Shown here: positions 1 through 62,465 of the stretch, in pieces | How positions within the stretch are numbered: position 1 is the stretch's first letter | Layout: each line of letters begins with the position of its first letter | Assembly: GCA_903826405.1 (NCBI GenBank) | Contig: CAIKEH010000020.1 | Coordinates: 1-62,465 of the forward strand | From: an uncultured bacterium | Lineage (GTDB): Bacteria > Bacteroidota > Bacteroidia > Chitinophagales > Chitinophagaceae | Reading direction: 5' to 3' | DNA: 62,465 nt | Translations under genes and position numbers: made by a program | Notes under the pieces: model-generated | Databases searched by the model: none | What the model was told of the DNA's origin: nothing | What the model saw: only the letters and a program-made list of their open reading frames with translations

Positions 1-360
<360 letters not shown>

Positions 361-361
<1 letters not shown>

Positions 362-580
362 GGATTGGGGAATTAGGGGATTAGCGGATTGACGGATTAG
401 TGATAAACCGATCAATGATGAAATGATGCCGCGCGAACTGTACATATAATATAGAACAAAAAAATTCATGCTTTCAACTAATTCGTTAATCCCCTAATCC
501 GTCAATCCACTAATCCACTAATCCGTCAATCCGTTAATCCATTAATCCGTCAATCCATTAATCCGTCAATTCAATTAATT
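361..580. repeat. Octamer repeat array A, two inverted arms
   Basis: The left arm (about 361-402) holds about five units of an 8-bp repeat of the form GGATTAGN. The right arm (485-580) holds twelve units in the opposite orientation (forms such as GTTAATCC, ACTAATCC, GTCAATCC), exactly 96 bp. About 80 bp of unrelated AT-rich sequence separate the arms, so the whole could fold into a long imperfect hairpin. The same unit recurs at 8770-8891 and 29997-30088. No gene is supported from 403 to 757. Confidence 0.8.
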
Positions 581-757
581 TGGTTCATCGGCATATAACA
601 TCCATTCGCCGAAGAAAAAGGCCCATTGGGCTGAAAAATCATGAAACTACATAAAACGCCTATTAGTTTTATGGTCTGAACCACTAAGAAGAACTTCCAA
701 TCCCTTTGAATTCCGTACCAATAGAATATGTGAAGCCAAATAATTTCACCCAATTAT

Positions 758-3577
758 TTGCTTACCGTGCCTTACCTGAAAACCTACATCATAGCCTTCA
801 TGGCTATTTTCCTGTCGCTTGGCCTCAAGGCTCAGTATATGAATACGAGTCGTTTCGCCAGAATGGATGAGTTGTCGTTCAGGTCATCTTCTAATTTCCA
901 CAGCGTCCGACCTTCTGAGTCCTTCGGGCAAAAGATCACCATATATAATAACAGCGATCAGCCTTCGAGATTCCGCCTGGAACTTCGCAATAACAAATAT
1001 TTCAAGCTTCTTTATTCCACGGGTCAAGTTGTTAACGTGCCAGCCCATGACTCCGTAACGGTCGGTCTGAAATTCCTCAATATCAACGCCCGGGTGAATG
1101 GTGTCTACACGGTATACATCGATCTTTTCAACTTGGATGACGAAACGGACAGAAAGACCTATGACTTCAATGTGGAAGTATACGATGGTAGCGATCAGCA
1201 GTTCGTGATCCAGCCGTTACAGGAAAATGTTTATCTCGAAAAGAAAGCCAGGGATTTTGAAGTTCCTGTGATGATGAAGAACATGCTTCCAGATGAGGCT
1301 TTTGTTCATTTTGAACTGCAGAACGCAACAACTTCCCCTTATCGTATTTCATCCGATCAACAGAAGGGTGTCAGGCTACCCGGTAAGGATACGCTGATCA
1401 ACCTGCGCATACTCACCCCCGCTCAGATGATGGAACTCACTCAGGGCAACAATCGCGAGATGACAATCTACATGAAGAATGACAAAGGGGACATGCTGGG
1501 GATGTTCACCGTATACCCTCGTTGGCTGTTCAATACCGGTAACCTGCTGATGCCGGGCATGAATGAATATGGAAGTAATGCCTTGATGGCAGAGACCCAC
1601 TTCACTTCCTATGGGCGGGGACTGTATTCCAATGATGTACAGATCGGAAAAGCGGTAGGTGAAGGGGATGGTCTGGGTTTCAATGTCTATTACCAGCAAT
1701 TCATGCCGACTGGATTCAAGGTGTTGTCCAACACTTTCCTGAAGTTCCAGAGGGATAATTTTGCGGTTCAATTGGGAAATATATCCGATTACCACGAACT
1801 CAGCCTTTTCGGTCGTGGTTTCAAGGGGCAGATGTTCCTGGACGAGGATAAGTCGCAATCCGTTGAATTGTGGGCAGTGGACGAGCAGTATAACCTGCTG
1901 GATCCTTTTTCCATGAAACGTGGCACCAAGGTAGTTTCTGCACGATACAACAACAGCAATCTGGAAACAGGGGTGGGGCTTTCCTATAGTGCGAGTTATT
2001 TCAATCGGAATGAGGTCAACAGTAATGGGCACCTGCATTTCGCGACCTATCATGCCAAAATCGGAAAGAAACAACAACTTTCCGCATTGGTCGGCGGCAG
2101 CATGGAGAAATTCAATTATACTCGTCGGGATTCCAGCTTGCTGGGTTATTCCGCTCGATTGGATTATTCCTTCACGGGCACGAAGATCCAGGCTTATCTG
2201 TCTGCCTATCATTCTTCACGTGATTATGCTGGAATTTTGCAGGGAGCTACCAACATCACGGCTCTTGCCAACTATAATCTCTCAGCGAGGCTCAACCTTT
2301 CTTACCAATTGATCAAATCCACTTTCGATAAACCCGGTTATACGGACAGTAGTATTCAGGGACGTTATTTTTATAATTACACGCAGCATTCCCTGCAGAC
2401 TGGCTATAACGCAGGGAAGTTGAAGCTTTTTGCTAAATCTTATCTGTTACAACAGGGTCAGTTGTACACCCTTTCACCTTTGGCTGTTCCTGTCGCCAGT
2501 TCTTCTTCCGCCAGACTCCAGATGGGTGTGAATCTGTGGATGAAAAAATTCTCTTTCTCCAGTTTCATCGATGGTGGACATTTCACTTCGACGAATACCC
2601 CGGTAGCTGTCAGCCAATTCTCCACCAGACTTTCCTTGAGCATGAGCGGTTATGGTTTCTCCTGGATAACCCAATCGCAGGTCGGCCCTTACTTTTTGAA
2701 CGATGTGATGTACCTGAAAGGTGATCCCAATAAATTCCGTTCCGTATTCACCAGCCTGACTTACGAGCATGTGTTTTTCAACAAATTGATGCTCATGTCC
2801 AGTGTCAATTTCAATAGGAGTACGAACTTTTCTGTTTCGCAGACATATTTTATGCAGAATGTCGATTATAAATTGGGGCACGGTTTCACAGCAACAAGCT
2901 ACATTTTGATCAGTCGTAATGGTCAGATCAATAATACCCAGTTCCGTATAGGCGTGCGTAAGGTGTTCAATATGCGCCATACTGAAGATGCCCCGGTCAG
3001 TTTGCGGATGAGGATTTTTCTGGATATGAACAATAATAAGATCAAGGATGCCGAAGAGTCCTGGGCGGAAGGGGTGATCATGCGTATGGATGATCTGAAT
3101 CTCATCACGGGCTCCGATGGATATATTCAATTGAAGAATGTAGGAAAAGGTTGGCACAAATTCAGCTTGAAATACAGTAAGGATAATCAACAGAGTTCGA
3201 TCGAGCAGTCCTTGGATCTGGACAGGAACGAATACATGGAAGTGGGTATACCACCCCAATTTGAAGTGAAGGGTAAGGTTGTCGAAGGGAAAAGCCACTA
3301 TCTCAAGCCAGATGAATCATTGGAAGGAATTCGTATCGCTTTCAGGCAAGGAAATAAGGAGTTTTACGTTTACACTCAGAAAGATGGTCAATTCAGGTCC
3401 TCGGTACCTCCTGGAAAGTATCTGGTGAGCATTGAGCAGTTGAAAAAACTGGGGTATGCCGGAGTTGAGAAAGAGATCGAGGTCAAACCTTCAACAGGTT
3501 TCCAGGATGCTCTGGAACTGACCTGGCAGAACAATGAACGTAAAATTGAGATCAAGAAGATCAATAAGCAACCCTGA
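758..3577 (+). CDS. Predicted outer-membrane beta-barrel protein with C-terminal SdrD_B/CarboxypepD-like domains
   Basis: A 939-residue exported protein. The N-terminus is a signal peptide probably cut after LGLKA, leaving Gln. Residues about 30-260 are beta-rich and look like Ig-type domains. Residues about 260-740 are long runs of alternating polar and aromatic residues typical of an outer-membrane barrel. From about 748, RMRIFLDMNNNKIKD resembles the calcium-binding SdrD_B/Cna-B type domain, and the last 90 residues resemble a carboxypeptidase-regulatory-like domain. The TTG at 758 is taken as start; GTG at 767 is equally possible. The next gene begins 8 bp after the stop, so the two are probably co-transcribed. 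I do not recognise a named family. A partner or anchor of the downstream T9SS cargo is a guess from position only. Confidence 0.75.
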   Translation: MLTVPYLKTYIIAFMAIFLSLGLKAQYMNTSRFARMDELSFRSSSNFHSVRPSESFGQKITIYNNSDQPSRFRLELRNNKYFKLLYSTGQVVNVPAHDSVTVGLKFLNINARVNGVYTVYIDLFNLDDETDRKTYDFNVEVYDGSDQQFVIQPLQENVYLEKKARDFEVPVMMKNMLPDEAFVHFELQNATTSPYRISSDQQKGVRLPGKDTLINLRILTPAQMMELTQGNNREMTIYMKNDKGDMLGMFTVYPRWLFNTGNLLMPGMNEYGSNALMAETHFTSYGRGLYSNDVQIGKAVGEGDGLGFNVYYQQFMPTGFKVLSNTFLKFQRDNFAVQLGNISDYHELSLFGRGFKGQMFLDEDKSQSVELWAVDEQYNLLDPFSMKRGTKVVSARYNNSNLETGVGLSYSASYFNRNEVNSNGHLHFATYHAKIGKKQQLSALVGGSMEKFNYTRRDSSLLGYSARLDYSFTGTKIQAYLSAYHSSRDYAGILQGATNITALANYNLSARLNLSYQLIKSTFDKPGYTDSSIQGRYFYNYTQHSLQTGYNAGKLKLFAKSYLLQQGQLYTLSPLAVPVASSSSARLQMGVNLWMKKFSFSSFIDGGHFTSTNTPVAVSQFSTRLSLSMSGYGFSWITQSQVGPYFLNDVMYLKGDPNKFRSVFTSLTYEHVFFNKLMLMSSVNFNRSTNFSVSQTYFMQNVDYKLGHGFTATSYILISRNGQINNTQFRIGVRKVFNMRHTEDAPVSLRMRIFLDMNNNKIKDAEESWAEGVIMRMDDLNLITGSDGYIQLKNVGKGWHKFSLKYSKDNQQSSIEQSLDLDRNEYMEVGIPPQFEVKGKVVEGKSHYLKPDESLEGIRIAFRQGNKEFYVYTQKDGQFRSSVPPGKYLVSIEQLKKLGYAGVEKEIEVKPSTGFQDALELTWQNNERKIEIKKINKQP

Positions 3578-3585
3578 AAGTTCCC

Positions 3586-6500
3586 ATGATCCATTCCAGC
3601 CCGCGGTTTAGACAAATATTTCTCATTTTCTTACTTCTCGCGCTTCCCTGGTGCTTGCAGGCTCAATCCTATTCTTGGCTATGGGCGAAAAAGGAAGGTT
3701 CCATCGCTGCAGAAGCTGGTCGAAAGGTGGCTGTGGATGTGGATGGTAATGTTTTCGTGACAGGTCTTTTTGGAAGTACGTTCACTGTTGGAAGCAACAC
3801 TTATGTCAATCAGTCCACGGATGTGGTACTCATCAAATATGATGCAACCGGAAAACTCATCTGGTCCATCCCCATTTCGAGTCAGCAGGACGACGATGTG
3901 ACTTCGGTCATCCCTGATTTGAGTGGCGGAGTATATATAGCAGGTACGTTCAAAGGAGCTTCATTGTCTTATCCAGGTGGTAGCCTGATCAACTCCTCTT
4001 CGGGATCTGAAGAAGTTTTTCTCCTCCGGGTTTCCGGGAATGGAGCCGTCCAATGGTCGTTCAGTCCAAAAGGAACTGGAACAGATTATTCCGGAAAACT
4101 GTGTACCGATGGAAATTCGGTGGTCATGTCTGGTTATTTTCAAAGCCCGCATATAGATTTTGACAGTTACGGTTTCAACAATACAAGTTATAAACCCATT
4201 TTTCTCTGTCGTCTTGACAACACGGGAAAGGTGATTTGGGCCAAAACCATCGGCAAGGATTATATCGACAAAGGTGATGGCCTTGCCATGGATAAGGCTG
4301 GGAATATCTATATGGGTGGTACCATGGCCAGCAGTAGCTTGAATATCGATGGCAATTCGATGACGCTTACCGGTTCCGGCACCAATGGTGATCTTTTCGT
4401 TTCAAAATTCGATGCAAATGGTAAATGCATCTGGGCCCGAAATGCACAGGGAACCGGGGTTGAGGAGTTGACCGGTCTGGGTATGGATGCTTCTGAAAAC
4501 CTGTATTTCACCGGATCGTTCACAAGCCCCACGCTGGTTTTCAAAACTTACTCGATAACGAATACTTCCGGCAAAGAAGAATACCTTATCGGCAGCATCG
4601 ATGCCAACGGTTTGCCAAGATGGTTGGCTAAAGCCAATAGCGAGACCGTGAGCAGGGGTACGGATATTGCCGTGCAAGGGAATGACATATACACTACAGG
4701 ATATTTTTCCGGATCCCCGCTCCAATTGGGTTCCAGCCTGGTGAACAATGGCTCCAATGATCTTTTCCTGGCACAGTATGACGGCAGCGGCAAATTAATC
4801 TGGAGCAATGCATCAGGAGGTTCTGGTGATGACCGGTCTTATGGTGTGGCCGTAACTTCCTGTGGCGGTGTAGTTGCAGGAGAATTCAATAGTAGTTCAA
4901 TGTATTTCGGGGGCATTAAAGTGACCAATTCCAATAGTGGCACAACGGATATCTTCAGCGCACGTTTCGCCCGACAATTGAATTATCCGGCATTCCCGGA
5001 TACGACGCGTTCCTGCGACCCTGCTTTAACGCTCGATGCGGGGTCGGGATATGCGAACTATATCTGGATGACCGGCCAGACATCACAGGCCATCGATCCG
5101 GAAGGTTCAGGATTATATTCAGTCAAAGTGGTGGACAAGGCAGGTTGCATAGGAGAAGACTCTACCTACGTATCGGTCGTTCAGGCGAACATCTTGCAGA
5201 AGGACACTTCCATTTGTCGTGGATCAAGCTTGAAGCTGGCCATAGACAGTTCATATTTGCAGGGCAGGATAAGCTTGACATTCAGCAAAGCGATGAACGC
5301 AAACTGGAGCGTTGGAGTGAACACCATACCTCATGCGCATTATCGCCTGGTGGTCAAGGGAACCTGGAAGCCAGATGCCTTAGCTGGCAATGCACTGGAT
5401 GCTGCATACCAATACGCTGAATCCACGAACACGATGGTCAGAAAATGGCAGCCACCAGCCGACTTCCCACTTCCATTCAAAGTGAACAATCTTTCCATCA
5501 GACCTATCAACGATGCTTTCCGATCAGACCATACATATGAATATCAGCTAACATCTACCTCCAATCAATTCAGTTTCGATTTCACGGACGCCTATGTCAT
5601 GGATAATTCCGGATCCCTGGATTTTGAGCTTTATCGGGTGAATGATCCCGTAAGGATCAAATGGTCCACTGGCGATACTACAAATACCATATCGGTGAAG
5701 CCATTGGTCACTACCACGTATACAGTGACCATGACGGATGGCATTACCACCTGTACGGACAAGGTCACGATCACCGTGGATAATAGCGTGCCGCTCGATC
5801 TTCCGGATACGGTTCGTTCCTGTGGTTCCACGGTCACGCTTGACGGTTCCAAGGCCTTTTCCACTTATTCCTGGTCCACGGGTGAGAACACTCAGCAGAT
5901 CCAGGTCACGAAAAGTGGAGGGTATTCATTGGATGTGAAGAATTCCACAGGCTGCCATTATCAGGATAGCACTATAGTTTCTCTTGTTGTTGCGGATATT
6001 CTTCAGAATGATCAAGTGATTTGCGCAGGCTCTTCTTTGGACCTTACAACAGCGCAGGCTCCATCAGGTTCTAACTGGATCTATACCTGGAACTCCGGGC
6101 AAACCACATCCAGCATAACCGTGAAACCAGTACAGGATACGATATATAGGGTTCGGATATCCGATGGGATTTCCGCTTGTTCCGACAGCATCAAGTTGAA
6201 GGTCTCGGTAGTGGATACCACTTTGGGGGTCATAGGCACACTTGCTTTTTGTGACGGCGGTTCCGTTGATCTGAAGGCAGGCAAAGCTGTAACTTATCAA
6301 TGGATCCATGACGGTCTTTCCCTGGTGGGCTCTACGTTGCAAACACTCACCGTTCATTCCGCCGGTATGTATCAGGTTAAATTGACAGATGGCAATGGAT
6401 GCGTCGATTCCAGCAGGTCGGTGACCGTTACCAATTTCACCAGCCCGGTGGTTTCCTTGGATGCCGGAGGACCTGTTACTTTCTGTGAAGGAGGGGATGT

Positions 6501-7950
6501 GCAACTGAATTCAAGTGTTATCGCTGGTGGTGGTGCCGGATTAGTGTACAGCTGGTCAAAGGACGGAGTGCTGCTTACCGGTGTCAATGCGCCTTCATAT
6601 ACGACGAGCAGATCCGGTATATATGTTGTCACACTGACCAATGCAGGCGGTTGTACGGGGACCTCCCGATCGATCAAGGTCGCCGTAGAACCCGTACCTG
6701 TGGTAACGTTGACTCCAGGGACCAGTGCGAGTATCTGCGAAGGTCAGGAACAGAACATCGGTTCAGGAATATCACCCTCGGGGTTTGGTGTGGCTTCTTA
6801 TGTCTGGCAGAAAGATGGTATCACAGATCCATCTGCCAACGGATCGAGTGTAGTGGCCAAAGAATCCGGAAAATATGTGCTCATAGTAACAGGAAGCAAT
6901 GGATGTTCGGGCCGGTCGGCCGGTATGGACCTCACTGTGAATCCGCTTCCTTCAGGAAAACTGACAAGCCCTTCAGACTTGACTTTATGCAAGGGCGATC
7001 AGATCAGCCTACAGGTAGACGGAGGATCCACCTACCGTTGGATGCGTAATGGCGTAGTGGATGCAAGTTCTACTTCAAGCGATCTTTCGGCCCGGGATAC
7101 GGGAACGTATAGCGTGGAAATTTCCAGTGCTGCCGGATGTCGCTCCATGGCAACGGGAACTGCAGTTATCACCTATAAGATAACACCTACTCTTGATTTC
7201 AGCTTCCTGCCAGCATGCGCGGGATCTTCAACCGTCTTCATCAATGGCAGTACATACAGTGGTGGTGGGAGCATCAATTATTCCTGGGATCTGGGAGATG
7301 GTGCAAGTTTGGAGGGGGATCAGGCTGAGCATATCTATACTCAGGGAGGGGAATACAGGGTCATACTCACCGCAACAACCTCAGTTTGTCCTTCATCACC
7401 GGAGAAGTTCGCCAAAGCTGTCATGATCACTTCTTCAAGACCAGGGATCAATTACGGGTTGACCAATGCCGTTTCCGGCAAACCGGTGACTCTGCAGGCT
7501 CGCAGTTTCGGAAATACGTACAGGTGGGCTCCATCCCAGGGTTTGTCCGATCCGGGATCCGACAGGACCGATGCCACGCTGAACAAGGATGGACAATTCA
7601 CCGTGACCATTACGGATATCGGGGGCTGTGTCACTGTGGATACAGTCCTGGTCAGGGTGTTCCCGGGCAATTCCATTTATGTGCCATCGGCGTTCACCCC
7701 CAATGGAGATGGACTCAATGACCGGCTTTACCCGGTGATGGCAGGTTACAAGGAACTCCACTTCTTCCGGGTCTACAACCGTTTGGGAAATTTGGTCTTC
7801 GAGACGAATCGCATGGGTAAAGAGTTCAGTTGGGATGGTACCATCAAGGGCTATGCTCAACAGACTGGCGACTACATCTGGGCGCTCCAGGCCATTGACG
7901 AGAATGGCCATGTGGTCAACCAGAAAGGAAATACCACCCTGATACATTGA
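3586..7950 (+). CDS. Giant secreted protein, SBBP propeller repeats and Ig/PKD modules, T9SS type B (CHU_C) sorting domain
   Basis: A 1454-residue cell-surface or secreted protein. Residues 1-27 are a signal peptide (cleavage near CLQA, Gln next). Residues about 28-470 contain repeated GNVFVTG / WAK / DANGK-type units of SBBP-like seven-bladed propellers. Residues about 475-1330 are a chain of Ig-like modules, each with a Cys near the start, a Y-x-W core and a later GC pair; one near 1205-1290 has the PKD-like WDLGDG core. The last 90 residues, from VPSAFTPNGDGLND, are the gliding-motility-associated C-terminal domain (CHU_C, TIGR04131) that directs type IX secretion. Such proteins are often adhesins. 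No PorP/SprF-like gene, a usual neighbour of type B cargo, is evident, unless the upstream barrel serves that role. Confidence 0.88.
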   Translation: MIHSSPRFRQIFLIFLLLALPWCLQAQSYSWLWAKKEGSIAAEAGRKVAVDVDGNVFVTGLFGSTFTVGSNTYVNQSTDVVLIKYDATGKLIWSIPISSQQDDDVTSVIPDLSGGVYIAGTFKGASLSYPGGSLINSSSGSEEVFLLRVSGNGAVQWSFSPKGTGTDYSGKLCTDGNSVVMSGYFQSPHIDFDSYGFNNTSYKPIFLCRLDNTGKVIWAKTIGKDYIDKGDGLAMDKAGNIYMGGTMASSSLNIDGNSMTLTGSGTNGDLFVSKFDANGKCIWARNAQGTGVEELTGLGMDASENLYFTGSFTSPTLVFKTYSITNTSGKEEYLIGSIDANGLPRWLAKANSETVSRGTDIAVQGNDIYTTGYFSGSPLQLGSSLVNNGSNDLFLAQYDGSGKLIWSNASGGSGDDRSYGVAVTSCGGVVAGEFNSSSMYFGGIKVTNSNSGTTDIFSARFARQLNYPAFPDTTRSCDPALTLDAGSGYANYIWMTGQTSQAIDPEGSGLYSVKVVDKAGCIGEDSTYVSVVQANILQKDTSICRGSSLKLAIDSSYLQGRISLTFSKAMNANWSVGVNTIPHAHYRLVVKGTWKPDALAGNALDAAYQYAESTNTMVRKWQPPADFPLPFKVNNLSIRPINDAFRSDHTYEYQLTSTSNQFSFDFTDAYVMDNSGSLDFELYRVNDPVRIKWSTGDTTNTISVKPLVTTTYTVTMTDGITTCTDKVTITVDNSVPLDLPDTVRSCGSTVTLDGSKAFSTYSWSTGENTQQIQVTKSGGYSLDVKNSTGCHYQDSTIVSLVVADILQNDQVICAGSSLDLTTAQAPSGSNWIYTWNSGQTTSSITVKPVQDTIYRVRISDGISACSDSIKLKVSVVDTTLGVIGTLAFCDGGSVDLKAGKAVTYQWIHDGLSLVGSTLQTLTVHSAGMYQVKLTDGNGCVDSSRSVTVTNFTSPVVSLDAGGPVTFCEGGDVQLNSSVIAGGGAGLVYSWSKDGVLLTGVNAPSYTTSRSGIYVVTLTNAGGCTGTSRSIKVAVEPVPVVTLTPGTSASICEGQEQNIGSGISPSGFGVASYVWQKDGITDPSANGSSVVAKESGKYVLIVTGSNGCSGRSAGMDLTVNPLPSGKLTSPSDLTLCKGDQISLQVDGGSTYRWMRNGVVDASSTSSDLSARDTGTYSVEISSAAGCRSMATGTAVITYKITPTLDFSFLPACAGSSTVFINGSTYSGGGSINYSWDLGDGASLEGDQAEHIYTQGGEYRVILTATTSVCPSSPEKFAKAVMITSSRPGINYGLTNAVSGKPVTLQARSFGNTYRWAPSQGLSDPGSDRTDATLNKDGQFTVTITDIGGCVTVDTVLVRVFPGNSIYVPSAFTPNGDGLNDRLYPVMAGYKELHFFRVYNRLGNLVFETNRMGKEFSWDGTIKGYAQQTGDYIWALQAIDENGHVVNQKGNTTLIH

Positions 7951-8072
7951 TTTGTCCAGTGATTTGGTCGGGAAATAGTCCGGTAATTTCTCCATGGATT
8001 ATTTTCTTGAATCCGAATCGTCACCTTCGTTATTTTTGCTTCTTCTGACCTTAACCAAAAAGGATCTTGGGT

Positions 8073-8759
8073 ATGTTAACCGCAGTCATTATTGATGATG
8101 ATAAAATGTCTGGCACGATCCTCGAGCATTTTTGCGAAAAGAATGAGGATATACAGTTGCTGAGGCATTTTTCCGAACCTCAATCCGCCATGGAATTCCT
8201 GAAGCAGGAGATGGTAGACCTTTTATTACTGGATGTGGAGATGCCCGGACTGAATGGCTTCGACCTGCTTGACAAACTCGACTACCATCCGTACGTGATT
8301 TTGACTTCAGGAAAGTCTGAATATGCTTTCCTTGGATTCGAATATCAGGTGGTGGATTTCCTGAAGAAGCCCGTCCATTACAGCCGCTTCAAAGCTGCCG
8401 TGGATAAATTGATCAATTTGCGTAATGCCCCTGCAGTTGCTCAACAGCCGGAGGAGATCTTCATCCGCCAGAAGGAAGGTCTGGTTAAAGTTCCTTTTCA
8501 GAATATTTATTATGTGGAAGTGATAGATGATTACTTGAAATTTCATACCTCTTCAGGCACCTACATGGTGCTGGGTACGCTCAAATACCTCGAGCAAAAA
8601 CTCGATCCCTCCATTTTCATCAAACCTCATCGATCCTGGATCGTGAACATCAAATTCGTTGAAGATTTTACGGACGGCAAATTATTAGTGAAAGGAAAAC
8701 TCATCCCGGTAAGCAAGCAGAATAAAATGAATGTGGTGAAGAGATTGAATATTCTGTGA
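8073..8759 (+). CDS. LytTR-family response regulator, orphan
   Basis: A 228-residue two-component regulator. The receiver domain (1-115) has the acidic pocket D8/D9, phospho-acceptor D54 in LLLLDVEMPG and the conserved Lys in FLKKP near residue 103. The C-terminal LytTR DNA-binding domain (about 130-228) contains YVEVIDDYLKF and FIKPHRSWIVN. The frame is open from a TTG at 8067, but the ATG at 8073 starts the receiver fold directly and is preferred. LytTR regulators normally pair with a LytS/YehU-type membrane kinase; none is adjacent, so the input signal is unknown. The gene ends 10 bp before an octamer array that could act as its terminator. Confidence 0.9.
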   Translation: MLTAVIIDDDKMSGTILEHFCEKNEDIQLLRHFSEPQSAMEFLKQEMVDLLLLDVEMPGLNGFDLLDKLDYHPYVILTSGKSEYAFLGFEYQVVDFLKKPVHYSRFKAAVDKLINLRNAPAVAQQPEEIFIRQKEGLVKVPFQNIYYVEVIDDYLKFHTSSGTYMVLGTLKYLEQKLDPSIFIKPHRSWIVNIKFVEDFTDGKLLVKGKLIPVSKQNKMNVVKRLNIL

Positions 8760-8769
8760 AGGGAAGAAG

Positions 8770-8891
8770 GGATTAATGAATTAATGGATTAATGAATTAG
8801 TGGATTAATGGATTAATCCGCTAATCCCCTAATCCGTCAATCCATTAATTCATTAATCCGTTAATTCGCTAATCCGCTAATCCGCTAATCC
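8770..8891. repeat. Octamer repeat array B, palindromic, between convergent genes
   Basis: Six 8-bp units of the form GGATTAAT/GAATTAAT (8770-8817) run head to head into about nine units in the opposite orientation (CCGCTAAT, CCATTAAT and similar, 8818-8891). The result is a roughly 120-bp imperfect palindrome between the 3' ends of the LytTR gene (+) and trpB (-). It may form a long hairpin and act as a bidirectional terminator. That is inference; the repeat structure is seen directly. Confidence 0.85.
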
Positions 8892-8902
8892 TTTAGCCCC
8901 TA

Positions 8903-10267
8903 TCACGCTGGCTGCAGTGCTTCGATCTCAGCCAGGTTGGCTGTAAGTTCGGCATCGGTGAAGTGGTGGTCCTCCAGTTTTCCTTCGAAATAATCCGCAT
9001 AAGCCTGCATGTCCACGAAGCCATGACCACAGAGGTTGAAAAGAATGGTCTTTTCCTTTCCTTCGATCTTGGCTTGCTTGGCTTCTCTGATCACCTGCGC
9101 AATGGCATGGGTGGCTTCGGGAGCTGGGATGATGCCTTCGGCCTTGGAGAACTGGACTCCGGCGTCGAAACACTCCAGTTGTTGTAGAGCTTGTGCTTCG
9201 ATAAGGCCATCCTTGAGTAGTTGAGAGCAGATGACACTGGCTCCATGGTAGCGAAGTCCGCCCGCATGAATAGCTGCAGGTTTGAAATTGTGGCCAAGTG
9301 TATACATGGGCAGCAGTGGGGTATAGCCCGCCGTGTCGCCGAAATCGTAACGGAAGACCCCTTTAGTGAGTTTGGGGCAGCTGGCCGGTTCCACGGCGAT
9401 GCATCGAACGTCTTTTTTTCCTTGAAGTTGATATTGAAGGAAAGGGAAAGAGATGCCAGCAAAATTCGAGCCCCCACCCAGCGGGGCGATCACGATGTCT
9501 GGGAAGTCCCCGGCATATTCCATCTGTTTTACTGCTTCCTGCCCGATGATTGTCTGGTGCATGAGTACGTGGTTCAATACGGAACCGAGGGAATATTTAG
9601 TCTGTTCATCTGCGACAGCACGCTCGATGGCTTCAGAAATGGCAATGCCCAGACTTCCTGTACTGTTGGGGTCTTTTTCAAGAATGTTCCTGCCGGCTTG
9701 TGTACGATTGCTAGGGGAAGGGTATACATCCGCACCGAAAGTATTCATCATGATCTTGCGGTAAGGCTTTTGGTCGTAGCTGATCCGCACCATGTAGATC
9801 TCGCATTCGAGACCGAATTGCGCACATGCAAATGCCAGGGCGGTTCCCCATTGGCCTGCACCGGTCTCAGTGGAGATTTTCTTTACGCCTTCCATTTTGT
9901 TGTAATAGGCCTGTGGTACGGCGGTATTGGGCTTATGGGAGCCGCTGGGGCTAACACCTTCATATTTATAATAGATCTTAGCCGGTGTGTCCAAGGCTTT
10001 TTCAAGTCCCGTGGCCCGCATCAACGGCGTGGGACGCCAGATCTTGTATATATTCCTGACTTCTTCAGGAATCTCAATATATCTTTCAGCGCTGACTTCC
10101 TGTTTGATCAATTCCATGGGAAATAGCGGGGCGAGGTCCTGTGGGCCGACCGGCTGCCTGGTGCCAGGATGCAAGGGTGGGAGAGGCTTGTTGGGCATGT
10201 CTGCAACTACATTGTACCAATGCGTAGGCATCTCCGATTCATTCAGAAAGATCTTTTTGTTGGCCAT
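8903..10267 (-). CDS. Tryptophan synthase beta-like protein, TrpB2 type
   Basis: A PLP-dependent enzyme of 454 residues. The PLP lysine is probably K112 in GSHKPN; PLGGGSN near the middle is the phosphate-binding glycine loop. The long N-terminal extension (about 70 residues before the core) and [14 protein letters not shown] mark it as the TrpB2 subgroup (COG1350) rather than the canonical TrpB1, which has HTGAHK. TrpB2 makes tryptophan from indole and serine. Several TrpB2 proteins act without TrpA, and in others the natural role (indole salvage or serine deamination) is unsettled. No trpA or other trp gene is nearby, which fits a stand-alone enzyme. ATG at 10267 is the only reasonable start. 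Confidence 0.88.
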
Positions 10268-10438
10268 AATCTTTTATTATAATTTGAGTCAAAAATTAAG
10301 GAAAATACATTATTCATTAACCAGGAATCGGGAAAAATTGCCAGTTTCGTGAAAATATAAAATCCTCCCTTTTCCCCTTTTATTGAATTCCTTAGATGCA
10401 GAATATGCTTGTTTACAGGTCATTAACATATGTTATGC

Positions 10439-10446
10439 TACTTTTG
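10439..10446 (+). promoter_or_regulatory. Possible Bacteroidota -7 box (TACTTTTG)
   Basis: TACTTTTG matches the Bacteroidota sigma-A -7 consensus TAnnTTTG and lies 63 bp before the dioxygenase start, in a divergent intergenic region. A TTG lies upstream at 10409, but the spacing (27 bp) is longer than the usual 17-23, so this is tentative. Confidence 0.3.
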
Positions 10447-10509
10447 AGGTTAATTTATTTGATTCATCCAGTTAAGATCTGAGGTCTGTCCCATCCTATA
10501 ATTCAGTAC

Positions 10510-11325
10510 ATGAAAAAATTTGAATGCCCCTTTTTCGAACTCGGAACTGAACTTACCCAAGAACAGAAAGCTCTTTTTGAAAAAGAGGGCGTGATCATAT
10601 TCAGGAATTTCATTCCGATGGATACGGTGGAACTCTATCGGGAGGAGATCAAACGGATTGATAATTTGTGGATCAGTCAGGGTGTGACCAAAGTGAATGG
10701 GATCCCATTGAAATTCGGGGAGGATGAGCATGGCCACAAGACCATCCAGCGGATGTGTTTCCTGAATAAGTACTCCGAACATTTCGCTGCATTGCTACGT
10801 GATCCCCGGCTGCAGGTCCTTACCGAGCTGCTCAGTCCTTACGAGGGAAGGATTTCGGAAGACGAAAAAGATGGGTTGATCCTGAATAATTATGTGCAAT
10901 TCCCCAATAGTGCCTTCACGCACATGGGCTGGCATACAGATTGTCCTAGGGATCTCTTCTTGGGACAGAAGATCATGCCCATGCTTAATGTTGGAATACA
11001 TCTGGATACTGTTCCATTCGAGAATGGTGGACTCAGGGTGATACCCGGAACGCATAAGCAGAGCACCTTGAAGATGCTTTTCGGAAAAAAATATTTTGTT
11101 GATCATAACCCCGACAAGCGTGAGGTGGGTTTTGATATTCAGGCTGGAGACCTCACCGTTCATGATGGCAGGCTATGGCATCGGGCTCAGAAATCACCTT
11201 TCAACGGAGAGCCAAGCAGACGGCGGGTCATGTATGTTCCTATAATCACTGGTAAATACATGCCGAAATCTGAAAAAAGTCCAACCCCATTTTATCATAG
11301 GCTCGCCTCCCGAGTACAGAATTGA
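10510..11325 (+). CDS. Phytanoyl-CoA dioxygenase (PhyH) family protein
   Basis: A 271-residue predicted Fe(II)/2-oxoglutarate-dependent oxygenase. The iron facial triad is visible: H142 and D144 in the HTD motif, and a distal His in VHDGRLWHRA (H218 or, more likely by family spacing, H224). Following arginines near 238-240 could bind the 2-oxoglutarate carboxylate. GGLRVIPGTHK is the typical PhyH strand before the distal half. Cytoplasmic, no signal peptide. The SDR gene follows after 42 bp on the same strand, so hydroxylation by this enzyme and oxidation or reduction by the SDR may be linked. The substrate is unknown. Confidence 0.82.
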   Translation: MKKFECPFFELGTELTQEQKALFEKEGVIIFRNFIPMDTVELYREEIKRIDNLWISQGVTKVNGIPLKFGEDEHGHKTIQRMCFLNKYSEHFAALLRDPRLQVLTELLSPYEGRISEDEKDGLILNNYVQFPNSAFTHMGWHTDCPRDLFLGQKIMPMLNVGIHLDTVPFENGGLRVIPGTHKQSTLKMLFGKKYFVDHNPDKREVGFDIQAGDLTVHDGRLWHRAQKSPFNGEPSRRRVMYVPIITGKYMPKSEKSPTPFYHRLASRVQN

Positions 11326-11367
11326 GGATCTCTCCTGACCGTCTTCTCTTCATTTTAAATTCCGTTC

Positions 11368-12135
11368 ATGCCATTTGCAGTTGTGACAGGTGCCAGCAAG
11401 GGGATCGGCAGATTCATCGCTCATGAATTGGCGGCCAAGGGCTATGATCTTTTGTTGGTGGCCAGGGATATGGATCAGTTGGGAAAAGTATCCCAGGAGA
11501 TCCGTGTACTGCATGCAGTAAGTATTTGGTGTCATTCCGAGGATCTTGCTCAGCCGGGTGCGGCACGTCGGCTTTTTGATTTTTGTAAAGAGAAGGGATT
11601 CCGGGTAAACATGCTCGTTAATAATGCTGGTTTTGGCTCCGGCGGTTTTTTCCCGATCAGGGAAAGGCATAGCGATATGATCGCCGTAAATATTTCTGCG
11701 CTGACGGAATCTTGTGGATTCTTTCTCTCCCTGTTAAAAGAGAATGCGCCCTCACATATTCTGAACATCGCCAGTACGGCCGCCTATCAGGCGGTTCCTA
11801 TGCTTTCTGTTTATGCAGCCACCAAAGCCTACGTAGTTTCTTTCAGCAGAGGATTAAGACGCGAATTGAAAGACTCGGGCGTGAAAGTGACTTGTGTGAG
11901 TCCGGGCCCAGTAGATACGGATTTTGCAAGCACCGCAGGTTTGGGTGGGAAGTCAGCTCAATTCGCAGAAAAGATGAACATGAAGGCTGAAGATGTCGCC
12001 AGGCAGGCCTTGGAAGCTACTTTCGCTGGCAAGGCTGAGTCCATACCCGGATTCTTGAATCGTATTTCCACTTTTTTCGTGGGCATCTTGCCCAAGTCCT
12101 GGGTTGAAGAGATGGCATTTGGCTTATATCAATGA
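11368..12135 (+). CDS. Short-chain dehydrogenase/reductase (SDR), DltE/YqjQ-like
   Basis: A 255-residue NAD(P)-dependent oxidoreductase of the classical SDR family. The cofactor motif TGASKGIG is at 7-14, NNAG at 85-88, and the catalytic residues are S136, Y149 and K153 (YAATK). The basic or small residues after beta-2 (VARD) favour NADP, but this is weak. Length is normal. The C-terminal stretch, after residue 200, is hydrophobic and resembles lipid-acting SDRs of the DltE/YqjQ group. It follows the PhyH-like gene closely. The substrate is unknown. Confidence 0.87.
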   Translation: MPFAVVTGASKGIGRFIAHELAAKGYDLLLVARDMDQLGKVSQEIRVLHAVSIWCHSEDLAQPGAARRLFDFCKEKGFRVNMLVNNAGFGSGGFFPIRERHSDMIAVNISALTESCGFFLSLLKENAPSHILNIASTAAYQAVPMLSVYAATKAYVVSFSRGLRRELKDSGVKVTCVSPGPVDTDFASTAGLGGKSAQFAEKMNMKAEDVARQALEATFAGKAESIPGFLNRISTFFVGILPKSWVEEMAFGLYQ

Positions 12136-12317
12136 TCGAATTATTCCCACTTTTTAATAGCCGCTTAATTATAGCTTTCAGTTTACGAAGTTCCCCCGAT
12201 CATTCATCTTGAAGAAGACTGTTTAATCTTCGCTCTGGAATGATTTAACCTGGAAATGGACCTATATTCGAGAAAGAGGAGGGGAGAGCGAATACTTTTC
12301 ATTAAAATAAAATATTT

Positions 12318-12755
12318 ATGGACAACACAAACGAGCAAGCTATTCGTGCGGCAAACGATGCATTCTATGCAGGACTGAATGCCATGTTTAAGGGCGATCT
12401 GGGCACGCTGAAAGCGATCTGGGCACATTCGGAAATGGTCACGGATATGGGCCCCTTTGGAGGAAGACTGACCGGATGGAAGGCGGTTGAACAAGAGTTT
12501 AAAACAGAAGCTGGTATGAAGTTCGGAGGAAAGATCATATGCAAGGATCTTCATGTATATGCGGGCAAGGAAATGGGATACACGGTTTGTGTGGAGGAAG
12601 GAGAGCAGATGAGTGCAGATGGAAAGCCAGTTGTCGTCAAATTCCGGGCTACTAATATTTTTGAACTGCAACAAGGTCATTGGAAGTTGGTACATCATCA
12701 AACCGACCTTTCAGCTGCATTGGATGCTTTGCCGGGAGCGCCGACACCGTCTTGA
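12318..12755 (+). CDS. NTF2-like / SnoaL-like domain protein
   Basis: A small cytoplasmic protein of 145 residues with the NTF2/SnoaL cone fold. It has an N-terminal helix (NEQAIRAANDAFYAGLNAMFKGD), WAHSEMVTDMGPFGG in the pocket region, and a C-terminal sheet ending GHWKLVHHQTDLS, typical of SnoaL_3/DUF4440 proteins. Members include steroid isomerases, polyketide cyclases and many stress-associated proteins without a known reaction. It lies 182 bp after the SDR gene and is followed by a strong terminator. The function cannot be fixed from sequence. Confidence 0.8.
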   Translation: MDNTNEQAIRAANDAFYAGLNAMFKGDLGTLKAIWAHSEMVTDMGPFGGRLTGWKAVEQEFKTEAGMKFGGKIICKDLHVYAGKEMGYTVCVEEGEQMSADGKPVVVKFRATNIFELQQGHWKLVHHQTDLSAALDALPGAPTPS

Positions 12756-12843
12756 TCTGGAATCATGCCAAAAAGTAAATTCAAAGAATAGCAAAATCCC
12801 ATTCACCGGGGTATAAACAAGAATGATTTTGGTTTCAAATGAT

Positions 12844-12886
12844 GAAGGCCCCGACTGGGTATTGCAGTCAGGGCCTTCTCTTTTTT
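12844..12886 (+). terminator. Rho-independent terminator
   Basis: Arms 12844-12857 (GAAGGCCCCGACTG) and 12865-12878 (CAGTCAGGGCCTTC) form a 14-bp stem with a short loop, followed by CTTTTTT on the plus strand. It ends the NTF2-like transcript and lies 12 bp beyond the stop of the convergent protease gene, so it may also serve that gene. Confidence 0.88.
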
Positions 12887-12897
12887 ACTGAGTTTGA

Positions 12898-15800
12898 TCA
12901 GAGCTTTATGATCTTGAACCGGGATGTTACGCCATTGCCATTGACCACCTTGATCAGGTATATACCACCGGGCAGACCGGACAGGTCGAACCTCGTGTTT
13001 CCTGTCATGGACTTCTGCGACATCAGTCTGGAGCCATTTAAGTTGTATATCGAGATCTCGGAATTGCCCTCGACGCCATTCAAAGAAATATTCACGGCAT
13101 TCTGGACCGGATTCGGATAGATCATGATGGAGCCTTTATTTTTCCCGGGCATGTCGAACTGGGAAACTATTCCGTTCTCCACGCCGGTCAAGTCCAGCGT
13201 TATTTTAGTTGCTGTTCCAAGAGATACCCTCAACGTATAACAACTGGTGGCGTTGAAGCTTGTTGAGTTGTTACCATAAACCTGTGCGTAATATATACCC
13301 GGTGTTGCCGTATAGGAGATGGAATCAGAAATGGTGCCGGAATTTTGGGATCGGACCAATTGGGTGCCAGCACTGTTGAGTAATTTCAAATTGTAGTTGG
13401 TGGGGAGTGTGGTCAGGTTGATTTTGATGGTGCCGCCTGTCGTAATGGTGAATTTGTAATTGTCAATGTCATTACTCACGTTGATCAAGCCTTTGATATC
13501 TGTGTTGAATGGGATCACTGCCGCACCTGCGGTAGTGCTATTTGTACTGTTATCAATAGAATTTTGACAGGTTGGTGTTAAAGTAGTGAATTGAGCGGCA
13601 ACAGCGTTGCCAGTTCCTGCTGAACATCTGGCTGTGACCCTCCAATTATAAATCGATGTCTGTGTGAGTCCACTCAGGCTCGCTGAAGTAGTCGTCAGGG
13701 CCGAGGAAAATGAAGTCCATGTTGTTGCGGTACTCAGTTTGTAATCCAATGCATAATCCAAAGCATTGGTTACTGGAGTCCAGGAAACGGTGGCGGAGTT
13801 ACTGGTGATGGCGGAACTGGTCAATCCAGTGGGATCACCACAATTGGCTGCCGTGGTGAAGTTTGCCGAGATCGCATTGCCAGCTCCTGCAGTACATGTT
13901 GCTATAACTCTCCAATTATAAGCTGAATTTGCAGCAAGTCCGGTCAGATTAGCTGAGGTGGCGGTTTGTGCAGTGGTGAATGAGGTCCAGGTTGTCGCGG
14001 TACTCAGTTTGTAATCCACGGCATAGCTCAACGCGTTAGCGACTGCTGTCCAGGATACGGTGGCGGAATTATTGGTGATCGATGAGGATGACAAGCCAGT
14101 GGGATCGCCACAATTGGCTGCCGTGTTGAAATTTGCCGAAACGGCATTCCCAGCTCCTGCTGTGCATGTTGCTGTAACTCTCCAATTATAAGCTGAATTG
14201 GCTGTTAGTCCGGTCAGATTGGCTGAGGTGGCGGTTTGTGCAGTGGAGAATGAGGTCCAGGTTGTAGCAGTACTCAGTTTATAATCCACGGCATAGCTCA
14301 ACGCGTTGCTGACCGCTGTCCAGGATACAGTCGCTGAGTTATTGGTAAGGGATGAGGAAACAAGACCAATGGGATCGCCACAAAGAACTGGTGCGGTGAT
14401 GCTGAAGTTGGTATTGCTGATATCGAAGAATATATTTCCCACAGCCTCCACTTTGATCCTGGCCGTAGTGGTTGATGTGCTAGGAATGACAAGCGATTCA
14501 GTACCGTCGTTGGGAGTACTGGCTGCCAATACGGTCGGAAAGGTTTGCCCTCCGTCCGTGCTCAATGATATTTTTACATTCGCACAGCTTACCGGACTGG
14601 CGGTAGTATTCGCAACACTCCAGGTGATGTTCTGTGTGGATCCGCCTGCCCAGGAGACAGCCGTATTGGGAGCGGTAACGGCAAATGGACCGGAAGCACT
14701 GCTCACCGTCACGACGACATCACTGTAGTTGGTTTGACCAACAGTTACCGGAGTTGTGGACCTATAGAGTACATTATCCCTTACGGTCAATCTGAAATTC
14801 AGTGTTCTGGCGACGGAACTCAGGGCTTCTATATTCGCTCCCGCATCTCCACCAGTAAGTGGTCCAGTTATATTTGCACCGGCAAGGATGGTGGACAGTT
14901 GCGGGAAATATCTTGTGGGAGATGTGGTTGGCTTGAAAGAGATCCAGTTGGGGCCACTTGCTTTTGTGGCGCTCGCTACACTACTGGCTCCCGTTTGAGT
15001 AGCGGATGCGTTGTCCATTTGTTCCCAGCAGTAGGTCAGGGGATCGTTGTTGGCATCCGTTGCGGAACCCGTAAGGGCAAATGGGGTGCTGATGGGGATA
15101 GTATAATTGGTCAGTGCATCTACTACAGGAGTTGCATTGGTGGTTGCTATACTGGTGGTCACGGGACAAGTCTTCGTGGCTAAGTTGGTTTGGATCTGAC
15201 CGATGTTGGCCGCGTGGAAGATGTCGATGGAGTGGGGTGCCAAATCCTGACTGGTGATACCGGCATAGCCCATGATGGTGATGCCCGATCCAGGTTCCAC
15301 ATTCACGCCAGACCCTTCATTACTCATGGAGAAACTATGATTCCCGCCGAGTTGATGGCCCATTTCATGAACTACGTAATCGATATCGAAGTTGTCACCC
15401 TGTGGAATGCCATCAGCCGGAGAGGTTATACCACTGCCTTTTGAGCCGTTCGTGCAAACGCAGCCGATACAACCTGCATTACCGCCGCCACCAGATGCGC
15501 CGAACATGTGTCCGATATCATAATTCGCATCGCCGATGACGGAGGTCAACGTGCTTTGCAATTGACCATTCCATTGGGAAAGGGTGGTTGAGTAAGGATC
15601 AGTTGCAGGGTTGTAATAAATGACATTGGTTGTTGCTGAGATCAGGTTCAAATGCAGGGCGAGGTCTTTTTCAAAAACACCATTCACCCGGGTCAGGGTG
15701 GCATTGAATGCTGCGAGAACTAAAGCTACATCCGCTGCACTTGTCGCTTTAAAATAGTTTGCATATTCGCCATTACAGGACTGCGCCAGTTTCATGGTTT

Positions 15801-16407
15801 TGAGATCCGCCCCTGAACGGCCGGTTATGGAAGTTCCTGAAACTTGTTGATTGAGGGCAGCAGCCATTTGCTTATCTACGGTGGTGCAGGTCCAGGGCAT
15901 TTGCCCGGTTTTTCTTGCGGAACGAAACACGGCATACACTTTTCGATCCTCGGAATAGGGTTCCATGTATTCATTGTCCTTTTCAGACCTGAAAACCATT
16001 GTTTGTATGCCAGCTTCTGGTGAGCTACTCAGTTTGATGGTGGCATTTCTGTCTGTGATCCCCTTTCCGGAGAATGACCTGATGTTGGGGAACCTGGCTT
16101 GAAGGTCAGGTTCAAAATTGGAAGCTTCCGTCAATTCAAATTCCTCTGAACCGCCGTCGGCATTGGGCAGGGTGATGATGGTACTGCGTTTGTTGGTATT
16201 CTTATCAACGATGGTAGAGAGTTCCTGTTGAAAGGAAGCCACATCACCATCGAAGAGTTTATGTTCTACGGGGAAGGAAGCCCTTCCAACGGCTTTGTGT
16301 GTAGTGACATTCCCAGTGCCGGAATGTGCTGACCAGAAATTCTTTCTTTGAGCTTGTGCGTTCAGTAGAAAAGCAAAAGTGAAAAGAATGAGCAGGGACT
16401 TTCTCAT
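12898..16407 (-). CDS. Secreted M12B-like (reprolysin) zinc metalloprotease with FN3 repeats and T9SS type A sorting domain
   Basis: An exported protease of 1169 residues. Signal peptide, probably cut in LLNAQA before Gln. A propeptide-like region follows (about 20-200). The catalytic domain has HEMGHQLGGNH (H347, E348, H351, H357), the metzincin zinc motif, with a downstream MGYAG that could form the Met-turn. Next come an Ig-like domain and three tandem fibronectin type III domains of about 90 residues each, beginning CGDP; the first two are nearly identical. A pre-peptidase C-terminal (PPC-like) beta domain precedes the T9SS type A sorting domain (IMIYPNPV ... GGIYLIKV ... KIIKL). It probably digests extracellular protein and is released or anchored by type IX secretion. 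Confidence 0.92.
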   Translation of the reverse strand: MRKSLLILFTFAFLLNAQAQRKNFWSAHSGTGNVTTHKAVGRASFPVEHKLFDGDVASFQQELSTIVDKNTNKRSTIITLPNADGGSEEFELTEASNFEPDLQARFPNIRSFSGKGITDRNATIKLSSSPEAGIQTMVFRSEKDNEYMEPYSEDRKVYAVFRSARKTGQMPWTCTTVDKQMAAALNQQVSGTSITGRSGADLKTMKLAQSCNGEYANYFKATSAADVALVLAAFNATLTRVNGVFEKDLALHLNLISATTNVIYYNPATDPYSTTLSQWNGQLQSTLTSVIGDANYDIGHMFGASGGGGNAGCIGCVCTNGSKGSGITSPADGIPQGDNFDIDYVVHEMGHQLGGNHSFSMSNEGSGVNVEPGSGITIMGYAGITSQDLAPHSIDIFHAANIGQIQTNLATKTCPVTTSIATTNATPVVDALTNYTIPISTPFALTGSATDANNDPLTYCWEQMDNASATQTGASSVASATKASGPNWISFKPTTSPTRYFPQLSTILAGANITGPLTGGDAGANIEALSSVARTLNFRLTVRDNVLYRSTTPVTVGQTNYSDVVVTVSSASGPFAVTAPNTAVSWAGGSTQNITWSVANTTASPVSCANVKISLSTDGGQTFPTVLAASTPNDGTESLVIPSTSTTTARIKVEAVGNIFFDISNTNFSITAPVLCGDPIGLVSSSLTNNSATVSWTAVSNALSYAVDYKLSTATTWTSFSTAQTATSANLTGLTANSAYNWRVTATCTAGAGNAVSANFNTAANCGDPTGLSSSSITNNSATVSWTAVANALSYAVDYKLSTATTWTSFTTAQTATSANLTGLAANSAYNWRVIATCTAGAGNAISANFTTAANCGDPTGLTSSAITSNSATVSWTPVTNALDYALDYKLSTATTWTSFSSALTTTSASLSGLTQTSIYNWRVTARCSAGTGNAVAAQFTTLTPTCQNSIDNSTNSTTAGAAVIPFNTDIKGLINVSNDIDNYKFTITTGGTIKINLTTLPTNYNLKLLNSAGTQLVRSQNSGTISDSISYTATPGIYYAQVYGNNSTSFNATSCYTLRVSLGTATKITLDLTGVENGIVSQFDMPGKNKGSIMIYPNPVQNAVNISLNGVEGNSEISIYNLNGSRLMSQKSMTGNTRFDLSGLPGGIYLIKVVNGNGVTSRFKIIKL
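13570..14382 (-). repeat. Three tandem 270-bp FN3-coding repeats
   Basis: Unit 1 spans 14382-14113 and unit 2 spans 14112-13843, each exactly 270 bp and nearly identical at DNA level. Unit 3 (13842 to about 13570) is more diverged. Each starts with codons for CGDP. The order of divergence suggests that units 1 and 2 are the newer duplicates. Confidence 0.88.
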
Positions 16408-16893
16408 CGTGTATTATTATTGCATAAAACTATTCATTTTGGTGTGAAGGAGATCAGTTGTATGCACCTGATGGTAAAATTTAAAAAGCGATATTTTGTT
16501 CATGGCTTTCCCAATCATAAAAGATTGTATTACAATTACTTTAATGCTCGTTTGTCACGAATAATTCATTGATGATAATGGATTGATTAAGCGGGATTTC
16601 AAATTATTAAAAGTAGGCATATGTGTGCTGAGGTCATGCAAGTGCATCCGGGTATTTCGCTTGTTGAACTTAAGCGTTCATCGTTTGACTCATACAAAAT
16701 TTTTAAATATGTGGGAGCCACCTTTGAGATTCGTGTTCGAGATTGCCAGTACTTTTGAAATTTTGCCAACGTGGTCGATCTCGACGATTTGCAGGAAGTA
16801 TTTGTGAAGCATCTTGTTAATCAATTGTTTGAGAAAATGCAGAATTATGGAAATGCCTTTTTGTATGGAGCGTTATGACTTAGTATTCCTGTA
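16408..16893. other. Intergenic region, no gene seen
   Basis: About 490 bp upstream of the M12B-like protease gene. It is AT-rich and must hold that gene's promoter. A 74-codon open frame on the plus strand (16583-16807) has an unstructured, unconvincing translation. No RNA gene or repeat was recognised. Confidence 0.5.
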
Positions 16894-16934
16894 AAAAAAG
16901 CCACTATCCGATAAGAATAGTGGCTTTTTTGTCG
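16894..16934 (-). terminator. Rho-independent terminator, symmetric
   Basis: AAAAAAGCCACTAT and ATAGTGGCTTTTTT form a perfect stem around a 10-base loop, with A and T runs on both sides, so it can work in either direction. It lies about 27 bp past the stop of the DUF6515 gene and ends its minus-strand transcript. Confidence 0.9.
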
Positions 16935-16960
16935 GCCTTTTGCGGAGGGCCGATCTTCAA

Positions 16961-18013
16961 TTATTTGTCTTCTTCGACTGATGCAATTTCGTAGACATTT
17001 TTGCCATCTTGCTGAATCGGTTGGAAGTAGATCTCACCCAACTTCACATACGTGATATCACCCATTTTGACCTCTTCACCACCATCAGGTAAATGTTCTA
17101 CTACAGTCCCTGCAGTGGGTGATACGACCGTAAATCCCTTGGATGTCTTTTCATAAAAGGTGCCTGCATAATAATAATTGGTAGTCCCATCATCCAACTT
17201 TGCCATTTCGTATCCACCGGGCAATTTGGGTACCGTTGCTCCAACAGGGCCAGCCACTACTGTATAGCCCCCGTCCGTTTTCTGATAAAAAATTCCTTCA
17301 TCATAGTAATAATCCTGGCCAAGAGGAACATTCTCGAAGGCATCATCCATATTGTTTGAAATCATCACATTAGGTCCGGAAGGGAAAGATTCAATCCATG
17401 AAATTTCAGAAGAGGATCCAGGATAGTTGCTGTTTATGGCCACAGGATAATCCGGAAGATCATTGTCAACAATGGACACAATGATCGCCGTTGTAGCCAA
17501 AGTGGCCACAAAGAAACCCCAAGGATGCCACATAGGCCCCCAAACAAAGGGACGGTATGGGTGATAGTAATATGGGTGATAGCAGAAATAAACATGACCA
17601 CCGTAACGATAGGGAGGGCGAGGGTATGGACGATAATTGTTGGTATGCCTAACCGCGGTATTCCTGGTGTTATTAATCTTGACATCCTTGCTGTTATCTA
17701 TGTTCACATTCACGTTCTTCTTGCTGTTATCCACGTTGACCTTATTTCCCACATTCGTGTTATTGCCAACTCGATTGTCACTGACCGTATTCCTATTACT
17801 GGAATTAGGAGCAGACTTGGATGCCGCGGTATTTCTTGCTGGGTCGATATTTGACTGTGATCCCTTGACGGCGGGTTTCTGAATAGCGTTCGATTTGGCA
17901 TTTGCAGATCCGCCAACGCTCTTCGCTTGAGCCGAAGCTTGGCCGCTGATCAAAATGGTTATGATCGATCCGACGGTCAGCGCTTTAAACATGGTTCTGA
18001 GACTGTATTTCAT
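16961..18013 (-). CDS. DUF6515 family exported protein
   Basis: 350 residues. Signal peptide cut near GQASA before Gln. Residues about 30-125 are low complexity, rich in Asn, Ser, Val and Lys. A Tyr/Pro/His-rich stretch (about 125-165) and one hydrophobic segment (about 168-185) follow. The C-terminal third has the repeated DUF6515 core: YYDEGIFYQKTDGGY then GPVGATVPKLP, and a second copy YYYAGTFYEKTSKGF with AGTVVEHLPDG. The family is common in Bacteroidota, membrane- or envelope-associated, and of unknown function. The OmpA lipoprotein gene lies 76 bp upstream in the same direction and may be co-transcribed. Confidence 0.85.
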   Translation of the reverse strand: MKYSLRTMFKALTVGSIITILISGQASAQAKSVGGSANAKSNAIQKPAVKGSQSNIDPARNTAASKSAPNSSNRNTVSDNRVGNNTNVGNKVNVDNSKKNVNVNIDNSKDVKINNTRNTAVRHTNNYRPYPRPPYRYGGHVYFCYHPYYYHPYRPFVWGPMWHPWGFFVATLATTAIIVSIVDNDLPDYPVAINSNYPGSSSEISWIESFPSGPNVMISNNMDDAFENVPLGQDYYYDEGIFYQKTDGGYTVVAGPVGATVPKLPGGYEMAKLDDGTTNYYYAGTFYEKTSKGFTVVSPTAGTVVEHLPDGGEEVKMGDITYVKLGEIYFQPIQQDGKNVYEIASVEEDK

Positions 18014-18089
18014 GATTTTGTTTTTATTAAGGAGGTTTACTACACCTGTTGGGGGTCGTTTTCCCAGATCTCTTATCTACCCTTGTACA

Positions 18090-18833
18090 TCAATCCTGAA
18101 GAAGGTTCCAGATCCTGTCCAGATCTGGATTCATGATGATCTCGATCCTTCTGTTTTTGGCCATGCCTTCAGGCGTGTCATTGCCGGAAATAGGGTTGAA
18201 TTTACTTCTTCCAGCGGCGGTCAGGCGCTTGGGATTGATATTATAGACATCAGATAGAATCCTGACCACGGCATTGGCTCTTTCCGTGCTCAGGCTCCAA
18301 TTATCCGCGACGCCCTTGACATGTGCGGTATCTGTATTGCCCACGATCATGGTTTCCATACCGGGATTGTCGTACATGACCTGTGCGACCACATTGAGTG
18401 CTTCCCTGCCCTTGGGTCCTATGGCAGCGCTTCCTGACTTGTATGTATAGGTATCCGGAACAGCGATATGGAATCTGCCATTTTTATAATTCACTTCACA
18501 GCCGGCTGCTTCCAATTTATCGACTGCCGAAATCGCTTTGGCTTCGATCTCCTGGAGGGAAGTTCCCCTGGCGGCAAGGGCTTGATCCAGTTTTTCCTTT
18601 TTTTGAATGATGGCCTGCTCGACTTTGCGATAATTTTCAAGTTCTTTGCCATACTGAAGGTTCTCGCCCTTCAGTTCGCTGATCGTTTTTTCATTCAGGG
18701 CCACCTGCTTGTTGAGGTCTTCCAGCTTCCCGTTCAAGCTCTGGATCTGCGAATTGGCGCTTTGAAGCTTTTTGTTGGTACCGCATGCGGTGAGTGCGAG
18801 ACAGGCAACGATTGCCAGGATTGTTTGTTTCAT
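18090..18833 (-). CDS. OmpA-family lipoprotein
   Basis: 247 residues. A lipoprotein signal peptide with lipobox LTAC (C17) is followed by a coiled coil (about 20-90, heptads of Leu/Ile with Glu/Lys). The C-terminal OmpA-like peptidoglycan-binding domain (about 125-240) contains NTDTAHVKG, LSTERANAVVRIL, RLTAAGRS and NRRIEIIM, the usual peptidoglycan-contact motifs. It probably tethers the outer membrane to the cell wall. The arrangement of lipobox, coiled coil and OmpA domain is a common Bacteroidota type. The specific role is unknown. Confidence 0.9.
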   Translation of the reverse strand: MKQTILAIVACLALTACGTNKKLQSANSQIQSLNGKLEDLNKQVALNEKTISELKGENLQYGKELENYRKVEQAIIQKKEKLDQALAARGTSLQEIEAKAISAVDKLEAAGCEVNYKNGRFHIAVPDTYTYKSGSAAIGPKGREALNVVAQVMYDNPGMETMIVGNTDTAHVKGVADNWSLSTERANAVVRILSDVYNINPKRLTAAGRSKFNPISGNDTPEGMAKNRRIEIIMNPDLDRIWNLLQD

Positions 18834-19344
18834 TTTATAATTTTTTTTCTTGGTCAGATAGATCCGAAGAATAAATCGAACACCTGCAATTTATAGTCCT
18901 GAAAGACGCATGTCCCCCTTTTCCTGTTCGGAATTGTCCAAACGCGAATAATCGTGAACAAAATCTGGCCCAGTAAAACATATTTGGTGCTTTGCTGCAT
19001 CGCACGGCGATCTGATGTTGGATGCTACGGCATATTTGAAGGCCTTGCGCCATTGAGGAATTTTCAACAAGTTTGATTGTTTCGACTACCGAGGTCTGTA
19101 TTCATGAGTACATGAAGCGGTTGCTGAAGAGAGGGTGACCGAACATTGCTTTCGGCATTCTTTGAAGGAATTTGGGGGTTTGTTACCAATTATTGGTGGT
19201 CCTTGGTTCGGTTTGTGCATCGAATTTTGGACAGGGTTCTGTTTTCGAGATACTAAATTCTTTCGGGCTGCACTTCGGAAAGTGTATTGAGCAGCCAATC
19301 GTTGGGTAAAATCGTGAAATCTGTTACCTCTTTTGTTACCTCTT
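18834..19344. other. Intergenic region, no gene seen
   Basis: About 510 bp between the OmpA lipoprotein gene and the tRNA terminator. Its right end (19323-19344) has two direct copies of GTTACCTCTT that match the arms of the adjacent terminator. The open frames here give unconvincing proteins. Confidence 0.5.
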
Positions 19345-19383
19345 GAAAAAAATAAGAGGTTACTTGGGGTAAGTAACCTCTTA
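19345..19383 (-). terminator. Terminator of tRNA-Arg
   Basis: On the minus strand, AAGAGGTTACTT (19382-19371) pairs perfectly with AAGTAACCTCTT (19365-19354) around a 5-base loop and is followed by ATTTTTTTC. It lies about 20 bp after the tRNA 3' end. Confidence 0.92.
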
Positions 19384-19401
19384 ACTGACTGATAACCAGT
19401 G

Positions 19402-19475
19402 TGACCCTGTCAGGATTCAAACCTGAAACCTTTTGATCCGTAGTCAAATGCTCTATTCAATTGAGCTACAGGGCC
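19402..19475 (-). tRNA. tRNA-Arg (anticodon ACG)
   Basis: The minus strand folds into a full cloverleaf. The acceptor stem GGCCCTG pairs with CAGGGTC (one G-T pair), then a D-arm with AGCTCAATTGAATAGAGC, an anticodon stem TTTGA/TCAAA around loop CTACGGA (anticodon ACG), and a T-arm with GGTTTGAATCC. The discriminator base is A and CCA is not encoded. Anticodon ACG, read as ICG after TadA editing, decodes CGU, CGC and CGA. It is a single tRNA with its own terminator. Confidence 0.96.
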
Positions 19476-19560
19476 GGTGGGGTGCAAATATAGGGAAGAT
19501 TGATGAATTGGAAGGGTAAGAGGTTAAGGGATTTGGGGACTAATTCACCAATGCTTTATT

Positions 19561-21468
19561 TCAATAGTCCCATTTGACGAATGCCTCCATGGCCGCATAT
19601 TTGGGAAGTCCCAGTTTGCTGTAAATTTCGGCTGTTCCGGCGTTACGGTCTTCAGCCCTTTCCCAGAATTCTCGACTGTCCGAGCCTTGAAAGACCACAC
19701 CGTCTTTCTGGGATTGATGGATGAAAATGCCATTCCTTTTTTGGATCACCTGATCAGGACTCATGGGGATAGCCATTTCGATGTCCCATACATCCCATTC
19801 GGCCCAGGCACCGCGATATAGCCAGAGCCAGCAATCTTTAATCGACTCGTCTCCCTGTGCTTTCAACCTTTTCAATGCTTCGAATATGATGTCGAAACAT
19901 ACCTTATGCGTTCCATGCGGATCAGCAAAATCCCCCGCTGCGAAAATCTGATGGGGCTTTATTTTTCGGATCAGGTCCATGGTGATCTTTATGTCGTCTT
20001 CTCCGGGTGGATTTTTTTCGATCAATCCGGTTTCATAGAACGGGAGATTCATGAAATGTATGTTCTCGTCCTTGAGTCCCACATATTGACAGGTTGCTCT
20101 GGCTTCAGTTCGCCTGATCAATCCTTTTATCGCACGTATTTCCGGCGTATCCTTCTGGTATGATTTTTTGTTGGCGATGAATGCGCTGGCTTCATTCCAG
20201 ATATTCGTTGCCCGGCTTTTGTCGATCTCGAATATCTCGTCGAATTCCACGGCAAAATGAAGTTGGCGCATGACGAACTCGTCAGTAACGGCTATATTCC
20301 CGGAACATTGGTAGCCAACATGAACATCGTGCCCTTGCTCTTTCAGTCTGATGAAAGTTCCTCCCATGGAGATGATATCATCGTCAGGATGTGGCGAGAA
20401 AATGATCACACGTTTGCTTTGTGGTTCCTTACGTTCCGGATGACGGGGAATGACCTCTGAATATTTGCCACCTGGCCAACCGGTAATGGTATCCCGGAGG
20501 CCATTGAAGACACGTATGTTGATGTCGTATGCGTTACCGTATTTTACAAGAAGGTCACTGAGGCCGGAATTATTATAATCGTTATTGGTGAGCATAAGCA
20601 ATGGCTTGCCCATGTCGAACGCCATATGACATACGGCTTTTCGGATCATTTTCTCGTTCCATTCGATCTCGCCAGTCAGCCAAGGGCTTTTGAATCTGGT
20701 CAATTCATGTCCGGCAGTTTCATCCAGGACGAATTGGCAATGATGATGCTCCTGCAGGATGGAAGCAGGCACATGTTCCGTGACATGTTCTTCCACTGCT
20801 TTTCTGATGATGGGTGCCTTGTGTTCGCCCCATGCCATGAGCAGTATCCTTCTTGCTTTCAGGATAGTACTGATCCCCATGGAAATCGCCAGGCGGGGCA
20901 CATGGGTTATGTTGGGGAATTCGTAGGCATTTGCCAGTCTGGTTGAGTTATCGAGTGCCACCATCCTGGTGATGGAGTATCTGCTGGAGCCGGGCTCATT
21001 GAATCCGATATGCCCATTAAGGCCTATACCCAGTATCTGGAGATCTATCCCACCCGCCTTCTCCATCTTATTTTCATAGTCCAGAGCGTAAGGTCTGATG
21101 TCATTCTTGTTGATGGTGCCTTTAGGAATATGAGTATTTGCGGGATCGATGTCTATGTGGTCGAAAAGGTGCGTTTTCATGAATCGGTTGTAACTCTGCA
21201 GTGCATCCGGTTCGATAGGGTAGTACTCATCCAAATTGAAGGTGATGACATTCCTGAAACTGAGACCATCCTCCTTGTGCATCCTCACGAGTTCGGCATA
21301 TAAAGTTTTTGGAGTGGATCCCGTTGCCAGTCCGAGAACGCAATTCCTGCCCTCGTTCTGTCTTTGCCTGATCAGGTCAGCGATTTCATGGGCAACATAG
21401 GTTGATGCCTGTTTGTCATCGGCGAAGATCGCCACGGGGATCTTTTCAAAGGAATCAATGTGGCTCAT
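19561..21468 (-). CDS. nagB: Glucosamine-6-phosphate deaminase fused to a PIG-L/LmbE-like deacetylase domain
   Basis: 635 residues, two domains. Residues 1 to about 270 are NagB: LGLATGSTPK (phosphate loop), FNLDEYY, and GIGLNGHIGFNEPG with the catalytic Asp/His/Glu set. It converts glucosamine-6-phosphate to fructose-6-phosphate and ammonia. From about residue 350 comes a PIG-L/LmbE-type domain with SPHPDDD (H360), the zinc-binding motif of de-N-acetylases, and a later AGDFADPHGTH. The two-domain form is typical of Bacteroidota, and the second domain may remove acetyl groups from a related sugar. It acts in amino-sugar catabolism or cell-wall recycling. No nagA is beside it. Cytoplasmic. Confidence 0.92.
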   Translation of the reverse strand: MSHIDSFEKIPVAIFADDKQASTYVAHEIADLIRQRQNEGRNCVLGLATGSTPKTLYAELVRMHKEDGLSFRNVITFNLDEYYPIEPDALQSYNRFMKTHLFDHIDIDPANTHIPKGTINKNDIRPYALDYENKMEKAGGIDLQILGIGLNGHIGFNEPGSSRYSITRMVALDNSTRLANAYEFPNITHVPRLAISMGISTILKARRILLMAWGEHKAPIIRKAVEEHVTEHVPASILQEHHHCQFVLDETAGHELTRFKSPWLTGEIEWNEKMIRKAVCHMAFDMGKPLLMLTNNDYNNSGLSDLLVKYGNAYDINIRVFNGLRDTITGWPGGKYSEVIPRHPERKEPQSKRVIIFSPHPDDDIISMGGTFIRLKEQGHDVHVGYQCSGNIAVTDEFVMRQLHFAVEFDEIFEIDKSRATNIWNEASAFIANKKSYQKDTPEIRAIKGLIRRTEARATCQYVGLKDENIHFMNLPFYETGLIEKNPPGEDDIKITMDLIRKIKPHQIFAAGDFADPHGTHKVCFDIIFEALKRLKAQGDESIKDCWLWLYRGAWAEWDVWDIEMAIPMSPDQVIQKRNGIFIHQSQKDGVVFQGSDSREFWERAEDRNAGTAEIYSKLGLPKYAAMEAFVKWDY

Positions 21469-21629
21469 GGACGGTACAATTTTAATTTAGGATGTGAAAG
21501 GTAAGGAAAATCAGTTTATCGTTTCCGATCAAGGGGGATCACATATCTTGTCTTTCGTTCCATTTGACAAGCCCTGATCTCGAAGCCCTGTGCATGTTCA
21601 AGTATGATGGTCAGAACGATATTTCAGCA

Positions 21630-22478
21630 TCAATCATTTAATCTGATCTCAAAGATATCTGGCCATAGTTTTCCTGTGATCAGAAAATGTCCAGAGGAAG
21701 CATCCCAGGCAATTCCATTCAGAACGGCGCCATTTTGTTCTCCGATGGAACCGGGTGTGGTCAGGTAACTGATGTCGGATCTGGAGAATTTTCTGAGCAG
21801 GTCCCGGCAATCTATACGCCCCACTACGTGACCGCTTTTGGGATCGATCTTTTCGATGTAGTCGTACTGCCATCTGTTCGCGTATATGTAACCGTTAGCA
21901 TATTCCAGTTCATTGAGGTTGTTCACCGGGCCCAAGTTGTCCTGCACGGATAAGACCCGCTGTAGTTTCAAGTCGCCCGGGTGAACGAAATACAGTTTGT
22001 CGGAACCATCACTGATGATCAGACTGCTGCCGTCATTCGTGATACCCCATCCCTCTGCGGTCCAATCTGCCCTTCGGATAGGGTATAATCCCTCAGCCTT
22101 GTAAAGCATGATGAAATGATCCTGCCAGGTAAGTTGATAAACCGTATCCCTCAGTATCGTCACGCCTTCAGCAAATACAGGGCTATCGATCTTTTTAAGC
22201 AGTTTTGATTTACCCGTTTTGATCTCCACCCTGCGCAGGCTTGAACGGCCGACCAGCCCCGTGCTTTCCAGGATCTCCCCTTTGTAAAGTTCCAACCCTT
22301 GAGTAAAAGCAGCTGTATCATGGGGCCATGTATTCAGAACATTGAAAGTCAACGATCTGGGTTCAGGAATGCCGGACTCGGAAACAGGCGGCCCGTCAAC
22401 TTTTTCAGTGGTTTGTGGCTGGTTGCAGGAAAGGAAAAGAAAAATGGTCAGGGAAAGGAATATGCAGTGTCTCGACAT
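21630..22478 (-). CDS. Glutaminyl-peptide cyclotransferase, lipoprotein
   Basis: 282 residues. The signal peptide ends in lipobox FLSC, so the enzyme is membrane-anchored. The rest is the plant/bacterial-type glutamine cyclotransferase beta-propeller (PF05096), with FTQGLE, STGLVGRSSLR, FAEGVT, TWQD, EGWGI, NELEYANGYIYAN and NGIAWD in family order. It turns N-terminal Gln of exported proteins into pyroglutamate, protecting them from aminopeptidases. In this window nine of ten predicted signal-peptidase-I substrates would expose Gln, so it has plausible substrates next door. ATG at 22478 puts the basic residues before the hydrophobic core, as expected. Confidence 0.92.
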   Translation of the reverse strand: MSRHCIFLSLTIFLFLSCNQPQTTEKVDGPPVSESGIPEPRSLTFNVLNTWPHDTAAFTQGLELYKGEILESTGLVGRSSLRRVEIKTGKSKLLKKIDSPVFAEGVTILRDTVYQLTWQDHFIMLYKAEGLYPIRRADWTAEGWGITNDGSSLIISDGSDKLYFVHPGDLKLQRVLSVQDNLGPVNNLNELEYANGYIYANRWQYDYIEKIDPKSGHVVGRIDCRDLLRKFSRSDISYLTTPGSIGEQNGAVLNGIAWDASSGHFLITGKLWPDIFEIRLND

Positions 22479-22865
22479 TTTATATATTAAACTTTGTTAT
22501 TCAATTGAATATGCCCTTTTTCACGAGCTTTTTACGAAAGAGTAAATTCGGAAATTATTTGACTTATACCCTTGCAATATCGGTAATCTTGTATTTACTT
22601 TGCACCGTATCACCTCTGATTACCCGACGAGCCTTTTTCAACCCCTCTCTTTATCTACAGGCTTGTCAGTATATCCGGTAAGGTGTACTTAAATCCTTCT
22701 CATCCGCCTTTATCCTCCGAGACCATTTTCTGGCACTTGTGCCCATCCGATCCCTTTGTAAAGCACTTGAATATCCCCCCTGTGATGCCTTGAGCATTCC
22801 AATCCTTTTGATCACCTCTGTATTCCACACGTCCCCCATGAGAGCCAACAGCTTAATCTGTTGCC
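22479..22865. other. Divergent promoter region, no gene seen
   Basis: 387 bp between the cyclotransferase gene (-) and the M43 protease gene (+). TATTTACTTTGCACC near 22590-22605 resembles a Bacteroidota -7 region reading right, one base short of TAnnTTTG; it would give the protease mRNA a leader of about 250 bases. No convincing ORF. Confidence 0.4.
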
Positions 22866-24137
22866 ATGAGAAATTTTTATGTGCCTTTCATTACCCTGTT
22901 GATCTCCTTGTCCGGTGTAGCCCAGGAACGCTGTGGTGCCACCGGTTACTTCAATAAAATGGTCCAGGAACATCCTTCCTTGCAGCAGAATCTGCAGCAA
23001 GTTGGTCAGTTCGCCCAGACCTACCTTCGTAATCATCCCGTTTTCGAATCCAGTGCCAATCAGCCCGATGCCGCCACCCGCATCGTCATCCCTGTTGTCG
23101 TGCATGTCGTGTACAATAGAAACGAGGAGAATATCTCCGATGACCAGATCCGCTCCCAGATCGAAAGCCTGAATGCTGACTTCTCCCGCACCAATGCAGA
23201 TTTTTCCAGAGTTCCACAAGCTTTTGCAGCTGTTGCTGCCGATTGTGGCATCCGTTTCGTTCTGGCAAAGTCAGATCCAGAAGGAAGGCCTACCAACGGT
23301 ATCACCAGAAAGAAAAGCAGCCGGCAGTTCTGGACTGATGACGACAAGGTCAAGTTGGAGTCTGAAGGCGGAACTGCTGCTTGGGATAGTCGCAACTACC
23401 TGAATTTCTGGGTCTGCAATACTCCCGGAGGTTTACTCGGATATGGCAGTTTCCCGGGTGGGCCCGCCGAAAGGGATGGTGTGGTGATCCGCTGGAATGT
23501 TTTTGGAACCCGCGGTAACCTGGTCGCCCCATTCAATCTGGGACGTACTGCAACTCATGAGGTAGGCCATTGGATGAATTTGAGGCATATCTGGGGTGAT
23601 GTCAGTTGCGGCGATGATGAAGTACGGGACACTCCCCGTCAGAAGACCCACAACCGGGGTATACCGACTTTTCCCAGGATCAATGCAGATTGCAACAATG
23701 GTCCCAATGGTGACATGTTCATGAATTTCATGGACTTCTCCGATGATGCCAGCCTGAACATGTTCACTGCTGGTCAGCGTGACCGCATGCTCTCCCTTTT
23801 TGCCACTGATGGTGCACGTAACAGCCTGGTCAGGAGTACTGGAATTGCAGAACCCTGGAATACGACCGCGGCTGTGCCCCCGGCAAATACCAAGGTAGCT
23901 TCTGAACTTAGTCTGTACCCGAATCCATCAACCAGCAGCATGGTGACACTCACTTCAAACTCGGAAAGCCGGATCGCTGGTCAATCCTGGTCGGTTTTTA
24001 CTGCTGACGGACGCATGATGATGTCCGGTATCATCGGTCAGGAAAGGCAGCAACTTGATGTGAGCAAACTACAAGCTGGGATTTACTTCGTCAAGGTGGG
24101 TAATGGAAAGATGATGGGTAAATTGGTCAGAAACTGA
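22866..24137 (+). CDS. Secreted M43-family (pappalysin-like) zinc metalloprotease, T9SS type A cargo
   Basis: 423 residues. Signal peptide cut near SGVA before Gln. The zinc motif HEVGHWMNLRH gives H231, E232, H235 and H241, as in M43B pappalysin/cytophagalysin proteases (Asn replaces the metzincin Gly, common in this family). MNFMDFSDD is the Met-turn. Catalytic-domain strands include IPVVVHVVYN. The last 80 residues are a T9SS type A sorting domain (LSLYPNPS, GIYFVKV). It is probably an extracellular protease. A strong terminator follows, shared with the convergent lpd gene. Confidence 0.92.
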   Translation: MRNFYVPFITLLISLSGVAQERCGATGYFNKMVQEHPSLQQNLQQVGQFAQTYLRNHPVFESSANQPDAATRIVIPVVVHVVYNRNEENISDDQIRSQIESLNADFSRTNADFSRVPQAFAAVAADCGIRFVLAKSDPEGRPTNGITRKKSSRQFWTDDDKVKLESEGGTAAWDSRNYLNFWVCNTPGGLLGYGSFPGGPAERDGVVIRWNVFGTRGNLVAPFNLGRTATHEVGHWMNLRHIWGDVSCGDDEVRDTPRQKTHNRGIPTFPRINADCNNGPNGDMFMNFMDFSDDASLNMFTAGQRDRMLSLFATDGARNSLVRSTGIAEPWNTTAAVPPANTKVASELSLYPNPSTSSMVTLTSNSESRIAGQSWSVFTADGRMMMSGIIGQERQQLDVSKLQAGIYFVKVGNGKMMGKLVRN

Positions 24138-24316
24138 TCGAGATCTGAAGCTTGGTTTGCCTGATCTACTTTCGAGTTGTGACTAACCCACCACCTTTTT
24201 GGGGCAAGCAAGTTCCGTGAACAGGATCGAGTCCCAGAACATTTTAGCCTTCAATATGCTTGTGTGAATGCGATGGATCTGCCCTTCTACAGTGGAGAAC
24301 AACAATCACCATAAAG

Positions 24317-24353
24317 AAAAATCCCGTGAACAATTGAGGTCACGGGATTTTTT
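24317..24353. terminator. Bidirectional terminator
   Basis: AAATCCCGTG and CACGGGATTT form a stem around AACAATTGAGGT, flanked by an A run on the left and TTTTTTC on the right. It lies between the convergent M43 protease (+) and lpd (-) genes. Confidence 0.9.
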
Positions 24354-24373
24354 CTTGAATGGAATTCTATCGA

Positions 24374-25780
24374 TCAGATGTCTATGGCTTCGCCATATGC
24401 TGCGGCAGTAGCTTCTTTAAAAGCCTCACTCATGGTAGGATGCGGATGAATGGAATTGAGGATCTCGTGGTAGGTGGTTTCCAATTTGCGTGCAACGACC
24501 ACCTCGGCGATCATCTCCGTGACACCCGACCCGATCATGTGTGCTCCAAGAAGCTCACCGTATTTTGCATCGTAAATGACCTTAACGAAACCTTCGGTTG
24601 ATCCGGAAGCACTTGCTTTACCGCTGGCCATGAATGGGAATTTCCCAACCTTGACCTCATAGCCCGCATCCTTGGCAGCCTTTTCCGTAAACCCTACAGA
24701 TGCGATCTCCGGGGTGCAGTAGGTGCATCCTGGAACGTTATTATAGTCCAACGACTCGGGTTGGTGAGCTATCTTTTTTTCCAGATAAGCAATGGCCTCT
24801 GAAGTGTTGATGCCTTCCTTACTAGCCACATGGGCCAGCGCCTGACCCGGTGAGCAGTCTCCTATGGCGTAGATACCTGGTACATTGGTTTGGCCGAATT
24901 TATCAACCACAATCTTGCCTCTCTCTGTTTTTATACCATTTTCCTCTAATCCTATATTCTCGATATTGGAGGCAATGCCGACGGCACTAAGCAGGATGTC
25001 GGCTTCCAGAACAGATTCGCCGGAAGCACTTTTGATCTTTGCCTTGACACCGGCACCTTGGGTATCCACCGCAGTCACTTCACTGTTCGTCAGAATAGTG
25101 ATCCCTTTTTTCTTGAATTGCTTCTCGAGTTCTTTGCTTATATCTTCATCTTCCACGGGAACCACACGGGGCATGAATTCCACAATGGTCACCTGGGTGC
25201 CCATGCTGTTGTAGAAATCTGCGAATTCCACTCCGATGGCACCGCTGCCCACTACGATCATGGACTTGGGTTGCTGAGGGAGTGCCATGGCCTCGCGATA
25301 TCCTATGATCTTCTTTCCATCGACCGGCATGGCAGGGAGCTGACGGCTTCTAGCTCCAGTCGCGATGATGATGTATTTTGTTTCGATCATCTTTTTTGTA
25401 CCGTCTGCGGAAGTGACTTCCAATTTACCTTTACCAGCGATCCTGCCATATCCCATTACCACGTCTATCTTGTTTTTCTTCATCAGAAACTGCACTCCCT
25501 TGCTCATTTTGTCCGCCACGCCACGGCTGCGTTTGACCACCGCCGGGAAATCGTGCTTGACCCCGCTGCTGACAATGCCATAATCTGAACTGTGCTTCAT
25601 GTATTCATATACCTGTGCACTTTTGAGCAGGGCTTTCGTTGGTATACAACCCCAGTTCAGGCAAACACCGCCGAGGCTCTCCTTTTCCACTATGGCTACT
25701 TTGAAGCCCAACTGGGAAGCGCGGATTGCCGCAGGATATCCACCGGGTCCGCTGCCTAAAACGATTACATCATATGCCAT
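24374..25780 (-). CDS. lpdA: Dihydrolipoyl dehydrogenase (E3)
   Basis: 468 residues, full length. The FAD-binding GSGPGGYPAA is at 9-18. The redox disulfide is C40/C45 in GGVCLNWGCIPTK. The NAD-binding GSGAIGVEFADF lies mid-protein, and the catalytic pair H447 and E452 is in HPHPTMSEAF. It reoxidises the lipoyl groups of pyruvate, 2-oxoglutarate or branched-chain dehydrogenases or the glycine cleavage system. No E1/E2 gene is adjacent, so it is probably the shared cytoplasmic E3. Thioredoxin lies upstream on the same strand, 171 bp away. Confidence 0.97.
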   Translation of the reverse strand: MAYDVIVLGSGPGGYPAAIRASQLGFKVAIVEKESLGGVCLNWGCIPTKALLKSAQVYEYMKHSSDYGIVSSGVKHDFPAVVKRSRGVADKMSKGVQFLMKKNKIDVVMGYGRIAGKGKLEVTSADGTKKMIETKYIIIATGARSRQLPAMPVDGKKIIGYREAMALPQQPKSMIVVGSGAIGVEFADFYNSMGTQVTIVEFMPRVVPVEDEDISKELEKQFKKKGITILTNSEVTAVDTQGAGVKAKIKSASGESVLEADILLSAVGIASNIENIGLEENGIKTERGKIVVDKFGQTNVPGIYAIGDCSPGQALAHVASKEGINTSEAIAYLEKKIAHQPESLDYNNVPGCTYCTPEIASVGFTEKAAKDAGYEVKVGKFPFMASGKASASGSTEGFVKVIYDAKYGELLGAHMIGSGVTEMIAEVVVARKLETTYHEILNSIHPHPTMSEAFKEATAAAYGEAIDI

Positions 25781-25951
25781 GACTATAGGGATTGAATGAT
25801 TGAAGGAGGGGCGAAATTACTCTCAATCGGGGAAATGACAAAACCCGTTCGAACAGCTGTACTCGAAAATTCAATATATCATACTTGAAAATCTGTTGAA
25901 GAATCCTGATTTGAAGTTTTCCCAAACCATCGTTAGCGAGTATACTTCAGG

Positions 25952-26260
25952 TCAAGTCTGACTGCTCAGGACGGGTTCGATGGCTTGTACCAATTGGCCG
26001 ACGTTCATGGCTCCGCTGCTCCTCCAGAGTTGCTTGCCTTTCCTGAACAGAATGAGGGTAGGGACTCCCTGTACTTGAAAATGAGAGGCAGCCTGGGGAT
26101 TCCGGTCCACGTCCACTTTGATCACACGCAGTTGGTCGCCCATCCTGTTGGCGAATTTTTTAAGTTCCGGGGCAAGTACCTTGCAAGGGCCACACCATTC
26201 TGCAGAGAAATCGACCAGCAAAGGTTTGTCATCATTGATCAGTTCCTGAAATTTCGACAT
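25952..26260 (-). CDS. trxA: Thioredoxin
   Basis: A cytoplasmic thioredoxin of about 102 residues with the active site WCGPC, the conserved VDFSAEWCGPC strand-helix, VDVDRNP, and the cis-Pro in VQGVPTLILF. The frame is open seven codons further to an ATG at 26281, but MSKFQELI from 26260 matches the usual thioredoxin start. It reduces protein disulfides using thioredoxin reductase. No signal peptide. The DUF2892 gene lies upstream on the same strand, 46 bp from the thioredoxin reading frame. Confidence 0.92.
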   Translation of the reverse strand: MSKFQELINDDKPLLVDFSAEWCGPCKVLAPELKKFANRMGDQLRVIKVDVDRNPQAASHFQVQGVPTLILFRKGKQLWRSSGAMNVGQLVQAIEPVLSSQT

Positions 26261-26306
26261 GCTTGTATTTTTTCCATTCATTTTCTACTCTAACATTCGA
26301 ATTCCT

Positions 26307-26519
26307 TTATGGCTGTTCTTTACCGTGTCTGGTATGAACGCCAAAAATGGCATATAACGGGCACCAACCAATCAAAGCTGTAGCCAGGAAAACAATTGCG
26401 GCAACAATTAAAACTACACCCAAGATCCCTATAATGGTATGGGTGACAAAAAGTACAATAAAGGTCATTGCCAGGAGGATCCTGATGATGCGGTCCGGAC
26501 TACTTAAATTCTTTTTCAT
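26307..26519 (-). CDS. DUF2892 (YgaP transmembrane-domain-like) small membrane protein
   Basis: 70 residues. Two membrane segments (about 12-28 and 31-50) and a C-terminal IGWCPLYAIFG motif that defines DUF2892 (PF11127). In some proteins this domain is fused to a rhodanese and handles sulfur; free-standing versions have no proven role. It lies just upstream of thioredoxin in the same direction, which fits a thiol-related job but does not prove it. Confidence 0.88.
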   Translation of the reverse strand: MKKNLSSPDRIIRILLAMTFIVLFVTHTIIGILGVVLIVAAIVFLATALIGWCPLYAIFGVHTRHGKEQP

Positions 26520-26921
26520 GTTAAAGATTTTTTCCTTTTGAATGACTCAAGGTCTGAAGGAACGGGACATATCATTGCAAAAGAGTTGATGTGATCCTGA
26601 TAAATGAACCACTACAAGGTATTTCTGCAAATTCTCCTTAAAGGTGACGGAGGTCATGTGGATTACCTGCCTTGGGCATCCCGCCTGATGCGAACTGGTT
26701 TATGCTTTTCCCCCTTTGGATTGCACAATATGCTGTAAATCAAAGACCAATAAGGAGAAGACTATTTCTTAGGGCCTTCTGAGGATGAAAAATAATAAGG
26801 AGAGCTTGGCAATTAATCATGCTGCTTTAGAAAATAGGACCTTCGGCATGATAAAAAGCCAAATTGTTTTTGAGAATACCGGAAAAATACTGACCTTTGC
26901 ACTCCTTAAATTTTTCAGATC
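26520..26921. other. Divergent intergenic region, no gene seen
   Basis: About 400 bp between the DUF2892 gene (-) and rpmB (+). It holds the promoters of both. The stretch TACTGACCTTTGCAC near 26889-26903 ends like a Bacteroidota -7 box but is not an exact match. No ORF or RNA was recognised. Confidence 0.4.
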
Positions 26922-27158
26922 ATGGCAAGAGTATGTCAGGTAACAGGAAAGCGGCCGATCACCGGGAACAAGGTCTCCCATTCCAACGTTAAGACCAAGC
27001 GCAGATTCCTTCCGAACCTGCAGACCAAGCGTTTTTTCCTGGCCGAAGAGAACAAATGGATCACGATGAAAGTCTCCTCTGAGGCCATACGCACCATAAA
27101 CAAAAATGGACTGTATACCGTGGTCAAGGAAATGAGGGCTGCAGGTCAGCACATCTAA
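26922..27158 (+). CDS. rpmB: 50S ribosomal protein L28 (bL28)
   Basis: 78 residues, full length. [12 protein letters not shown] and [15 protein letters not shown] are the L28 signature. One Cys remains in the N-terminal motif. It is the first gene of a tight operon: rpmG starts 19 bp after the stop, and the small DUF4295 gene follows. It is a component of the large ribosomal subunit. Confidence 0.98.
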
Positions 27159-27177
27159 ACCATTAAATCGTCGCATC

Positions 27178-27360
27178 ATGGCAAAAAAAGGAAACCGGGT
27201 ACAGGTGATACTGGAATGCACAGAGCACAAGGCAACAGGCCTTGCCGGAACAAGCAGGTACATCTCCACCAAGAACAAGAAGAATACTCCGGAGAGGCTC
27301 GAGTTGAAGAAATACAACCCGTTGCTCAAGAAATATACCGTTCACAAGGAAATTAAATAA
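27178..27360 (+). CDS. rpmG: 50S ribosomal protein L33 (bL33)
   Basis: 60 residues, basic, with the L33 core [10 protein letters not shown] and [22 protein letters not shown]. It keeps one Cys of the CxxC knuckles, so it is a largely zinc-independent (C-minus) type. It is followed 2 bp later by the DUF4295 gene. Confidence 0.98.
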
Positions 27361-27362
27361 TC

Positions 27363-27533
27363 ATGGCAAAAGCAGCAAAGACCGCCATCAAGACAAAAGA
27401 TCAGAAAGCCGCAGCTGAAGCGAAGAACTGGACCAAAGTGATCAAAGCAGTTCGTAGTCCCAAATCCGGTGCCTACACCTTCAAAGAGGCGATCGTACAC
27501 AAAGACAAGATCAAAGATTTCTTGGCTCAATAA
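27363..27533 (+). CDS. DUF4295 protein, Bacteroidota-specific ribosomal protein (bL38)
   Basis: A small gene of 56 codons, MAKAAKTAIKTKDQK to KIKDFLAQ, very rich in Lys and Ala, starting 2 bp after rpmG. Position and sequence match DUF4295, which in Bacteroidota almost always follows rpmG. From memory, the Flavobacterium ribosome structure showed this protein as a new large-subunit component named bL38. No frameshift; the reading frame is clean. A terminator follows 24 bp later. Confidence 0.93.
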   Translation: MAKAAKTAIKTKDQKAAAEAKNWTKVIKAVRSPKSGAYTFKEAIVHKDKIKDFLAQ

Positions 27534-27556
27534 GTCTTGTGGTGAAATACTTTAGC

Positions 27557-27597
27557 AAAGCTGTCCCCCCTGTAAAAGTGGGACGGCTTTTGTTTTT
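27557..27597 (+). terminator. Terminator of the rpmB-rpmG-DUF4295 operon
   Basis: AAAGCTGTCCC (27557-27567) pairs with GGGACGGCTTT (27580-27590), with one G-T pair, followed by TGTTTTT on the plus strand. Confidence 0.88.
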
Positions 27598-27656
27598 CCG
27601 GTGTAACATGCGGTCGTCGCCTGTTATTTCAGAACTTTACCTTTAACCTGAGATCC

Positions 27657-28628
27657 ATGTCATTTCTGAACAGACTATTCGGTAAGAAGGAAAAAGAAAG
27701 CCTGGACAAGGGTTTAGAGAAAACCAAGGAAGGATTCCTGGCGCGAGTAACAAAGGCGATCGCTGGAAAAAGTACAGTGGATGAGGAAGTGCTGGACAAC
27801 TTGGAAGAAGCCTTGGTTGGTGCCGATGTGGGAATTGATACTACGGTCCAGATCATCAGTAGGATCGAAAATCGGGTGGCTAAGGATAAGTATCTCCACA
27901 CCGCAGAACTGCAGGCTATTTTAAAGGAGGAAGTGGAAAAGATCCTGGTGGATGCGCCAGAGAACGATTACCAGGACTTTCGGATTCCATCAGGCAAAAA
28001 GCCTTATGTGATCCTTGTGGTAGGGGTGAACGGGGTCGGCAAGACCACCACCATCGGCAAATTGGCCCACCATTTCAAGGCTGCGGGTCATTCCGTTCTT
28101 CTTGGTGCAGGAGATACTTTCCGGGCGGCAGCGGTCGACCAACTCACTATCTGGAGTGAACGGACCGGTGTTCCCCTGATCAAGAAGGAAATGGGCAGTG
28201 ATCCTGCTTCCGTTGCTTTTGATACTGTCAACAGTGCTGTGGCACGCCAATCCGACGTTGTGCTGATCGATACCGCCGGCCGCTTGCACAACAAAGTGCA
28301 TCTCATGGAGGAACTCAGCAAGATCCGCCGGGTGATACAAAAGGTCATTCCCGAAGCACCACACGAGACACTGCTGGTATTGGACGGTTCCACTGGCCAG
28401 AATGCCTTGGAGCAAGCAAGGCATTTTGCGGCGGCTACGGAAGTAAGCGCTTTGGCCATCACCAAACTGGATGGTACGGCAAAAGGCGGAATCGTCCTGG
28501 CCATCGCCAACCAGATGAAAATACCCGTGAAATTCGTCGGAGTAGGGGAGCAAGTCAGCGACCTGCTACTCTTCGACAAAAAGGAATTCGTCGACAGCCT
28601 ATTCTCAGTGAAGTTGGACAAATCGTGA
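27657..28628 (+). CDS. ftsY: Signal recognition particle receptor FtsY
   Basis: 323 residues, SRP-type GTPase. A short N-domain (about 1-100) lacks the long acidic A-domain of E. coli, as usual outside enterobacteria. The G-domain has GVNGVGKTTT (G1), DTFRAAAVDQL (G2/I-box), LIDTAGRLHNK (G3), TKLDGTAKGG (G4) and the closing VGVGEQVSDLLLF. It docks ribosome-SRP complexes at the inner membrane. It follows the ribosomal protein operon but has a terminator between, so it has its own promoter or depends on readthrough. Confidence 0.97.
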   Translation: MSFLNRLFGKKEKESLDKGLEKTKEGFLARVTKAIAGKSTVDEEVLDNLEEALVGADVGIDTTVQIISRIENRVAKDKYLHTAELQAILKEEVEKILVDAPENDYQDFRIPSGKKPYVILVVGVNGVGKTTTIGKLAHHFKAAGHSVLLGAGDTFRAAAVDQLTIWSERTGVPLIKKEMGSDPASVAFDTVNSAVARQSDVVLIDTAGRLHNKVHLMEELSKIRRVIQKVIPEAPHETLLVLDGSTGQNALEQARHFAAATEVSALAITKLDGTAKGGIVLAIANQMKIPVKFVGVGEQVSDLLLFDKKEFVDSLFSVKLDKS

Positions 28629-28692
28629 AAAGATCAATCAAAGGGCTTTTCTGCACCACTTGTCAGGAAGTCGAAAACATATTGACAGATCA

Positions 28693-30003
28693 ATGAAAGC
28701 ACGTTCGTTAAGGAAGGATAAAGTGAACATCATCACCCTGGGCTGTAGTAAGAACCTGGTGGACAGCGAGGTGCTGAGTGGTCAGTTGCGTGCCCATGAT
28801 GTGGATGTGGTGCACGAAAACCGAAAACGCGATCATAATATCGTTGTCATCAATACCTGCGGTTTCATCGACAAAGCCAAGGAAGAGAGCGTCAATACGA
28901 TACTGGAACAAGTGGAACTCAAGAAAAAGGGCTTACTGGACAAGGTATATGTGACCGGTTGCCTAAGTGAGCGCTATCGGGAAAGCCTTGCCCAAGAGAT
29001 CCCCGAAGTGGATGCCTATTTCGGGACTCTTGAATTGCCACTCATCCTGAAACGATTCAATGCAGATTATAAAGCAGAATTGGTTGGAGAACGTCTTCTG
29101 GGTACGCCATCTCATTACGCATATCTGAAGATCAGTGAAGGATGCAACCGGACCTGTTCCTTCTGCGCCATCCCCCTGATGCGCGGCAAACATGTCAGTA
29201 GGACACGTGAAAGTCTGATCAACGAAGCTCGCAAATTGGTGGATGGTGGTGTCAAGGAGATCATGCTCATCGCGCAGGAGCTTACTTACTATGGGCTCGA
29301 CATATACAAGGAAAGGGCATTGCCCGATCTGATGAATGATCTGGCCGATATCAATGGACTCGAATGGATACGTTTACACTATGCATATCCATCGAAATTC
29401 CCCCTGGAGATCATCGACGTCATGAAGCAGCGCCCCAACATCTGCAATTATTTGGACATGCCCCTGCAACACGCCAGTAACGCCATGCTCAAGGCCATGA
29501 AAAGGCAGATCACCAGGGAGGAGATGGAGGAATTGGTGGGGGAGATCCGAAGCCGTATCCCGGATATCTGCCTACGCACGACTTTGATCGCCGGTTTTCC
29601 GGGAGAGACACGCGACGATGTCGAAGAACTGAAAGCTTTTCTGGTTCGTCAGCAATTCGACCGCGTGGGGATCTTTCCCTATTCACATGAGGAGGATACA
29701 TCCGCTCATGAACTTGAGGATACCCTCAGTAGGGAGGAAAAGGAAGCTCGGGCAGAGGAGATCATGGAGGTCCAACAAGAGATCAGTCTGGAAAAGAACA
29801 TGGCGAAAGTTGGCCGTACATTCCGTGTACTCATAGACAAAAAAGAAGCTGGTCGATATCTGGGTCGGACTGAATACGACAGCGTGGAGGTGGACAATGA
29901 AGTAATCGTTAATAGTGAGCGGAACTTGAAGCCAGGAGAGTTTGTTCAAGTGAACATCAGCAAGGCGTATGATTATGATCTAGAGGGTAGGGTGGTGGAT
30001 TAG
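28693..30003 (+). CDS. rimO: Ribosomal protein S12 methylthiotransferase RimO
   Basis: 436 residues. Radical SAM methylthiotransferase that adds a beta-methylthio group to an aspartate of ribosomal protein S12. N-terminal UPF0004 domain with Cys in TLGCSKN, VINTCGF and VTGCLSER (second cluster). The radical SAM cluster is in EGCNRTCSFCAIP, and LYTYPS is replaced by HYAYPSKFP. A TRAM domain ends the protein. The frame is open from TTG at 28660, but ATG at 28693 (MKARSLRK) is the natural start. The stop TAG lies inside the first unit of an octamer array. Confidence 0.95.
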   Translation: MKARSLRKDKVNIITLGCSKNLVDSEVLSGQLRAHDVDVVHENRKRDHNIVVINTCGFIDKAKEESVNTILEQVELKKKGLLDKVYVTGCLSERYRESLAQEIPEVDAYFGTLELPLILKRFNADYKAELVGERLLGTPSHYAYLKISEGCNRTCSFCAIPLMRGKHVSRTRESLINEARKLVDGGVKEIMLIAQELTYYGLDIYKERALPDLMNDLADINGLEWIRLHYAYPSKFPLEIIDVMKQRPNICNYLDMPLQHASNAMLKAMKRQITREEMEELVGEIRSRIPDICLRTTLIAGFPGETRDDVEELKAFLVRQQFDRVGIFPYSHEEDTSAHELEDTLSREEKEARAEEIMEVQQEISLEKNMAKVGRTFRVLIDKKEAGRYLGRTEYDSVEVDNEVIVNSERNLKPGEFVQVNISKAYDYDLEGRVVD

Positions 30004-30088
30004 TGGATTAATGGATTAATGGATTAATGGATTAGTGGATTAGTGGATTAATGGATTAGTGGATTAATGGATTAGTGGATTAGTGGAT
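29997..30088 (+). repeat. Octamer repeat array C, direct only
   Basis: Eleven and a half tandem 8-bp units of only two forms, GGATTAGT and GGATTAAT. The first unit overlaps the last two codons of rimO and supplies its TAG stop. Unlike arrays A and B there is no inverted arm, so no long hairpin. It lies between rimO and bshC, both on the plus strand. Confidence 0.9.
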
Positions 30089-30171
30089 TTATATCTTCAT
30101 CAGCCCAACTATAAGCTATAATTAATCTTTAGTCCTTTTTTACCGATATTAGCTGGAAATTAGACCAACGA

Positions 30172-31776
30172 GTGGATTGCAGATCTTTCCCCATTTCTTA
30201 CTCAGATACCAGGAAGTTTTCACCTTTCATCACGGATTATATCGCAGGTAAGGACGATCTGAAGTCTTTTTATGCCCATCCTGTAAGTCTTGAGGGACTA
30301 TCTTCAGCCATTCTTGCACGCAAGGCGTTCCCCACAGATAGGAAAACATTGGTCGAAGTTTTCAGTCGTCAGTATGCACTCAACGCCCATCCCGCTCAAT
30401 CAGAAGCCATTCAATCCTTGAGCGATGAGAACACGTTCACCGTGACCACTGCTCATCAACCGAATATTTTCACAGGGTACCTCTACCTCATTTACAAGAT
30501 CCTCCACGTGATCCGGATCGCGGAAGAGATGACGCGATCCATGCCCGGTTACAGGTTCATTCCTGTCTATTACATGGGCAGCGAGGACAATGACCTTGAT
30601 GAACTTGGTCAGATCCAGATCGCAGGCAATAAATTGGTGTGGGAGACCCGGCAGAAAGGTGCCGTAGGTCGAATGAAGGTCGACAAGACTTTGCTTTTAC
30701 TATTGGACCGGATAGAGGCACAGTTAGGGGTGGAACCCCATGGGGCGGAATTGGTCGTGCAACTCCGAACTGCGTATAAGGAAGGAGTGAACATGTCGGA
30801 AGCAACAGCCGATCTGATCAACAAATGGCTAGGACATCATGGTTTATTGGTACTGCAGCCTGATGTAGCCGATTTGAAAAGATCCATGATTCCCTTATTT
30901 CGTCAAGAGTTGCTGGAGGGGGCATCCTTCCCTATAGTGATGGAAACCAGTTCGAGGATCGGTGAGCATTACAAGACTCAGATCCATCCCCGCGAGATCA
31001 ATCTGTTCTATCTCGATGAAGGTATCCGGGAACGTATAACCCGACAGGGCGAGCTGTTTCATGTGGAGCATACCGATAAGATATTCACTAAGCAGGAGAT
31101 CCTGGATGTACTGGAGAGCCATCCGGAACGGTTCAGCCCAAATGTAGTCCTGCGCCCGATCTATCAATCCACCATTCTTCCTGATGTGACTTTTGTGGGA
31201 GGGGGTGCTGAGCTTGCCTATTGGATGCAACTCAATGATCTTTTCCGCAATTCCGGAAGGCCATTCCCCATGTTGGTTCTCCGTAACAGTTTCCTTCTTC
31301 TCAATGTCAGGCAGGAAAAAGTGATCGAAAAGCTGGGTTTTACTCCTATCCGTTTTTTTGCGGATCCACAAATCCTTTCAGATGAGTGGTTGACCCGGAA
31401 TGGACAGGGATCCTTTGTTTTATCAACTGAAATACAAAGCTTAAGTGAAATCTATACTAGTTTAATGGGTAAAGCAAAAAGTGTAGACGTATCCCTTGTT
31501 CCTCATATAGCTTCCCTGCATAAGACAGCGGAAAAAGGAATGGGTGAATTGGAGAAAAAACTACGCCGCGCTGAAAAGAGAAAGCACAGTGATCAGTTGC
31601 GTCAGTTGGACAACTTGCATCAGGATCTTTTCCCGGGTGGCGGCCTTCAGGAGCGAGTGGACAATATCCTACCTTATTTTGCCCGTTACGGCGCAGAGAT
31701 CTTCACGATCCTTTATGCACATTCCGGAAACTTGGAACAGGAGTTTCGAGTGATAACCGGACTATCGGCAGATTGA
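30172..31776 (+). CDS. bshC: Bacillithiol biosynthesis cysteine-adding enzyme BshC
   Basis: 534 residues, the usual length. BshC joins cysteine to GlcN-malate, the last step of bacillithiol synthesis. Family motifs are TTAHQPNIFTGYLYLIYKI near 98, FIPVYYMGSEDNDLDEL (E/D-rich nucleotide pocket), PNVVLRPIYQSTILPDVTFVGGGAELAYW, and a C-terminal coiled coil (about 445-495). The start is GTG at 30172. The stop abuts the stop of deoC on the other strand with no gap. BshB1 is encoded about 18 kb away; BshA is not in the window. Confidence 0.95.
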   Translation: MDCRSFPISYSDTRKFSPFITDYIAGKDDLKSFYAHPVSLEGLSSAILARKAFPTDRKTLVEVFSRQYALNAHPAQSEAIQSLSDENTFTVTTAHQPNIFTGYLYLIYKILHVIRIAEEMTRSMPGYRFIPVYYMGSEDNDLDELGQIQIAGNKLVWETRQKGAVGRMKVDKTLLLLLDRIEAQLGVEPHGAELVVQLRTAYKEGVNMSEATADLINKWLGHHGLLVLQPDVADLKRSMIPLFRQELLEGASFPIVMETSSRIGEHYKTQIHPREINLFYLDEGIRERITRQGELFHVEHTDKIFTKQEILDVLESHPERFSPNVVLRPIYQSTILPDVTFVGGGAELAYWMQLNDLFRNSGRPFPMLVLRNSFLLLNVRQEKVIEKLGFTPIRFFADPQILSDEWLTRNGQGSFVLSTEIQSLSEIYTSLMGKAKSVDVSLVPHIASLHKTAEKGMGELEKKLRRAEKRKHSDQLRQLDNLHQDLFPGGGLQERVDNILPYFARYGAEIFTILYAHSGNLEQEFRVITGLSAD

Positions 31777-32538
31777 TCAATACCCTGCAGGATTCATTCC
31801 AGATCCAGCTGACATTTTGGATTTTGTGCCTGTTGTAATGACAATGGCCTCTTCGAGCATAGTCGCGGTTGCCGTGGCTCCGATCCTCGTCGCGCCTGCT
31901 TCTATGGCAGCTAACATGTCTTTCAACGTTCGGATGCCGCCGGCTGCTTTGATGTGAATCTGGGATGGGCAGTTAGACCTCATGAGCTTGAGGTCAGGAA
32001 GAGTGGCTCCAGCAGTTGAGAATCGACCATCATTCCCTTTCACGAATCCATATCCTGTAGAAGTTTTCACGAAAGCTACCGGTATGTTGCTGCAGATATG
32101 GCAGAGTTTGATCTTTTGTTCATTATTGAGGAAATCGTTCTCGAATATGACTTTTACGATGGAACCGTGTGCGGCGGATTCCTTTTCTATGGCCCTGATC
32201 TCCTTATCCACATAATCCCAATCTCCACCGATCACCTTTCCTATGTTAACGACCATATCTATCTCTCGAGCACCTTGTTGGCAGGCCAATTTGGTTTCGG
32301 CAACTTTGATCTCCGTATCTGCTCCTCCATGTGGGAATCCAATCACCGTGCATACAAGCACCCCTGATTCCCTGAGCAGTTCTGTTGCACGCTTTACGGC
32401 ATACGGTTTCACACATACAGAGGCTGTCTGGTATTGTTTCGCCAAGGCACAACCTTCATCCAGTTCCTTGTCAGTAAGGGTAGGGTGAAGAAGAGAGTGA
32501 TCGATCATTTTCGCCAACTCTGTGACCGTATACCTCAT
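31777..32538 (-). CDS. deoC: Deoxyribose-phosphate aldolase
   Basis: 253 residues, class I aldolase that splits 2-deoxyribose-5-phosphate into glyceraldehyde-3-phosphate and acetaldehyde. K158 in FVKTSTGYG is the Schiff-base lysine, with D94 (EIDMVVNIG) and K197 (HIKAAGGIRT) as the proton-relay residues. It starts 28 bp after purE ends, so purK-purE-deoC may be one transcript, a nucleotide-metabolism group. Confidence 0.96.
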   Translation of the reverse strand: MRYTVTELAKMIDHSLLHPTLTDKELDEGCALAKQYQTASVCVKPYAVKRATELLRESGVLVCTVIGFPHGGADTEIKVAETKLACQQGAREIDMVVNIGKVIGGDWDYVDKEIRAIEKESAAHGSIVKVIFENDFLNNEQKIKLCHICSNIPVAFVKTSTGYGFVKGNDGRFSTAGATLPDLKLMRSNCPSQIHIKAAGGIRTLKDMLAAIEAGATRIGATATATMLEEAIVITTGTKSKMSAGSGMNPAGY

Positions 32539-32566
32539 GTGTTATTTATTTCAAATAAGAATCTGA

Positions 32567-33178
32567 TCAACTGTCAAATTGATTCTGCCAGCCTTGTTCC
32601 TTCAATTTTCCTGCCTTCGACTCCACTTCCTTTCTCATGTTATTCTTATAGGCATCCATTTTCTCCGCCAACTTTTCATCTGCAACGGATAAGATCGAAA
32701 CGGCTAAGATGCCCGCATTTTTGGCGGCATTCAGGGCGACTGTAGCTACGGGAATGCCGTTGGGCATCTGTAATATGCTCAGGACGGAATCCCATCCGTC
32801 GATCGAATTGCTGGACTTCACGGGTACGCCGATCACGGGCAGGCTGGTCAGGGAGGCCACCATGCCGGGGAGATGGGCAGCTCCGCCAGCCCCTGCTATA
32901 ATGACCCGTAATCCCCGAGCCCGGGCCTTTGTGGCATAAGTGACCATGCGCTGAGGGGTGCGGTGTGCTGAAACCACAGTAAGCTCGAATGGCACTTTCA
33001 TTTCCTGCAGGAAATCCGCCGCTGCTTTCATGACCGGCAGGTCACTATCGCTTCCCATGATGATGCCCACTAGCGGGGCAGTACTTTTTGAAGCTATTTT
33101 TTTCTTTGCTGTAGCCACCTTTTTATGAGTTATTTGTGATGAATGTTCAATTATTTGATTGAGGTGTAAAATCTGCAT
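32567..33178 (-). CDS. purE: 5-(Carboxyamino)imidazole ribonucleotide mutase PurE
   Basis: Class I PurE, which converts N5-CAIR to CAIR in purine synthesis. The core begins at about residue 35 ([16 protein letters not shown]), with SAHRTP and [13 protein letters not shown] as active-site loops. The first 33 residues are an unusual Lys/Ala/Ser-rich extension; a GTG at codon 21 (33118) could be the true start and would shorten it. The C-terminal tail after residue 170 is also long and basic. It lies 12 bp downstream of purK, its usual partner. Confidence 0.95.
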
Positions 33179-33190
33179 TCTTCCGTTGGG

Positions 33191-34327
33191 TCAACCACGG
33201 GTGACCACCTTCAAAGTTCTTTTCACCTTGTTGGCTTGGAAAAGCAATTCCTGCTTGTCTTTGCCCAGTATAGTGACATGTCCCATCTTTCTGCCTGGTT
33301 TCGTTTCCCTTTTACCGTAAAGATGCACAAATGCCTGCTCCATCGCCAGCACTTCTTCCAAACCCTCGTAATGGGCAGCGCCGCTGTGGCCTTCAGACCC
33401 GAGTACGTTCACCATGATGGAAGGCTGAATGGCTTTCGTATTCCCTAAAGGATACCCCATCAAGATCCTCCAGAGCATATCGAACTGGGAACTGAAATGA
33501 GCTTCAATGGTATGGTGCCCACTGTTGTGTACCCGTGGTGCGGTCTCATTCACCCAAACGTCCCCTGCACGATCGATGAAGAGTTCGACGGCGAAGATGC
33601 CGGGAGAGCCCAGATCACGAGCTACGGTCAGTGCGATCGCTTCCGCTTTCCACCCCGTTGTTTCCGGGATATCGGCAGGGCATAATTGATAGTCGAGCAG
33701 GTTCAAATAAGGGTCGAAGATCATTTCCACAGCAGGGTAGACCGCCGTCTCTCCCTTTTCATTGATGGCCACGGTCACCGCGATCTCTTTCTGGAGTTCA
33801 ACCATTTTCTCTAGTACGCTCGGCGCATCGAAACCCTTGTGAAGATCCTCTTGCTTGTGTAAGAGTTGAACTCCTTTGCCATCGTATCCCCCCGTTCCCA
33901 GTTTTTGAACAGCCGGAAGGAACCCGATATGGTGATTCAATTCATCCTTCGACTGCAGAATGTGGAAAGGAGACGTGGGGATGCTTTTTTCGAGATAAAA
34001 TTTCTTTTGAAGGATCTTATCCTTGATCGTTTGTAGAGCTGATGGACGGGGGATGATCCTGATTCCTTCCCTTTCCAATTGGAACAGTGCATCAATATTC
34101 ACGTTTTCGATCTCAATGGTCAGCGCATCCAGTTTGCGTCCAAAGGCCAGAACAGCATCCCGATCGCGGATATCTCCTAGTACAAAACTATCGCAAAGAT
34201 GGGCTGCCGGACATCCGGGGTCATTTTCCATCACCCAGGTTTCTACCGGGTAATTGGCAGCTTCCTGCAAAAGCATACGGCCTAATTGCCCACCTCCCAA
34301 TATGCCTATCTTCTTCTGTGTCTCCAT
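33191..34327 (-). CDS. purK: 5-(Carboxyamino)imidazole ribonucleotide synthase PurK
   Basis: 378 residues, ATP-grasp enzyme that carboxylates AIR to N5-CAIR. GILGGGQLGRML is at the N-terminus; KLGTGGYDGKGV is the ATP loop, EKMVELQKEIAV the middle strand, and NETAPRVHNSGHHTIEA the metal and substrate motif. Full length. First gene of purK-purE(-deoC). Confidence 0.97.
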   Translation of the reverse strand: METQKKIGILGGGQLGRMLLQEAANYPVETWVMENDPGCPAAHLCDSFVLGDIRDRDAVLAFGRKLDALTIEIENVNIDALFQLEREGIRIIPRPSALQTIKDKILQKKFYLEKSIPTSPFHILQSKDELNHHIGFLPAVQKLGTGGYDGKGVQLLHKQEDLHKGFDAPSVLEKMVELQKEIAVTVAINEKGETAVYPAVEMIFDPYLNLLDYQLCPADIPETTGWKAEAIALTVARDLGSPGIFAVELFIDRAGDVWVNETAPRVHNSGHHTIEAHFSSQFDMLWRILMGYPLGNTKAIQPSIMVNVLGSEGHSGAAHYEGLEEVLAMEQAFVHLYGKRETKPGRKMGHVTILGKDKQELLFQANKVKRTLKVVTRG

Positions 34328-34528
34328 TTGGGCGTGAAGATACCGAAGACGTGGAAATAGAAGCAGCTGTAAGCTGATGGATTTTTATGCCAGAAAAGGC
34401 TGCTGCCAGTCGAATTTGACTTTCCAGCGGTCGTTTGAGGTCGGTTTAGCCATTCAAATTCCAGAAACCCGGGAAAATGGATAATTTTACACTTGATTTT
34501 ACGTATTTATATTCATATCCACCCTGTT

Positions 34529-35287
34529 ATGAAACATTTCATCACCATCCTGCTGCTTTACCTGGTACTGCATCCGACCTCGGGTTCTGCTCAGAATTCC
34601 TTCGTCGATTACCAGAAGTCATTCGGCAAGGTGTCTGATGTCTATAGACGGACGGAGGATTCCCTTCGGAAGCAATTCGCCGCCAAAAAACTGGAATGGC
34701 CTGCTCATTACGTCTATATCCGTTCGTTCAAATATGACAGCGAACTGGAGGTATGGGTGAAGAACAACCTGGCCGACGACTATAAATTGTTCAAGATCTA
34801 CAAAGTATGTGCTCTGGCAGGTACCTTGGGACCCAAGCGGATCCAGGGGGATTATCAGGTTCCGGAAGGTATGTATTACATAAATGAGTTCAAGCCCAAC
34901 AGCCAATTTCATCTTTCACTTGGACTGAATTACCCGAATGCTTCGGACAGGCTCCTCGGTGATTCAAGCCAGCCGGGAGGGGAGATATACATTCATGGAA
35001 GTTGTGTGACCACAGGCTGCATCCCCATCACCAACCCACAGATCGAGGAACTTTATACAATCACTTCCCATGCACGGGGTGCGGGACAGGAATTCATTCC
35101 AGTACATATTTTCCCGGTAAGATTCAACGTTCCCAAAAGTGTGGCATTCCTGGAAAAAATGTACAAGGACGATCCGGAACTGAAGAAATTCGAAGCACGA
35201 CTCAAACAGGTATACGATTATTTCGACGTGATGCATCAGGTACCTGTCGTTGCCATCAATCACATAGGGGAGTATGTTCTTTATTGA
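34529..35287 (+). CDS. L,D-transpeptidase (YkuD domain), exported
   Basis: 252 residues. Signal peptide with probable cleavage after SGSA before Gln. The YkuD catalytic domain (about 60-200) has H156 in IYIHGSC and the nucleophile C164 in TTGCIPI, the family HxxxxxxxxSxGC-like motif (TTGC here). It resembles the YafK/ErfK branch and should form or break meso-DAP crosslinks or attach proteins to peptidoglycan in the periplasm. The frame is open from TTG at 34493, but ATG at 34529 begins a proper signal peptide. Confidence 0.88.
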   Translation: MKHFITILLLYLVLHPTSGSAQNSFVDYQKSFGKVSDVYRRTEDSLRKQFAAKKLEWPAHYVYIRSFKYDSELEVWVKNNLADDYKLFKIYKVCALAGTLGPKRIQGDYQVPEGMYYINEFKPNSQFHLSLGLNYPNASDRLLGDSSQPGGEIYIHGSCVTTGCIPITNPQIEELYTITSHARGAGQEFIPVHIFPVRFNVPKSVAFLEKMYKDDPELKKFEARLKQVYDYFDVMHQVPVVAINHIGEYVLY

Positions 35288-35386
35288 AATACACCGGTTC
35301 TAGCCACCCGGCTTGGGAAATGGGGGTGCCCTCATTTAAACTCAGCCCCACTTTTTATGCGCCGGATTACTTAACCCACTTGTTTG

Positions 35387-36655
35387 TTATTCCACCTTCA
35401 TCAACACCTGTATGGTCTCGGGAGTTTGTTGTCTCAAGATGATCTTCCTGCCTGCAGCCAGTTTTTCAACCATGCCTTCCCGGTAGTGGCGGACCGTGAG
35501 CATGATCAGTCCTTTCTCGATATTCACATCGAACAGTCCTGATGCGTCATGGGCAAATCGATCGGTCTTGTCGGGACGGTCGTCTACACAGAATTGAAGG
35601 CTGACCGCTCCGGTCTGTATCAGGTTGGGGCGCATATTGTGGGCAGCGAAAATTTCATAGAGAGATGCCAAAGGTCTTTCGCCCACGAAGGAGAAGTCGC
35701 GTGAATGAAGATGTATCAATGCCTGATTGAGTTTCCAGACAATCATCGGCGGTAGGTCATGAAGGACCCTGTTATGGATGATTGTTCCGGGAAGTTGAGG
35801 ATCTAGGAAACATTTCACGAACAGGGGGATGTTTTTGTTCTGAAGGGGCTTGATGGTCTTTGGATGGATGACCTGAGCACCGTAAAAAGCCATTTCGATC
35901 ACCTCGTCGTAGTTCAATTCCCGGATGATGACTGCATCGGATACCAGTTTCGGATCTCCATTCATCACGCCCTCCACGTCCTTCCAGATCGTTTGATCCG
36001 AAGCGTCGAGCATGTTGGCGAAAATGGCTGCAGTATAGTCGGACCCCTCTCTACCGAGCGTCGTACTCTCATTTTCTGATGTGGCGCCGATGAAGCCCTG
36101 AGTGATGACAAGGTCTTTTTGCCGGAATGCGGGCAGAACGGTGTCTTTCACTTGTTGCAGCGTGATGTCCCAATCTATATTGGCTTCACGGAAATGGTTA
36201 TCGGTGCGGAATACATCACGTACATCTATCCAGGTATTCCATATCCCGGATTCATCCAGAAATGCACTGATGAGTTGGGTGGAGAGCAGTTCCCCTGCAC
36301 AGACTATCTGATCGTAATAATAATCGTATTCCCTTACCGGCTTGTCATGTAACAGCCATTCCACTTCCGTGAAGGTGTTCAGCAGTTGTTTCTCCGTTGA
36401 TAATGCATTCCTGACCAGAAGGTATTTCGCCATTTCCTGATGATGGGTTTTCACCTGTCCGAAAAGGGTCAGCGCATCATCTTTTCTGCCGGCATGGAAG
36501 GCTTCAGCTACCTTTTCCAGGGCATTGGTGGTCTTCCCCATGGCCGATACGATCACCAATATTTTCTCACTGCTATGATTCTTGAGGATAGCGGCCATGT
36601 TCCTGATTCTCTCGATGCTGTTCACACTGGCGCCGCCGAACTTGAAAACTCTCAT
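35387..36655 (-). CDS. lysC: Aspartate kinase
   Basis: 422 residues, monofunctional. KFGGASV at 5-11 is the aspartokinase entry motif; TLGREGSDYTAAI is the active-site loop, KDVEGVMNGDPK follows, and HPKTIKPLQ closes the catalytic domain. The C-terminal ACT region (about 310-420) is shorter and more diverged than in E. coli. It makes aspartyl phosphate, the first step toward lysine/DAP, threonine and methionine. No homoserine dehydrogenase fusion. Other pathway genes are not nearby. Confidence 0.94.
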   Translation of the reverse strand: MRVFKFGGASVNSIERIRNMAAILKNHSSEKILVIVSAMGKTTNALEKVAEAFHAGRKDDALTLFGQVKTHHQEMAKYLLVRNALSTEKQLLNTFTEVEWLLHDKPVREYDYYYDQIVCAGELLSTQLISAFLDESGIWNTWIDVRDVFRTDNHFREANIDWDITLQQVKDTVLPAFRQKDLVITQGFIGATSENESTTLGREGSDYTAAIFANMLDASDQTIWKDVEGVMNGDPKLVSDAVIIRELNYDEVIEMAFYGAQVIHPKTIKPLQNKNIPLFVKCFLDPQLPGTIIHNRVLHDLPPMIVWKLNQALIHLHSRDFSFVGERPLASLYEIFAAHNMRPNLIQTGAVSLQFCVDDRPDKTDRFAHDASGLFDVNIEKGLIMLTVRHYREGMVEKLAAGRKIILRQQTPETIQVLMKVE

Positions 36656-36736
36656 GTGGGGAATGTTGGATGGGAGGAGCGAATGTCGGAATAAAAACGA
36701 TTCCCTCCCGCCCTTTCACCTATGCCTTCAAAAGCT

Positions 36737-36744
36737 TACTTTTG
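36737..36744 (+). promoter_or_regulatory. Possible Bacteroidota -7 box (TACTTTTG)
   Basis: TACTTTTGC fits the consensus TAnnTTTG and lies 51 bp before the ABC ATPase start, in the short divergent region with lysC. No clear -33 TTG was seen. Confidence 0.3.
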
Positions 36745-36795
36745 CGGCATCGCAATGATATTTTAATATCCCCGGTTTAAAAGGATCAACTACAG

Positions 36796-37557
36796 ATGAG
36801 TCAAAAGATCATCGAGGTCAAGAATCTGACCAAGAAATATGGCGATTTCGAAGCAGTCAAAGGCATCAGCTTCGATGTATTTGAAGGAGAGATCTTCGGT
36901 CTCCTCGGTCCCAATGGCGCGGGGAAGTCCACCACCCTCGAAATCATCGAAACACTCCGGCCCAAAACCGGGGGTGAGGTGATCGTCAATGGCTTATCAC
37001 TCGACAAAGAGCCAGAAAAGATCAAATCCATCATTGGGGTACAACTGCAGACATCGGGCTTCTATCCGGGTCTCAAACTGACCGAACTGATCAGCCTATT
37101 CGGAGGCCTCTACAACGAATCGGTCGACGCCCTTAAACTGTTGAAGACAGTCAATTTGGAAGATAAAGCCAACAATCGATATAAGAATATGAGTGGTGGT
37201 CAGAAACAGCGTTTCTCCATTGCCACCACATTGATCAATCACCCCAAGATCATCTTTCTCGACGAACCCACGACCGGATTGGACCCACAGGCTCGACGCA
37301 ATCTCTGGGAATTGATCCGCCAGATCCGCGACCAGGGTACCACCGTGATCATCACCACCCATTACATGGACGAGGCGGAACAACTTTGCGATCGCGTGGC
37401 CATCATGGACCAGGGTAATATAATAGCTATCGACAGTCCGGACCATATGATCGACAAGCTCATCGCTTCAGGTTTTGAACGTAGTAAAGATGTGAAGTCT
37501 GCCAGTTTAGAGGATGTGTTCATTCAACTGACAGGGCATACCATCCGGGAAGATTGA
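36796..37557 (+). CDS. ABC transporter ATP-binding protein, ABC-2 export type, without an adjacent permease
   Basis: 253 residues, one nucleotide-binding domain. Walker A GPNGAGKST, Q-loop VQLQTSG, signature MSGGQKQRF, Walker B IIFLDEPTTGLD, H-loop TTHYMDEAEQ. The sequence resembles the CcmA/DrrA-type exporters of drugs or lipids. An ABC-2 permease normally follows; here the next gene is a peptidyl-prolyl isomerase. The permease must be elsewhere or lost. Confidence 0.9.
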   Translation: MSQKIIEVKNLTKKYGDFEAVKGISFDVFEGEIFGLLGPNGAGKSTTLEIIETLRPKTGGEVIVNGLSLDKEPEKIKSIIGVQLQTSGFYPGLKLTELISLFGGLYNESVDALKLLKTVNLEDKANNRYKNMSGGQKQRFSIATTLINHPKIIFLDEPTTGLDPQARRNLWELIRQIRDQGTTVIITTHYMDEAEQLCDRVAIMDQGNIIAIDSPDHMIDKLIASGFERSKDVKSASLEDVFIQLTGHTIRED

Positions 37558-37619
37558 ACGAACAAGTACCTTCAGTCAAGAACCAAAGAAATCATGATCA
37601 TCCAAGTCAACCATAAAAC

Positions 37620-38339
37620 ATGAAACAATCCATTCTCTTTTTTCTGTTGTCGTTTTCGATGACCGCTATTTTTGCACAGGCCAAGAAAACTCCGCCAGCT
37701 AAACCTGCTCCAGCTGTTTCAGCATCCATGCTGAAGACTCGGCAGGACAGCCTTAGCTATGCTATAGGTTTGCTCGACGGTAACTTTTTCAAGATGCAAG
37801 GCATCACCAGCGTGAATGCGCAGATGTTAGGAAAAGGATTCGATGACCAACTCAAAGGTAAAACCGCTTTGACACCTGAACAGGCCGACCAGATCGTTCG
37901 CGGAGAAATGCAAAAAATGACAAAAGCCAAGATCCAGCCAAACATTGATGCGGGTAACCGGTACTGCATGGAGAATGCGAAAAAGCCCGGCGTGAAGACG
38001 ACTGCCAGCGGGTTGCAATACGAGGTGATCAAAATGGGAGATGGTCCCAAACCCAAGGACACCAGTGTGGTAAGGGTACATTACGACGGATATACGCTGG
38101 ATGGGAAAAAATTTGACAGCTCAAGGGACAGAGGTGAGCCTACTGAATTTCCACTCAACGGAGTCATCAAGGGATGGACCGAAGGTGTTCAACTGATGCC
38201 TGTTGGATCGAGGTTCAAATTTACGATCCCCGCCAATCTGGCTTATGGAGACCAAGGTGCCGGTGAAGCCATCAAGGGAGGTTCTACATTGATCTTCGAT
38301 GTGGAACTGTTAAGCATCGTCAATAAAACTCAACAATGA
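37620..38339 (+). CDS. FKBP-type peptidyl-prolyl cis-trans isomerase, exported (FkpA-like)
   Basis: 239 residues. Signal peptide cut near AIFA before Gln. The N-terminal FKBP_N dimerisation domain (about 40-120) has SYAIGLLDG and a helical EQADQIVRGEMQKM. The FKBP catalytic domain (about 128-236) has VRVHYDGYTLDGKKFDSS, GWTEGVQLMPVGSRFKFTIP and AYGDQGAG. It should help fold periplasmic and outer-membrane proteins. It is followed 6 bp later by the DinB-like gene, suggesting one transcript. Confidence 0.93.
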   Translation: MKQSILFFLLSFSMTAIFAQAKKTPPAKPAPAVSASMLKTRQDSLSYAIGLLDGNFFKMQGITSVNAQMLGKGFDDQLKGKTALTPEQADQIVRGEMQKMTKAKIQPNIDAGNRYCMENAKKPGVKTTASGLQYEVIKMGDGPKPKDTSVVRVHYDGYTLDGKKFDSSRDRGEPTEFPLNGVIKGWTEGVQLMPVGSRFKFTIPANLAYGDQGAGEAIKGGSTLIFDVELLSIVNKTQQ

Positions 38340-38345
38340 TCGATC

Positions 38346-38879
38346 ATGAGTGAAACCATCGACCCCAAATACCCGATTGGCAAATTCGAGCCGAAACCTT
38401 ATTCCGAGAAGCAACGTGATGAATGGCTGACCGATATCCTCTTTCACCCCCGTCAGTTGGAATATTCCGTATTGAACCTGGACGAGTCCCACCTGGACAC
38501 ACCTTATCGGGATGGAGGATGGACGGTGCGCCAACTCGTCCATCATATGGCGGATAGCCACATGAATGCATATTTCAGATGCAAACTGACCTATACGGAA
38601 GATAATCCGACCATCAAGCCATATGATCAGGATGCCTGGGTGAAATTGCATGATGTGGCCTCTGTGCCCATTAACATCTCGATGACTTTGCTACATGCTC
38701 TGCATACCCGCTGGTACGATTTCCTGAAGAACGTTCCTGAAGATGCGTGGCAAAGGACTGCTTTTCATCCCGAGACGGGTCGGCAGTACACACTCTGGCA
38801 ATTCCTGGGTATTTATGCCTGGCACGGACGCCATCACGTCGCACACATCAATGCCCTTCGCGAGAGAATGGGTTGGTGA
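38346..38879 (+). CDS. DinB/YfiT-type metal-dependent hydrolase, putative bacillithiol transferase (BstA-like)
   Basis: 177 residues with a four-helix DinB fold. H67 in VHHMADSH and H160/H164 in YAWHGRHHVAHI match the three-His metal site of Bacillus YfiT. YfiT/BstA-type proteins are thought to transfer bacillithiol to electrophiles or act as hydrolases. Two bacillithiol synthesis genes (bshC, bshB1) are in this same window, which supports the transferase idea by genome content rather than by operon. Cytoplasmic. Starts 6 bp after the FKBP stop. Confidence 0.86.
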   Translation: MSETIDPKYPIGKFEPKPYSEKQRDEWLTDILFHPRQLEYSVLNLDESHLDTPYRDGGWTVRQLVHHMADSHMNAYFRCKLTYTEDNPTIKPYDQDAWVKLHDVASVPINISMTLLHALHTRWYDFLKNVPEDAWQRTAFHPETGRQYTLWQFLGIYAWHGRHHVAHINALRERMGW

Positions 38880-38906
38880 TCACTATTCTGGAATTCAGTC
38901 TATACT

Positions 38907-39455
38907 ATGGAATGGAAGACTTTGAAATCTGAATATCTCTTCAAGGACCTCTGGTTCACTGTTCGGAAGGACACCTGTGAGCGCCCGGATGGAAAACTGA
39001 TCACCCCGTATTATGTTTATGAATTTCCGGAATGGGTCACTGCGGTTGCTTTGACGAAGACTGGAAAGTTCATCATGGAAAGACAATACCGGCATGCTGC
39101 GGGCATCACCATGATGGAGATTCCAGGTGGCTGTGTGGATGCATCAGACCAGAACTTGGAGACCGCCATTGCCCGGGAATTGAAAGAGGAGACTGGTTAT
39201 GTATTTGACAAATTTGAATACCTGGGCCGTATCTCTGCCAATCCATCAACGAACAACAATTGGATGCACATGTTCTTGGCCACGGGAGGGGAGAAGATGG
39301 GCGAGCAGGAGATGGATGAGAATGAGGAGATCGAGGTTCAATTGCTCAGCCAACAGGAGGTGCTCCAGTTACTTCGGGAGCGGCGGATCCCGCAAAGCAT
39401 GCATGCCACGGCACTTTTCTATGCACTCGAAAAACTTGGAGTGATCAGTTATTGA
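38907..39455 (+). CDS. NUDIX hydrolase, ADP-ribose pyrophosphatase-like
   Basis: 182 residues. The NUDIX box is present with RELKEETGY, but the Gx5E part reads GCVDASD and then has one extra residue before the helix, so the first Glu is replaced by Asp with shifted spacing. The overall form (VTAVALTKTGKFIMERQYR before the box, GRISANPSTNNNWMHMFLA after it) is that of ADP-sugar or nucleotide-sugar pyrophosphatases. The last 11 bp overlap the 3' end of folC on the other strand. Confidence 0.88.
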   Translation: MEWKTLKSEYLFKDLWFTVRKDTCERPDGKLITPYYVYEFPEWVTAVALTKTGKFIMERQYRHAAGITMMEIPGGCVDASDQNLETAIARELKEETGYVFDKFEYLGRISANPSTNNNWMHMFLATGGEKMGEQEMDENEEIEVQLLSQQEVLQLLRERRIPQSMHATALFYALEKLGVISY

Positions 39456-40761
39456 TCCGATGACCATAAATGGCTCGGTCCACTTCTCCTATCACGAAAA
39501 AGCTTCCGCAAACGAGTGCCAGGTCACTCTTGGATGCATGCCGCATGGCTTCCGCCAAAGCTGAATTCACATCAGGCCAGGCTTGGCCTTGAAGGCCGAG
39601 TTCCCATCCGATCTTTGCGAGTTCCCCTGCTGGTAGGGCGCGTGGCAACTGTGCATTGGTGAAATAGTACCTCGCTTCCCGGGGCAATTCGGACAACACG
39701 GAACGTATATCCTTGTCCTTCACCATGCCCGTAACGACATGAAGGTGATCGTAATTCATCAATTCAAGTTGTGCCGAAACTTGTTTCATCCCATCGGAAT
39801 TATGCGCCACGTCCAAAATGATGGCAGGATGATCCTGTATTTTCTCCCATCGTCCGTGCAATCCGGTCAGCACACGAACATGTGCCAAACCATGGCGCAG
39901 ACTTTCATCAGGTATTTTCCATCCTGTTTTGCGGAGTTGATGTATGGCTTCTAGAACGGTGATGAGGTTATACGTCTGGTAGAACCCTCCCAGATCTAGT
40001 GCATAAGAATTCCTTTCGCCACTGGAGGAGATGACCACTTCCACATTCATTCCTGTTGAAGTTGTATTCCAATCGCTGACGTATCTGATCTTGTCTGCAA
40101 AGGTCAACGTTGATCTCTTGTCGGCCGACATGCTCAGGAAGACAGGGTCTGTCAGTGGATTTGACTGTCCCACCACGGAAGGGATACCTGATTTGATGAT
40201 CCCGGCTTTTTCTGCGGCAATAAGGGGAAGTGTGTCCCCGAGAAGTGACATGTGATCCCAGCCGATATTGGTGATGACGGAAAGTTCAGGGGTGATAACG
40301 TTGGTGCTGTCGAGTCTTCCGCCCAGGCCTGTTTCTATGACTGCAATGTCCACTTGTTCTTTTGCGAAATGGTCGAAGGCCATGGCTACCGTCATTTCAA
40401 AAAAAGAGGGTTCAATGTCGCTGACCAATGATGAATTCGCTTCAACGAATTCGGAAACGGTAGACTCATGAATCATTTGGCCGTTCACCCGGAAGCGTTC
40501 CCTCAGGTCGACAAGGTGGGGTGAGGTATAAAGCCCGGTTCTATAGCCTGCGGATTGCAGAATTGCGGCCAACATATGGCTGACAGACCCCTTGCCATTA
40601 GTACCGGCAATATGGATGCTCTTGAATTTTTTTTCGGGATGACCAAGTGCCTGGCAAAGCGCTAGAGTATTATGAAGGTCTTTTTTGATGGCAGCCTCAC
40701 CTATCCTGCTGAACATGGGTAGACGGGTATAGAGGAAATCCAGCGCTTCTGCGTAAGTCAT
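39445..40761 (-). CDS. folC: Bifunctional folylpolyglutamate synthase/dihydrofolate synthase
   Basis: 438 residues, Mur ligase fold. The P-loop is GTNGKGSVSHML near 52. ETGLGGRLDSTNVI and ITNIGWDHMSLLGDTL are the metal and substrate loops, and HNSDGM with DVAHN lies in the C-terminal domain. It adds glutamate to dihydropteroate and to folates. It follows tonB by 57 bp on the same strand, a pairing often seen in Bacteroidota (exbB-exbD-tonB-folC). It overlaps the NUDIX gene tail to tail. Confidence 0.95.
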   Translation of the reverse strand: MTYAEALDFLYTRLPMFSRIGEAAIKKDLHNTLALCQALGHPEKKFKSIHIAGTNGKGSVSHMLAAILQSAGYRTGLYTSPHLVDLRERFRVNGQMIHESTVSEFVEANSSLVSDIEPSFFEMTVAMAFDHFAKEQVDIAVIETGLGGRLDSTNVITPELSVITNIGWDHMSLLGDTLPLIAAEKAGIIKSGIPSVVGQSNPLTDPVFLSMSADKRSTLTFADKIRYVSDWNTTSTGMNVEVVISSSGERNSYALDLGGFYQTYNLITVLEAIHQLRKTGWKIPDESLRHGLAHVRVLTGLHGRWEKIQDHPAIILDVAHNSDGMKQVSAQLELMNYDHLHVVTGMVKDKDIRSVLSELPREARYYFTNAQLPRALPAGELAKIGWELGLQGQAWPDVNSALAEAMRHASKSDLALVCGSFFVIGEVDRAIYGHRINN

Positions 40762-40818
40762 GTCAATGGTTTGGATAGTGGGTAAGGTACTTCATCAATG
40801 CTTTGTCGAGCAGACCGA

Positions 40819-41712
40819 TCAGTTTTTCAATCGAAAGTTGAAAACGATGGTGCCGATCTCGGCATCTGCAGCAGAAGGATTGGCCGAGAATTTAAGGCTC
40901 CTTGCTTTTCGTAAAGCGATCTCACGAAGACCGGAATCAGAGGTTGTACTGCCTCGGGGCTGGTAAGACGCAGAAAGTACATTCCCATTCTGATCTACCC
41001 GAATGTCCACGGCAACTTTCGCGTTCTCATTGAAATCATCCTCAAAAGAAGGGAGGCGAGTGATTCTGCGTCCGGGTAGTCCCCGCGATATGCTTACTCC
41101 GGAATTTCCATTTCCGCCGTTACCCGTATAGCTGTCGGATTGGGGATTCCCATTGATCTTGCCTTGGTCACCCTTGCCTCCAGCTATACCCTGACTCGTA
41201 CTCCCGTTCCAACTATCGGAGTTGTTCCCGCCTTTGCCACCGGCATCACCACCTTTGTAAACATATTTCGGTTTGGGTGTAGCAGGTGCAGGATTGTCAA
41301 CGATCTTGCTTGTTGCTTTAACTGACTTTTCAGGTATGGATTTTTCTTTGACAGGAATTTTTTCCGCTTTGGGAGTGGGCTTGACAGGTTTATGCACGAC
41401 GGCTTCTGGAGCCTCTTTGTCCTTGTCATCCGTTTCCACCTCTTTTGCGGTTTCCGAGACGGTTACCTGTGTCTTAGGTGGTGTATTCGATTCTTTTTCC
41501 GCTTTAGCAGGGGGATCCGGCACCAAGGGCTGCACATCCCCAGATCCGAAGTCGCTGTTACCCAGATTGACTTCCATCCCCAACTCCTCCTTGATCGGCT
41601 GATCGACCGGGATCTTCCAGGAAACAATGAAAAACAACATCAGCAAGAGACCGCAAGCGATGCCTGTGTATGTGCCGGCTTTGGCATTCTTCTGATTTTC
41701 GAATTCCCTCAT
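40819..41712 (-). CDS. TonB-family energy transducer
   Basis: 297 residues. A cytoplasmic N-terminal stub, one membrane helix (about 14-32), then a long Pro/Lys/Glu-rich periplasmic linker (about 55-150) and a Gly/Asn-rich stretch (about 155-210). The C-terminal TonB-like domain (about 215-297) has VAVDIRVDQNGNVLSA and ALRKARSLKF. It passes inner-membrane proton-motive energy to outer-membrane receptors. ExbB and ExbD, its usual upstream partners, are absent: the divergent cytochrome gene is there instead. Confidence 0.86.
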   Translation of the reverse strand: MREFENQKNAKAGTYTGIACGLLLMLFFIVSWKIPVDQPIKEELGMEVNLGNSDFGSGDVQPLVPDPPAKAEKESNTPPKTQVTVSETAKEVETDDKDKEAPEAVVHKPVKPTPKAEKIPVKEKSIPEKSVKATSKIVDNPAPATPKPKYVYKGGDAGGKGGNNSDSWNGSTSQGIAGGKGDQGKINGNPQSDSYTGNGGNGNSGVSISRGLPGRRITRLPSFEDDFNENAKVAVDIRVDQNGNVLSASYQPRGSTTSDSGLREIALRKARSLKFSANPSAADAEIGTIVFNFRLKN

Positions 41713-41908
41713 ATTCAGCAGGTAAAATTATACCGATCCCTTGTTAGGGTATTCCCAAAATTAAGGATGTCCATCCAATGGGGACAACCCGAACGATTTA
41801 TATGCATAAATATCTTCCTTGGACTTTTCGCAGCTTGCTGTTGTTGCGCTTACAATTCCATGACAATTGTATAAAAATTCGTATTTTGGAATCTAAACCT
41901 CAAACAAC

Positions 41909-42313
41909 ATGAATTTGTCCCGCTTCAAATCTTTTGGTGTGGTGGCCATTTTGGTCGCTTGCATCTTCGTTGGCGCTTCCGCAACAGCGCCCAAGGATGC
42001 CCCTAAACGCAACCTCAAAGTTCTGCCCAAAAATATATCCGATGAGGATCTGGACAAAGTGATGGATGGTTTCAAGGCTGCCCTTGGCGTCAAGTGCAAC
42101 CATTGTCATGCTCAAAGTACCACAGACCCCAATCACCTTGATTTTGCCAGTGATGCAAAACCGGAGAAGGGTAGTGCCCGCTATATGATGAAGATGACAG
42201 CCAAACTGAACAAGAAATTCTTCCATGTCGATGTGACCAAAATGGATCAGCCGGCTAAAGTGACCTGTATGACCTGTCACAATGGGAACGTACATCCCAA
42301 ACCAAACTCATGA
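41909..42313 (+). CDS. Small dihaem c-type cytochrome (reaction-centre cytochrome c-like)
   Basis: 134 residues. N-terminal signal sequence; cleavage is probably after GASATA, although LVAC at 15-18 could be a lipobox. Two haem c sites, C63NHC66H67 and C120MTC123H124. The layout, with a helix ending in ALGVKCNHCH and a later VTCMTCHNG, resembles the photosynthetic reaction-centre cytochrome subunit fold (PF02276), common in non-phototrophic Bacteroidota as short periplasmic proteins. The electron partner is unknown. CcmE and CcmF, needed for haem attachment, are encoded 3-4 kb downstream. Confidence 0.85.
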   Translation: MNLSRFKSFGVVAILVACIFVGASATAPKDAPKRNLKVLPKNISDEDLDKVMDGFKAALGVKCNHCHAQSTTDPNHLDFASDAKPEKGSARYMMKMTAKLNKKFFHVDVTKMDQPAKVTCMTCHNGNVHPKPNS

Positions 42314-42328
42314 TCAAAACCGGAAAGA

Positions 42329-43633
42329 TCAAAAATGTGCGAAGTCCTCTTGGAAGTCGCCCCTGATCCTTTCCATAGGTGGGTTGAAGTAACCGAATTT
42401 CAGATCGGGGAACTCCTCGCGAGTGATGGCGAGGAGTTTTTTAATGCCCATTCCTTCGCCGGTTTCGGTGATCCCGATCCTTCCCAGATACCAATCGGGG
42501 TCTATATTGAAATTCCTCCACTGTATCATGCTCAGCCCCGTATCCCGGATGAGTTTCCTTAATGCTTGGTATTCTTCTTCCGTGTCGGTCATGCCGGGAA
42601 ATACGAAGTAGTTTATGGAGGTCCATCCTCCTGCATCGGATACTATCTTCAGACTTTCCACGATATCGTCGAACGTGTAATTGTTCGGACGGTAATAAGA
42701 CTCATAAATGGCACGACGGGCCGAGTTGGTGCTGACACGAATGGAATCTAGTCCTGCTCTCATGAGTTCCCGGACCGCATCGGGCTTGGAACCGTTGGTA
42801 TTTATGTTTATCGAACCTTTTTTGGTATGTCGGCGTATCTCGATGATGGACTCTTTTATGGTCTCCCACATAAGCAGTGGTTCCCCTTCGCATCCCTGAC
42901 CGAAACTGACAATGGGGAATGGTGCTGATTCGAGATGGGGTACCGTGAACTCGACTATCTCCTCTGCAGAAGGCCGAAAACTGAGCCTGTCCTGAGTGGA
43001 TGGAATAGTTTCCTCCTCAGGTTGAAAGGAGATACATCCAATGCAGTTGGCGTTACAGGCCGGTGAAGAAGGGACGGGGCATTCCCACCTTCCCATGAAA
43101 AAATTTCGTGCAGCCGGACACTGATAGGTGTTGCAGCAGTTATCTGCAAGATGTTTGATCAGCCGGTTGTGCGGGTAGGCCGTGGTGAGTTGCTCCACAC
43201 CTTTCGAAATGCGTTCGGGGACGAATCCGTCACATTCCTGTCGAATATCCTCTTCTATACGAACGGCGGGGACATAGAATTTTTCGTTTTTCCAGGCAGC
43301 AGCGGTATAGCAGAATAGAGGAAGGGTAGGTGCATCCGGCCCGGTTTCATATGCCGCGAGATAAAGTCCGGTATGAGCCGGGGGTATGAATGCAGCAACC
43401 GCCCATCCTTTTTCACAAAGACGCATTTCGCCCGACTCTACATCAATGCCTATACCCCGTCTTCCAGGAAGTTCATATAGGGATCCTCCAGATGGCAACT
43501 CGATCCAATCGGAGGGGTCAATAGGAATAGCATCCCATCCGGAACGGCCAACTGCCCAAAGGGTCTTGTCTTCGAAGATCTGACCCTGGCCATCGGAATA
43601 AAGTAAAAAAGGGGATGAACGCAGCTTTGCCAT
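42329..43633 (-). CDS. Radical SAM protein with long N-terminal region and extra cysteines
   Basis: 434 residues. The radical SAM cluster is C193xxxC197xxC200 in ACNANCIGC, followed by the glycine-rich SAM motif (GCEGEPLL) and the strand NINTNGSKPDAV. The first 190 residues are not a standard domain. They end in a second Cys group (C166, C167, C172, C185) that could bind another iron-sulfur cluster or zinc. The core is similar to activating-enzyme or MoaA-like radical SAM folds, but the reaction is not recognisable. It is convergent with the cytochrome gene, 15 bp apart. Confidence 0.85.
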   Translation of the reverse strand: MAKLRSSPFLLYSDGQGQIFEDKTLWAVGRSGWDAIPIDPSDWIELPSGGSLYELPGRRGIGIDVESGEMRLCEKGWAVAAFIPPAHTGLYLAAYETGPDAPTLPLFCYTAAAWKNEKFYVPAVRIEEDIRQECDGFVPERISKGVEQLTTAYPHNRLIKHLADNCCNTYQCPAARNFFMGRWECPVPSSPACNANCIGCISFQPEEETIPSTQDRLSFRPSAEEIVEFTVPHLESAPFPIVSFGQGCEGEPLLMWETIKESIIEIRRHTKKGSININTNGSKPDAVRELMRAGLDSIRVSTNSARRAIYESYYRPNNYTFDDIVESLKIVSDAGGWTSINYFVFPGMTDTEEEYQALRKLIRDTGLSMIQWRNFNIDPDWYLGRIGITETGEGMGIKKLLAITREEFPDLKFGYFNPPMERIRGDFQEDFAHF

Positions 43634-43776
43634 TCTGCAAAATTAAGAAGAAAATACGGGGTGATGCCTTCAGGATATCAAAAGTGAACTTGTGGGAGAC
43701 GATGCCGTTCAATTACTTTGTCGCTTGATCTGGGTCGCCAAAAACTTCATTTTGGCATGTATTCACCTGATCCTGT

Positions 43777-44352
43777 TCAAGATCTTTTCTTAGCGACTAT
43801 CCTTTCCTTGCACCAGGCATTGAATTCATCTTCATCAGCATCATAATCCTCATCGTCTTCATCATCTACCTCAAGTTGAAGTAGGCGGTTGTCCTGAAAA
43901 TCCATGGTGAGTATGCCGTCTTTTAGGATGACCTGCTGCATTTCGGCCCAGGCATGATCTTTTTTCCGGAAAGAATTGAAGCGGATGTGATCATCTGAAA
44001 AGCCGATCTCCACCTGCGAGAGTGCCTTTTTCTCGATCAAAGCCATGAGCAGGAAAAGTAGTCCCAAACCTTGAAAGGGTGGTAAGAGCAATAGTCCAGC
44101 CGAAATGACGAGCAAGGCATATTTGCTCGCGATTTTTCCGCCTTTGCGCATTTCGATGAAGTTCCAGATGGTAAGGAGGCAAGTAGTACCTGCGAACAGG
44201 AGGTTCATCCGTAAGCCTCCAGGACCCAGTCCCCGATAGGTCAGTATCAGCATCCCCATCAAGCACATCATCAGGCCCATGATTCGGACCTTCTGCTTCT
44301 GGGTGTTTTGGAGTACGACGATATAAGGGTAAATCTTGCCCGAGGCTTTCAT
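43777..44352 (-). CDS. Membrane protein with acidic C-terminal tail, unknown function
   Basis: 191 residues. About four hydrophobic segments (near 25-42, 48-65, 76-92 and 94-106), a soluble beta-rich part (about 112-160) and a very acidic tail (VDDEDDEDYDADEDEF) ending in basic residues. I do not recognise a family. It starts 4 bp after the stop of the ureohydrolase gene, so both are probably translated from one mRNA; a functional link is not shown. Confidence 0.72.
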   Translation of the reverse strand: MKASGKIYPYIVVLQNTQKQKVRIMGLMMCLMGMLILTYRGLGPGGLRMNLLFAGTTCLLTIWNFIEMRKGGKIASKYALLVISAGLLLLPPFQGLGLLFLLMALIEKKALSQVEIGFSDDHIRFNSFRKKDHAWAEMQQVILKDGILTMDFQDNRLLQLEVDDEDDEDYDADEDEFNAWCKERIVAKKRS

Positions 44353-44356
44353 GTAC

Positions 44357-45403
44357 TCAAAGGGGATTGGAGGTCACCATCAAGTGGCAGAGTTGGTATA
44401 GCAATCTGGCTCCGACATTTTCATCCCATTCATTGTGGCTGACACCTACTTCGCAGAGGTCGAAACCTATTAAATTTCGGCCTGAACCGATCACCAGTTT
44501 CATGAGATATATGATCTGATCAGCTTCAAATCCTCCGAATACGGGAGTACCGGTGTTGGGACAGAGTTTGGGATCGAGGCCATCAATGTCGAAACTGAGG
44601 TAAACCTTGTCCGGTAATTGGCTGACAATTTCAGCCGCAATATCCTTCCATGGCTTTCCTTCATACTGGCTTTCCTTGATATCCTTGTCGAAGAAGGTTT
44701 TGATACGATCGGGGTGAGCCTGTATATAATCCCATTCCTCGTCGCAATGGTCCCGTATACCCACTTGAACTAGTTTGGAGATACCAGGTATCTGTTCCAG
44801 GGCATTGTACATGATGGAAGCATGTGAGTAGACGAACCCTTCATAAGTGTTCCTCAGGTCGCAGTGTGCATCGATCTGAAGGATACCATACCCCGGGTGT
44901 TTATCTGCCATGGCCCTGAAAAAACCAAGAGGCGTACTGTGATCGCCACCTACAAGACCGACCAGTTTGCCTTGTTCGAGCAACAAGGATGTTTGTTCAT
45001 AAACCCACTCATTCAGGAATAGTCCGCCTTCGTTGACCTCCTTTAGGGTTTTGCTCATGAATTTATTCGTGGTGATGTTTTCTCCCTGTGCGATGTAATC
45101 AATGTATAGTTCAGCCTCTTTCCGGAGGTAATCACTTTTGAGCAATATCTTTTTTTCAGGGAGTCTCATGTGGTAGCCCTGCTTCCAGGAACCGGGGTAA
45201 GCCTTGTCGTAAAGATCGATCTGAAGACTGGCTTTAAGGATGTGTTCGGGGGAACGAGAAGTTCCGGCCCGGTAACTGACGGTCACTTCCCAAGGAACAG
45301 GAAGAAGTACCACTCGTGCATCTTCTTCAGTGAACGGAAGGCCGAAAATGTTGTTCTTGGGATTACCCGCTGCATTGGGGTCAAAAAGGGACAGGTCTGC
45401 CAT
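44357..45403 (-). CDS. Ureohydrolase (arginase/agmatinase/formimidoylglutamase family)
   Basis: 348 residues from the preferred ATG at 45403 (MADLSLFDPN). The frame continues 33 codons upstream to 45502 but with an unlikely sequence. Dinuclear manganese motifs are all present: GGDHS, DAHCDLR and SFDIDGLDP. It hydrolyses a guanidino compound to urea or formamide. Agmatine is a possible substrate, given aguA and aguB nearby, but the sequence (DAHCD, FGGFEAD) also fits the formimidoylglutamase or Bacteroidota arginase-like branch. Upstream of, and coupled to, the acidic-tail membrane protein gene. Confidence 0.88.
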   Translation of the reverse strand: MADLSLFDPNAAGNPKNNIFGLPFTEEDARVVLLPVPWEVTVSYRAGTSRSPEHILKASLQIDLYDKAYPGSWKQGYHMRLPEKKILLKSDYLRKEAELYIDYIAQGENITTNKFMSKTLKEVNEGGLFLNEWVYEQTSLLLEQGKLVGLVGGDHSTPLGFFRAMADKHPGYGILQIDAHCDLRNTYEGFVYSHASIMYNALEQIPGISKLVQVGIRDHCDEEWDYIQAHPDRIKTFFDKDIKESQYEGKPWKDIAAEIVSQLPDKVYLSFDIDGLDPKLCPNTGTPVFGGFEADQIIYLMKLVIGSGRNLIGFDLCEVGVSHNEWDENVGARLLYQLCHLMVTSNPL

Positions 45404-45600
45404 GGCTGTTTTGGAATAGTTGATTTTGACTTGTCCCGCGCCAGGTTGCGTCCTCCGAGTGCGGAATAAAGTGCAAATTAGTCCAGTTTCGGTATTGTCC
45501 AAAATATTGAGCGTTCCGGCTTATAATTTGTTTCATGCAGCCCTGAGATAGGTCAACCCATATGAACCAACTTAAATGCCGGTTCAGGCCTATTTTTGAC

Positions 45601-45608
45601 TAAATTTG
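45601..45608 (+). promoter_or_regulatory. Possible Bacteroidota -7 box (TAAATTTG)
   Basis: TAAATTTGTG fits TAnnTTTG and lies 23 bp before the ccmE start. A second match, TATTTTTG, is at 45591-45598. No clear -33 element was found. Confidence 0.3.
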
Positions 45609-45631
45609 TGCTTTCAAGGAACATTTTCTCT

Positions 45632-46087
45632 ATGAAGAAGATACATATCGTGCTTCTGGTGGTCATTGCCCTCGCTATTGCTGGCCTGCTCACAATGATG
45701 TCCGACATCACTACTTACGATACCATCGAATCCGCCAGGAGAAAAGGAGGCAAATTCGTGCATATGATCGCCCGGCTCGATAAGGCGGCCCCCATCCAAT
45801 ACGACGCGGTAAAGGATCCCAACTACCTCAGCTTTTATGCCGTGGACTCCTTAGGAGCGCGTACTCAGGTGGTTTACCACAATTCCAAGCCCTCAGAATT
45901 CGAGCATAGCGACCGCATCGTACTCAAAGGCAAGATGAAAGGTGATGTGTTCGAATGCAAGGAGATCCTGCTCAAGTGCCCCTCCAAGTACAAGGACAAC
46001 CGAGCCGATCAAATGAAAGAGTTTCAGGCTGCTCCTTCTGCTGACACAGCTTATAAAGGATCAACCACTTCCATCGAGAAGCCGTAG
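45632..46087 (+). CDS. ccmE: Cytochrome c maturation protein CcmE, CXXXY type
   Basis: 151 residues from ATG 45632 (MKKIHIVLL); the frame is open from a TTG at 45596 but only this ATG starts cleanly. One N-terminal membrane anchor (about 4-22) and a periplasmic beta-barrel (OB fold). CcmE carries haem covalently to CcmF. The classical haem-binding His of HDExY is replaced: the site reads C116PSKY120, the CXXXY form known from Desulfovibrio and archaea (System I*). ccmF follows after 24 bp. Confidence 0.92.
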   Translation: MKKIHIVLLVVIALAIAGLLTMMSDITTYDTIESARRKGGKFVHMIARLDKAAPIQYDAVKDPNYLSFYAVDSLGARTQVVYHNSKPSEFEHSDRIVLKGKMKGDVFECKEILLKCPSKYKDNRADQMKEFQAAPSADTAYKGSTTSIEKP

Positions 46088-46111
46088 AGAACCTATCAAA
46101 CCATTTCCCGC

Positions 46112-48577
46112 ATGCGATACGAAGGTGAACATTTGTTGATCGGACAGCTCGGCCATTTTTTCGTGCTGACCATCATGATAGCTGCCCTTGTTTCGACATA
46201 TGCTTTTTTCCGGTCCGTCCGCACTGCCGGAACGGACATGCAAAGAGGATGGACACGACTTGGAAGGATCTCCTTTGGGGTCAGTGCTTTCTCGGTCATT
46301 GCCGTGTTCTTCATCCTTTTTCTGATCATTTACAATCATTATTTCGAGTACCAGTACGCGCATCAGCATTCCAAGAGAAGTTTGGACATGCAGTATCTCC
46401 TGAGTTGTTTCTGGGAGGGTCAAGAGGGAAGTTTCATGCTATGGGCTTTCTGGCAGAGTGTGCTGGGGTTGGTGATCATTCGAAAAGCCGGAAACAAATG
46501 GGAATCTCCTGTCATGGTTTTCATCGCCCTTGCACAAGTTTTCCTAAGCAGTTTTCTGATCGGACTCTATTTTACAGATCTCCGTGTCGGGTCAAGTCCT
46601 TTCGTGCTGATGAGAAATGAGTTCGCCGATGCTCCCATTTTCCGTGATCCTCAATACTTGTCCAAGTACATAACCGACGGGAATGGGCTTAACGTACTAC
46701 TTCAGAATTATTGGATGGTCATTCATCCTCCCATCCTTTTTTTGGGATTCTCCTCCACGATTGTCCCATTTGCTTATGCCTTGGCGGGCTTATGGACGAA
46801 AGAATATGGCACCTGGGTGAAACCCGCAATGAAGTGGTCTCTATTCAGTGGAGGCATACTCGGCCTGGGCATCATGATGGGAGCGGCTTGGGCTTATGAA
46901 TCGCTGACCTTCGGAGGATATTGGGCTTGGGATCCCGTGGAGAATGCTTCGCTGGTGCCTTGGTTGATCTTGGTGGCAGGAATACATACCATGCTCGTAT
47001 ACAGGCATACCGGTCATTCCCTCAAAGCATCTTATTTCTTCATTACCGGCTCCTATCTTCTGGTGCTTTATTCGACTTTCCTCACCCGAACCGGCGTACT
47101 CGGGGATACATCCGTTCATTCGTTCACCGGGGAAGGCAACACTCTTTATGGGCACCTCATCGTGATGATGCTTTTCTTTCTTGCTATTGTCCTAGGGTTG
47201 TACATCAAAGAGCAGAGGAAGATACCCGAAACCAAGACAGAGGAACAGATGAGCAGTCGCGAGTTCTGGATGTTCGTAGGGGCTTTGTTGTTCCTCATAT
47301 CCTCACTCTATATCATAATTCTGACCTCACTGCCTTTCATCAATAAGTTGTTCGGTACACAATGGGCCATTGGTCAGGAAGTGGAATATGTTTATAACCG
47401 GGTGATGGTACTCGTCATTTTCATCATCGGGATATTGACGTCGATCACGCAATATCTGAAGTACAAGGGTTCATCCAGATCCCATATCAGCAAAATACTG
47501 CTATATGCAACGGTCCTGTCGGTGCTCATTTCCCTGCTGGTATCTTTTTTCGGTAATGTGCGATACGACAAATTCGGAATGGGATTCCTGGTGGCTATTC
47601 ATATGGCTCTGTGGACGGCCATCTATTCCATCATTGCCAATGGCTCTTATATCATTGCCGTACTAAAGGGGAATATGAAATCTGCCGGGGGGTCCATTAG
47701 TCATATCGGATTTGGCATGATGCTGGCTGGTATCCTGATTTCCTCTGCCAAGAAAGAACTCGTATCCTTCAACCAGACCGGCATGATGGTCCAAGGCCTG
47801 AAAGATGCCAAGGGCAGGGAAGAGAATCCAGCGGAGAACATCACCCTGATCCAAGGAGTTCCAACTCCAATGGGCAGGTATATGGTCACCTATGCAGGTG
47901 ATTCCACCGAAACCAAGAACAACAAGGTTTTTTTCAAGGTGGATTTCACCGACAAGGACTCTATTTCCGGAAAGATTCGGGAGCAATTCCGGGTCATGCC
48001 TGATGCCTTCATGATGAAATCGCAGAATGGCACCCAATTATCCTCCAACCCGGGCTCGAAGCACTATTTATCCAACGACGTTTTCGTCTATATCACCTCC
48101 TGGCTTAATCCAGACAGTTTCAAGGATACGGCCAGTTTCCGCATGCATCCTGTCAAACAAGGAGATACCATTTTCTATTCCCAAGGCTATGTGGTCATCG
48201 ACCAACTGGTCACTGCGAACAAAAACGATAACAAGGGGTTACCCGTAGTGGATAGTGCGTGGATGTCGGATGTGAGCATTTTCGTGAAGGATGGAAGGAA
48301 ATTCAGCATGCAACCGGCTTTCTTCGTAAAGGACAATGTCATCTCCCACAAGATGGACACGCTCGCCCAAATGAGCCTCGTGCTGGGATTGGACAGGGAT
48401 GCGTCCGGCAAACTGCAGTTGGGGATCAAGGAAACGGACTCTGTATTGCGTTATATAACCCTGAAGGCATATCGGTTCCCCTTTATCAATCTGCTTTGGC
48501 TGGGCACCATCATCATGGTCATTGGATTCCTTTTCAGCCTTCGACAGCGCTACCGCAGGGAACTCCGTAGGGCTTGA
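46112..48577 (+). CDS. ccmF: Cytochrome c assembly protein CcmF
   Basis: 821 residues, multi-spanning inner-membrane haem lyase subunit. The haem-handling WWD domain is around residues 265-285 (WGGYWAWDPVENASLVPW), with conserved His in periplasmic loops (HPPILFLGF, HTGHS). About 12-14 membrane helices come before residue 570. A large periplasmic domain (about 575-785) precedes the last helix, and the protein ends in a basic tail. It takes haem from CcmE and ligates it to CXXCH motifs. CcmA-D, G and H are not in the window. Confidence 0.95.
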   Translation: MRYEGEHLLIGQLGHFFVLTIMIAALVSTYAFFRSVRTAGTDMQRGWTRLGRISFGVSAFSVIAVFFILFLIIYNHYFEYQYAHQHSKRSLDMQYLLSCFWEGQEGSFMLWAFWQSVLGLVIIRKAGNKWESPVMVFIALAQVFLSSFLIGLYFTDLRVGSSPFVLMRNEFADAPIFRDPQYLSKYITDGNGLNVLLQNYWMVIHPPILFLGFSSTIVPFAYALAGLWTKEYGTWVKPAMKWSLFSGGILGLGIMMGAAWAYESLTFGGYWAWDPVENASLVPWLILVAGIHTMLVYRHTGHSLKASYFFITGSYLLVLYSTFLTRTGVLGDTSVHSFTGEGNTLYGHLIVMMLFFLAIVLGLYIKEQRKIPETKTEEQMSSREFWMFVGALLFLISSLYIIILTSLPFINKLFGTQWAIGQEVEYVYNRVMVLVIFIIGILTSITQYLKYKGSSRSHISKILLYATVLSVLISLLVSFFGNVRYDKFGMGFLVAIHMALWTAIYSIIANGSYIIAVLKGNMKSAGGSISHIGFGMMLAGILISSAKKELVSFNQTGMMVQGLKDAKGREENPAENITLIQGVPTPMGRYMVTYAGDSTETKNNKVFFKVDFTDKDSISGKIREQFRVMPDAFMMKSQNGTQLSSNPGSKHYLSNDVFVYITSWLNPDSFKDTASFRMHPVKQGDTIFYSQGYVVIDQLVTANKNDNKGLPVVDSAWMSDVSIFVKDGRKFSMQPAFFVKDNVISHKMDTLAQMSLVLGLDRDASGKLQLGIKETDSVLRYITLKAYRFPFINLLWLGTIIMVIGFLFSLRQRYRRELRRA

Positions 48578-48656
48578 ACTACAGGGCTTTCCGTTCCTTT
48601 TTTGTTAAAATGACCCGGCATGGGATCACGTACTGGATTTTCAACGAGCTATGTTT

Positions 48657-48664
48657 TACTTTTG
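48657..48664 (+). promoter_or_regulatory. Possible Bacteroidota -7 box (TACTTTTG)
   Basis: TACTTTTGT fits TAnnTTTG and ends 8 bp before the ATG at 48673, which would give a near-leaderless mRNA. It supports the choice of that ATG over the upstream TTG. Confidence 0.25.
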
Positions 48665-48672
48665 TGCAAACC

Positions 48673-49296
48673 ATGCGTAAGCCAGGCCACATATCTACAT
48701 TGATGGTTTCCATCCTATTCCTGACGGCCCTGACTCCCTGCCGAAGTCATGCCCAATGGGTTGCAGGAATTCATGATACACTCACCGTGCCTTATGTGAT
48801 CGTCGGTCAGGATACCATGACCTATGGCGAGATGGATTTGGTGATCGTGGCGGCCCAGATGACGGATGAACAGAAAGAGGCCTACCGGAAATGGACCCGT
48901 CTGCGAAATGCCGTATACGTGACCTATCCATATGCACTCAAGGCAAGTGCGGTCATTAATGAGATCAACGTCAATCTTACCCATATCAGCGATCCGAATA
49001 AAAGGCAGGATTTCATCAAAACCCGAGAACGAGACCTGAAAAAGGAATTCACCACACCGCTTACCCAATTGTCCGTTTATCAGGGTAGGGTACTCATGAA
49101 ACTGATCAACCGCGAAACCAGCAATACCTGCTTCGATCTCATAAAGGAATACCGCGGTGGGTTCTCCGCTCATTTCTGGCAGACCATAGCCTGGGTCTTT
49201 GGATCCAGCCTGAAACAGAATTACGATCCCCAAGGAGAAGACTCCGAAATGGAACCCATAGTCAAGGAAGTAGCCAGGATGTATGGTAAGATCTGA
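48673..49296 (+). CDS. DUF4294 family exported protein
   Basis: 207 residues from ATG 48673. Signal peptide cut near CRSHA before Gln. The rest is a helical periplasmic domain with VIVGQDTMTYGEMDLVIV, RLRNAVYVTYPYA, a QDFIKTRERDLKKEF helix and INRETSNTCFDLIKEYRGGF, which is the DUF4294 pattern found only in Bacteroidota. Function unknown. The frame is open upstream, overlapping the ccmF end, but the extra 33 codons are non-coding in appearance. Confidence 0.85.
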   Translation: MRKPGHISTLMVSILFLTALTPCRSHAQWVAGIHDTLTVPYVIVGQDTMTYGEMDLVIVAAQMTDEQKEAYRKWTRLRNAVYVTYPYALKASAVINEINVNLTHISDPNKRQDFIKTRERDLKKEFTTPLTQLSVYQGRVLMKLINRETSNTCFDLIKEYRGGFSAHFWQTIAWVFGSSLKQNYDPQGEDSEMEPIVKEVARMYGKI

Positions 49297-49498
49297 TACA
49301 TGAATGGCTGCACTATCATTAGGTCTTCATGACTCCCTGCTTTTACGTAAATGCGAGGTGGACTTTACTCAAGCCTTGATGCTTCCAAAGTGTTCGGACC
49401 GGGGTCAACTGTGCACCATACCTTGAAGATGTTCGTTTCATTCGGGCTTTAGGCTTGCATGGTGCGTTAACTTCTCAAATTATCCGATATTTGACAGC

Positions 49499-50236
49499 AT
49501 GAAAATGGATCTACTGGCCATCGGCGTACATCCCGATGATGTTGAACTCGGTTGCTCAGGAGTCATCCTCAATGAGGTGGCACAGGGTAAGAAAACCGGC
49601 ATCATTGATCTGACCCAAGGGGAGTTGGGCACTCGCGGAACCATCGAAACACGACATGCCGAAGCGACCGAGGCGGCTCGCATATTAGGAGTGTCTGCAA
49701 GGGAGAATCTGAAGTGGCGAGATGGATTTTTTCTGAATGATGAGGCTCATCAGATGCAACTCATCCGTACCATCAGAAAATATCGTCCAGATGTTGTCTT
49801 TGGAAATGTTCTGGACGATCGCCATCCTGACCATGGACGTGCCGGCCATATGACCGCTGATTGCTGTTTTCTTTCGGGTCTTTCTAAGATAGAAACTATT
49901 GATGAGGATGGTAATCCTCAGGAAAAATGGCGCCCCAAACTGGTCCTTCATTACCTGCAGGACTGGTACCACGAACCCGATATCTTCATTGATATATCCA
50001 GCGTCTTCGATAAACGGATGGAATCCATCATGGCATATGGCACGCAGTTTCATACTTCAGAGCAGGCCCAAAAAGGTCCTCAAACCTATATTTCCACACC
50101 TGACTTCTTGGACGCAGTCGTATCTCGAGCACGACTTTTCGGTAAACGTATAGGGGTCAAATATGCGGAAGGATTCATTACTGAAAAGAAGATCGGTATA
50201 AGGAATCTGGATGCACTTGTTCTTTTGGAAACTTGA
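49499..50236 (+). CDS. bshB1: Bacillithiol biosynthesis deacetylase BshB1
   Basis: 245 residues, PIG-L/LmbE fold. The zinc and catalytic motif HPDDVELGC is at about 11-19, followed by DLTQGELGTRGT, a BshB1 signature, and DDRHPDHGRA. It removes the acetyl group from GlcNAc-malate to give GlcN-malate, the substrate of BshC. BshC is encoded at 30172-31776 in this window. Full length. The aguB gene follows after 130 bp. Confidence 0.95.
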   Translation: MKMDLLAIGVHPDDVELGCSGVILNEVAQGKKTGIIDLTQGELGTRGTIETRHAEATEAARILGVSARENLKWRDGFFLNDEAHQMQLIRTIRKYRPDVVFGNVLDDRHPDHGRAGHMTADCCFLSGLSKIETIDEDGNPQEKWRPKLVLHYLQDWYHEPDIFIDISSVFDKRMESIMAYGTQFHTSEQAQKGPQTYISTPDFLDAVVSRARLFGKRIGVKYAEGFITEKKIGIRNLDALVLLET

Positions 50237-50366
50237 ACCTGCAATTTTCGGAATGCGGAGTGCACTGCCTTTTTACTGGCAACCGTATTTCCGAGCCGCT
50301 GCGGACTTTTCGCGAACCCTAATTTTCATGCTTGATGATTGATCAATTTTTTCCTAAACAGATGAT

Positions 50367-51236
50367 ATGTCAATGGTAAACGTAGGGCTAGTACAGATGA
50401 GTTGTTCGGCAGACAGATCCGCCAACCTGGAAAAGGCCATTCTAAGGGTCCGCGAGGCGGCATCCCTGGGTGCGCAGATCGTCTGCCTTCAAGAATTGTT
50501 CACATCATTGTATTTCTGCGATGTGGAGGATCACGATAATTTCTCGCTGGCAGAGGCCATACCCGGCCCATCCACAGACATTCTGGGATCATTGGCAAAA
50601 GAACTGGGTGTCGTGATCATCGCATCACTTTTCGAAAAGAGAGCACAAGGTCTTTATCATAATACCACCGCTATACTTGATGCAGACGGCACCTACCTGG
50701 GCAAGTACCGCAAGATGCATATACCGGATGATCCCGCTTATTATGAAAAATTCTATTTCACCCCGGGGGATCTGGGCTATAAGGTATTTGTTACGAAGTT
50801 CGCCACCATAGGTGTGCTCATCTGTTGGGATCAGTGGTATCCTGAAGCCGCCCGGATCACCGCACTGATGGGCGCTGAGATCCTGTTCTATCCTACGGCA
50901 ATAGGGTGGGCCACCAACCAGAACGAAGCAACGAATTCCGAGCAATATAATGCGTGGCAGATCATTCAGCGCAGCCATTCAGTTGCCAATGGTGTGCATG
51001 TGGTGAGCGTCAACCGTGTGGGATTTGAACAGAATGGGGCAATGAAGTTCTGGGGAGGGTCATTTGTTTCAAACCCATTTGGTGGCATCCTCTATCAAGC
51101 ATCACATGAAAATGAGGAGGTCAATGTGGTCGCTCTCGACCTGTCCAAGACTGATCAATATCGCACACATTGGCCTTTTTATCGTGATCGTCGAATCGAC
51201 TCGTATGGACCCATTACCCAGCGATACATAGATTAG
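50367..51236 (+). CDS. aguB: N-carbamoylputrescine amidase
   Basis: 289 residues, nitrilase superfamily. The Glu-Lys-Cys triad is E43 (LQELFTS), K116 (KYRKMHIPDDP) and C153 (LICWDQWYPEAAR). The sequence follows plant/Pseudomonas AguB closely, including YEKFYFTPGD and FYPTAIGW. It converts N-carbamoylputrescine to putrescine, CO2 and ammonia. Its partner aguA lies 2.7 kb downstream, separated by the kinase/lyase fusion gene. Confidence 0.95.
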   Translation: MSMVNVGLVQMSCSADRSANLEKAILRVREAASLGAQIVCLQELFTSLYFCDVEDHDNFSLAEAIPGPSTDILGSLAKELGVVIIASLFEKRAQGLYHNTTAILDADGTYLGKYRKMHIPDDPAYYEKFYFTPGDLGYKVFVTKFATIGVLICWDQWYPEAARITALMGAEILFYPTAIGWATNQNEATNSEQYNAWQIIQRSHSVANGVHVVSVNRVGFEQNGAMKFWGGSFVSNPFGGILYQASHENEEVNVVALDLSKTDQYRTHWPFYRDRRIDSYGPITQRYID

Positions 51237-51449
51237 ATATTTGGAACAGTACCATAGATCTAATCAGGTAAAACGTAGTAAATGCGATTCAGTAGTATAA
51301 ACAGTGCGTAACTGATCGGTTATTTTGGTACAAAACCATGGATCTGGTGTGCATGATCCTTCAGGATTTAAAGAAAATTGACCTGATGGAATTATTGAAT
51401 TTGAAACGGAATATATTCCCATAGTGTTTTAATCCCCACCTCAGTGCAT

Positions 51450-53696
51450 ATGGAACAAATAGAATCAATCTTCGGGATTTCGATATCGGGTGTTGAGGGC
51501 CTTGATGGGGATATCAACTATAGTAATAGGAAATTCAGGATCACCGGATCGGACGGGGTGAAATATATCCTGAAAATATTCCCTGATGCCCAAGAATGGA
51601 TGCTTGCAGAAGAGGAATCCATTATATTGGACAAGATCGGACATGAGCTTTCATTCCAGGTGCCGCAGAACATCAGACTTTCCGATGGCAGCATGTTCTT
51701 CGATTTTGAAAAAGACAAAGCAAAGCTGCTGTCTTTCATAGAAGGGGAATTCATGGCAAAAGTCCGGCATTCTCCAAAATTATTGATCTCCCTCGGCGAA
51801 AAAATTGCTGAACTGGATCTGTCGCTTCGATCTATAGACAGCCCTGTATTTGCTTCTAGACATTTATTCTGGGATATTCAGAACGCGCATTTAAGTCTGC
51901 CTAAAATACCACTCATCAAAGAGTCTGGGCAAAGGAAATTGGTCCAATACTATTTGGACCGCTTCACTGAAAATGTTTTGCCGATCCAGCATAATTTGAG
52001 GCATTCCATCATACATGGGGACTTGAATGACTATAATATTTTAGTGGAAAATGATGAGATAAAAGGTTTTTTGGATTTTGGTGATGCCACTTACTCTCCA
52101 TTGGTCAATGACCTTGCCGTTGCCTTGACTTATATCATGCTGAATAAGACCGATCCCTGGGAGGTTGTCCTTCCCATGATCCGTGGTTATCAAAAGCACA
52201 TCAAATTGACGAAAGAGGAGTTGGAACTGTTGCCTGATCTGATCACGTCAAGATTGTGCATCAGTCTTTGTAATTCGGCGGAGAAGAAGCATCTTGGTCA
52301 GGACAATGAATATGTCCTGATCAGCGAAAAACCGGCTTGGACGCTACTCGAACTTTGGTCACGGACAAACCCGATTAAAATCAAGAATTGTTTTCATGAA
52401 GCAGCAGGTTTCCCTTTGGTAGCGCGTACGCCAAAGAAGCATCAAGTTGATGTAAGGGCCAAAGTCTCCGGCAAGTCACTCGGATTGAGTTATGCTGATC
52501 CAATATATATGACTTCTGCATTGTTCCAATACATGTTCGATGAGGTCGGGAACAGCTATTTGGATTGCTACAATAATATTCCTCATGTAGGACATAGTCA
52601 TCCTGTGGTGAGTAAAGTTATTTCCAAGCAGGTCAGGGAATTGAATACGAACACGAGGTATTTGACGGATTCATTCAATACCTGCAGTGAAAAACTGTTG
52701 AGCCAATTTCCTGAACAATTATCCAAAATTTATTATCTGAACAGTGGAAGTGAAGCCTGTGATCTGGCAATCAGGATCGCACGAACCGTCACCAACAGGA
52801 AGACTGTAGTTGTGTTGGAGAATGGCTATCACGGCAATACTTCAACCGGTATTGAAATAAGTTCATATAAGTTTGATGGGAAAGGTGGGAGAGGTATCGG
52901 TCCGCATATCCTGAAACTTCCTTTGCCCAATTTGTTCAATGGTAAATTCAAAACCGCAAAAGAATTCGCTTATCATGCGATGGATGCCATCGAACAGCTT
53001 CCGGAAAAGCCTTGCGCTTTCATTGCTGAGCCCATTTCCGGATGCGGAGGTCAGGTTCCACTTGCTGGAGGCTATCTCAGTTATTTGTTCGATTATTTTT
53101 CTGTCAACGGGATCTTGACCATCAGTGATGAAGTTCAGACCGGTTTTGGGAGACTGGGCAAATGGTTTTGGGGTTTTCAGATGCATGATATTGTTCCAGA
53201 TATGGTTGTCCTTGGAAAACCAATGGGTAATGGTCAGCCTATTTCGGCTCTGGTCACGTCGAAGAAGATCTCCGATGATTTCACGAATGGCATGGAATTT
53301 TTCAGTTCTTTTGGCGGCAATCCTGTTTCCTGTGAGGTGGTAAAATCCGTACTGGAAATCATAGAAAGCGAAGATCTGCAGGGCAATGCAAGAGTAGTAG
53401 GGGATTATTTCAAGAGTCAACTGCAAGAGTTGAAAGATTCATTCCCATGCATGGCGGACGTCCGAGGTGAAGGATTATTCTTGGGGATAGAATTCCTTGA
53501 TAAAGCTCGCAAACCGGACAAGTCGATCGCAAATCATGTAAAGAATAAATTAAAAGACGAATTTATTCTGGTAGGTACGGACGGGCCATTTGACAATGTG
53601 ATCAAGATCAAGCCTCCGATGTGTTTTACCAAACAGAACGTTGATCTATTTGCATCTACTCTGGATCGGATTTTAAGATCAACTGATGCATTATAA
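51450..53696 (+). CDS. Fused aminoglycoside-phosphotransferase-type kinase and class III PLP-dependent phospho-lyase/aminotransferase
   Basis: 748 residues, two domains. Residues 1 to about 315 are an APH-type kinase: KYILKIF early, the catalytic loop IIHGDLNDYNIL (H189, D191) and LDFGD (D209). Residues about 335-748 are a class III aminotransferase fold with NSGSEACDLAIR, ISDEVQTGFGR and the PLP lysine K590 in LGKPMGNGQP. Relatives are hydroxylysine kinase (HYKK) and the phospho-lyases AGXT2L1/2, known as separate proteins in animals and as fusions in some bacteria. The chain would phosphorylate an amino alcohol and then eliminate phosphate and ammonia to give an aldehyde. ATG at 51450 is preferred to GTG at 51444. 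By eye the gene is more AT-rich than its neighbours. Confidence 0.88.
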   Translation: MEQIESIFGISISGVEGLDGDINYSNRKFRITGSDGVKYILKIFPDAQEWMLAEEESIILDKIGHELSFQVPQNIRLSDGSMFFDFEKDKAKLLSFIEGEFMAKVRHSPKLLISLGEKIAELDLSLRSIDSPVFASRHLFWDIQNAHLSLPKIPLIKESGQRKLVQYYLDRFTENVLPIQHNLRHSIIHGDLNDYNILVENDEIKGFLDFGDATYSPLVNDLAVALTYIMLNKTDPWEVVLPMIRGYQKHIKLTKEELELLPDLITSRLCISLCNSAEKKHLGQDNEYVLISEKPAWTLLELWSRTNPIKIKNCFHEAAGFPLVARTPKKHQVDVRAKVSGKSLGLSYADPIYMTSALFQYMFDEVGNSYLDCYNNIPHVGHSHPVVSKVISKQVRELNTNTRYLTDSFNTCSEKLLSQFPEQLSKIYYLNSGSEACDLAIRIARTVTNRKTVVVLENGYHGNTSTGIEISSYKFDGKGGRGIGPHILKLPLPNLFNGKFKTAKEFAYHAMDAIEQLPEKPCAFIAEPISGCGGQVPLAGGYLSYLFDYFSVNGILTISDEVQTGFGRLGKWFWGFQMHDIVPDMVVLGKPMGNGQPISALVTSKKISDDFTNGMEFFSSFGGNPVSCEVVKSVLEIIESEDLQGNARVVGDYFKSQLQELKDSFPCMADVRGEGLFLGIEFLDKARKPDKSIANHVKNKLKDEFILVGTDGPFDNVIKIKPPMCFTKQNVDLFASTLDRILRSTDAL

Positions 53697-53975
53697 AACA
53701 CACTGAGCATGGTTATTTTTGTGTTGTGAATAGCGAAATAAATCATAGGATAATCGATGTCTATTCGATTGGTAAAATGTCTTTCTCATATACAGCGATT
53801 ATATGTCTTTTTTAAATTCTATTTCATCTGGATCTACTAGTTCAGGTACTGATGAAGTTTTATTTCCATTCATTGGATTATCGCTTTAAGGATTTATTTT
53901 TGGTACAAATCTGGGTAATGTTAAAAGTGGTTTACTACACTGACTCATCCATTCACTAATCAATCAATTCTTTTC

Positions 53976-55016
53976 ATGTCCACTCCTCTTGAACTTGGTT
54001 ATGCTTTTCCTGCTGAATTCGAGCCACATGTGGCTACGTGGTTGAGTTGGCCGCACAAGGAAGCTTCGTGGCCTGGAAAGATCCATACGATTTTCCCCAG
54101 ATATTCTGAATTCATCCGTATTCTGGCTGAGAGTGAGAAGGTATGCATCAATGTTGCCGATGAAGAGATGCGGGCATTTGCGATGGAACATTTAAGCCTT
54201 GCAGGTGTGAATTTGGCTATGGTTGATTTTTTTCTTCATCCTACCAACGATGCATGGTGTCGTGATCATGGACCTGCTTTTGTGGTGAACACGAAGGAGA
54301 AGAAAAAAGCCATCGTAGATTGGAATTATAATGCTTGGGGTGGAAAATATCCTCCTTACGAGCTGGATGATGTGATACCCACTCGCATTGCTGAAAAACT
54401 AGGTTTACCGGTCTTTTATCCTGGAATCATCATGGAAGGCGGATCGGTGGAATTCAACGGGGAGGGTACGGTGATTACCTCAACATGCTGTTTACTTAAT
54501 GAGAACAGGAATCCTCTGCTTTCGCAGGCTGAGATCGAAAAATACCTTTGTGAATTTTATGGTCAGCAGCAGGTGTTGTGGGTGCATGAAGGTGTAGTGG
54601 GCGATGATACGGATGGGCATATTGATGATACTGTTCGGTTCGTGAATGCAGATACGGTGATCACTGTAGTGGAAGAGAGAAAAAGCGATCCCAATTTTTC
54701 TTTATTACAACGGAATCTTTCAGATTTGAAGAAAATGCGTTTATTGAACGGGAAGCAGTTGAATATCATAGAACTACATATGCCTGATGAAGTTATTTGG
54801 GAAGGGCAGTCACTTCCTGCTTCATATGCTAACTTCTACATATCCAACAAATCAGTAATCGTGCCGACGTTCCGAAATGAGGAAAAGGATGACAAGGCTT
54901 TGCAGATCATCGGAGCTTGTTTTCCGGATCGGATGACCGTCGGCATAGACTCAACGGACATCATTTGGGGATTGGGGAGCTTCCACTGCCTGAGCCAACA
55001 GGAGCCTGCAATTTGA
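53976..55016 (+). CDS. aguA: Agmatine deiminase
   Basis: 346 residues, peptidyl-arginine-deiminase (PAD_porph) fold. Motifs are NDAWCRDHGP, EGGSVEFNG, GDDTDGHIDDTVRF and the nucleophile C338 in GSFHCLSQQEPA. It converts agmatine to N-carbamoylputrescine, the substrate of AguB. No signal peptide, so it is the cytoplasmic AguA type rather than the secreted gingivalis PAD. Arginine decarboxylase (speA) is not in the window. Confidence 0.95.
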   Translation: MSTPLELGYAFPAEFEPHVATWLSWPHKEASWPGKIHTIFPRYSEFIRILAESEKVCINVADEEMRAFAMEHLSLAGVNLAMVDFFLHPTNDAWCRDHGPAFVVNTKEKKKAIVDWNYNAWGGKYPPYELDDVIPTRIAEKLGLPVFYPGIIMEGGSVEFNGEGTVITSTCCLLNENRNPLLSQAEIEKYLCEFYGQQQVLWVHEGVVGDDTDGHIDDTVRFVNADTVITVVEERKSDPNFSLLQRNLSDLKKMRLLNGKQLNIIELHMPDEVIWEGQSLPASYANFYISNKSVIVPTFRNEEKDDKALQIIGACFPDRMTVGIDSTDIIWGLGSFHCLSQQEPAI

Positions 55017-55082
55017 TTTTTGCTGTCAACGAAATTTCATTGCTGTATTTTATGTGATGAATACAGGCGATCATAATAGGCA

Positions 55083-56087
55083 TTACTCACTACCATGTTT
55101 CCTGTCACTGGATATATTCTCCACTGACCATTCGACTCTTTTCGCCAGATCATGTTTGCGTTCAGGACATACGGATTTGGAACAGATACGGCAGGAAAAA
55201 TCCAGGCATCCATCTGAGTGAACGAAAAACTCCACGGATTCCCCGAATTCATTCCGGACAATCTTCGAAAGTTCATCGATTTCAAAATGTGCCTCATGGA
55301 CATTGAGGAACCAAGGTACGGTAAGGTGGCAGTCCATGTGCAGGATGCTTCCGTATTTGATGATGCGGACGTTATGCAGGTCAACCCAGTTCTCCCGTCT
55401 TTTGCCATTCAATACGTGGACCATTTTACGGAGAAGTTCCTTATCCGCTTCATCCATGATGCCGGCAAGTGAACTTCTGATTATCCTATAACCTGTATAA
55501 ACGATAAGCAGTGCAAACAGGATGGCCACGGCGCTGTCTAGCCATGTCCATCTTGTAAATACCATCAGGATGAGTCCTGCTATGATGCCTATGGTCGAAT
55601 AGGTATCACTCTGCAGGTGTTTGCCAGAGGCAACAAGGGCAAGTGAATGATTGGCTTTGCCTTTCCTGAGACAGTACCATCCCACCATAAAATTTATAAT
55701 AGCGGTGAAGCTTACCAGATAAATGCCATAATCCAATTTCTGCAACTCATGAGGATGCCTCAGATTGTTGATGGCTTCATAAATGATAATGAGACCAGCA
55801 ATGAAGATCATGCTGCCTTCAAAGGCGGCGGATACGAATTCAGCTTTGCCGTGCCCATAGGGATGATCCTCATCCCGGGGCTTGGATGCCACGTAAAGGC
55901 TGTACAAACTGATGAAGCCGGCTACCACATTCACCGTACTTTCCAGAGCATCTGTCAGTATGGCCACAGACTTCGTCATGTACCAGGCAACTATCTTGAT
56001 GATGAATAATATCACCGATACGGATGCCACCAATTTTTGTACCCTTAAGTTCGCTTGGGCATTGCTCATGTTAGGGAATTGTTGCAA
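55083..56087 (-). CDS. Cation diffusion facilitator (CDF) transporter with Cys-rich tail
   Basis: 334 residues. Six membrane helices in the first 210 residues; ILTDALESTVNV in helix 2 and KHLQSDTYSTIG in helix 5 carry the metal-site residues, with HPYGHGKAE between helices 2 and 3. The C-terminal cytoplasmic domain ends with four Cys, C294-x4-C299-x2-C302-x4-C307, a possible extra metal site. It should export Zn, Fe or Mn against protons. ATG at 56069 (MSNAQAN) is an alternative start. Confidence 0.92.
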   Translation of the reverse strand: MQQFPNMSNAQANLRVQKLVASVSVILFIIKIVAWYMTKSVAILTDALESTVNVVAGFISLYSLYVASKPRDEDHPYGHGKAEFVSAAFEGSMIFIAGLIIIYEAINNLRHPHELQKLDYGIYLVSFTAIINFMVGWYCLRKGKANHSLALVASGKHLQSDTYSTIGIIAGLILMVFTRWTWLDSAVAILFALLIVYTGYRIIRSSLAGIMDEADKELLRKMVHVLNGKRRENWVDLHNVRIIKYGSILHMDCHLTVPWFLNVHEAHFEIDELSKIVRNEFGESVEFFVHSDGCLDFSCRICSKSVCPERKHDLAKRVEWSVENISSDRKHGSE

Positions 56088-56395
56088 ATGTAATCTTTCA
56101 TGTTATAGCAGATACGTTGGTTTCGGCGTAACTGAGCAAATTCAGGCATTTCCGGATACCCTATTAAATTTGACTAAATACTATAATTACTGATACGCAT
56201 AACATGAATTGAAGTACGTTTATTGTTTGCGCAGGTTTACCTGGACCACTAGCTGACTCAAATGATTTGTCATGGCTTTTTTACTTCCTTCATTCTGGAT
56301 AGAGGGGCGAAATAATACGAACAACTGTTAGTTTTGTTGAATGTTTGGGTTATTTTTAATCTGTAAATTGGTCAAACAAACTCAAAAATTGTCTT
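56088..56395. other. Divergent intergenic region, no gene seen
   Basis: 308 AT-rich bp between the CDF transporter (-) and acyl-CoA dehydrogenase (+). TAGTTTTG at 56329-56336 fits the Bacteroidota -7 consensus, 59 bp before the dehydrogenase start. No ORF or repeat. Confidence 0.4.
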
Positions 56396-57550
56396 ATGGA
56401 TTTCCAAATCTCAGATGAACAACTCATGATCCGCCAGGCTGCGCGTGATTTTGCCAGACTGGATTGCCTGCCCGGCGTGATAGAGCGTGATGAGCATCAG
56501 ATATTTCCACGTGAGCAGGTTTTGAAACTTTCGGACTTAGGTTTCATGGGAATGATGGTTGATCCTGAATACGGAGGATCTGGTTTAGATACAGTAAGTT
56601 ATGTGTTGGCCATGGAGGAGATCAGCAAAGTGGATGCGAGTACGAGTGTATGCATGAGTGTTAATAATAGTCTGGTCTGTTGGGGGCTTGAGTTTTTTGG
56701 GTCCGAAGAGCAAAAACGTAAATACCTCCATCCCTTAGCCCAGGGACGAAAGGACGGCAATCTATACATAGGTGCTTTTCTGCTGAGTGAACCTGAGGCG
56801 GGGAGTGATGCCTCCTCGCAGCATACGACCGCTGAGGATAAAGGTGATCATTACCTGCTGAACGGGACTAAAAATTGGATCACGAACGGGTCATCTGCAT
56901 CCGTTTATCTGGTCATGGCGCAGACTGATCCGACTCAAGGATCCAAGGGTATCAATACATTCATCGTTGAAAAAGATCAGCCGGGTGTGAGTGTAGGTGT
57001 CAAGGAAAACAAAATGGGTATCCGAGGCAGTGACACACACAGTATTTCATTTTCCGACGTCAAAGTGCCCCGCATCAATCGTATTGGGGATCATGGATTC
57101 GGATTCACATTCGCTATGAAGACGCTTGCTGGAGGTCGCATCGGCATCGCTGCTCAAGCTTTGGGTATTGCCAGCGGGGCCTACGAATTGGCGCTCGCAT
57201 ATTCAAAACAGCGCAAAGCTTTCGGGACGGAAATTGCTAAACATCAGGCGATACAATTCAAATTAGCAGATATGGCCACCCGGATCGAGGCGGCCAGACT
57301 GCTTTGTTTAAAATCTGCCTGGGAAAAGGATAATGGACAAGACTATGGATTGAGTTCATCCATGGCCAAGGTCTTCTCCTCAGAGACCGCCATGTGGGTG
57401 ACCACTGAAGCCGTGCAGATCCTAGGAGGTTATGGTTATGTCAAAGAATATCATGTGGAGCGCCTGATGCGTGATGCCAAGATCACTCAGATATATGAAG
57501 GTACCAGTGAGGTCCAAAGAATGGTCATCAGTCGGCAAATACTCAAATAG
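56396..57550 (+). CDS. Acyl-CoA dehydrogenase, short/medium-chain type
   Basis: 384 residues, FAD enzyme of the first step of beta-oxidation. FLLSEPEAGSDAS and NGTKNWITNG are the FAD/substrate motifs, and the catalytic base is E368 in YEGTSEVQRMVI, as in butyryl-CoA dehydrogenases. Full length. No other beta-oxidation or ETF gene is adjacent, so the chain-length preference is open. Its stop lies 75 bp before the ABC ATPase start. Confidence 0.95.
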   Translation: MDFQISDEQLMIRQAARDFARLDCLPGVIERDEHQIFPREQVLKLSDLGFMGMMVDPEYGGSGLDTVSYVLAMEEISKVDASTSVCMSVNNSLVCWGLEFFGSEEQKRKYLHPLAQGRKDGNLYIGAFLLSEPEAGSDASSQHTTAEDKGDHYLLNGTKNWITNGSSASVYLVMAQTDPTQGSKGINTFIVEKDQPGVSVGVKENKMGIRGSDTHSISFSDVKVPRINRIGDHGFGFTFAMKTLAGGRIGIAAQALGIASGAYELALAYSKQRKAFGTEIAKHQAIQFKLADMATRIEAARLLCLKSAWEKDNGQDYGLSSSMAKVFSSETAMWVTTEAVQILGGYGYVKEYHVERLMRDAKITQIYEGTSEVQRMVISRQILK

Positions 57551-57625
57551 ATTAAATATGACTTTCCGCAGATCCAGACGTTCCATTTGACATGCATTTC
57601 GTTTCTTTACCTAAAGCATCAAAAA

Positions 57626-58402
57626 ATGAATTTGCCTGTAATCTCGGTCAGGAATCTACATATGCGTTACGGCCATAATGAGGTTTTGAAAGGGATAGAT
57701 ATGGAAGTGGAGTCGGGGGGGATCATTGGTTATATTGGGCCTAATGGCGCTGGGAAAAGTACGACCATCAAGATCCTGACCGGAATCATAAACGATTTTG
57801 AAGGTGATGCTACCGTTCTGGGTATGGATATCCGGCGCGATGCCCTCGAGGTGAAAAAAAGGATCGGTTACATCCCTGAAAATGCTGCCGTTTATGAAGT
57901 ACTGACACCCATGGAATTCCTTGGTTTTGTTGGCAGGTTGCACGGAATCCCCCGGACTGCAGTGGAAAGTAAATCACATGACCTTCTTTCTCTTTTTGGA
58001 CTCGCCGAAAAGGCGGATCATCGGATGAACTCCTTCAGTAAAGGCATGAAACAAAAAGTGCTCCTGATATCCGGATTATTGCATAATCCCGATATCATTT
58101 TTCTGGATGAGCCGCTCAGTGGCCTGGACGCGAATGCAGTGATACTTGTCAAAGAGATCCTTGGCCAGCTCAAGAAAGCAGGGAAGACCATTTTCTATTC
58201 ATCGCATCTCATGGATGTCGTAGAGAAGATAAGTGACAGGATAATCCTCATTCATCATGGCGCCATAATCGCTGATGGAACTTTCGACACCCTAAAGGAA
58301 CAGGCACATACAGGCTCTCTGGAAAACGTTTTCACCCAGCTCACGGGTAGTGGCGAACAGGAGTCCAGAGCAGGGGCTTTTGTGGATGTCATGAAGAATT
58401 GA
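57626..58402 (+). CDS. ABC transporter ATP-binding protein, ABC-2 export type
   Basis: 258 residues from ATG 57626; an upstream TTG at 57587 is open but unlikely. Walker A GPNGAGKST, Q-loop YIPENAAVY, signature SFSKGMKQKVL (FSKGM instead of LSGGQ), Walker B IIFLDEPLSGLD, H-loop SSHLMDVVE. The permease gene starts 2 bp after its stop, so the two subunits are translationally coupled. Confidence 0.93.
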   Translation: MNLPVISVRNLHMRYGHNEVLKGIDMEVESGGIIGYIGPNGAGKSTTIKILTGIINDFEGDATVLGMDIRRDALEVKKRIGYIPENAAVYEVLTPMEFLGFVGRLHGIPRTAVESKSHDLLSLFGLAEKADHRMNSFSKGMKQKVLLISGLLHNPDIIFLDEPLSGLDANAVILVKEILGQLKKAGKTIFYSSHLMDVVEKISDRIILIHHGAIIADGTFDTLKEQAHTGSLENVFTQLTGSGEQESRAGAFVDVMKN

Positions 58403-58404
58403 GT

Positions 58405-60105
58405 ATGGAAAAACTGCTTCTCCATATCCTTCGTTTGATGAAGCCCCTGTTAGGGATCGGTGGATCTGATTTCGATCAGATGATGGTTATTGTTGAGACC
58501 AAACTGCTGATGGACAAACGCCGTGTTTATATGAATTGGCGGAACAGTCAGCAAAAGGAAGGAAGGAACCAGATGTCCAGGGTTTTACTCTTTTATTTCG
58601 TGATCGGCATCCTGATGGGCTCCAGTCTTTATGTCTTGGATAATTTCCTCACGGTCATGGTATTCATGCATGCCTATTTCCTGTTCATGATGGCCATGAC
58701 GCTCATTACTGATTTTTCCTCCGTACTTCTGGACACCACCGACAATCTGATCATATTTTCCCGACCGGTCAGTAGTAAAGCCGTCTTCATGGCCCGGATG
58801 GTGCATATCCTGATCTATCTCCTGCAATTCACCATTGCCATAGGTGCAGGTGGATGGATCTTCGCATTTCTGAAATACGGCATGGTCAGCGGGTTCGTTT
58901 TCCTGTCAACCAGCATTCTTACCGTACTTCTGGCAGTTTTTCTGACCTATTTTCTTTATCTCGGCATTTTCCGTTTCAGCAATGAACAGCGAGTGAAGGA
59001 TATCGTCACCTATTTTCAGATAGGGATGACCATTTTCTTCACGTTGGGATTTCAGTTGTTCCCTCGGATGATCAATATGGTTGATATCCGGCATGCGGTA
59101 GAGTTCAGGGGATGGGCATTTGTCTTGCCACCTGTTTGGATGTCTCTCACGAACGAAGCATTTCTGAACCGGAATTTTGACAGCCTGCATGTTTGGATGA
59201 TCTGCATATCCGTGATCGTTCCCTTGCTCAGCTTCCGGATCTTGAATCGCTTTTTGGCTCCGTTGTTCGTACGAAAATTGTCCATTTTGCAAAACGATCG
59301 ATCATCCTTGATCGGTCGGACTGACAAAGGCTTAGGGGAAGAGCAAAGCCACGGATCAATTTCCACTGGATCCCGGTCTACGATCTCGTCTCTATTTTCC
59401 TCATTGGTGTGCAAAGGGTTCGTGGAAGGGGCATCCTTTGAAACAACTTGGATGATGACTTCGCGCGACAAAGGATTCCGGATGCAGTTCTACCCTGGGT
59501 TGGCTTACATACTCATGTTCTTTCTTGTATTCGTCCTAAAGGGCAAAGGGGACATCATGGCGAATTGGCATGACCTGCCCGGCACCCAGAATTTCCTATG
59601 GTTGATCTACTTGCCCATGATGACCATATCTTCCGGTATCACCCTGATCAGTTTCAATGAACATTTCAATGCTTCATGGATATTCCACAGTAGCCCATTG
59701 TCCAGTCCCGGGTCGATCATCGCAGGAGCTGCGAAGTCCATCTTTTTCAAATATTTCATACCCGTTTATATGATCATGTGTGCACTTTGTCTTTTTATTT
59801 GGGGTACAGAGGTGGTTGATGATCTGGTTTTTGGATTTTTTTGCAATGGGCTTTGCTATACTTTTTTCGTGAATGTCTCTGACCATTATCTGCCTTTTTC
59901 CAGACAGCCCAATGTTCGACAGCAATCTGGCCGTTTCGCCAAGGCAATGATCCAGTTAATGGTGGTTTCTTTGCTTGTTGGCGTCCATTATTTGCTCATT
60001 GGAAGATCCATTTTACTATTAGCCTTAGCCCCCGTCATGGCTATAATCATGCTTTATTTCATCCATCGTATCCAGACCTTGCCCTGGAGCGCTATTAAGA
60101 TTTGA
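58405..60105 (+). CDS. ABC transporter permease, ABC-2-like
   Basis: 566 residues. About eleven membrane helices in two blocks (about 60-290 and 370-560), split by a soluble loop near 295-350. Pairs with the ATPase just upstream (2 bp gap). The family exports unknown compounds, and the shape fits large Bacteroidota ABC-2 permeases. ATG at 58405 is preferred over TTG at 58399. YggS starts 2 bp after its stop. Confidence 0.85.
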   Translation: MEKLLLHILRLMKPLLGIGGSDFDQMMVIVETKLLMDKRRVYMNWRNSQQKEGRNQMSRVLLFYFVIGILMGSSLYVLDNFLTVMVFMHAYFLFMMAMTLITDFSSVLLDTTDNLIIFSRPVSSKAVFMARMVHILIYLLQFTIAIGAGGWIFAFLKYGMVSGFVFLSTSILTVLLAVFLTYFLYLGIFRFSNEQRVKDIVTYFQIGMTIFFTLGFQLFPRMINMVDIRHAVEFRGWAFVLPPVWMSLTNEAFLNRNFDSLHVWMICISVIVPLLSFRILNRFLAPLFVRKLSILQNDRSSLIGRTDKGLGEEQSHGSISTGSRSTISSLFSSLVCKGFVEGASFETTWMMTSRDKGFRMQFYPGLAYILMFFLVFVLKGKGDIMANWHDLPGTQNFLWLIYLPMMTISSGITLISFNEHFNASWIFHSSPLSSPGSIIAGAAKSIFFKYFIPVYMIMCALCLFIWGTEVVDDLVFGFFCNGLCYTFFVNVSDHYLPFSRQPNVRQQSGRFAKAMIQLMVVSLLVGVHYLLIGRSILLLALAPVMAIIMLYFIHRIQTLPWSAIKI

Positions 60106-60107
60106 AC

Positions 60108-60785
60108 ATGCCAGTGAATCGTTCCGTTTACGAAGAAATCATCAATGAACTCGGTCCACGAGGAGTCACTCTGGTTGCCGTTTCCAAAACAAAACCCGCT
60201 TCCGATATCCGGGAATTGTATGAACTGGGACAACGCGATTTTGGAGAAAACTATGTACAAGAGTTGATCCAAAAGCAATCTGAGTTGCCCGATGATATAA
60301 GATGGCATTTCATAGGGCATCTTCAAAGTAATAAGGTCAGGATGATCGCACCTTTTGTAAGCTTGATACATGGGGTGGACAGTCTGAAACTTCTTCAGGA
60401 AGTGAACAAACAGGGGGCGAAATTGGGCCGCCCCATTTCATGTTTGCTGCAGATGCATATTGCTCAAGAAGAGACCAAATTTGGATTGGATAAAGCCGAA
60501 TTGAAGGAAGTCATAAATCAGTTGAAAAATTTTAGTGACAACCCGTTTGCACCTATTCATGGACTGATGGGTATGGCCTCTTTCAGCGAAGACCTTGACA
60601 AGGTCAGGCAGGAATTCAAGACCTTGAAGAATATCTTCGACGATTTACGTTCCGAACATTTTTCAGGTGATCCCCGTTTCACCACGCTTTCCATGGGTAT
60701 GAGCGGGGACTATCTTGCGGCGATGGAAGAAGGGAGCAATATGGTCAGGTTGGGTAGTTTGCTGTTCGGTGAAAGGGTAAAATGA
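60108..60785 (+). CDS. YggS/PROSC family pyridoxal-phosphate homeostasis protein
   Basis: 225 residues from ATG 60108. PLP is held by K27 in VAVSKTKP; FGENYVQE, WHFIGHLQSNK, HGVDS, GLMGMAS, SMGMSGDY and MVRLGSLLFGER are the remaining family blocks. It buffers PLP in the cytoplasm and has no known enzyme activity. The link to the two ABC genes is through tight spacing only. An imperfect hairpin at about 60798-60838 may end the transcript. Confidence 0.94.
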   Translation: MPVNRSVYEEIINELGPRGVTLVAVSKTKPASDIRELYELGQRDFGENYVQELIQKQSELPDDIRWHFIGHLQSNKVRMIAPFVSLIHGVDSLKLLQEVNKQGAKLGRPISCLLQMHIAQEETKFGLDKAELKEVINQLKNFSDNPFAPIHGLMGMASFSEDLDKVRQEFKTLKNIFDDLRSEHFSGDPRFTTLSMGMSGDYLAAMEEGSNMVRLGSLLFGERVK

Positions 60786-60839
60786 TCCTGGAAAAACGGT
60801 CTGTTGACAGTTCATAACTTGTCTTCAACTGACCGCAGG

Positions 60840-62150
60840 TTATTTTTTGCTCTTCAATCTTGCAAAATCAAATAGCATGTTGCAAAAGGCTTTCACGCCA
60901 ACATCCAGGCCACTGTCGTCAATGTAGAAGTCGGGGGTGTGGTGAGGAGGTGCCTTGGCCGGATCCATCCCTTTGGGCATTCCCCCGAGATTGAAGAAGA
61001 ATGCAGGAGTTTTTTCTCCGAAATAAGAAAAGTCTTCGGCGCCTGTCATCCAACTCATTTCCTGCACTTGGTCGTTCCCCGCAGCATTCTGCAGGGATGG
61101 GATCAGCATCTTCACCAGTGAGGGATCATTGTAGAGCACGATGGTCTTGCTGTCTATCTTCACGTCCACCGTCGCTCCCCAGGAATCAGCGGTATTCTGA
61201 CATACTTTTCTGATTCGCTCCCAAACATCTTTTTGCATTTTACTGTCCAGGGATCGGATCGTACCATCCATATATGCTTCTTCTGGAATGATATTCGAAC
61301 GTACCCCACTTTGAAATTTGCCAACCGTGATAACCTGCGGGGCCTGTACGAGGTTCTCTTGACGGCTGACGATGGTCTGAAGATTATTTATGATCTGAGC
61401 ACCTATAACGATCGGATCTATACCTGTCCATGGGGTGGAGCCATGTGTCTGTTTGCCTCTTATGGTGATCTTGAACCAATCTGATGCAGCCATGAAAGGA
61501 CCTGCGCGGTAATGTATTGAGCCTACTTCAGCACTGGAGGAAATGTGCAAGCCCAAGACCGCATCCACATGGGGGTTTTCCATAACTCCCTCTTTGATCA
61601 TCAGGGATGCACCACCTTCCTCCTCATTGGGGGGGCCTTCTTCTGCAGGCTGAAAGAAGAATTTGACTGTGCCGGGAAGGTCTTTTTTCATGGACGAGAG
61701 CACTTCTGCGGTCCCCATAAGCACAGAAACATGGGAGTCGTGACCGCAGGCATGCATAACCGGAACGGTTTGGCCATTGAATTCTCCCGTGACCGTCGAC
61801 TTGAAGGGCAGATCAACTCTCTCCTTAACGGGAAGTCCATCCATGTCGGCTCGTATGGCTATTACGGGACCGGGTTTTTCACCTTTGAGGATACCCAAAA
61901 CCCCGGTTTTGGCAACAGGTTTGGCATCTATCCCTAAAGACTTGAGGTGTTCCAATACATAGGCCTGGGTCTTGAATTCCCGGTTACCCAGTTCTGGGTT
62001 TTGGTGAATATGCCTGCGCCATTCCACTAATTTGTTTTTGATCGCATCGGATTTTGCATTGATCTGGGTCTGCATTTTGATATCCTGTGCTTTCAGGAAG
62101 CTGAATGAGATCAATAGGATGGCAAGTGAAACTGATTTATGTGTTCCCAT
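60840..62150 (-). CDS. Exported M20-family amidohydrolase (N-acyl-amino-acid or hippurate hydrolase-like)
   Basis: 436 residues. Signal peptide cut near SFLKA before Gln. M20D catalytic motifs: RADMDGLPV, MHACGHDSH (metal Cys and His), EEGPPNEEEGG (Glu base) and MTGAEDFSYF near the C-terminus. Family members split N-acyl amino acids, hippurate or indole-acetyl-amino acids. The signal peptide puts it in the periplasm, where it may trim peptides or acyl-amino acids. Confidence 0.9.
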   Translation of the reverse strand: MGTHKSVSLAILLISFSFLKAQDIKMQTQINAKSDAIKNKLVEWRRHIHQNPELGNREFKTQAYVLEHLKSLGIDAKPVAKTGVLGILKGEKPGPVIAIRADMDGLPVKERVDLPFKSTVTGEFNGQTVPVMHACGHDSHVSVLMGTAEVLSSMKKDLPGTVKFFFQPAEEGPPNEEEGGASLMIKEGVMENPHVDAVLGLHISSSAEVGSIHYRAGPFMAASDWFKITIRGKQTHGSTPWTGIDPIVIGAQIINNLQTIVSRQENLVQAPQVITVGKFQSGVRSNIIPEEAYMDGTIRSLDSKMQKDVWERIRKVCQNTADSWGATVDVKIDSKTIVLYNDPSLVKMLIPSLQNAAGNDQVQEMSWMTGAEDFSYFGEKTPAFFFNLGGMPKGMDPAKAPPHHTPDFYIDDSGLDVGVKAFCNMLFDFARLKSKK

Positions 62151-62365
62151 TATGGAAGGTTAAGGTTTGAAAATATGAAAATATTGCTGATTACCGTCTC
62201 ATTTCCCCCTTTACTCAGTATAGGTCGATATTATTCGGGATTTTTACTATTAGGTGTATTGATGAATGGATTTTTATAAATCATGGATTCTGCATGAAGG
62301 GGGAATGTCTTATATGGTATGTTATGAAACTATATTCATCCGCAGTCTGACAATGAAATGCTTTC

Positions 62366-62465
62366 TGTATAATACTCCCCTAATTTGAGGCCAGAGGGTT
62401 AGTTAACATTTTTGATTAACTTAAACCTCAATTATGAAGAAGCAAACCCGTCGCAAATTCAGTCC
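62366..62465 (+). mobile_element. Probable left end of an IS3-family insertion sequence, cut by the window
   Basis: A possible left end starts with TG at 62366 (TGTATAATACTCCCC), as IS3-family ends do. The ATG at 62434 opens a frame reading MKKQTRRKFS, which matches the first residues of many IS3-family OrfA transposases (KxxRRKFS followed by FK). Only 32 bases of the frame are visible, so this is suggestive only. Confidence 0.42.
62434..62465 (+). CDS. Partial ORF, probable IS3-family transposase OrfA N-terminus
   Basis: Eleven codons to the window edge, reading MKKQTRRKFS and a partial codon. The basic start with RRKFS is typical of the helix-turn-helix OrfA of IS3-family elements, but any DNA-binding protein could begin this way. 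Confidence 0.4.
   Translation, partial: MKKQTRRKFS

What the first reader, a model, noticed from the sequence alone, without database searches (positions are those of the whole stretch)
51450..53696. Kinase/phospho-lyase fusion lodged between aguB and aguA
Seen: one 748-residue protein joins an APH-type kinase (HGDLNDYNIL, DFG) to a class III PLP enzyme (K590), and its gene separates aguB from aguA. Known: animal hydroxylysine kinase and the AGXT2L phospho-lyases act in series, and bacterial fusions of the two exist. Inferred: here the pair may handle an amino alcohol connected with polyamine or lysine metabolism, or may be an insertion between two normally adjacent genes. The gene and its flanks look more AT-rich than the surroundings, which favours acquisition.
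Basis: partly seen in the sequence, partly recalled or inferred. Interest (0 to 1): 0.7.

Follow-up and report, generated by a model that had tools for sequence, protein, structure and literature searches.

The report
Inserted kinase–phospholyase fusion gene
A gene for a two-in-one enzyme that probably phosphorylates a small amino alcohol and then splits off phosphate and ammonia has been slipped between two putrescine-making genes, and its relatives appear to belong to a little-noticed bacterial route for digesting a collagen building block.

Summary
One 748-residue ORF (51450-53696) fuses an APH-type kinase to a class III PLP enzyme with Lys590, between aguB-like and aguA-like genes. Its closest solved relative is human ethanolamine-phosphate phospho-lyase.

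Insertion is well supported by gene order. In 19 of 22 same-genus genomes with both agu genes on one contig the gap is 13-153 bp, and none of the 22 has this gene there. Two carry DUF418 genes at that junction, so it tolerates insertions. Composition is weak evidence: GC is low (2nd percentile), but codon usage is ordinary and aguA has the same GC3. A polyamine link is not supported: none of 13 other clade members lies beside agu genes.

The genome holds a second fusion (41% identical) from a sister clade. In 36 of 50 loci read, that clade lies near glycosidase, 2-oxoadipate decarboxylase, piperidine-6-carboxylate dehydrogenase or hydroxyproline-type genes, which suggests use of collagen's glycosylated hydroxylysine. 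The window's clade shows none of these (0 of 14), and 40 columns separate the clades. The window enzyme is probably a kinase-phospholyase for a small amino alcohol, substrate unproven. It alone carries Gln596 where the readable relatives have His.

The parts
51450..53696 (+). Fusion gene: APH-type kinase plus class III PLP phospho-lyase-like enzyme, 748 aa
51516..52157 (+). Kinase domain (PF01636, residues 23-236)
   Evidence: K42, D191, N196, D209 present in all 13 clade A and 35 clade B rows
52014..52037 (+). Kinase catalytic loop HGDLNDYN (residues 189-196)
52509..53675 (+). PLP domain (PF00202, residues 354-742), nearest solved structures 6tor and 5g4i
53217..53219 (+). Codon of Lys590, the PLP lysine
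   Evidence: aligned with 6tor and 5g4i lysine
53235..53237 (+). Codon of Gln596, where relatives have His (GNGHP)
   Evidence: 66 of 67 rows read by the pattern have His, the window row is the exception (71 rows in all, 4 not read); His in 13 of 13 clade A and 34 of 34 readable clade B rows
50367..51236 (+). aguB-like N-carbamoylputrescine amidase
   Evidence: below curated cut-off
53976..55016 (+). aguA-like agmatine deiminase
   Evidence: below curated cut-offs
51237..51449 (+). Left flank of the insertion (GC 0.357); the relatives' short gaps read show nothing like it by eye
53697..53975 (+). Right flank of the insertion (GC 0.308)
51323..51334 (+). Left copy of 12-bp direct repeat TTTTGGTACAAA
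53898..53909 (+). Right copy of the 12-bp direct repeat
53873..53902 (+). Bacteroidota-type promoter-like site TTG-N19-TATTTTTG before aguA
   Evidence: consensus recalled

Best explanation
The gene encodes a bifunctional enzyme. The N-terminal APH-fold kinase uses ATP to phosphorylate the hydroxyl group of an amino alcohol that has an amino group on the neighbouring carbon. The C-terminal PLP domain forms an aldimine with that amine on Lys590 and expels phosphate, and the enamine collapses to an aldehyde plus ammonia. Placing both sites on one chain would couple the steps. The gene came into this lineage horizontally and landed in the permissive gap between aguB and aguA. It probably serves carbon or nitrogen salvage from an amino alcohol, not putrescine synthesis. 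Shown: fusion, catalytic residues, closest relatives, insertion by gene order, no agu link in relatives, membership of a clade distinct from the collagen-associated one. Inferred: the reaction itself, the substrate (ethanolamine about 35%, 5-hydroxylysine about 30%, another amino alcohol the rest), and expression from its own promoter.
For: Domains. Best solved match 6tor, human ethanolamine-phosphate phospho-lyase, E 1.9e-110; second 5g4i, bacterial phospholyase, 7.2e-76; class III racemases and transaminases follow at 9e-53 or weaker. K42, D191, N196, D209, D560, Q563, R568 and K590 are the same in all readable rows of both clades and in the window protein. Of 102 columns invariant in 46 other full-length rows the window keeps 97. 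Insertion: agu spacing in 19 of 22 same-genus genomes; the four other same-genus genomes with a match at 1e-60 carry the other clade. Closest relative G764 (52%) lies in another genus of the family with a different context. In the three Acidobacterial clade members aldo/keto reductase-like and alcohol dehydrogenase-like genes lie next to or near the fusion; the one tested passes the cut-off for NADPH-dependent aldehyde reductase Ahr (L040, 528 bits, cut-off 470). That suits an aldehyde product.
Against: His596, conserved in both solved phospholyases and in all readable relatives, is Gln here. The window departs from 5 of the 102 columns that are otherwise invariant (N28K, I208L, S345G, H596Q, A608S), level with G057 for the most of any row. 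The gene's branch is long (1.14 changes per column), so activity may have drifted or weakened. No genomic context in its clade points to one substrate. No assay exists.
Confidence: 0.7

Rival explanations
1. The window gene is itself a 5-hydroxylysine kinase / 5-phosphohydroxylysine phospholyase, a second copy of the collagen-hydroxylysine enzyme that the genome already has on contig 40.
For: The sister clade is linked to hydroxylysine by context. Two three-domain relatives lie within about 2-7 kb of an HGLS gene, so the role may be ancestral; one tree, of PLP domains, joins clades A and B as sisters, weakly (SH-aLRT 88). This genome has piperidine-6-carboxylate dehydrogenase and a hydroxyproline-type gene set on contig 44. 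Four Bacteroidota clade A genomes of the phylum sample (G197, G261, G362, G378) also have piperidine-6-carboxylate dehydrogenase, and G362 has HGLS.
Against: 0 of 14 clade A loci carry HGLS, P6C dehydrogenase, GH63-like, GH42 or GH2 neighbours or the hydroxyproline-type pair, against 36 of 50 clade B loci (35 without the hydroxyproline-type pair). Forty columns separate the clades; the window has the clade A letter at 30, the clade B letter at 4, neither at 6. P6C dehydrogenase was not found at E 1e-150 in the four named clade A genomes, three Acidobacteria and one Chitinophagales. No HGLS was found in the window genome at 1e-10, which also weakens the full pathway for the contig-40 copy.
Confidence: 0.3
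2. The gene acts on a hydroxylated diamine or another polyamine-derived amino alcohol and was kept between aguB and aguA because of that pathway.
For: Position in the window. On Proteobacterial plasmids the distant split kinase/lyase pair sits, in two of four regions read, with a weakly PotD-like solute-binding protein, permeases, an SDR, and an SSADH or GABA transaminase gene, which would suit hydroxyputrescine or 4-amino-3-hydroxybutyrate.
Against: None of 13 other clade A loci shows aguA or aguB in the stretch read; the junction also accepts unrelated DUF418 genes; the plasmid proteins are only about 34% identical and form a separate branch.
Confidence: 0.1
3. The enzyme is decaying or has lost one activity after transfer.
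For: Long branch; 22 departures from 178 well conserved columns, second highest of the 22 rows counted; five departures from 102 columns otherwise invariant in 46 rows, His596 to Gln among them.
Against: Open frame of full length, ordinary codon usage, catalytic residues of both domains intact, 97 of 102 otherwise invariant columns kept.
Confidence: 0.14

Closest known systems
Human ETNPPL (6tor), O-phosphoethanolamine phospho-lyase, and the animal HYKK/PHYKPL pair (Veiga-da-Cunha et al. 2012, seen only as a reference in PMC8154272)
   Same: Class III PLP fold, PLP lysine in GKPMGNG, 44% identity over the domain; kinase followed by phospho-lyase chemistry
   Different: In animals kinase and lyase are separate proteins (recalled); here fused; His of GNGHP replaced by Gln; substrate unknown
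Paenarthrobacter (Arthrobacter) aurescens phospholyase A1RDF1 (5g4i, 5g4j)
   Same: Shares several clade A residues (Y374, P378, N463, T464)
   Different: 32% identity, stand-alone lyase; its reported substrate phosphoethanolamine is recalled, not read here
PRK06148 / NF004799 three-domain proteins (APH, Peptidase_M23, Aminotran_3; about 1,000 aa)
   Same: Same two catalytic domains in the same order
   Different: No M23 domain; 722.6 bits against a cut-off of 1128
Clade B two-domain fusions, including G000:C40:55644-57890
   Same: Same architecture, about 40% identity, same catalytic residues
   Different: Different signature residues and a recurrent collagen-hydroxylysine-like gene context that the window gene lacks

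Membership tests
Class III PLP phospho-lyase (ETNPPL/A1RDF1 kind) | Closest relatives are phospho-lyases, not transaminases | tested here: met
   6tor 1.9e-110 and 5g4i 7.2e-76 lead among solved structures; next 9.3e-53, a racemase
Class III PLP phospho-lyase (ETNPPL/A1RDF1 kind) | PLP lysine in the GK-P-x-G-N-G motif | tested here: met
   Lys590 aligned
Class III PLP phospho-lyase (ETNPPL/A1RDF1 kind) | Conserved His of GNGHP | tested here: not met
   Gln596 in the window; His in the 66 other rows read of 71. That this His is defining is my inference from conservation
Class III PLP phospho-lyase (ETNPPL/A1RDF1 kind) | Elimination of phosphate and ammonia from an O-phospho amine | not testable with these tools
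   needs an assay
APH-fold small-molecule kinase | ATP-site Lys, H-x-D-x-N-x-x-N loop, DFG Asp | tested here: met
   K42, D191, N196, D209
Animal-type hydroxylysine kinase (HYKK) | Orthology to HYKK and activity on 5-hydroxylysine | not tested
   no HYKK sequence was compared; best solved kinase match is a homoserine kinase, 1.1e-05
NF004799 (PRK06148) | Score over the curated cut-off and central M23 domain | tested here: not met
   722.6 of 1128 bits; no PF01551
Collagen-hydroxylysine cluster enzyme (clade B) | Clade B membership and signature residues | tested here: not met
   window falls in clade A, 100/100; clade A letter at 30 of 40 diagnostic columns
Collagen-hydroxylysine cluster enzyme (clade B) | Neighbouring GH63-like, beta-galactosidase, HGLS or P6C dehydrogenase genes | tested here: not met
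   the six neighbours scanned are other families; 0 of 14 clade A loci, window included
agu (putrescine) operon member | Three-gene order kept in relatives | tested here: not met
   0 of 22 same-genus pairs; 0 of 13 other clade A loci

The most novel reading that the evidence does not exclude
Two-domain fusions of Bacteroidota are bacterial hydroxylysine kinase / phosphohydroxylysine phospholyases of a dedicated collagen-glycan pathway. A SusC/D pair imports Glc-alpha-1,2-Gal-hydroxylysine. A GH63/YgjK-like alpha-glucosidase and a GH2 or GH42 beta-galactosidase strip the sugars. The fusion makes aminoadipate semialdehyde. P6C dehydrogenase, a transaminase, HGLS and a YdiJ-like D-2-hydroxyglutarate dehydrogenase carry it to 2-oxoglutarate. 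The window gene is a divergent sister enzyme whose specificity moved to another amino alcohol.
Probability: 0.4. Interest if true: 0.75.

Novelty: new variant of a known kind. Interest (0 to 1): 0.5.

Why it matters
Hydroxylysine is a regular part of collagen, and how bacteria break it down seems poorly described. The search listings seen here named no paper on a bacterial hydroxylysine kinase, a bacterial phosphohydroxylysine lyase or a glucosylgalactosyl-hydroxylysine utilisation locus. Those listings come from one open-access library and some were capped: 8 of 8; 20 of 169; 1 of 1; 3 of 3; 12 of 4,036; 1 of 1; 15 of 3,670. If the sister-clade reading holds, a pathway from collagen glycan to 2-oxoglutarate can be tested in one operon. 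The window gene then serves as a natural contrast: same chemistry, different signature residues, probably a different substrate.

Tried and rejected
Polyamine operon member: rejected by gene order. Recent acquisition judged by composition alone: weak, because aguA and bshB1 have the same GC3 and codon usage is ordinary. Mobile element: none of the six neighbours scanned is a transposase; the 12-bp direct repeat could be a target duplication or a shared promoter sequence and was left open. Rfam found nothing at gathering score in 50000-56400. The AlphaFold model was weak (mean pLDDT 65.6, pTM 0.49, PLP domain worst), so its Foldseek hits, although led by 6tor, were not used for active-site geometry. 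P6C dehydrogenase across the phylum is uninformative because 197 of 395 genomes have it. The genome-level overlap of fusion and HGLS genes (7 genomes; 38 and 24 of 395) is above expectation but not corrected for kinship. The recount without it gives 97 of 102, and for that I raised the odds of the decay rival from 0.12 to 0.14.

Rows dropped: three three-domain rows were removed as duplicates of genomes already in the set. L070 and the split pair of G312 (L085) did not enter the trees, nor did the hits listed after L070 without loci, except G053, which was fetched apart. G198 (sister to clade B) was left out of the clade B residue counts and of the 50 context loci; its neighbours shared no family with the others. 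G036 is a partial gene at a contig end; it was left out of the last tree and, with G015, of the invariant-column counts. Of 25 further family hits of clade B type, 19 were fetched and 6 were not. Only 2-5 candidates per genome were scored in some searches, and flanks are short at contig ends for several loci, so counts of neighbours are lower bounds.
Full report
What is there. The frame 51450-53696 encodes 748 residues. Residues 23-236 match the phosphotransferase family APH and residues 354-742 the class III aminotransferase family. Against solved structures the best match is human ethanolamine-phosphate phospho-lyase 6tor (1.9e-110), then the bacterial phospholyase 5g4i (7.2e-76). The next, a racemase, stands at 9.3e-53. 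The kinase half matches only a homoserine kinase clearly (2ppq, 1.1e-05). The gene stands between genes whose best curated matches are N-carbamoylputrescine amidase and agmatine deiminase, both below their curated cut-offs.

Is it an insertion? Searches with the three proteins covered 60 genomes, of which 36 are other members of the genus. Twenty-two of these 36 have aguB and aguA on one contig. In 19 the gap is 13-153 bp, in one 417 bp, and in two about 2.9 and 3.1 kb (recomputed). The two large gaps hold two DUF418 genes each. In G015, aguB is followed by an ORF that reads like the first of these, but it was cut by the end of the stretch that I fetched and gave no Pfam match. In none of the 22 is the fusion gene between the pair. 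Four of the 36 have a fusion match at 1e-60 elsewhere, and all four belong to a different clade. So the gene most simply entered the gap in the lineage of this genome, at a place that also accepts other genes. The relatives' gaps that I read show nothing like the flanks in the window by eye; none of the short gaps contains GGTAC. A sister species outside the sampled genomes could still change this picture.

Composition. Among 237 ORFs of 200 codons or more, drawn from the window and 21 further stretches of the same genome, the fusion ranks at 2.1% for GC and 3.8% for GC3. Its codon fit ranks at 43.5%. aguA and bshB1 rank at 3.4% and 2.5% for GC3. The whole stretch 51237-53975 has GC 0.409, at the 0.7 percentile of 686 overlapping segments, partly because the two gaps are very AT-rich. 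Composition agrees with acquisition but does not prove it.

Flanks. TTTTGGTACAAA occurs at 51323 and 53898, once on each side. It occurs in no other of the 155 loci held at the time of the search (the one locus with matches, L001, is the window region). With one mismatch allowed the window has the same two matches, against 0.31 expected, and 3 of 100 shuffles reach two. A promoter-like TTG-N19-TATTTTTG (Bacteroidota consensus, recalled) lies at 53873-53902 before aguA and overlaps the right copy; shuffled versions of that gap give such a site in 2.65% of cases. The repeat may mark the insertion, or it may be a promoter sequence that both genes share.

Two clades. The genome has a second full-length fusion at G000:C40:55644-57890, 41% identical. 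A tree of 50 proteins splits them into clade A (14 rows, with the window gene and its closest relative G764 together at 100/100) and clade B (35 rows, plus G198 as sister), 100/100. A tree of 44 PLP domains gave the same two groups. The trees disagree on what lies between: the three-domain proteins and human ETNPPL lie nearer clade B, in the quick tree clades A and B are sisters (SH-aLRT 88). K42, D191, N196, D209, D560, Q563, R568 and K590 are common to all readable rows. Forty columns separate the clades, for example Y374/V, P378/S, T464/S, C532/V, S619/N and S620/T; these six stay clean or nearly so in the larger set. At the forty columns the window has the clade A letter 30 times, the clade B letter 4 times and neither 6 times. 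Of 102 columns invariant in 46 other rows it keeps 97. One of the five departures is His596 to Gln in GNGHP: of 71 rows, 66 have His, the window has Gln and four were not read by the pattern; three of those four have His in the alignment and the fourth is truncated.

What clade B does. In the genus coded g41, 23 of 199 genomes carry a clade B gene at 1e-130. With G343 and G382 that makes 25 loci. In 23 of the 25 a GH63/YgjK-like glycosidase and a GH42 beta-galactosidase lie within about 10 kb, usually next to it; 15 of the 25 also have SusC and SusD relatives of 70% identity or more (families). The GH63-like protein passes the Pfam GH63 cut-off, scores best with an MGH1-like domain, and falls short of the curated YgjK-type alpha-glucosidase model (359 of 625 bits). 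Thirteen have a YdiJ-like D-2-hydroxyglutarate dehydrogenase, one of them only 52% like the reference; the reference itself scores 570 bits against a cut-off of 1350. Four of these genomes (G084, G303, G382, G509) carry an HGLS gene and a P6C dehydrogenase gene within about 12 kb of the fusion. The P6C dehydrogenase of G084 passes its curated cut-off (826 against 730). In the window's own family, 19 clade B loci were read. Seven have HGLS and P6C dehydrogenase on the same stretch within a few kb, five the GH63-like gene, six a GH2 beta-galactosidase, ten at least one of these, nine none. Three (L141, L153, L155) have the full order SusC-SusD-GH2-GH63-fusion-HGLS-P6CDH. HGLS is rare in the phylum: 24 of 395 genomes. 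In the window's genus, G010 and G036 have the fusion beside a DHDPS-family gene and an aldehyde dehydrogenase, which look like hydroxyproline breakdown though below the curated cut-offs, while G008 and G015 show none of the markers. The window genome has a proline racemase, DHDPS-family and aldehyde dehydrogenase set on contig 44, and its contig-40 fusion lies beside a GH42 gene, but no HGLS was found in it. Collagen carries Glc-alpha-1,2-Gal on hydroxylysine (passages of PMC8626586, and of PMC11012932). The steps fit: strip glucose, strip galactose, phosphorylate hydroxylysine, eliminate to aminoadipate semialdehyde, oxidise through P6C dehydrogenase, then HGLS and 2-hydroxyglutarate dehydrogenase to 2-oxoglutarate. 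This is inference from gene clustering, supported by counts that are not corrected for kinship.

What clade A, and the window gene, does. None of 14 clade A loci (window included) has those neighbours in the stretch read, against 36 of 50 clade B loci, or 35 without the hydroxyproline-type pair (Fisher 8e-7 for 36 of 50, not corrected for kinship). Only the window gene is beside agu genes. Neighbours vary: DgcN and DgcA likenesses in G362, below their cut-offs, an esterase gene overlapping the fusion in G764, aldo/keto reductase and alcohol dehydrogenase types in Acidobacteria. P6C dehydrogenase was not found in the four named clade A genomes (their completeness is unknown), but it is present in four Bacteroidota clade A genomes, as in half of the phylum sample. 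I therefore favour the same two-step chemistry on another amino alcohol. Ethanolamine is the first candidate because human ETNPPL bears that name and A1RDF1's substrate, as I recall it, is the same. Hydroxylysine remains possible.

Other branches. Three-domain relatives with an M23 domain lie near an HGLS gene in G292 and G188. On Proteobacterial plasmids the pair is split into two genes in the four regions read. In two of these, E. coli and Rahnella, it sits with two ABC permeases and a solute-binding protein weakly PotD-like (about 50 of 582 bits). The Pseudomonas region has a solute-binding protein of the same Pfam family, and the Azospirillum region has only a GntR regulator beside it. An SSADH gene is present in the E. 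coli region and a GABA transaminase gene in the Rahnella one. So this kinase-lyase module seems to be fitted to several amino alcohols.

Literature. Read as passages only: PMC8626586, PMC8154272, PMC11012932. PMC8154272 cites the 2012 identification of hydroxylysine kinase and the two animal phospho-lyases; that paper and the A1RDF1 structure paper were not held. The listings of ten searches named no bacterial hydroxylysine kinase, phosphohydroxylysine lyase or collagen-glycan locus; the library is open-access only and searches were capped lists.

Noticed in passing
L017 5609-10094 (G000:C40): Second kinase-phospholyase fusion of this genome, clade B, directly beside a GH42 beta-galactosidase.
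   Followed up: yes
L141, L153, L155: Clusters SusC-SusD-GH2-GH63-fusion-HGLS-P6C dehydrogenase that look like a complete collagen glucosylgalactosyl-hydroxylysine pathway.
   Followed up: partly
L075-L078, L106-L126: In one genus 23 of 25 fusion loci have both a GH63/YgjK-like and a GH42 gene nearby.
   Followed up: yes
L018 2892-5632, L019 1036-4006: Two DUF418 genes inserted at the same aguB-aguA junction in two other species of the genus.
   Followed up: yes
51323-51334 and 53898-53909: 12-bp direct repeat TTTTGGTACAAA flanking the gene, absent from the other loci searched; target duplication or shared promoter element is open.
   Followed up: partly
53873-53902: Bacteroidota-type promoter-like sequence before aguA that may restore its transcription after the insertion.
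   Followed up: partly
L029 11271-13000 and L032 1483-4040: Fusion genes of the same genus beside likely hydroxyproline-breakdown genes.
   Followed up: partly
L133, L134: Three-domain relatives (with an M23 domain) lie within about 2-7 kb of an HGLS gene.
   Followed up: no
L174, L176, L177: Split kinase and lyase genes on plasmids with SBP_bac_8-type transporter genes, SDR and, in two of them, SSADH or GABA transaminase, suggesting a hydroxy-GABA or hydroxyputrescine substrate.
   Followed up: partly
L085 5603-7959 (G312): A Bacteroidota genome in which kinase and lyase are two neighbouring genes instead of one fusion.
   Followed up: no
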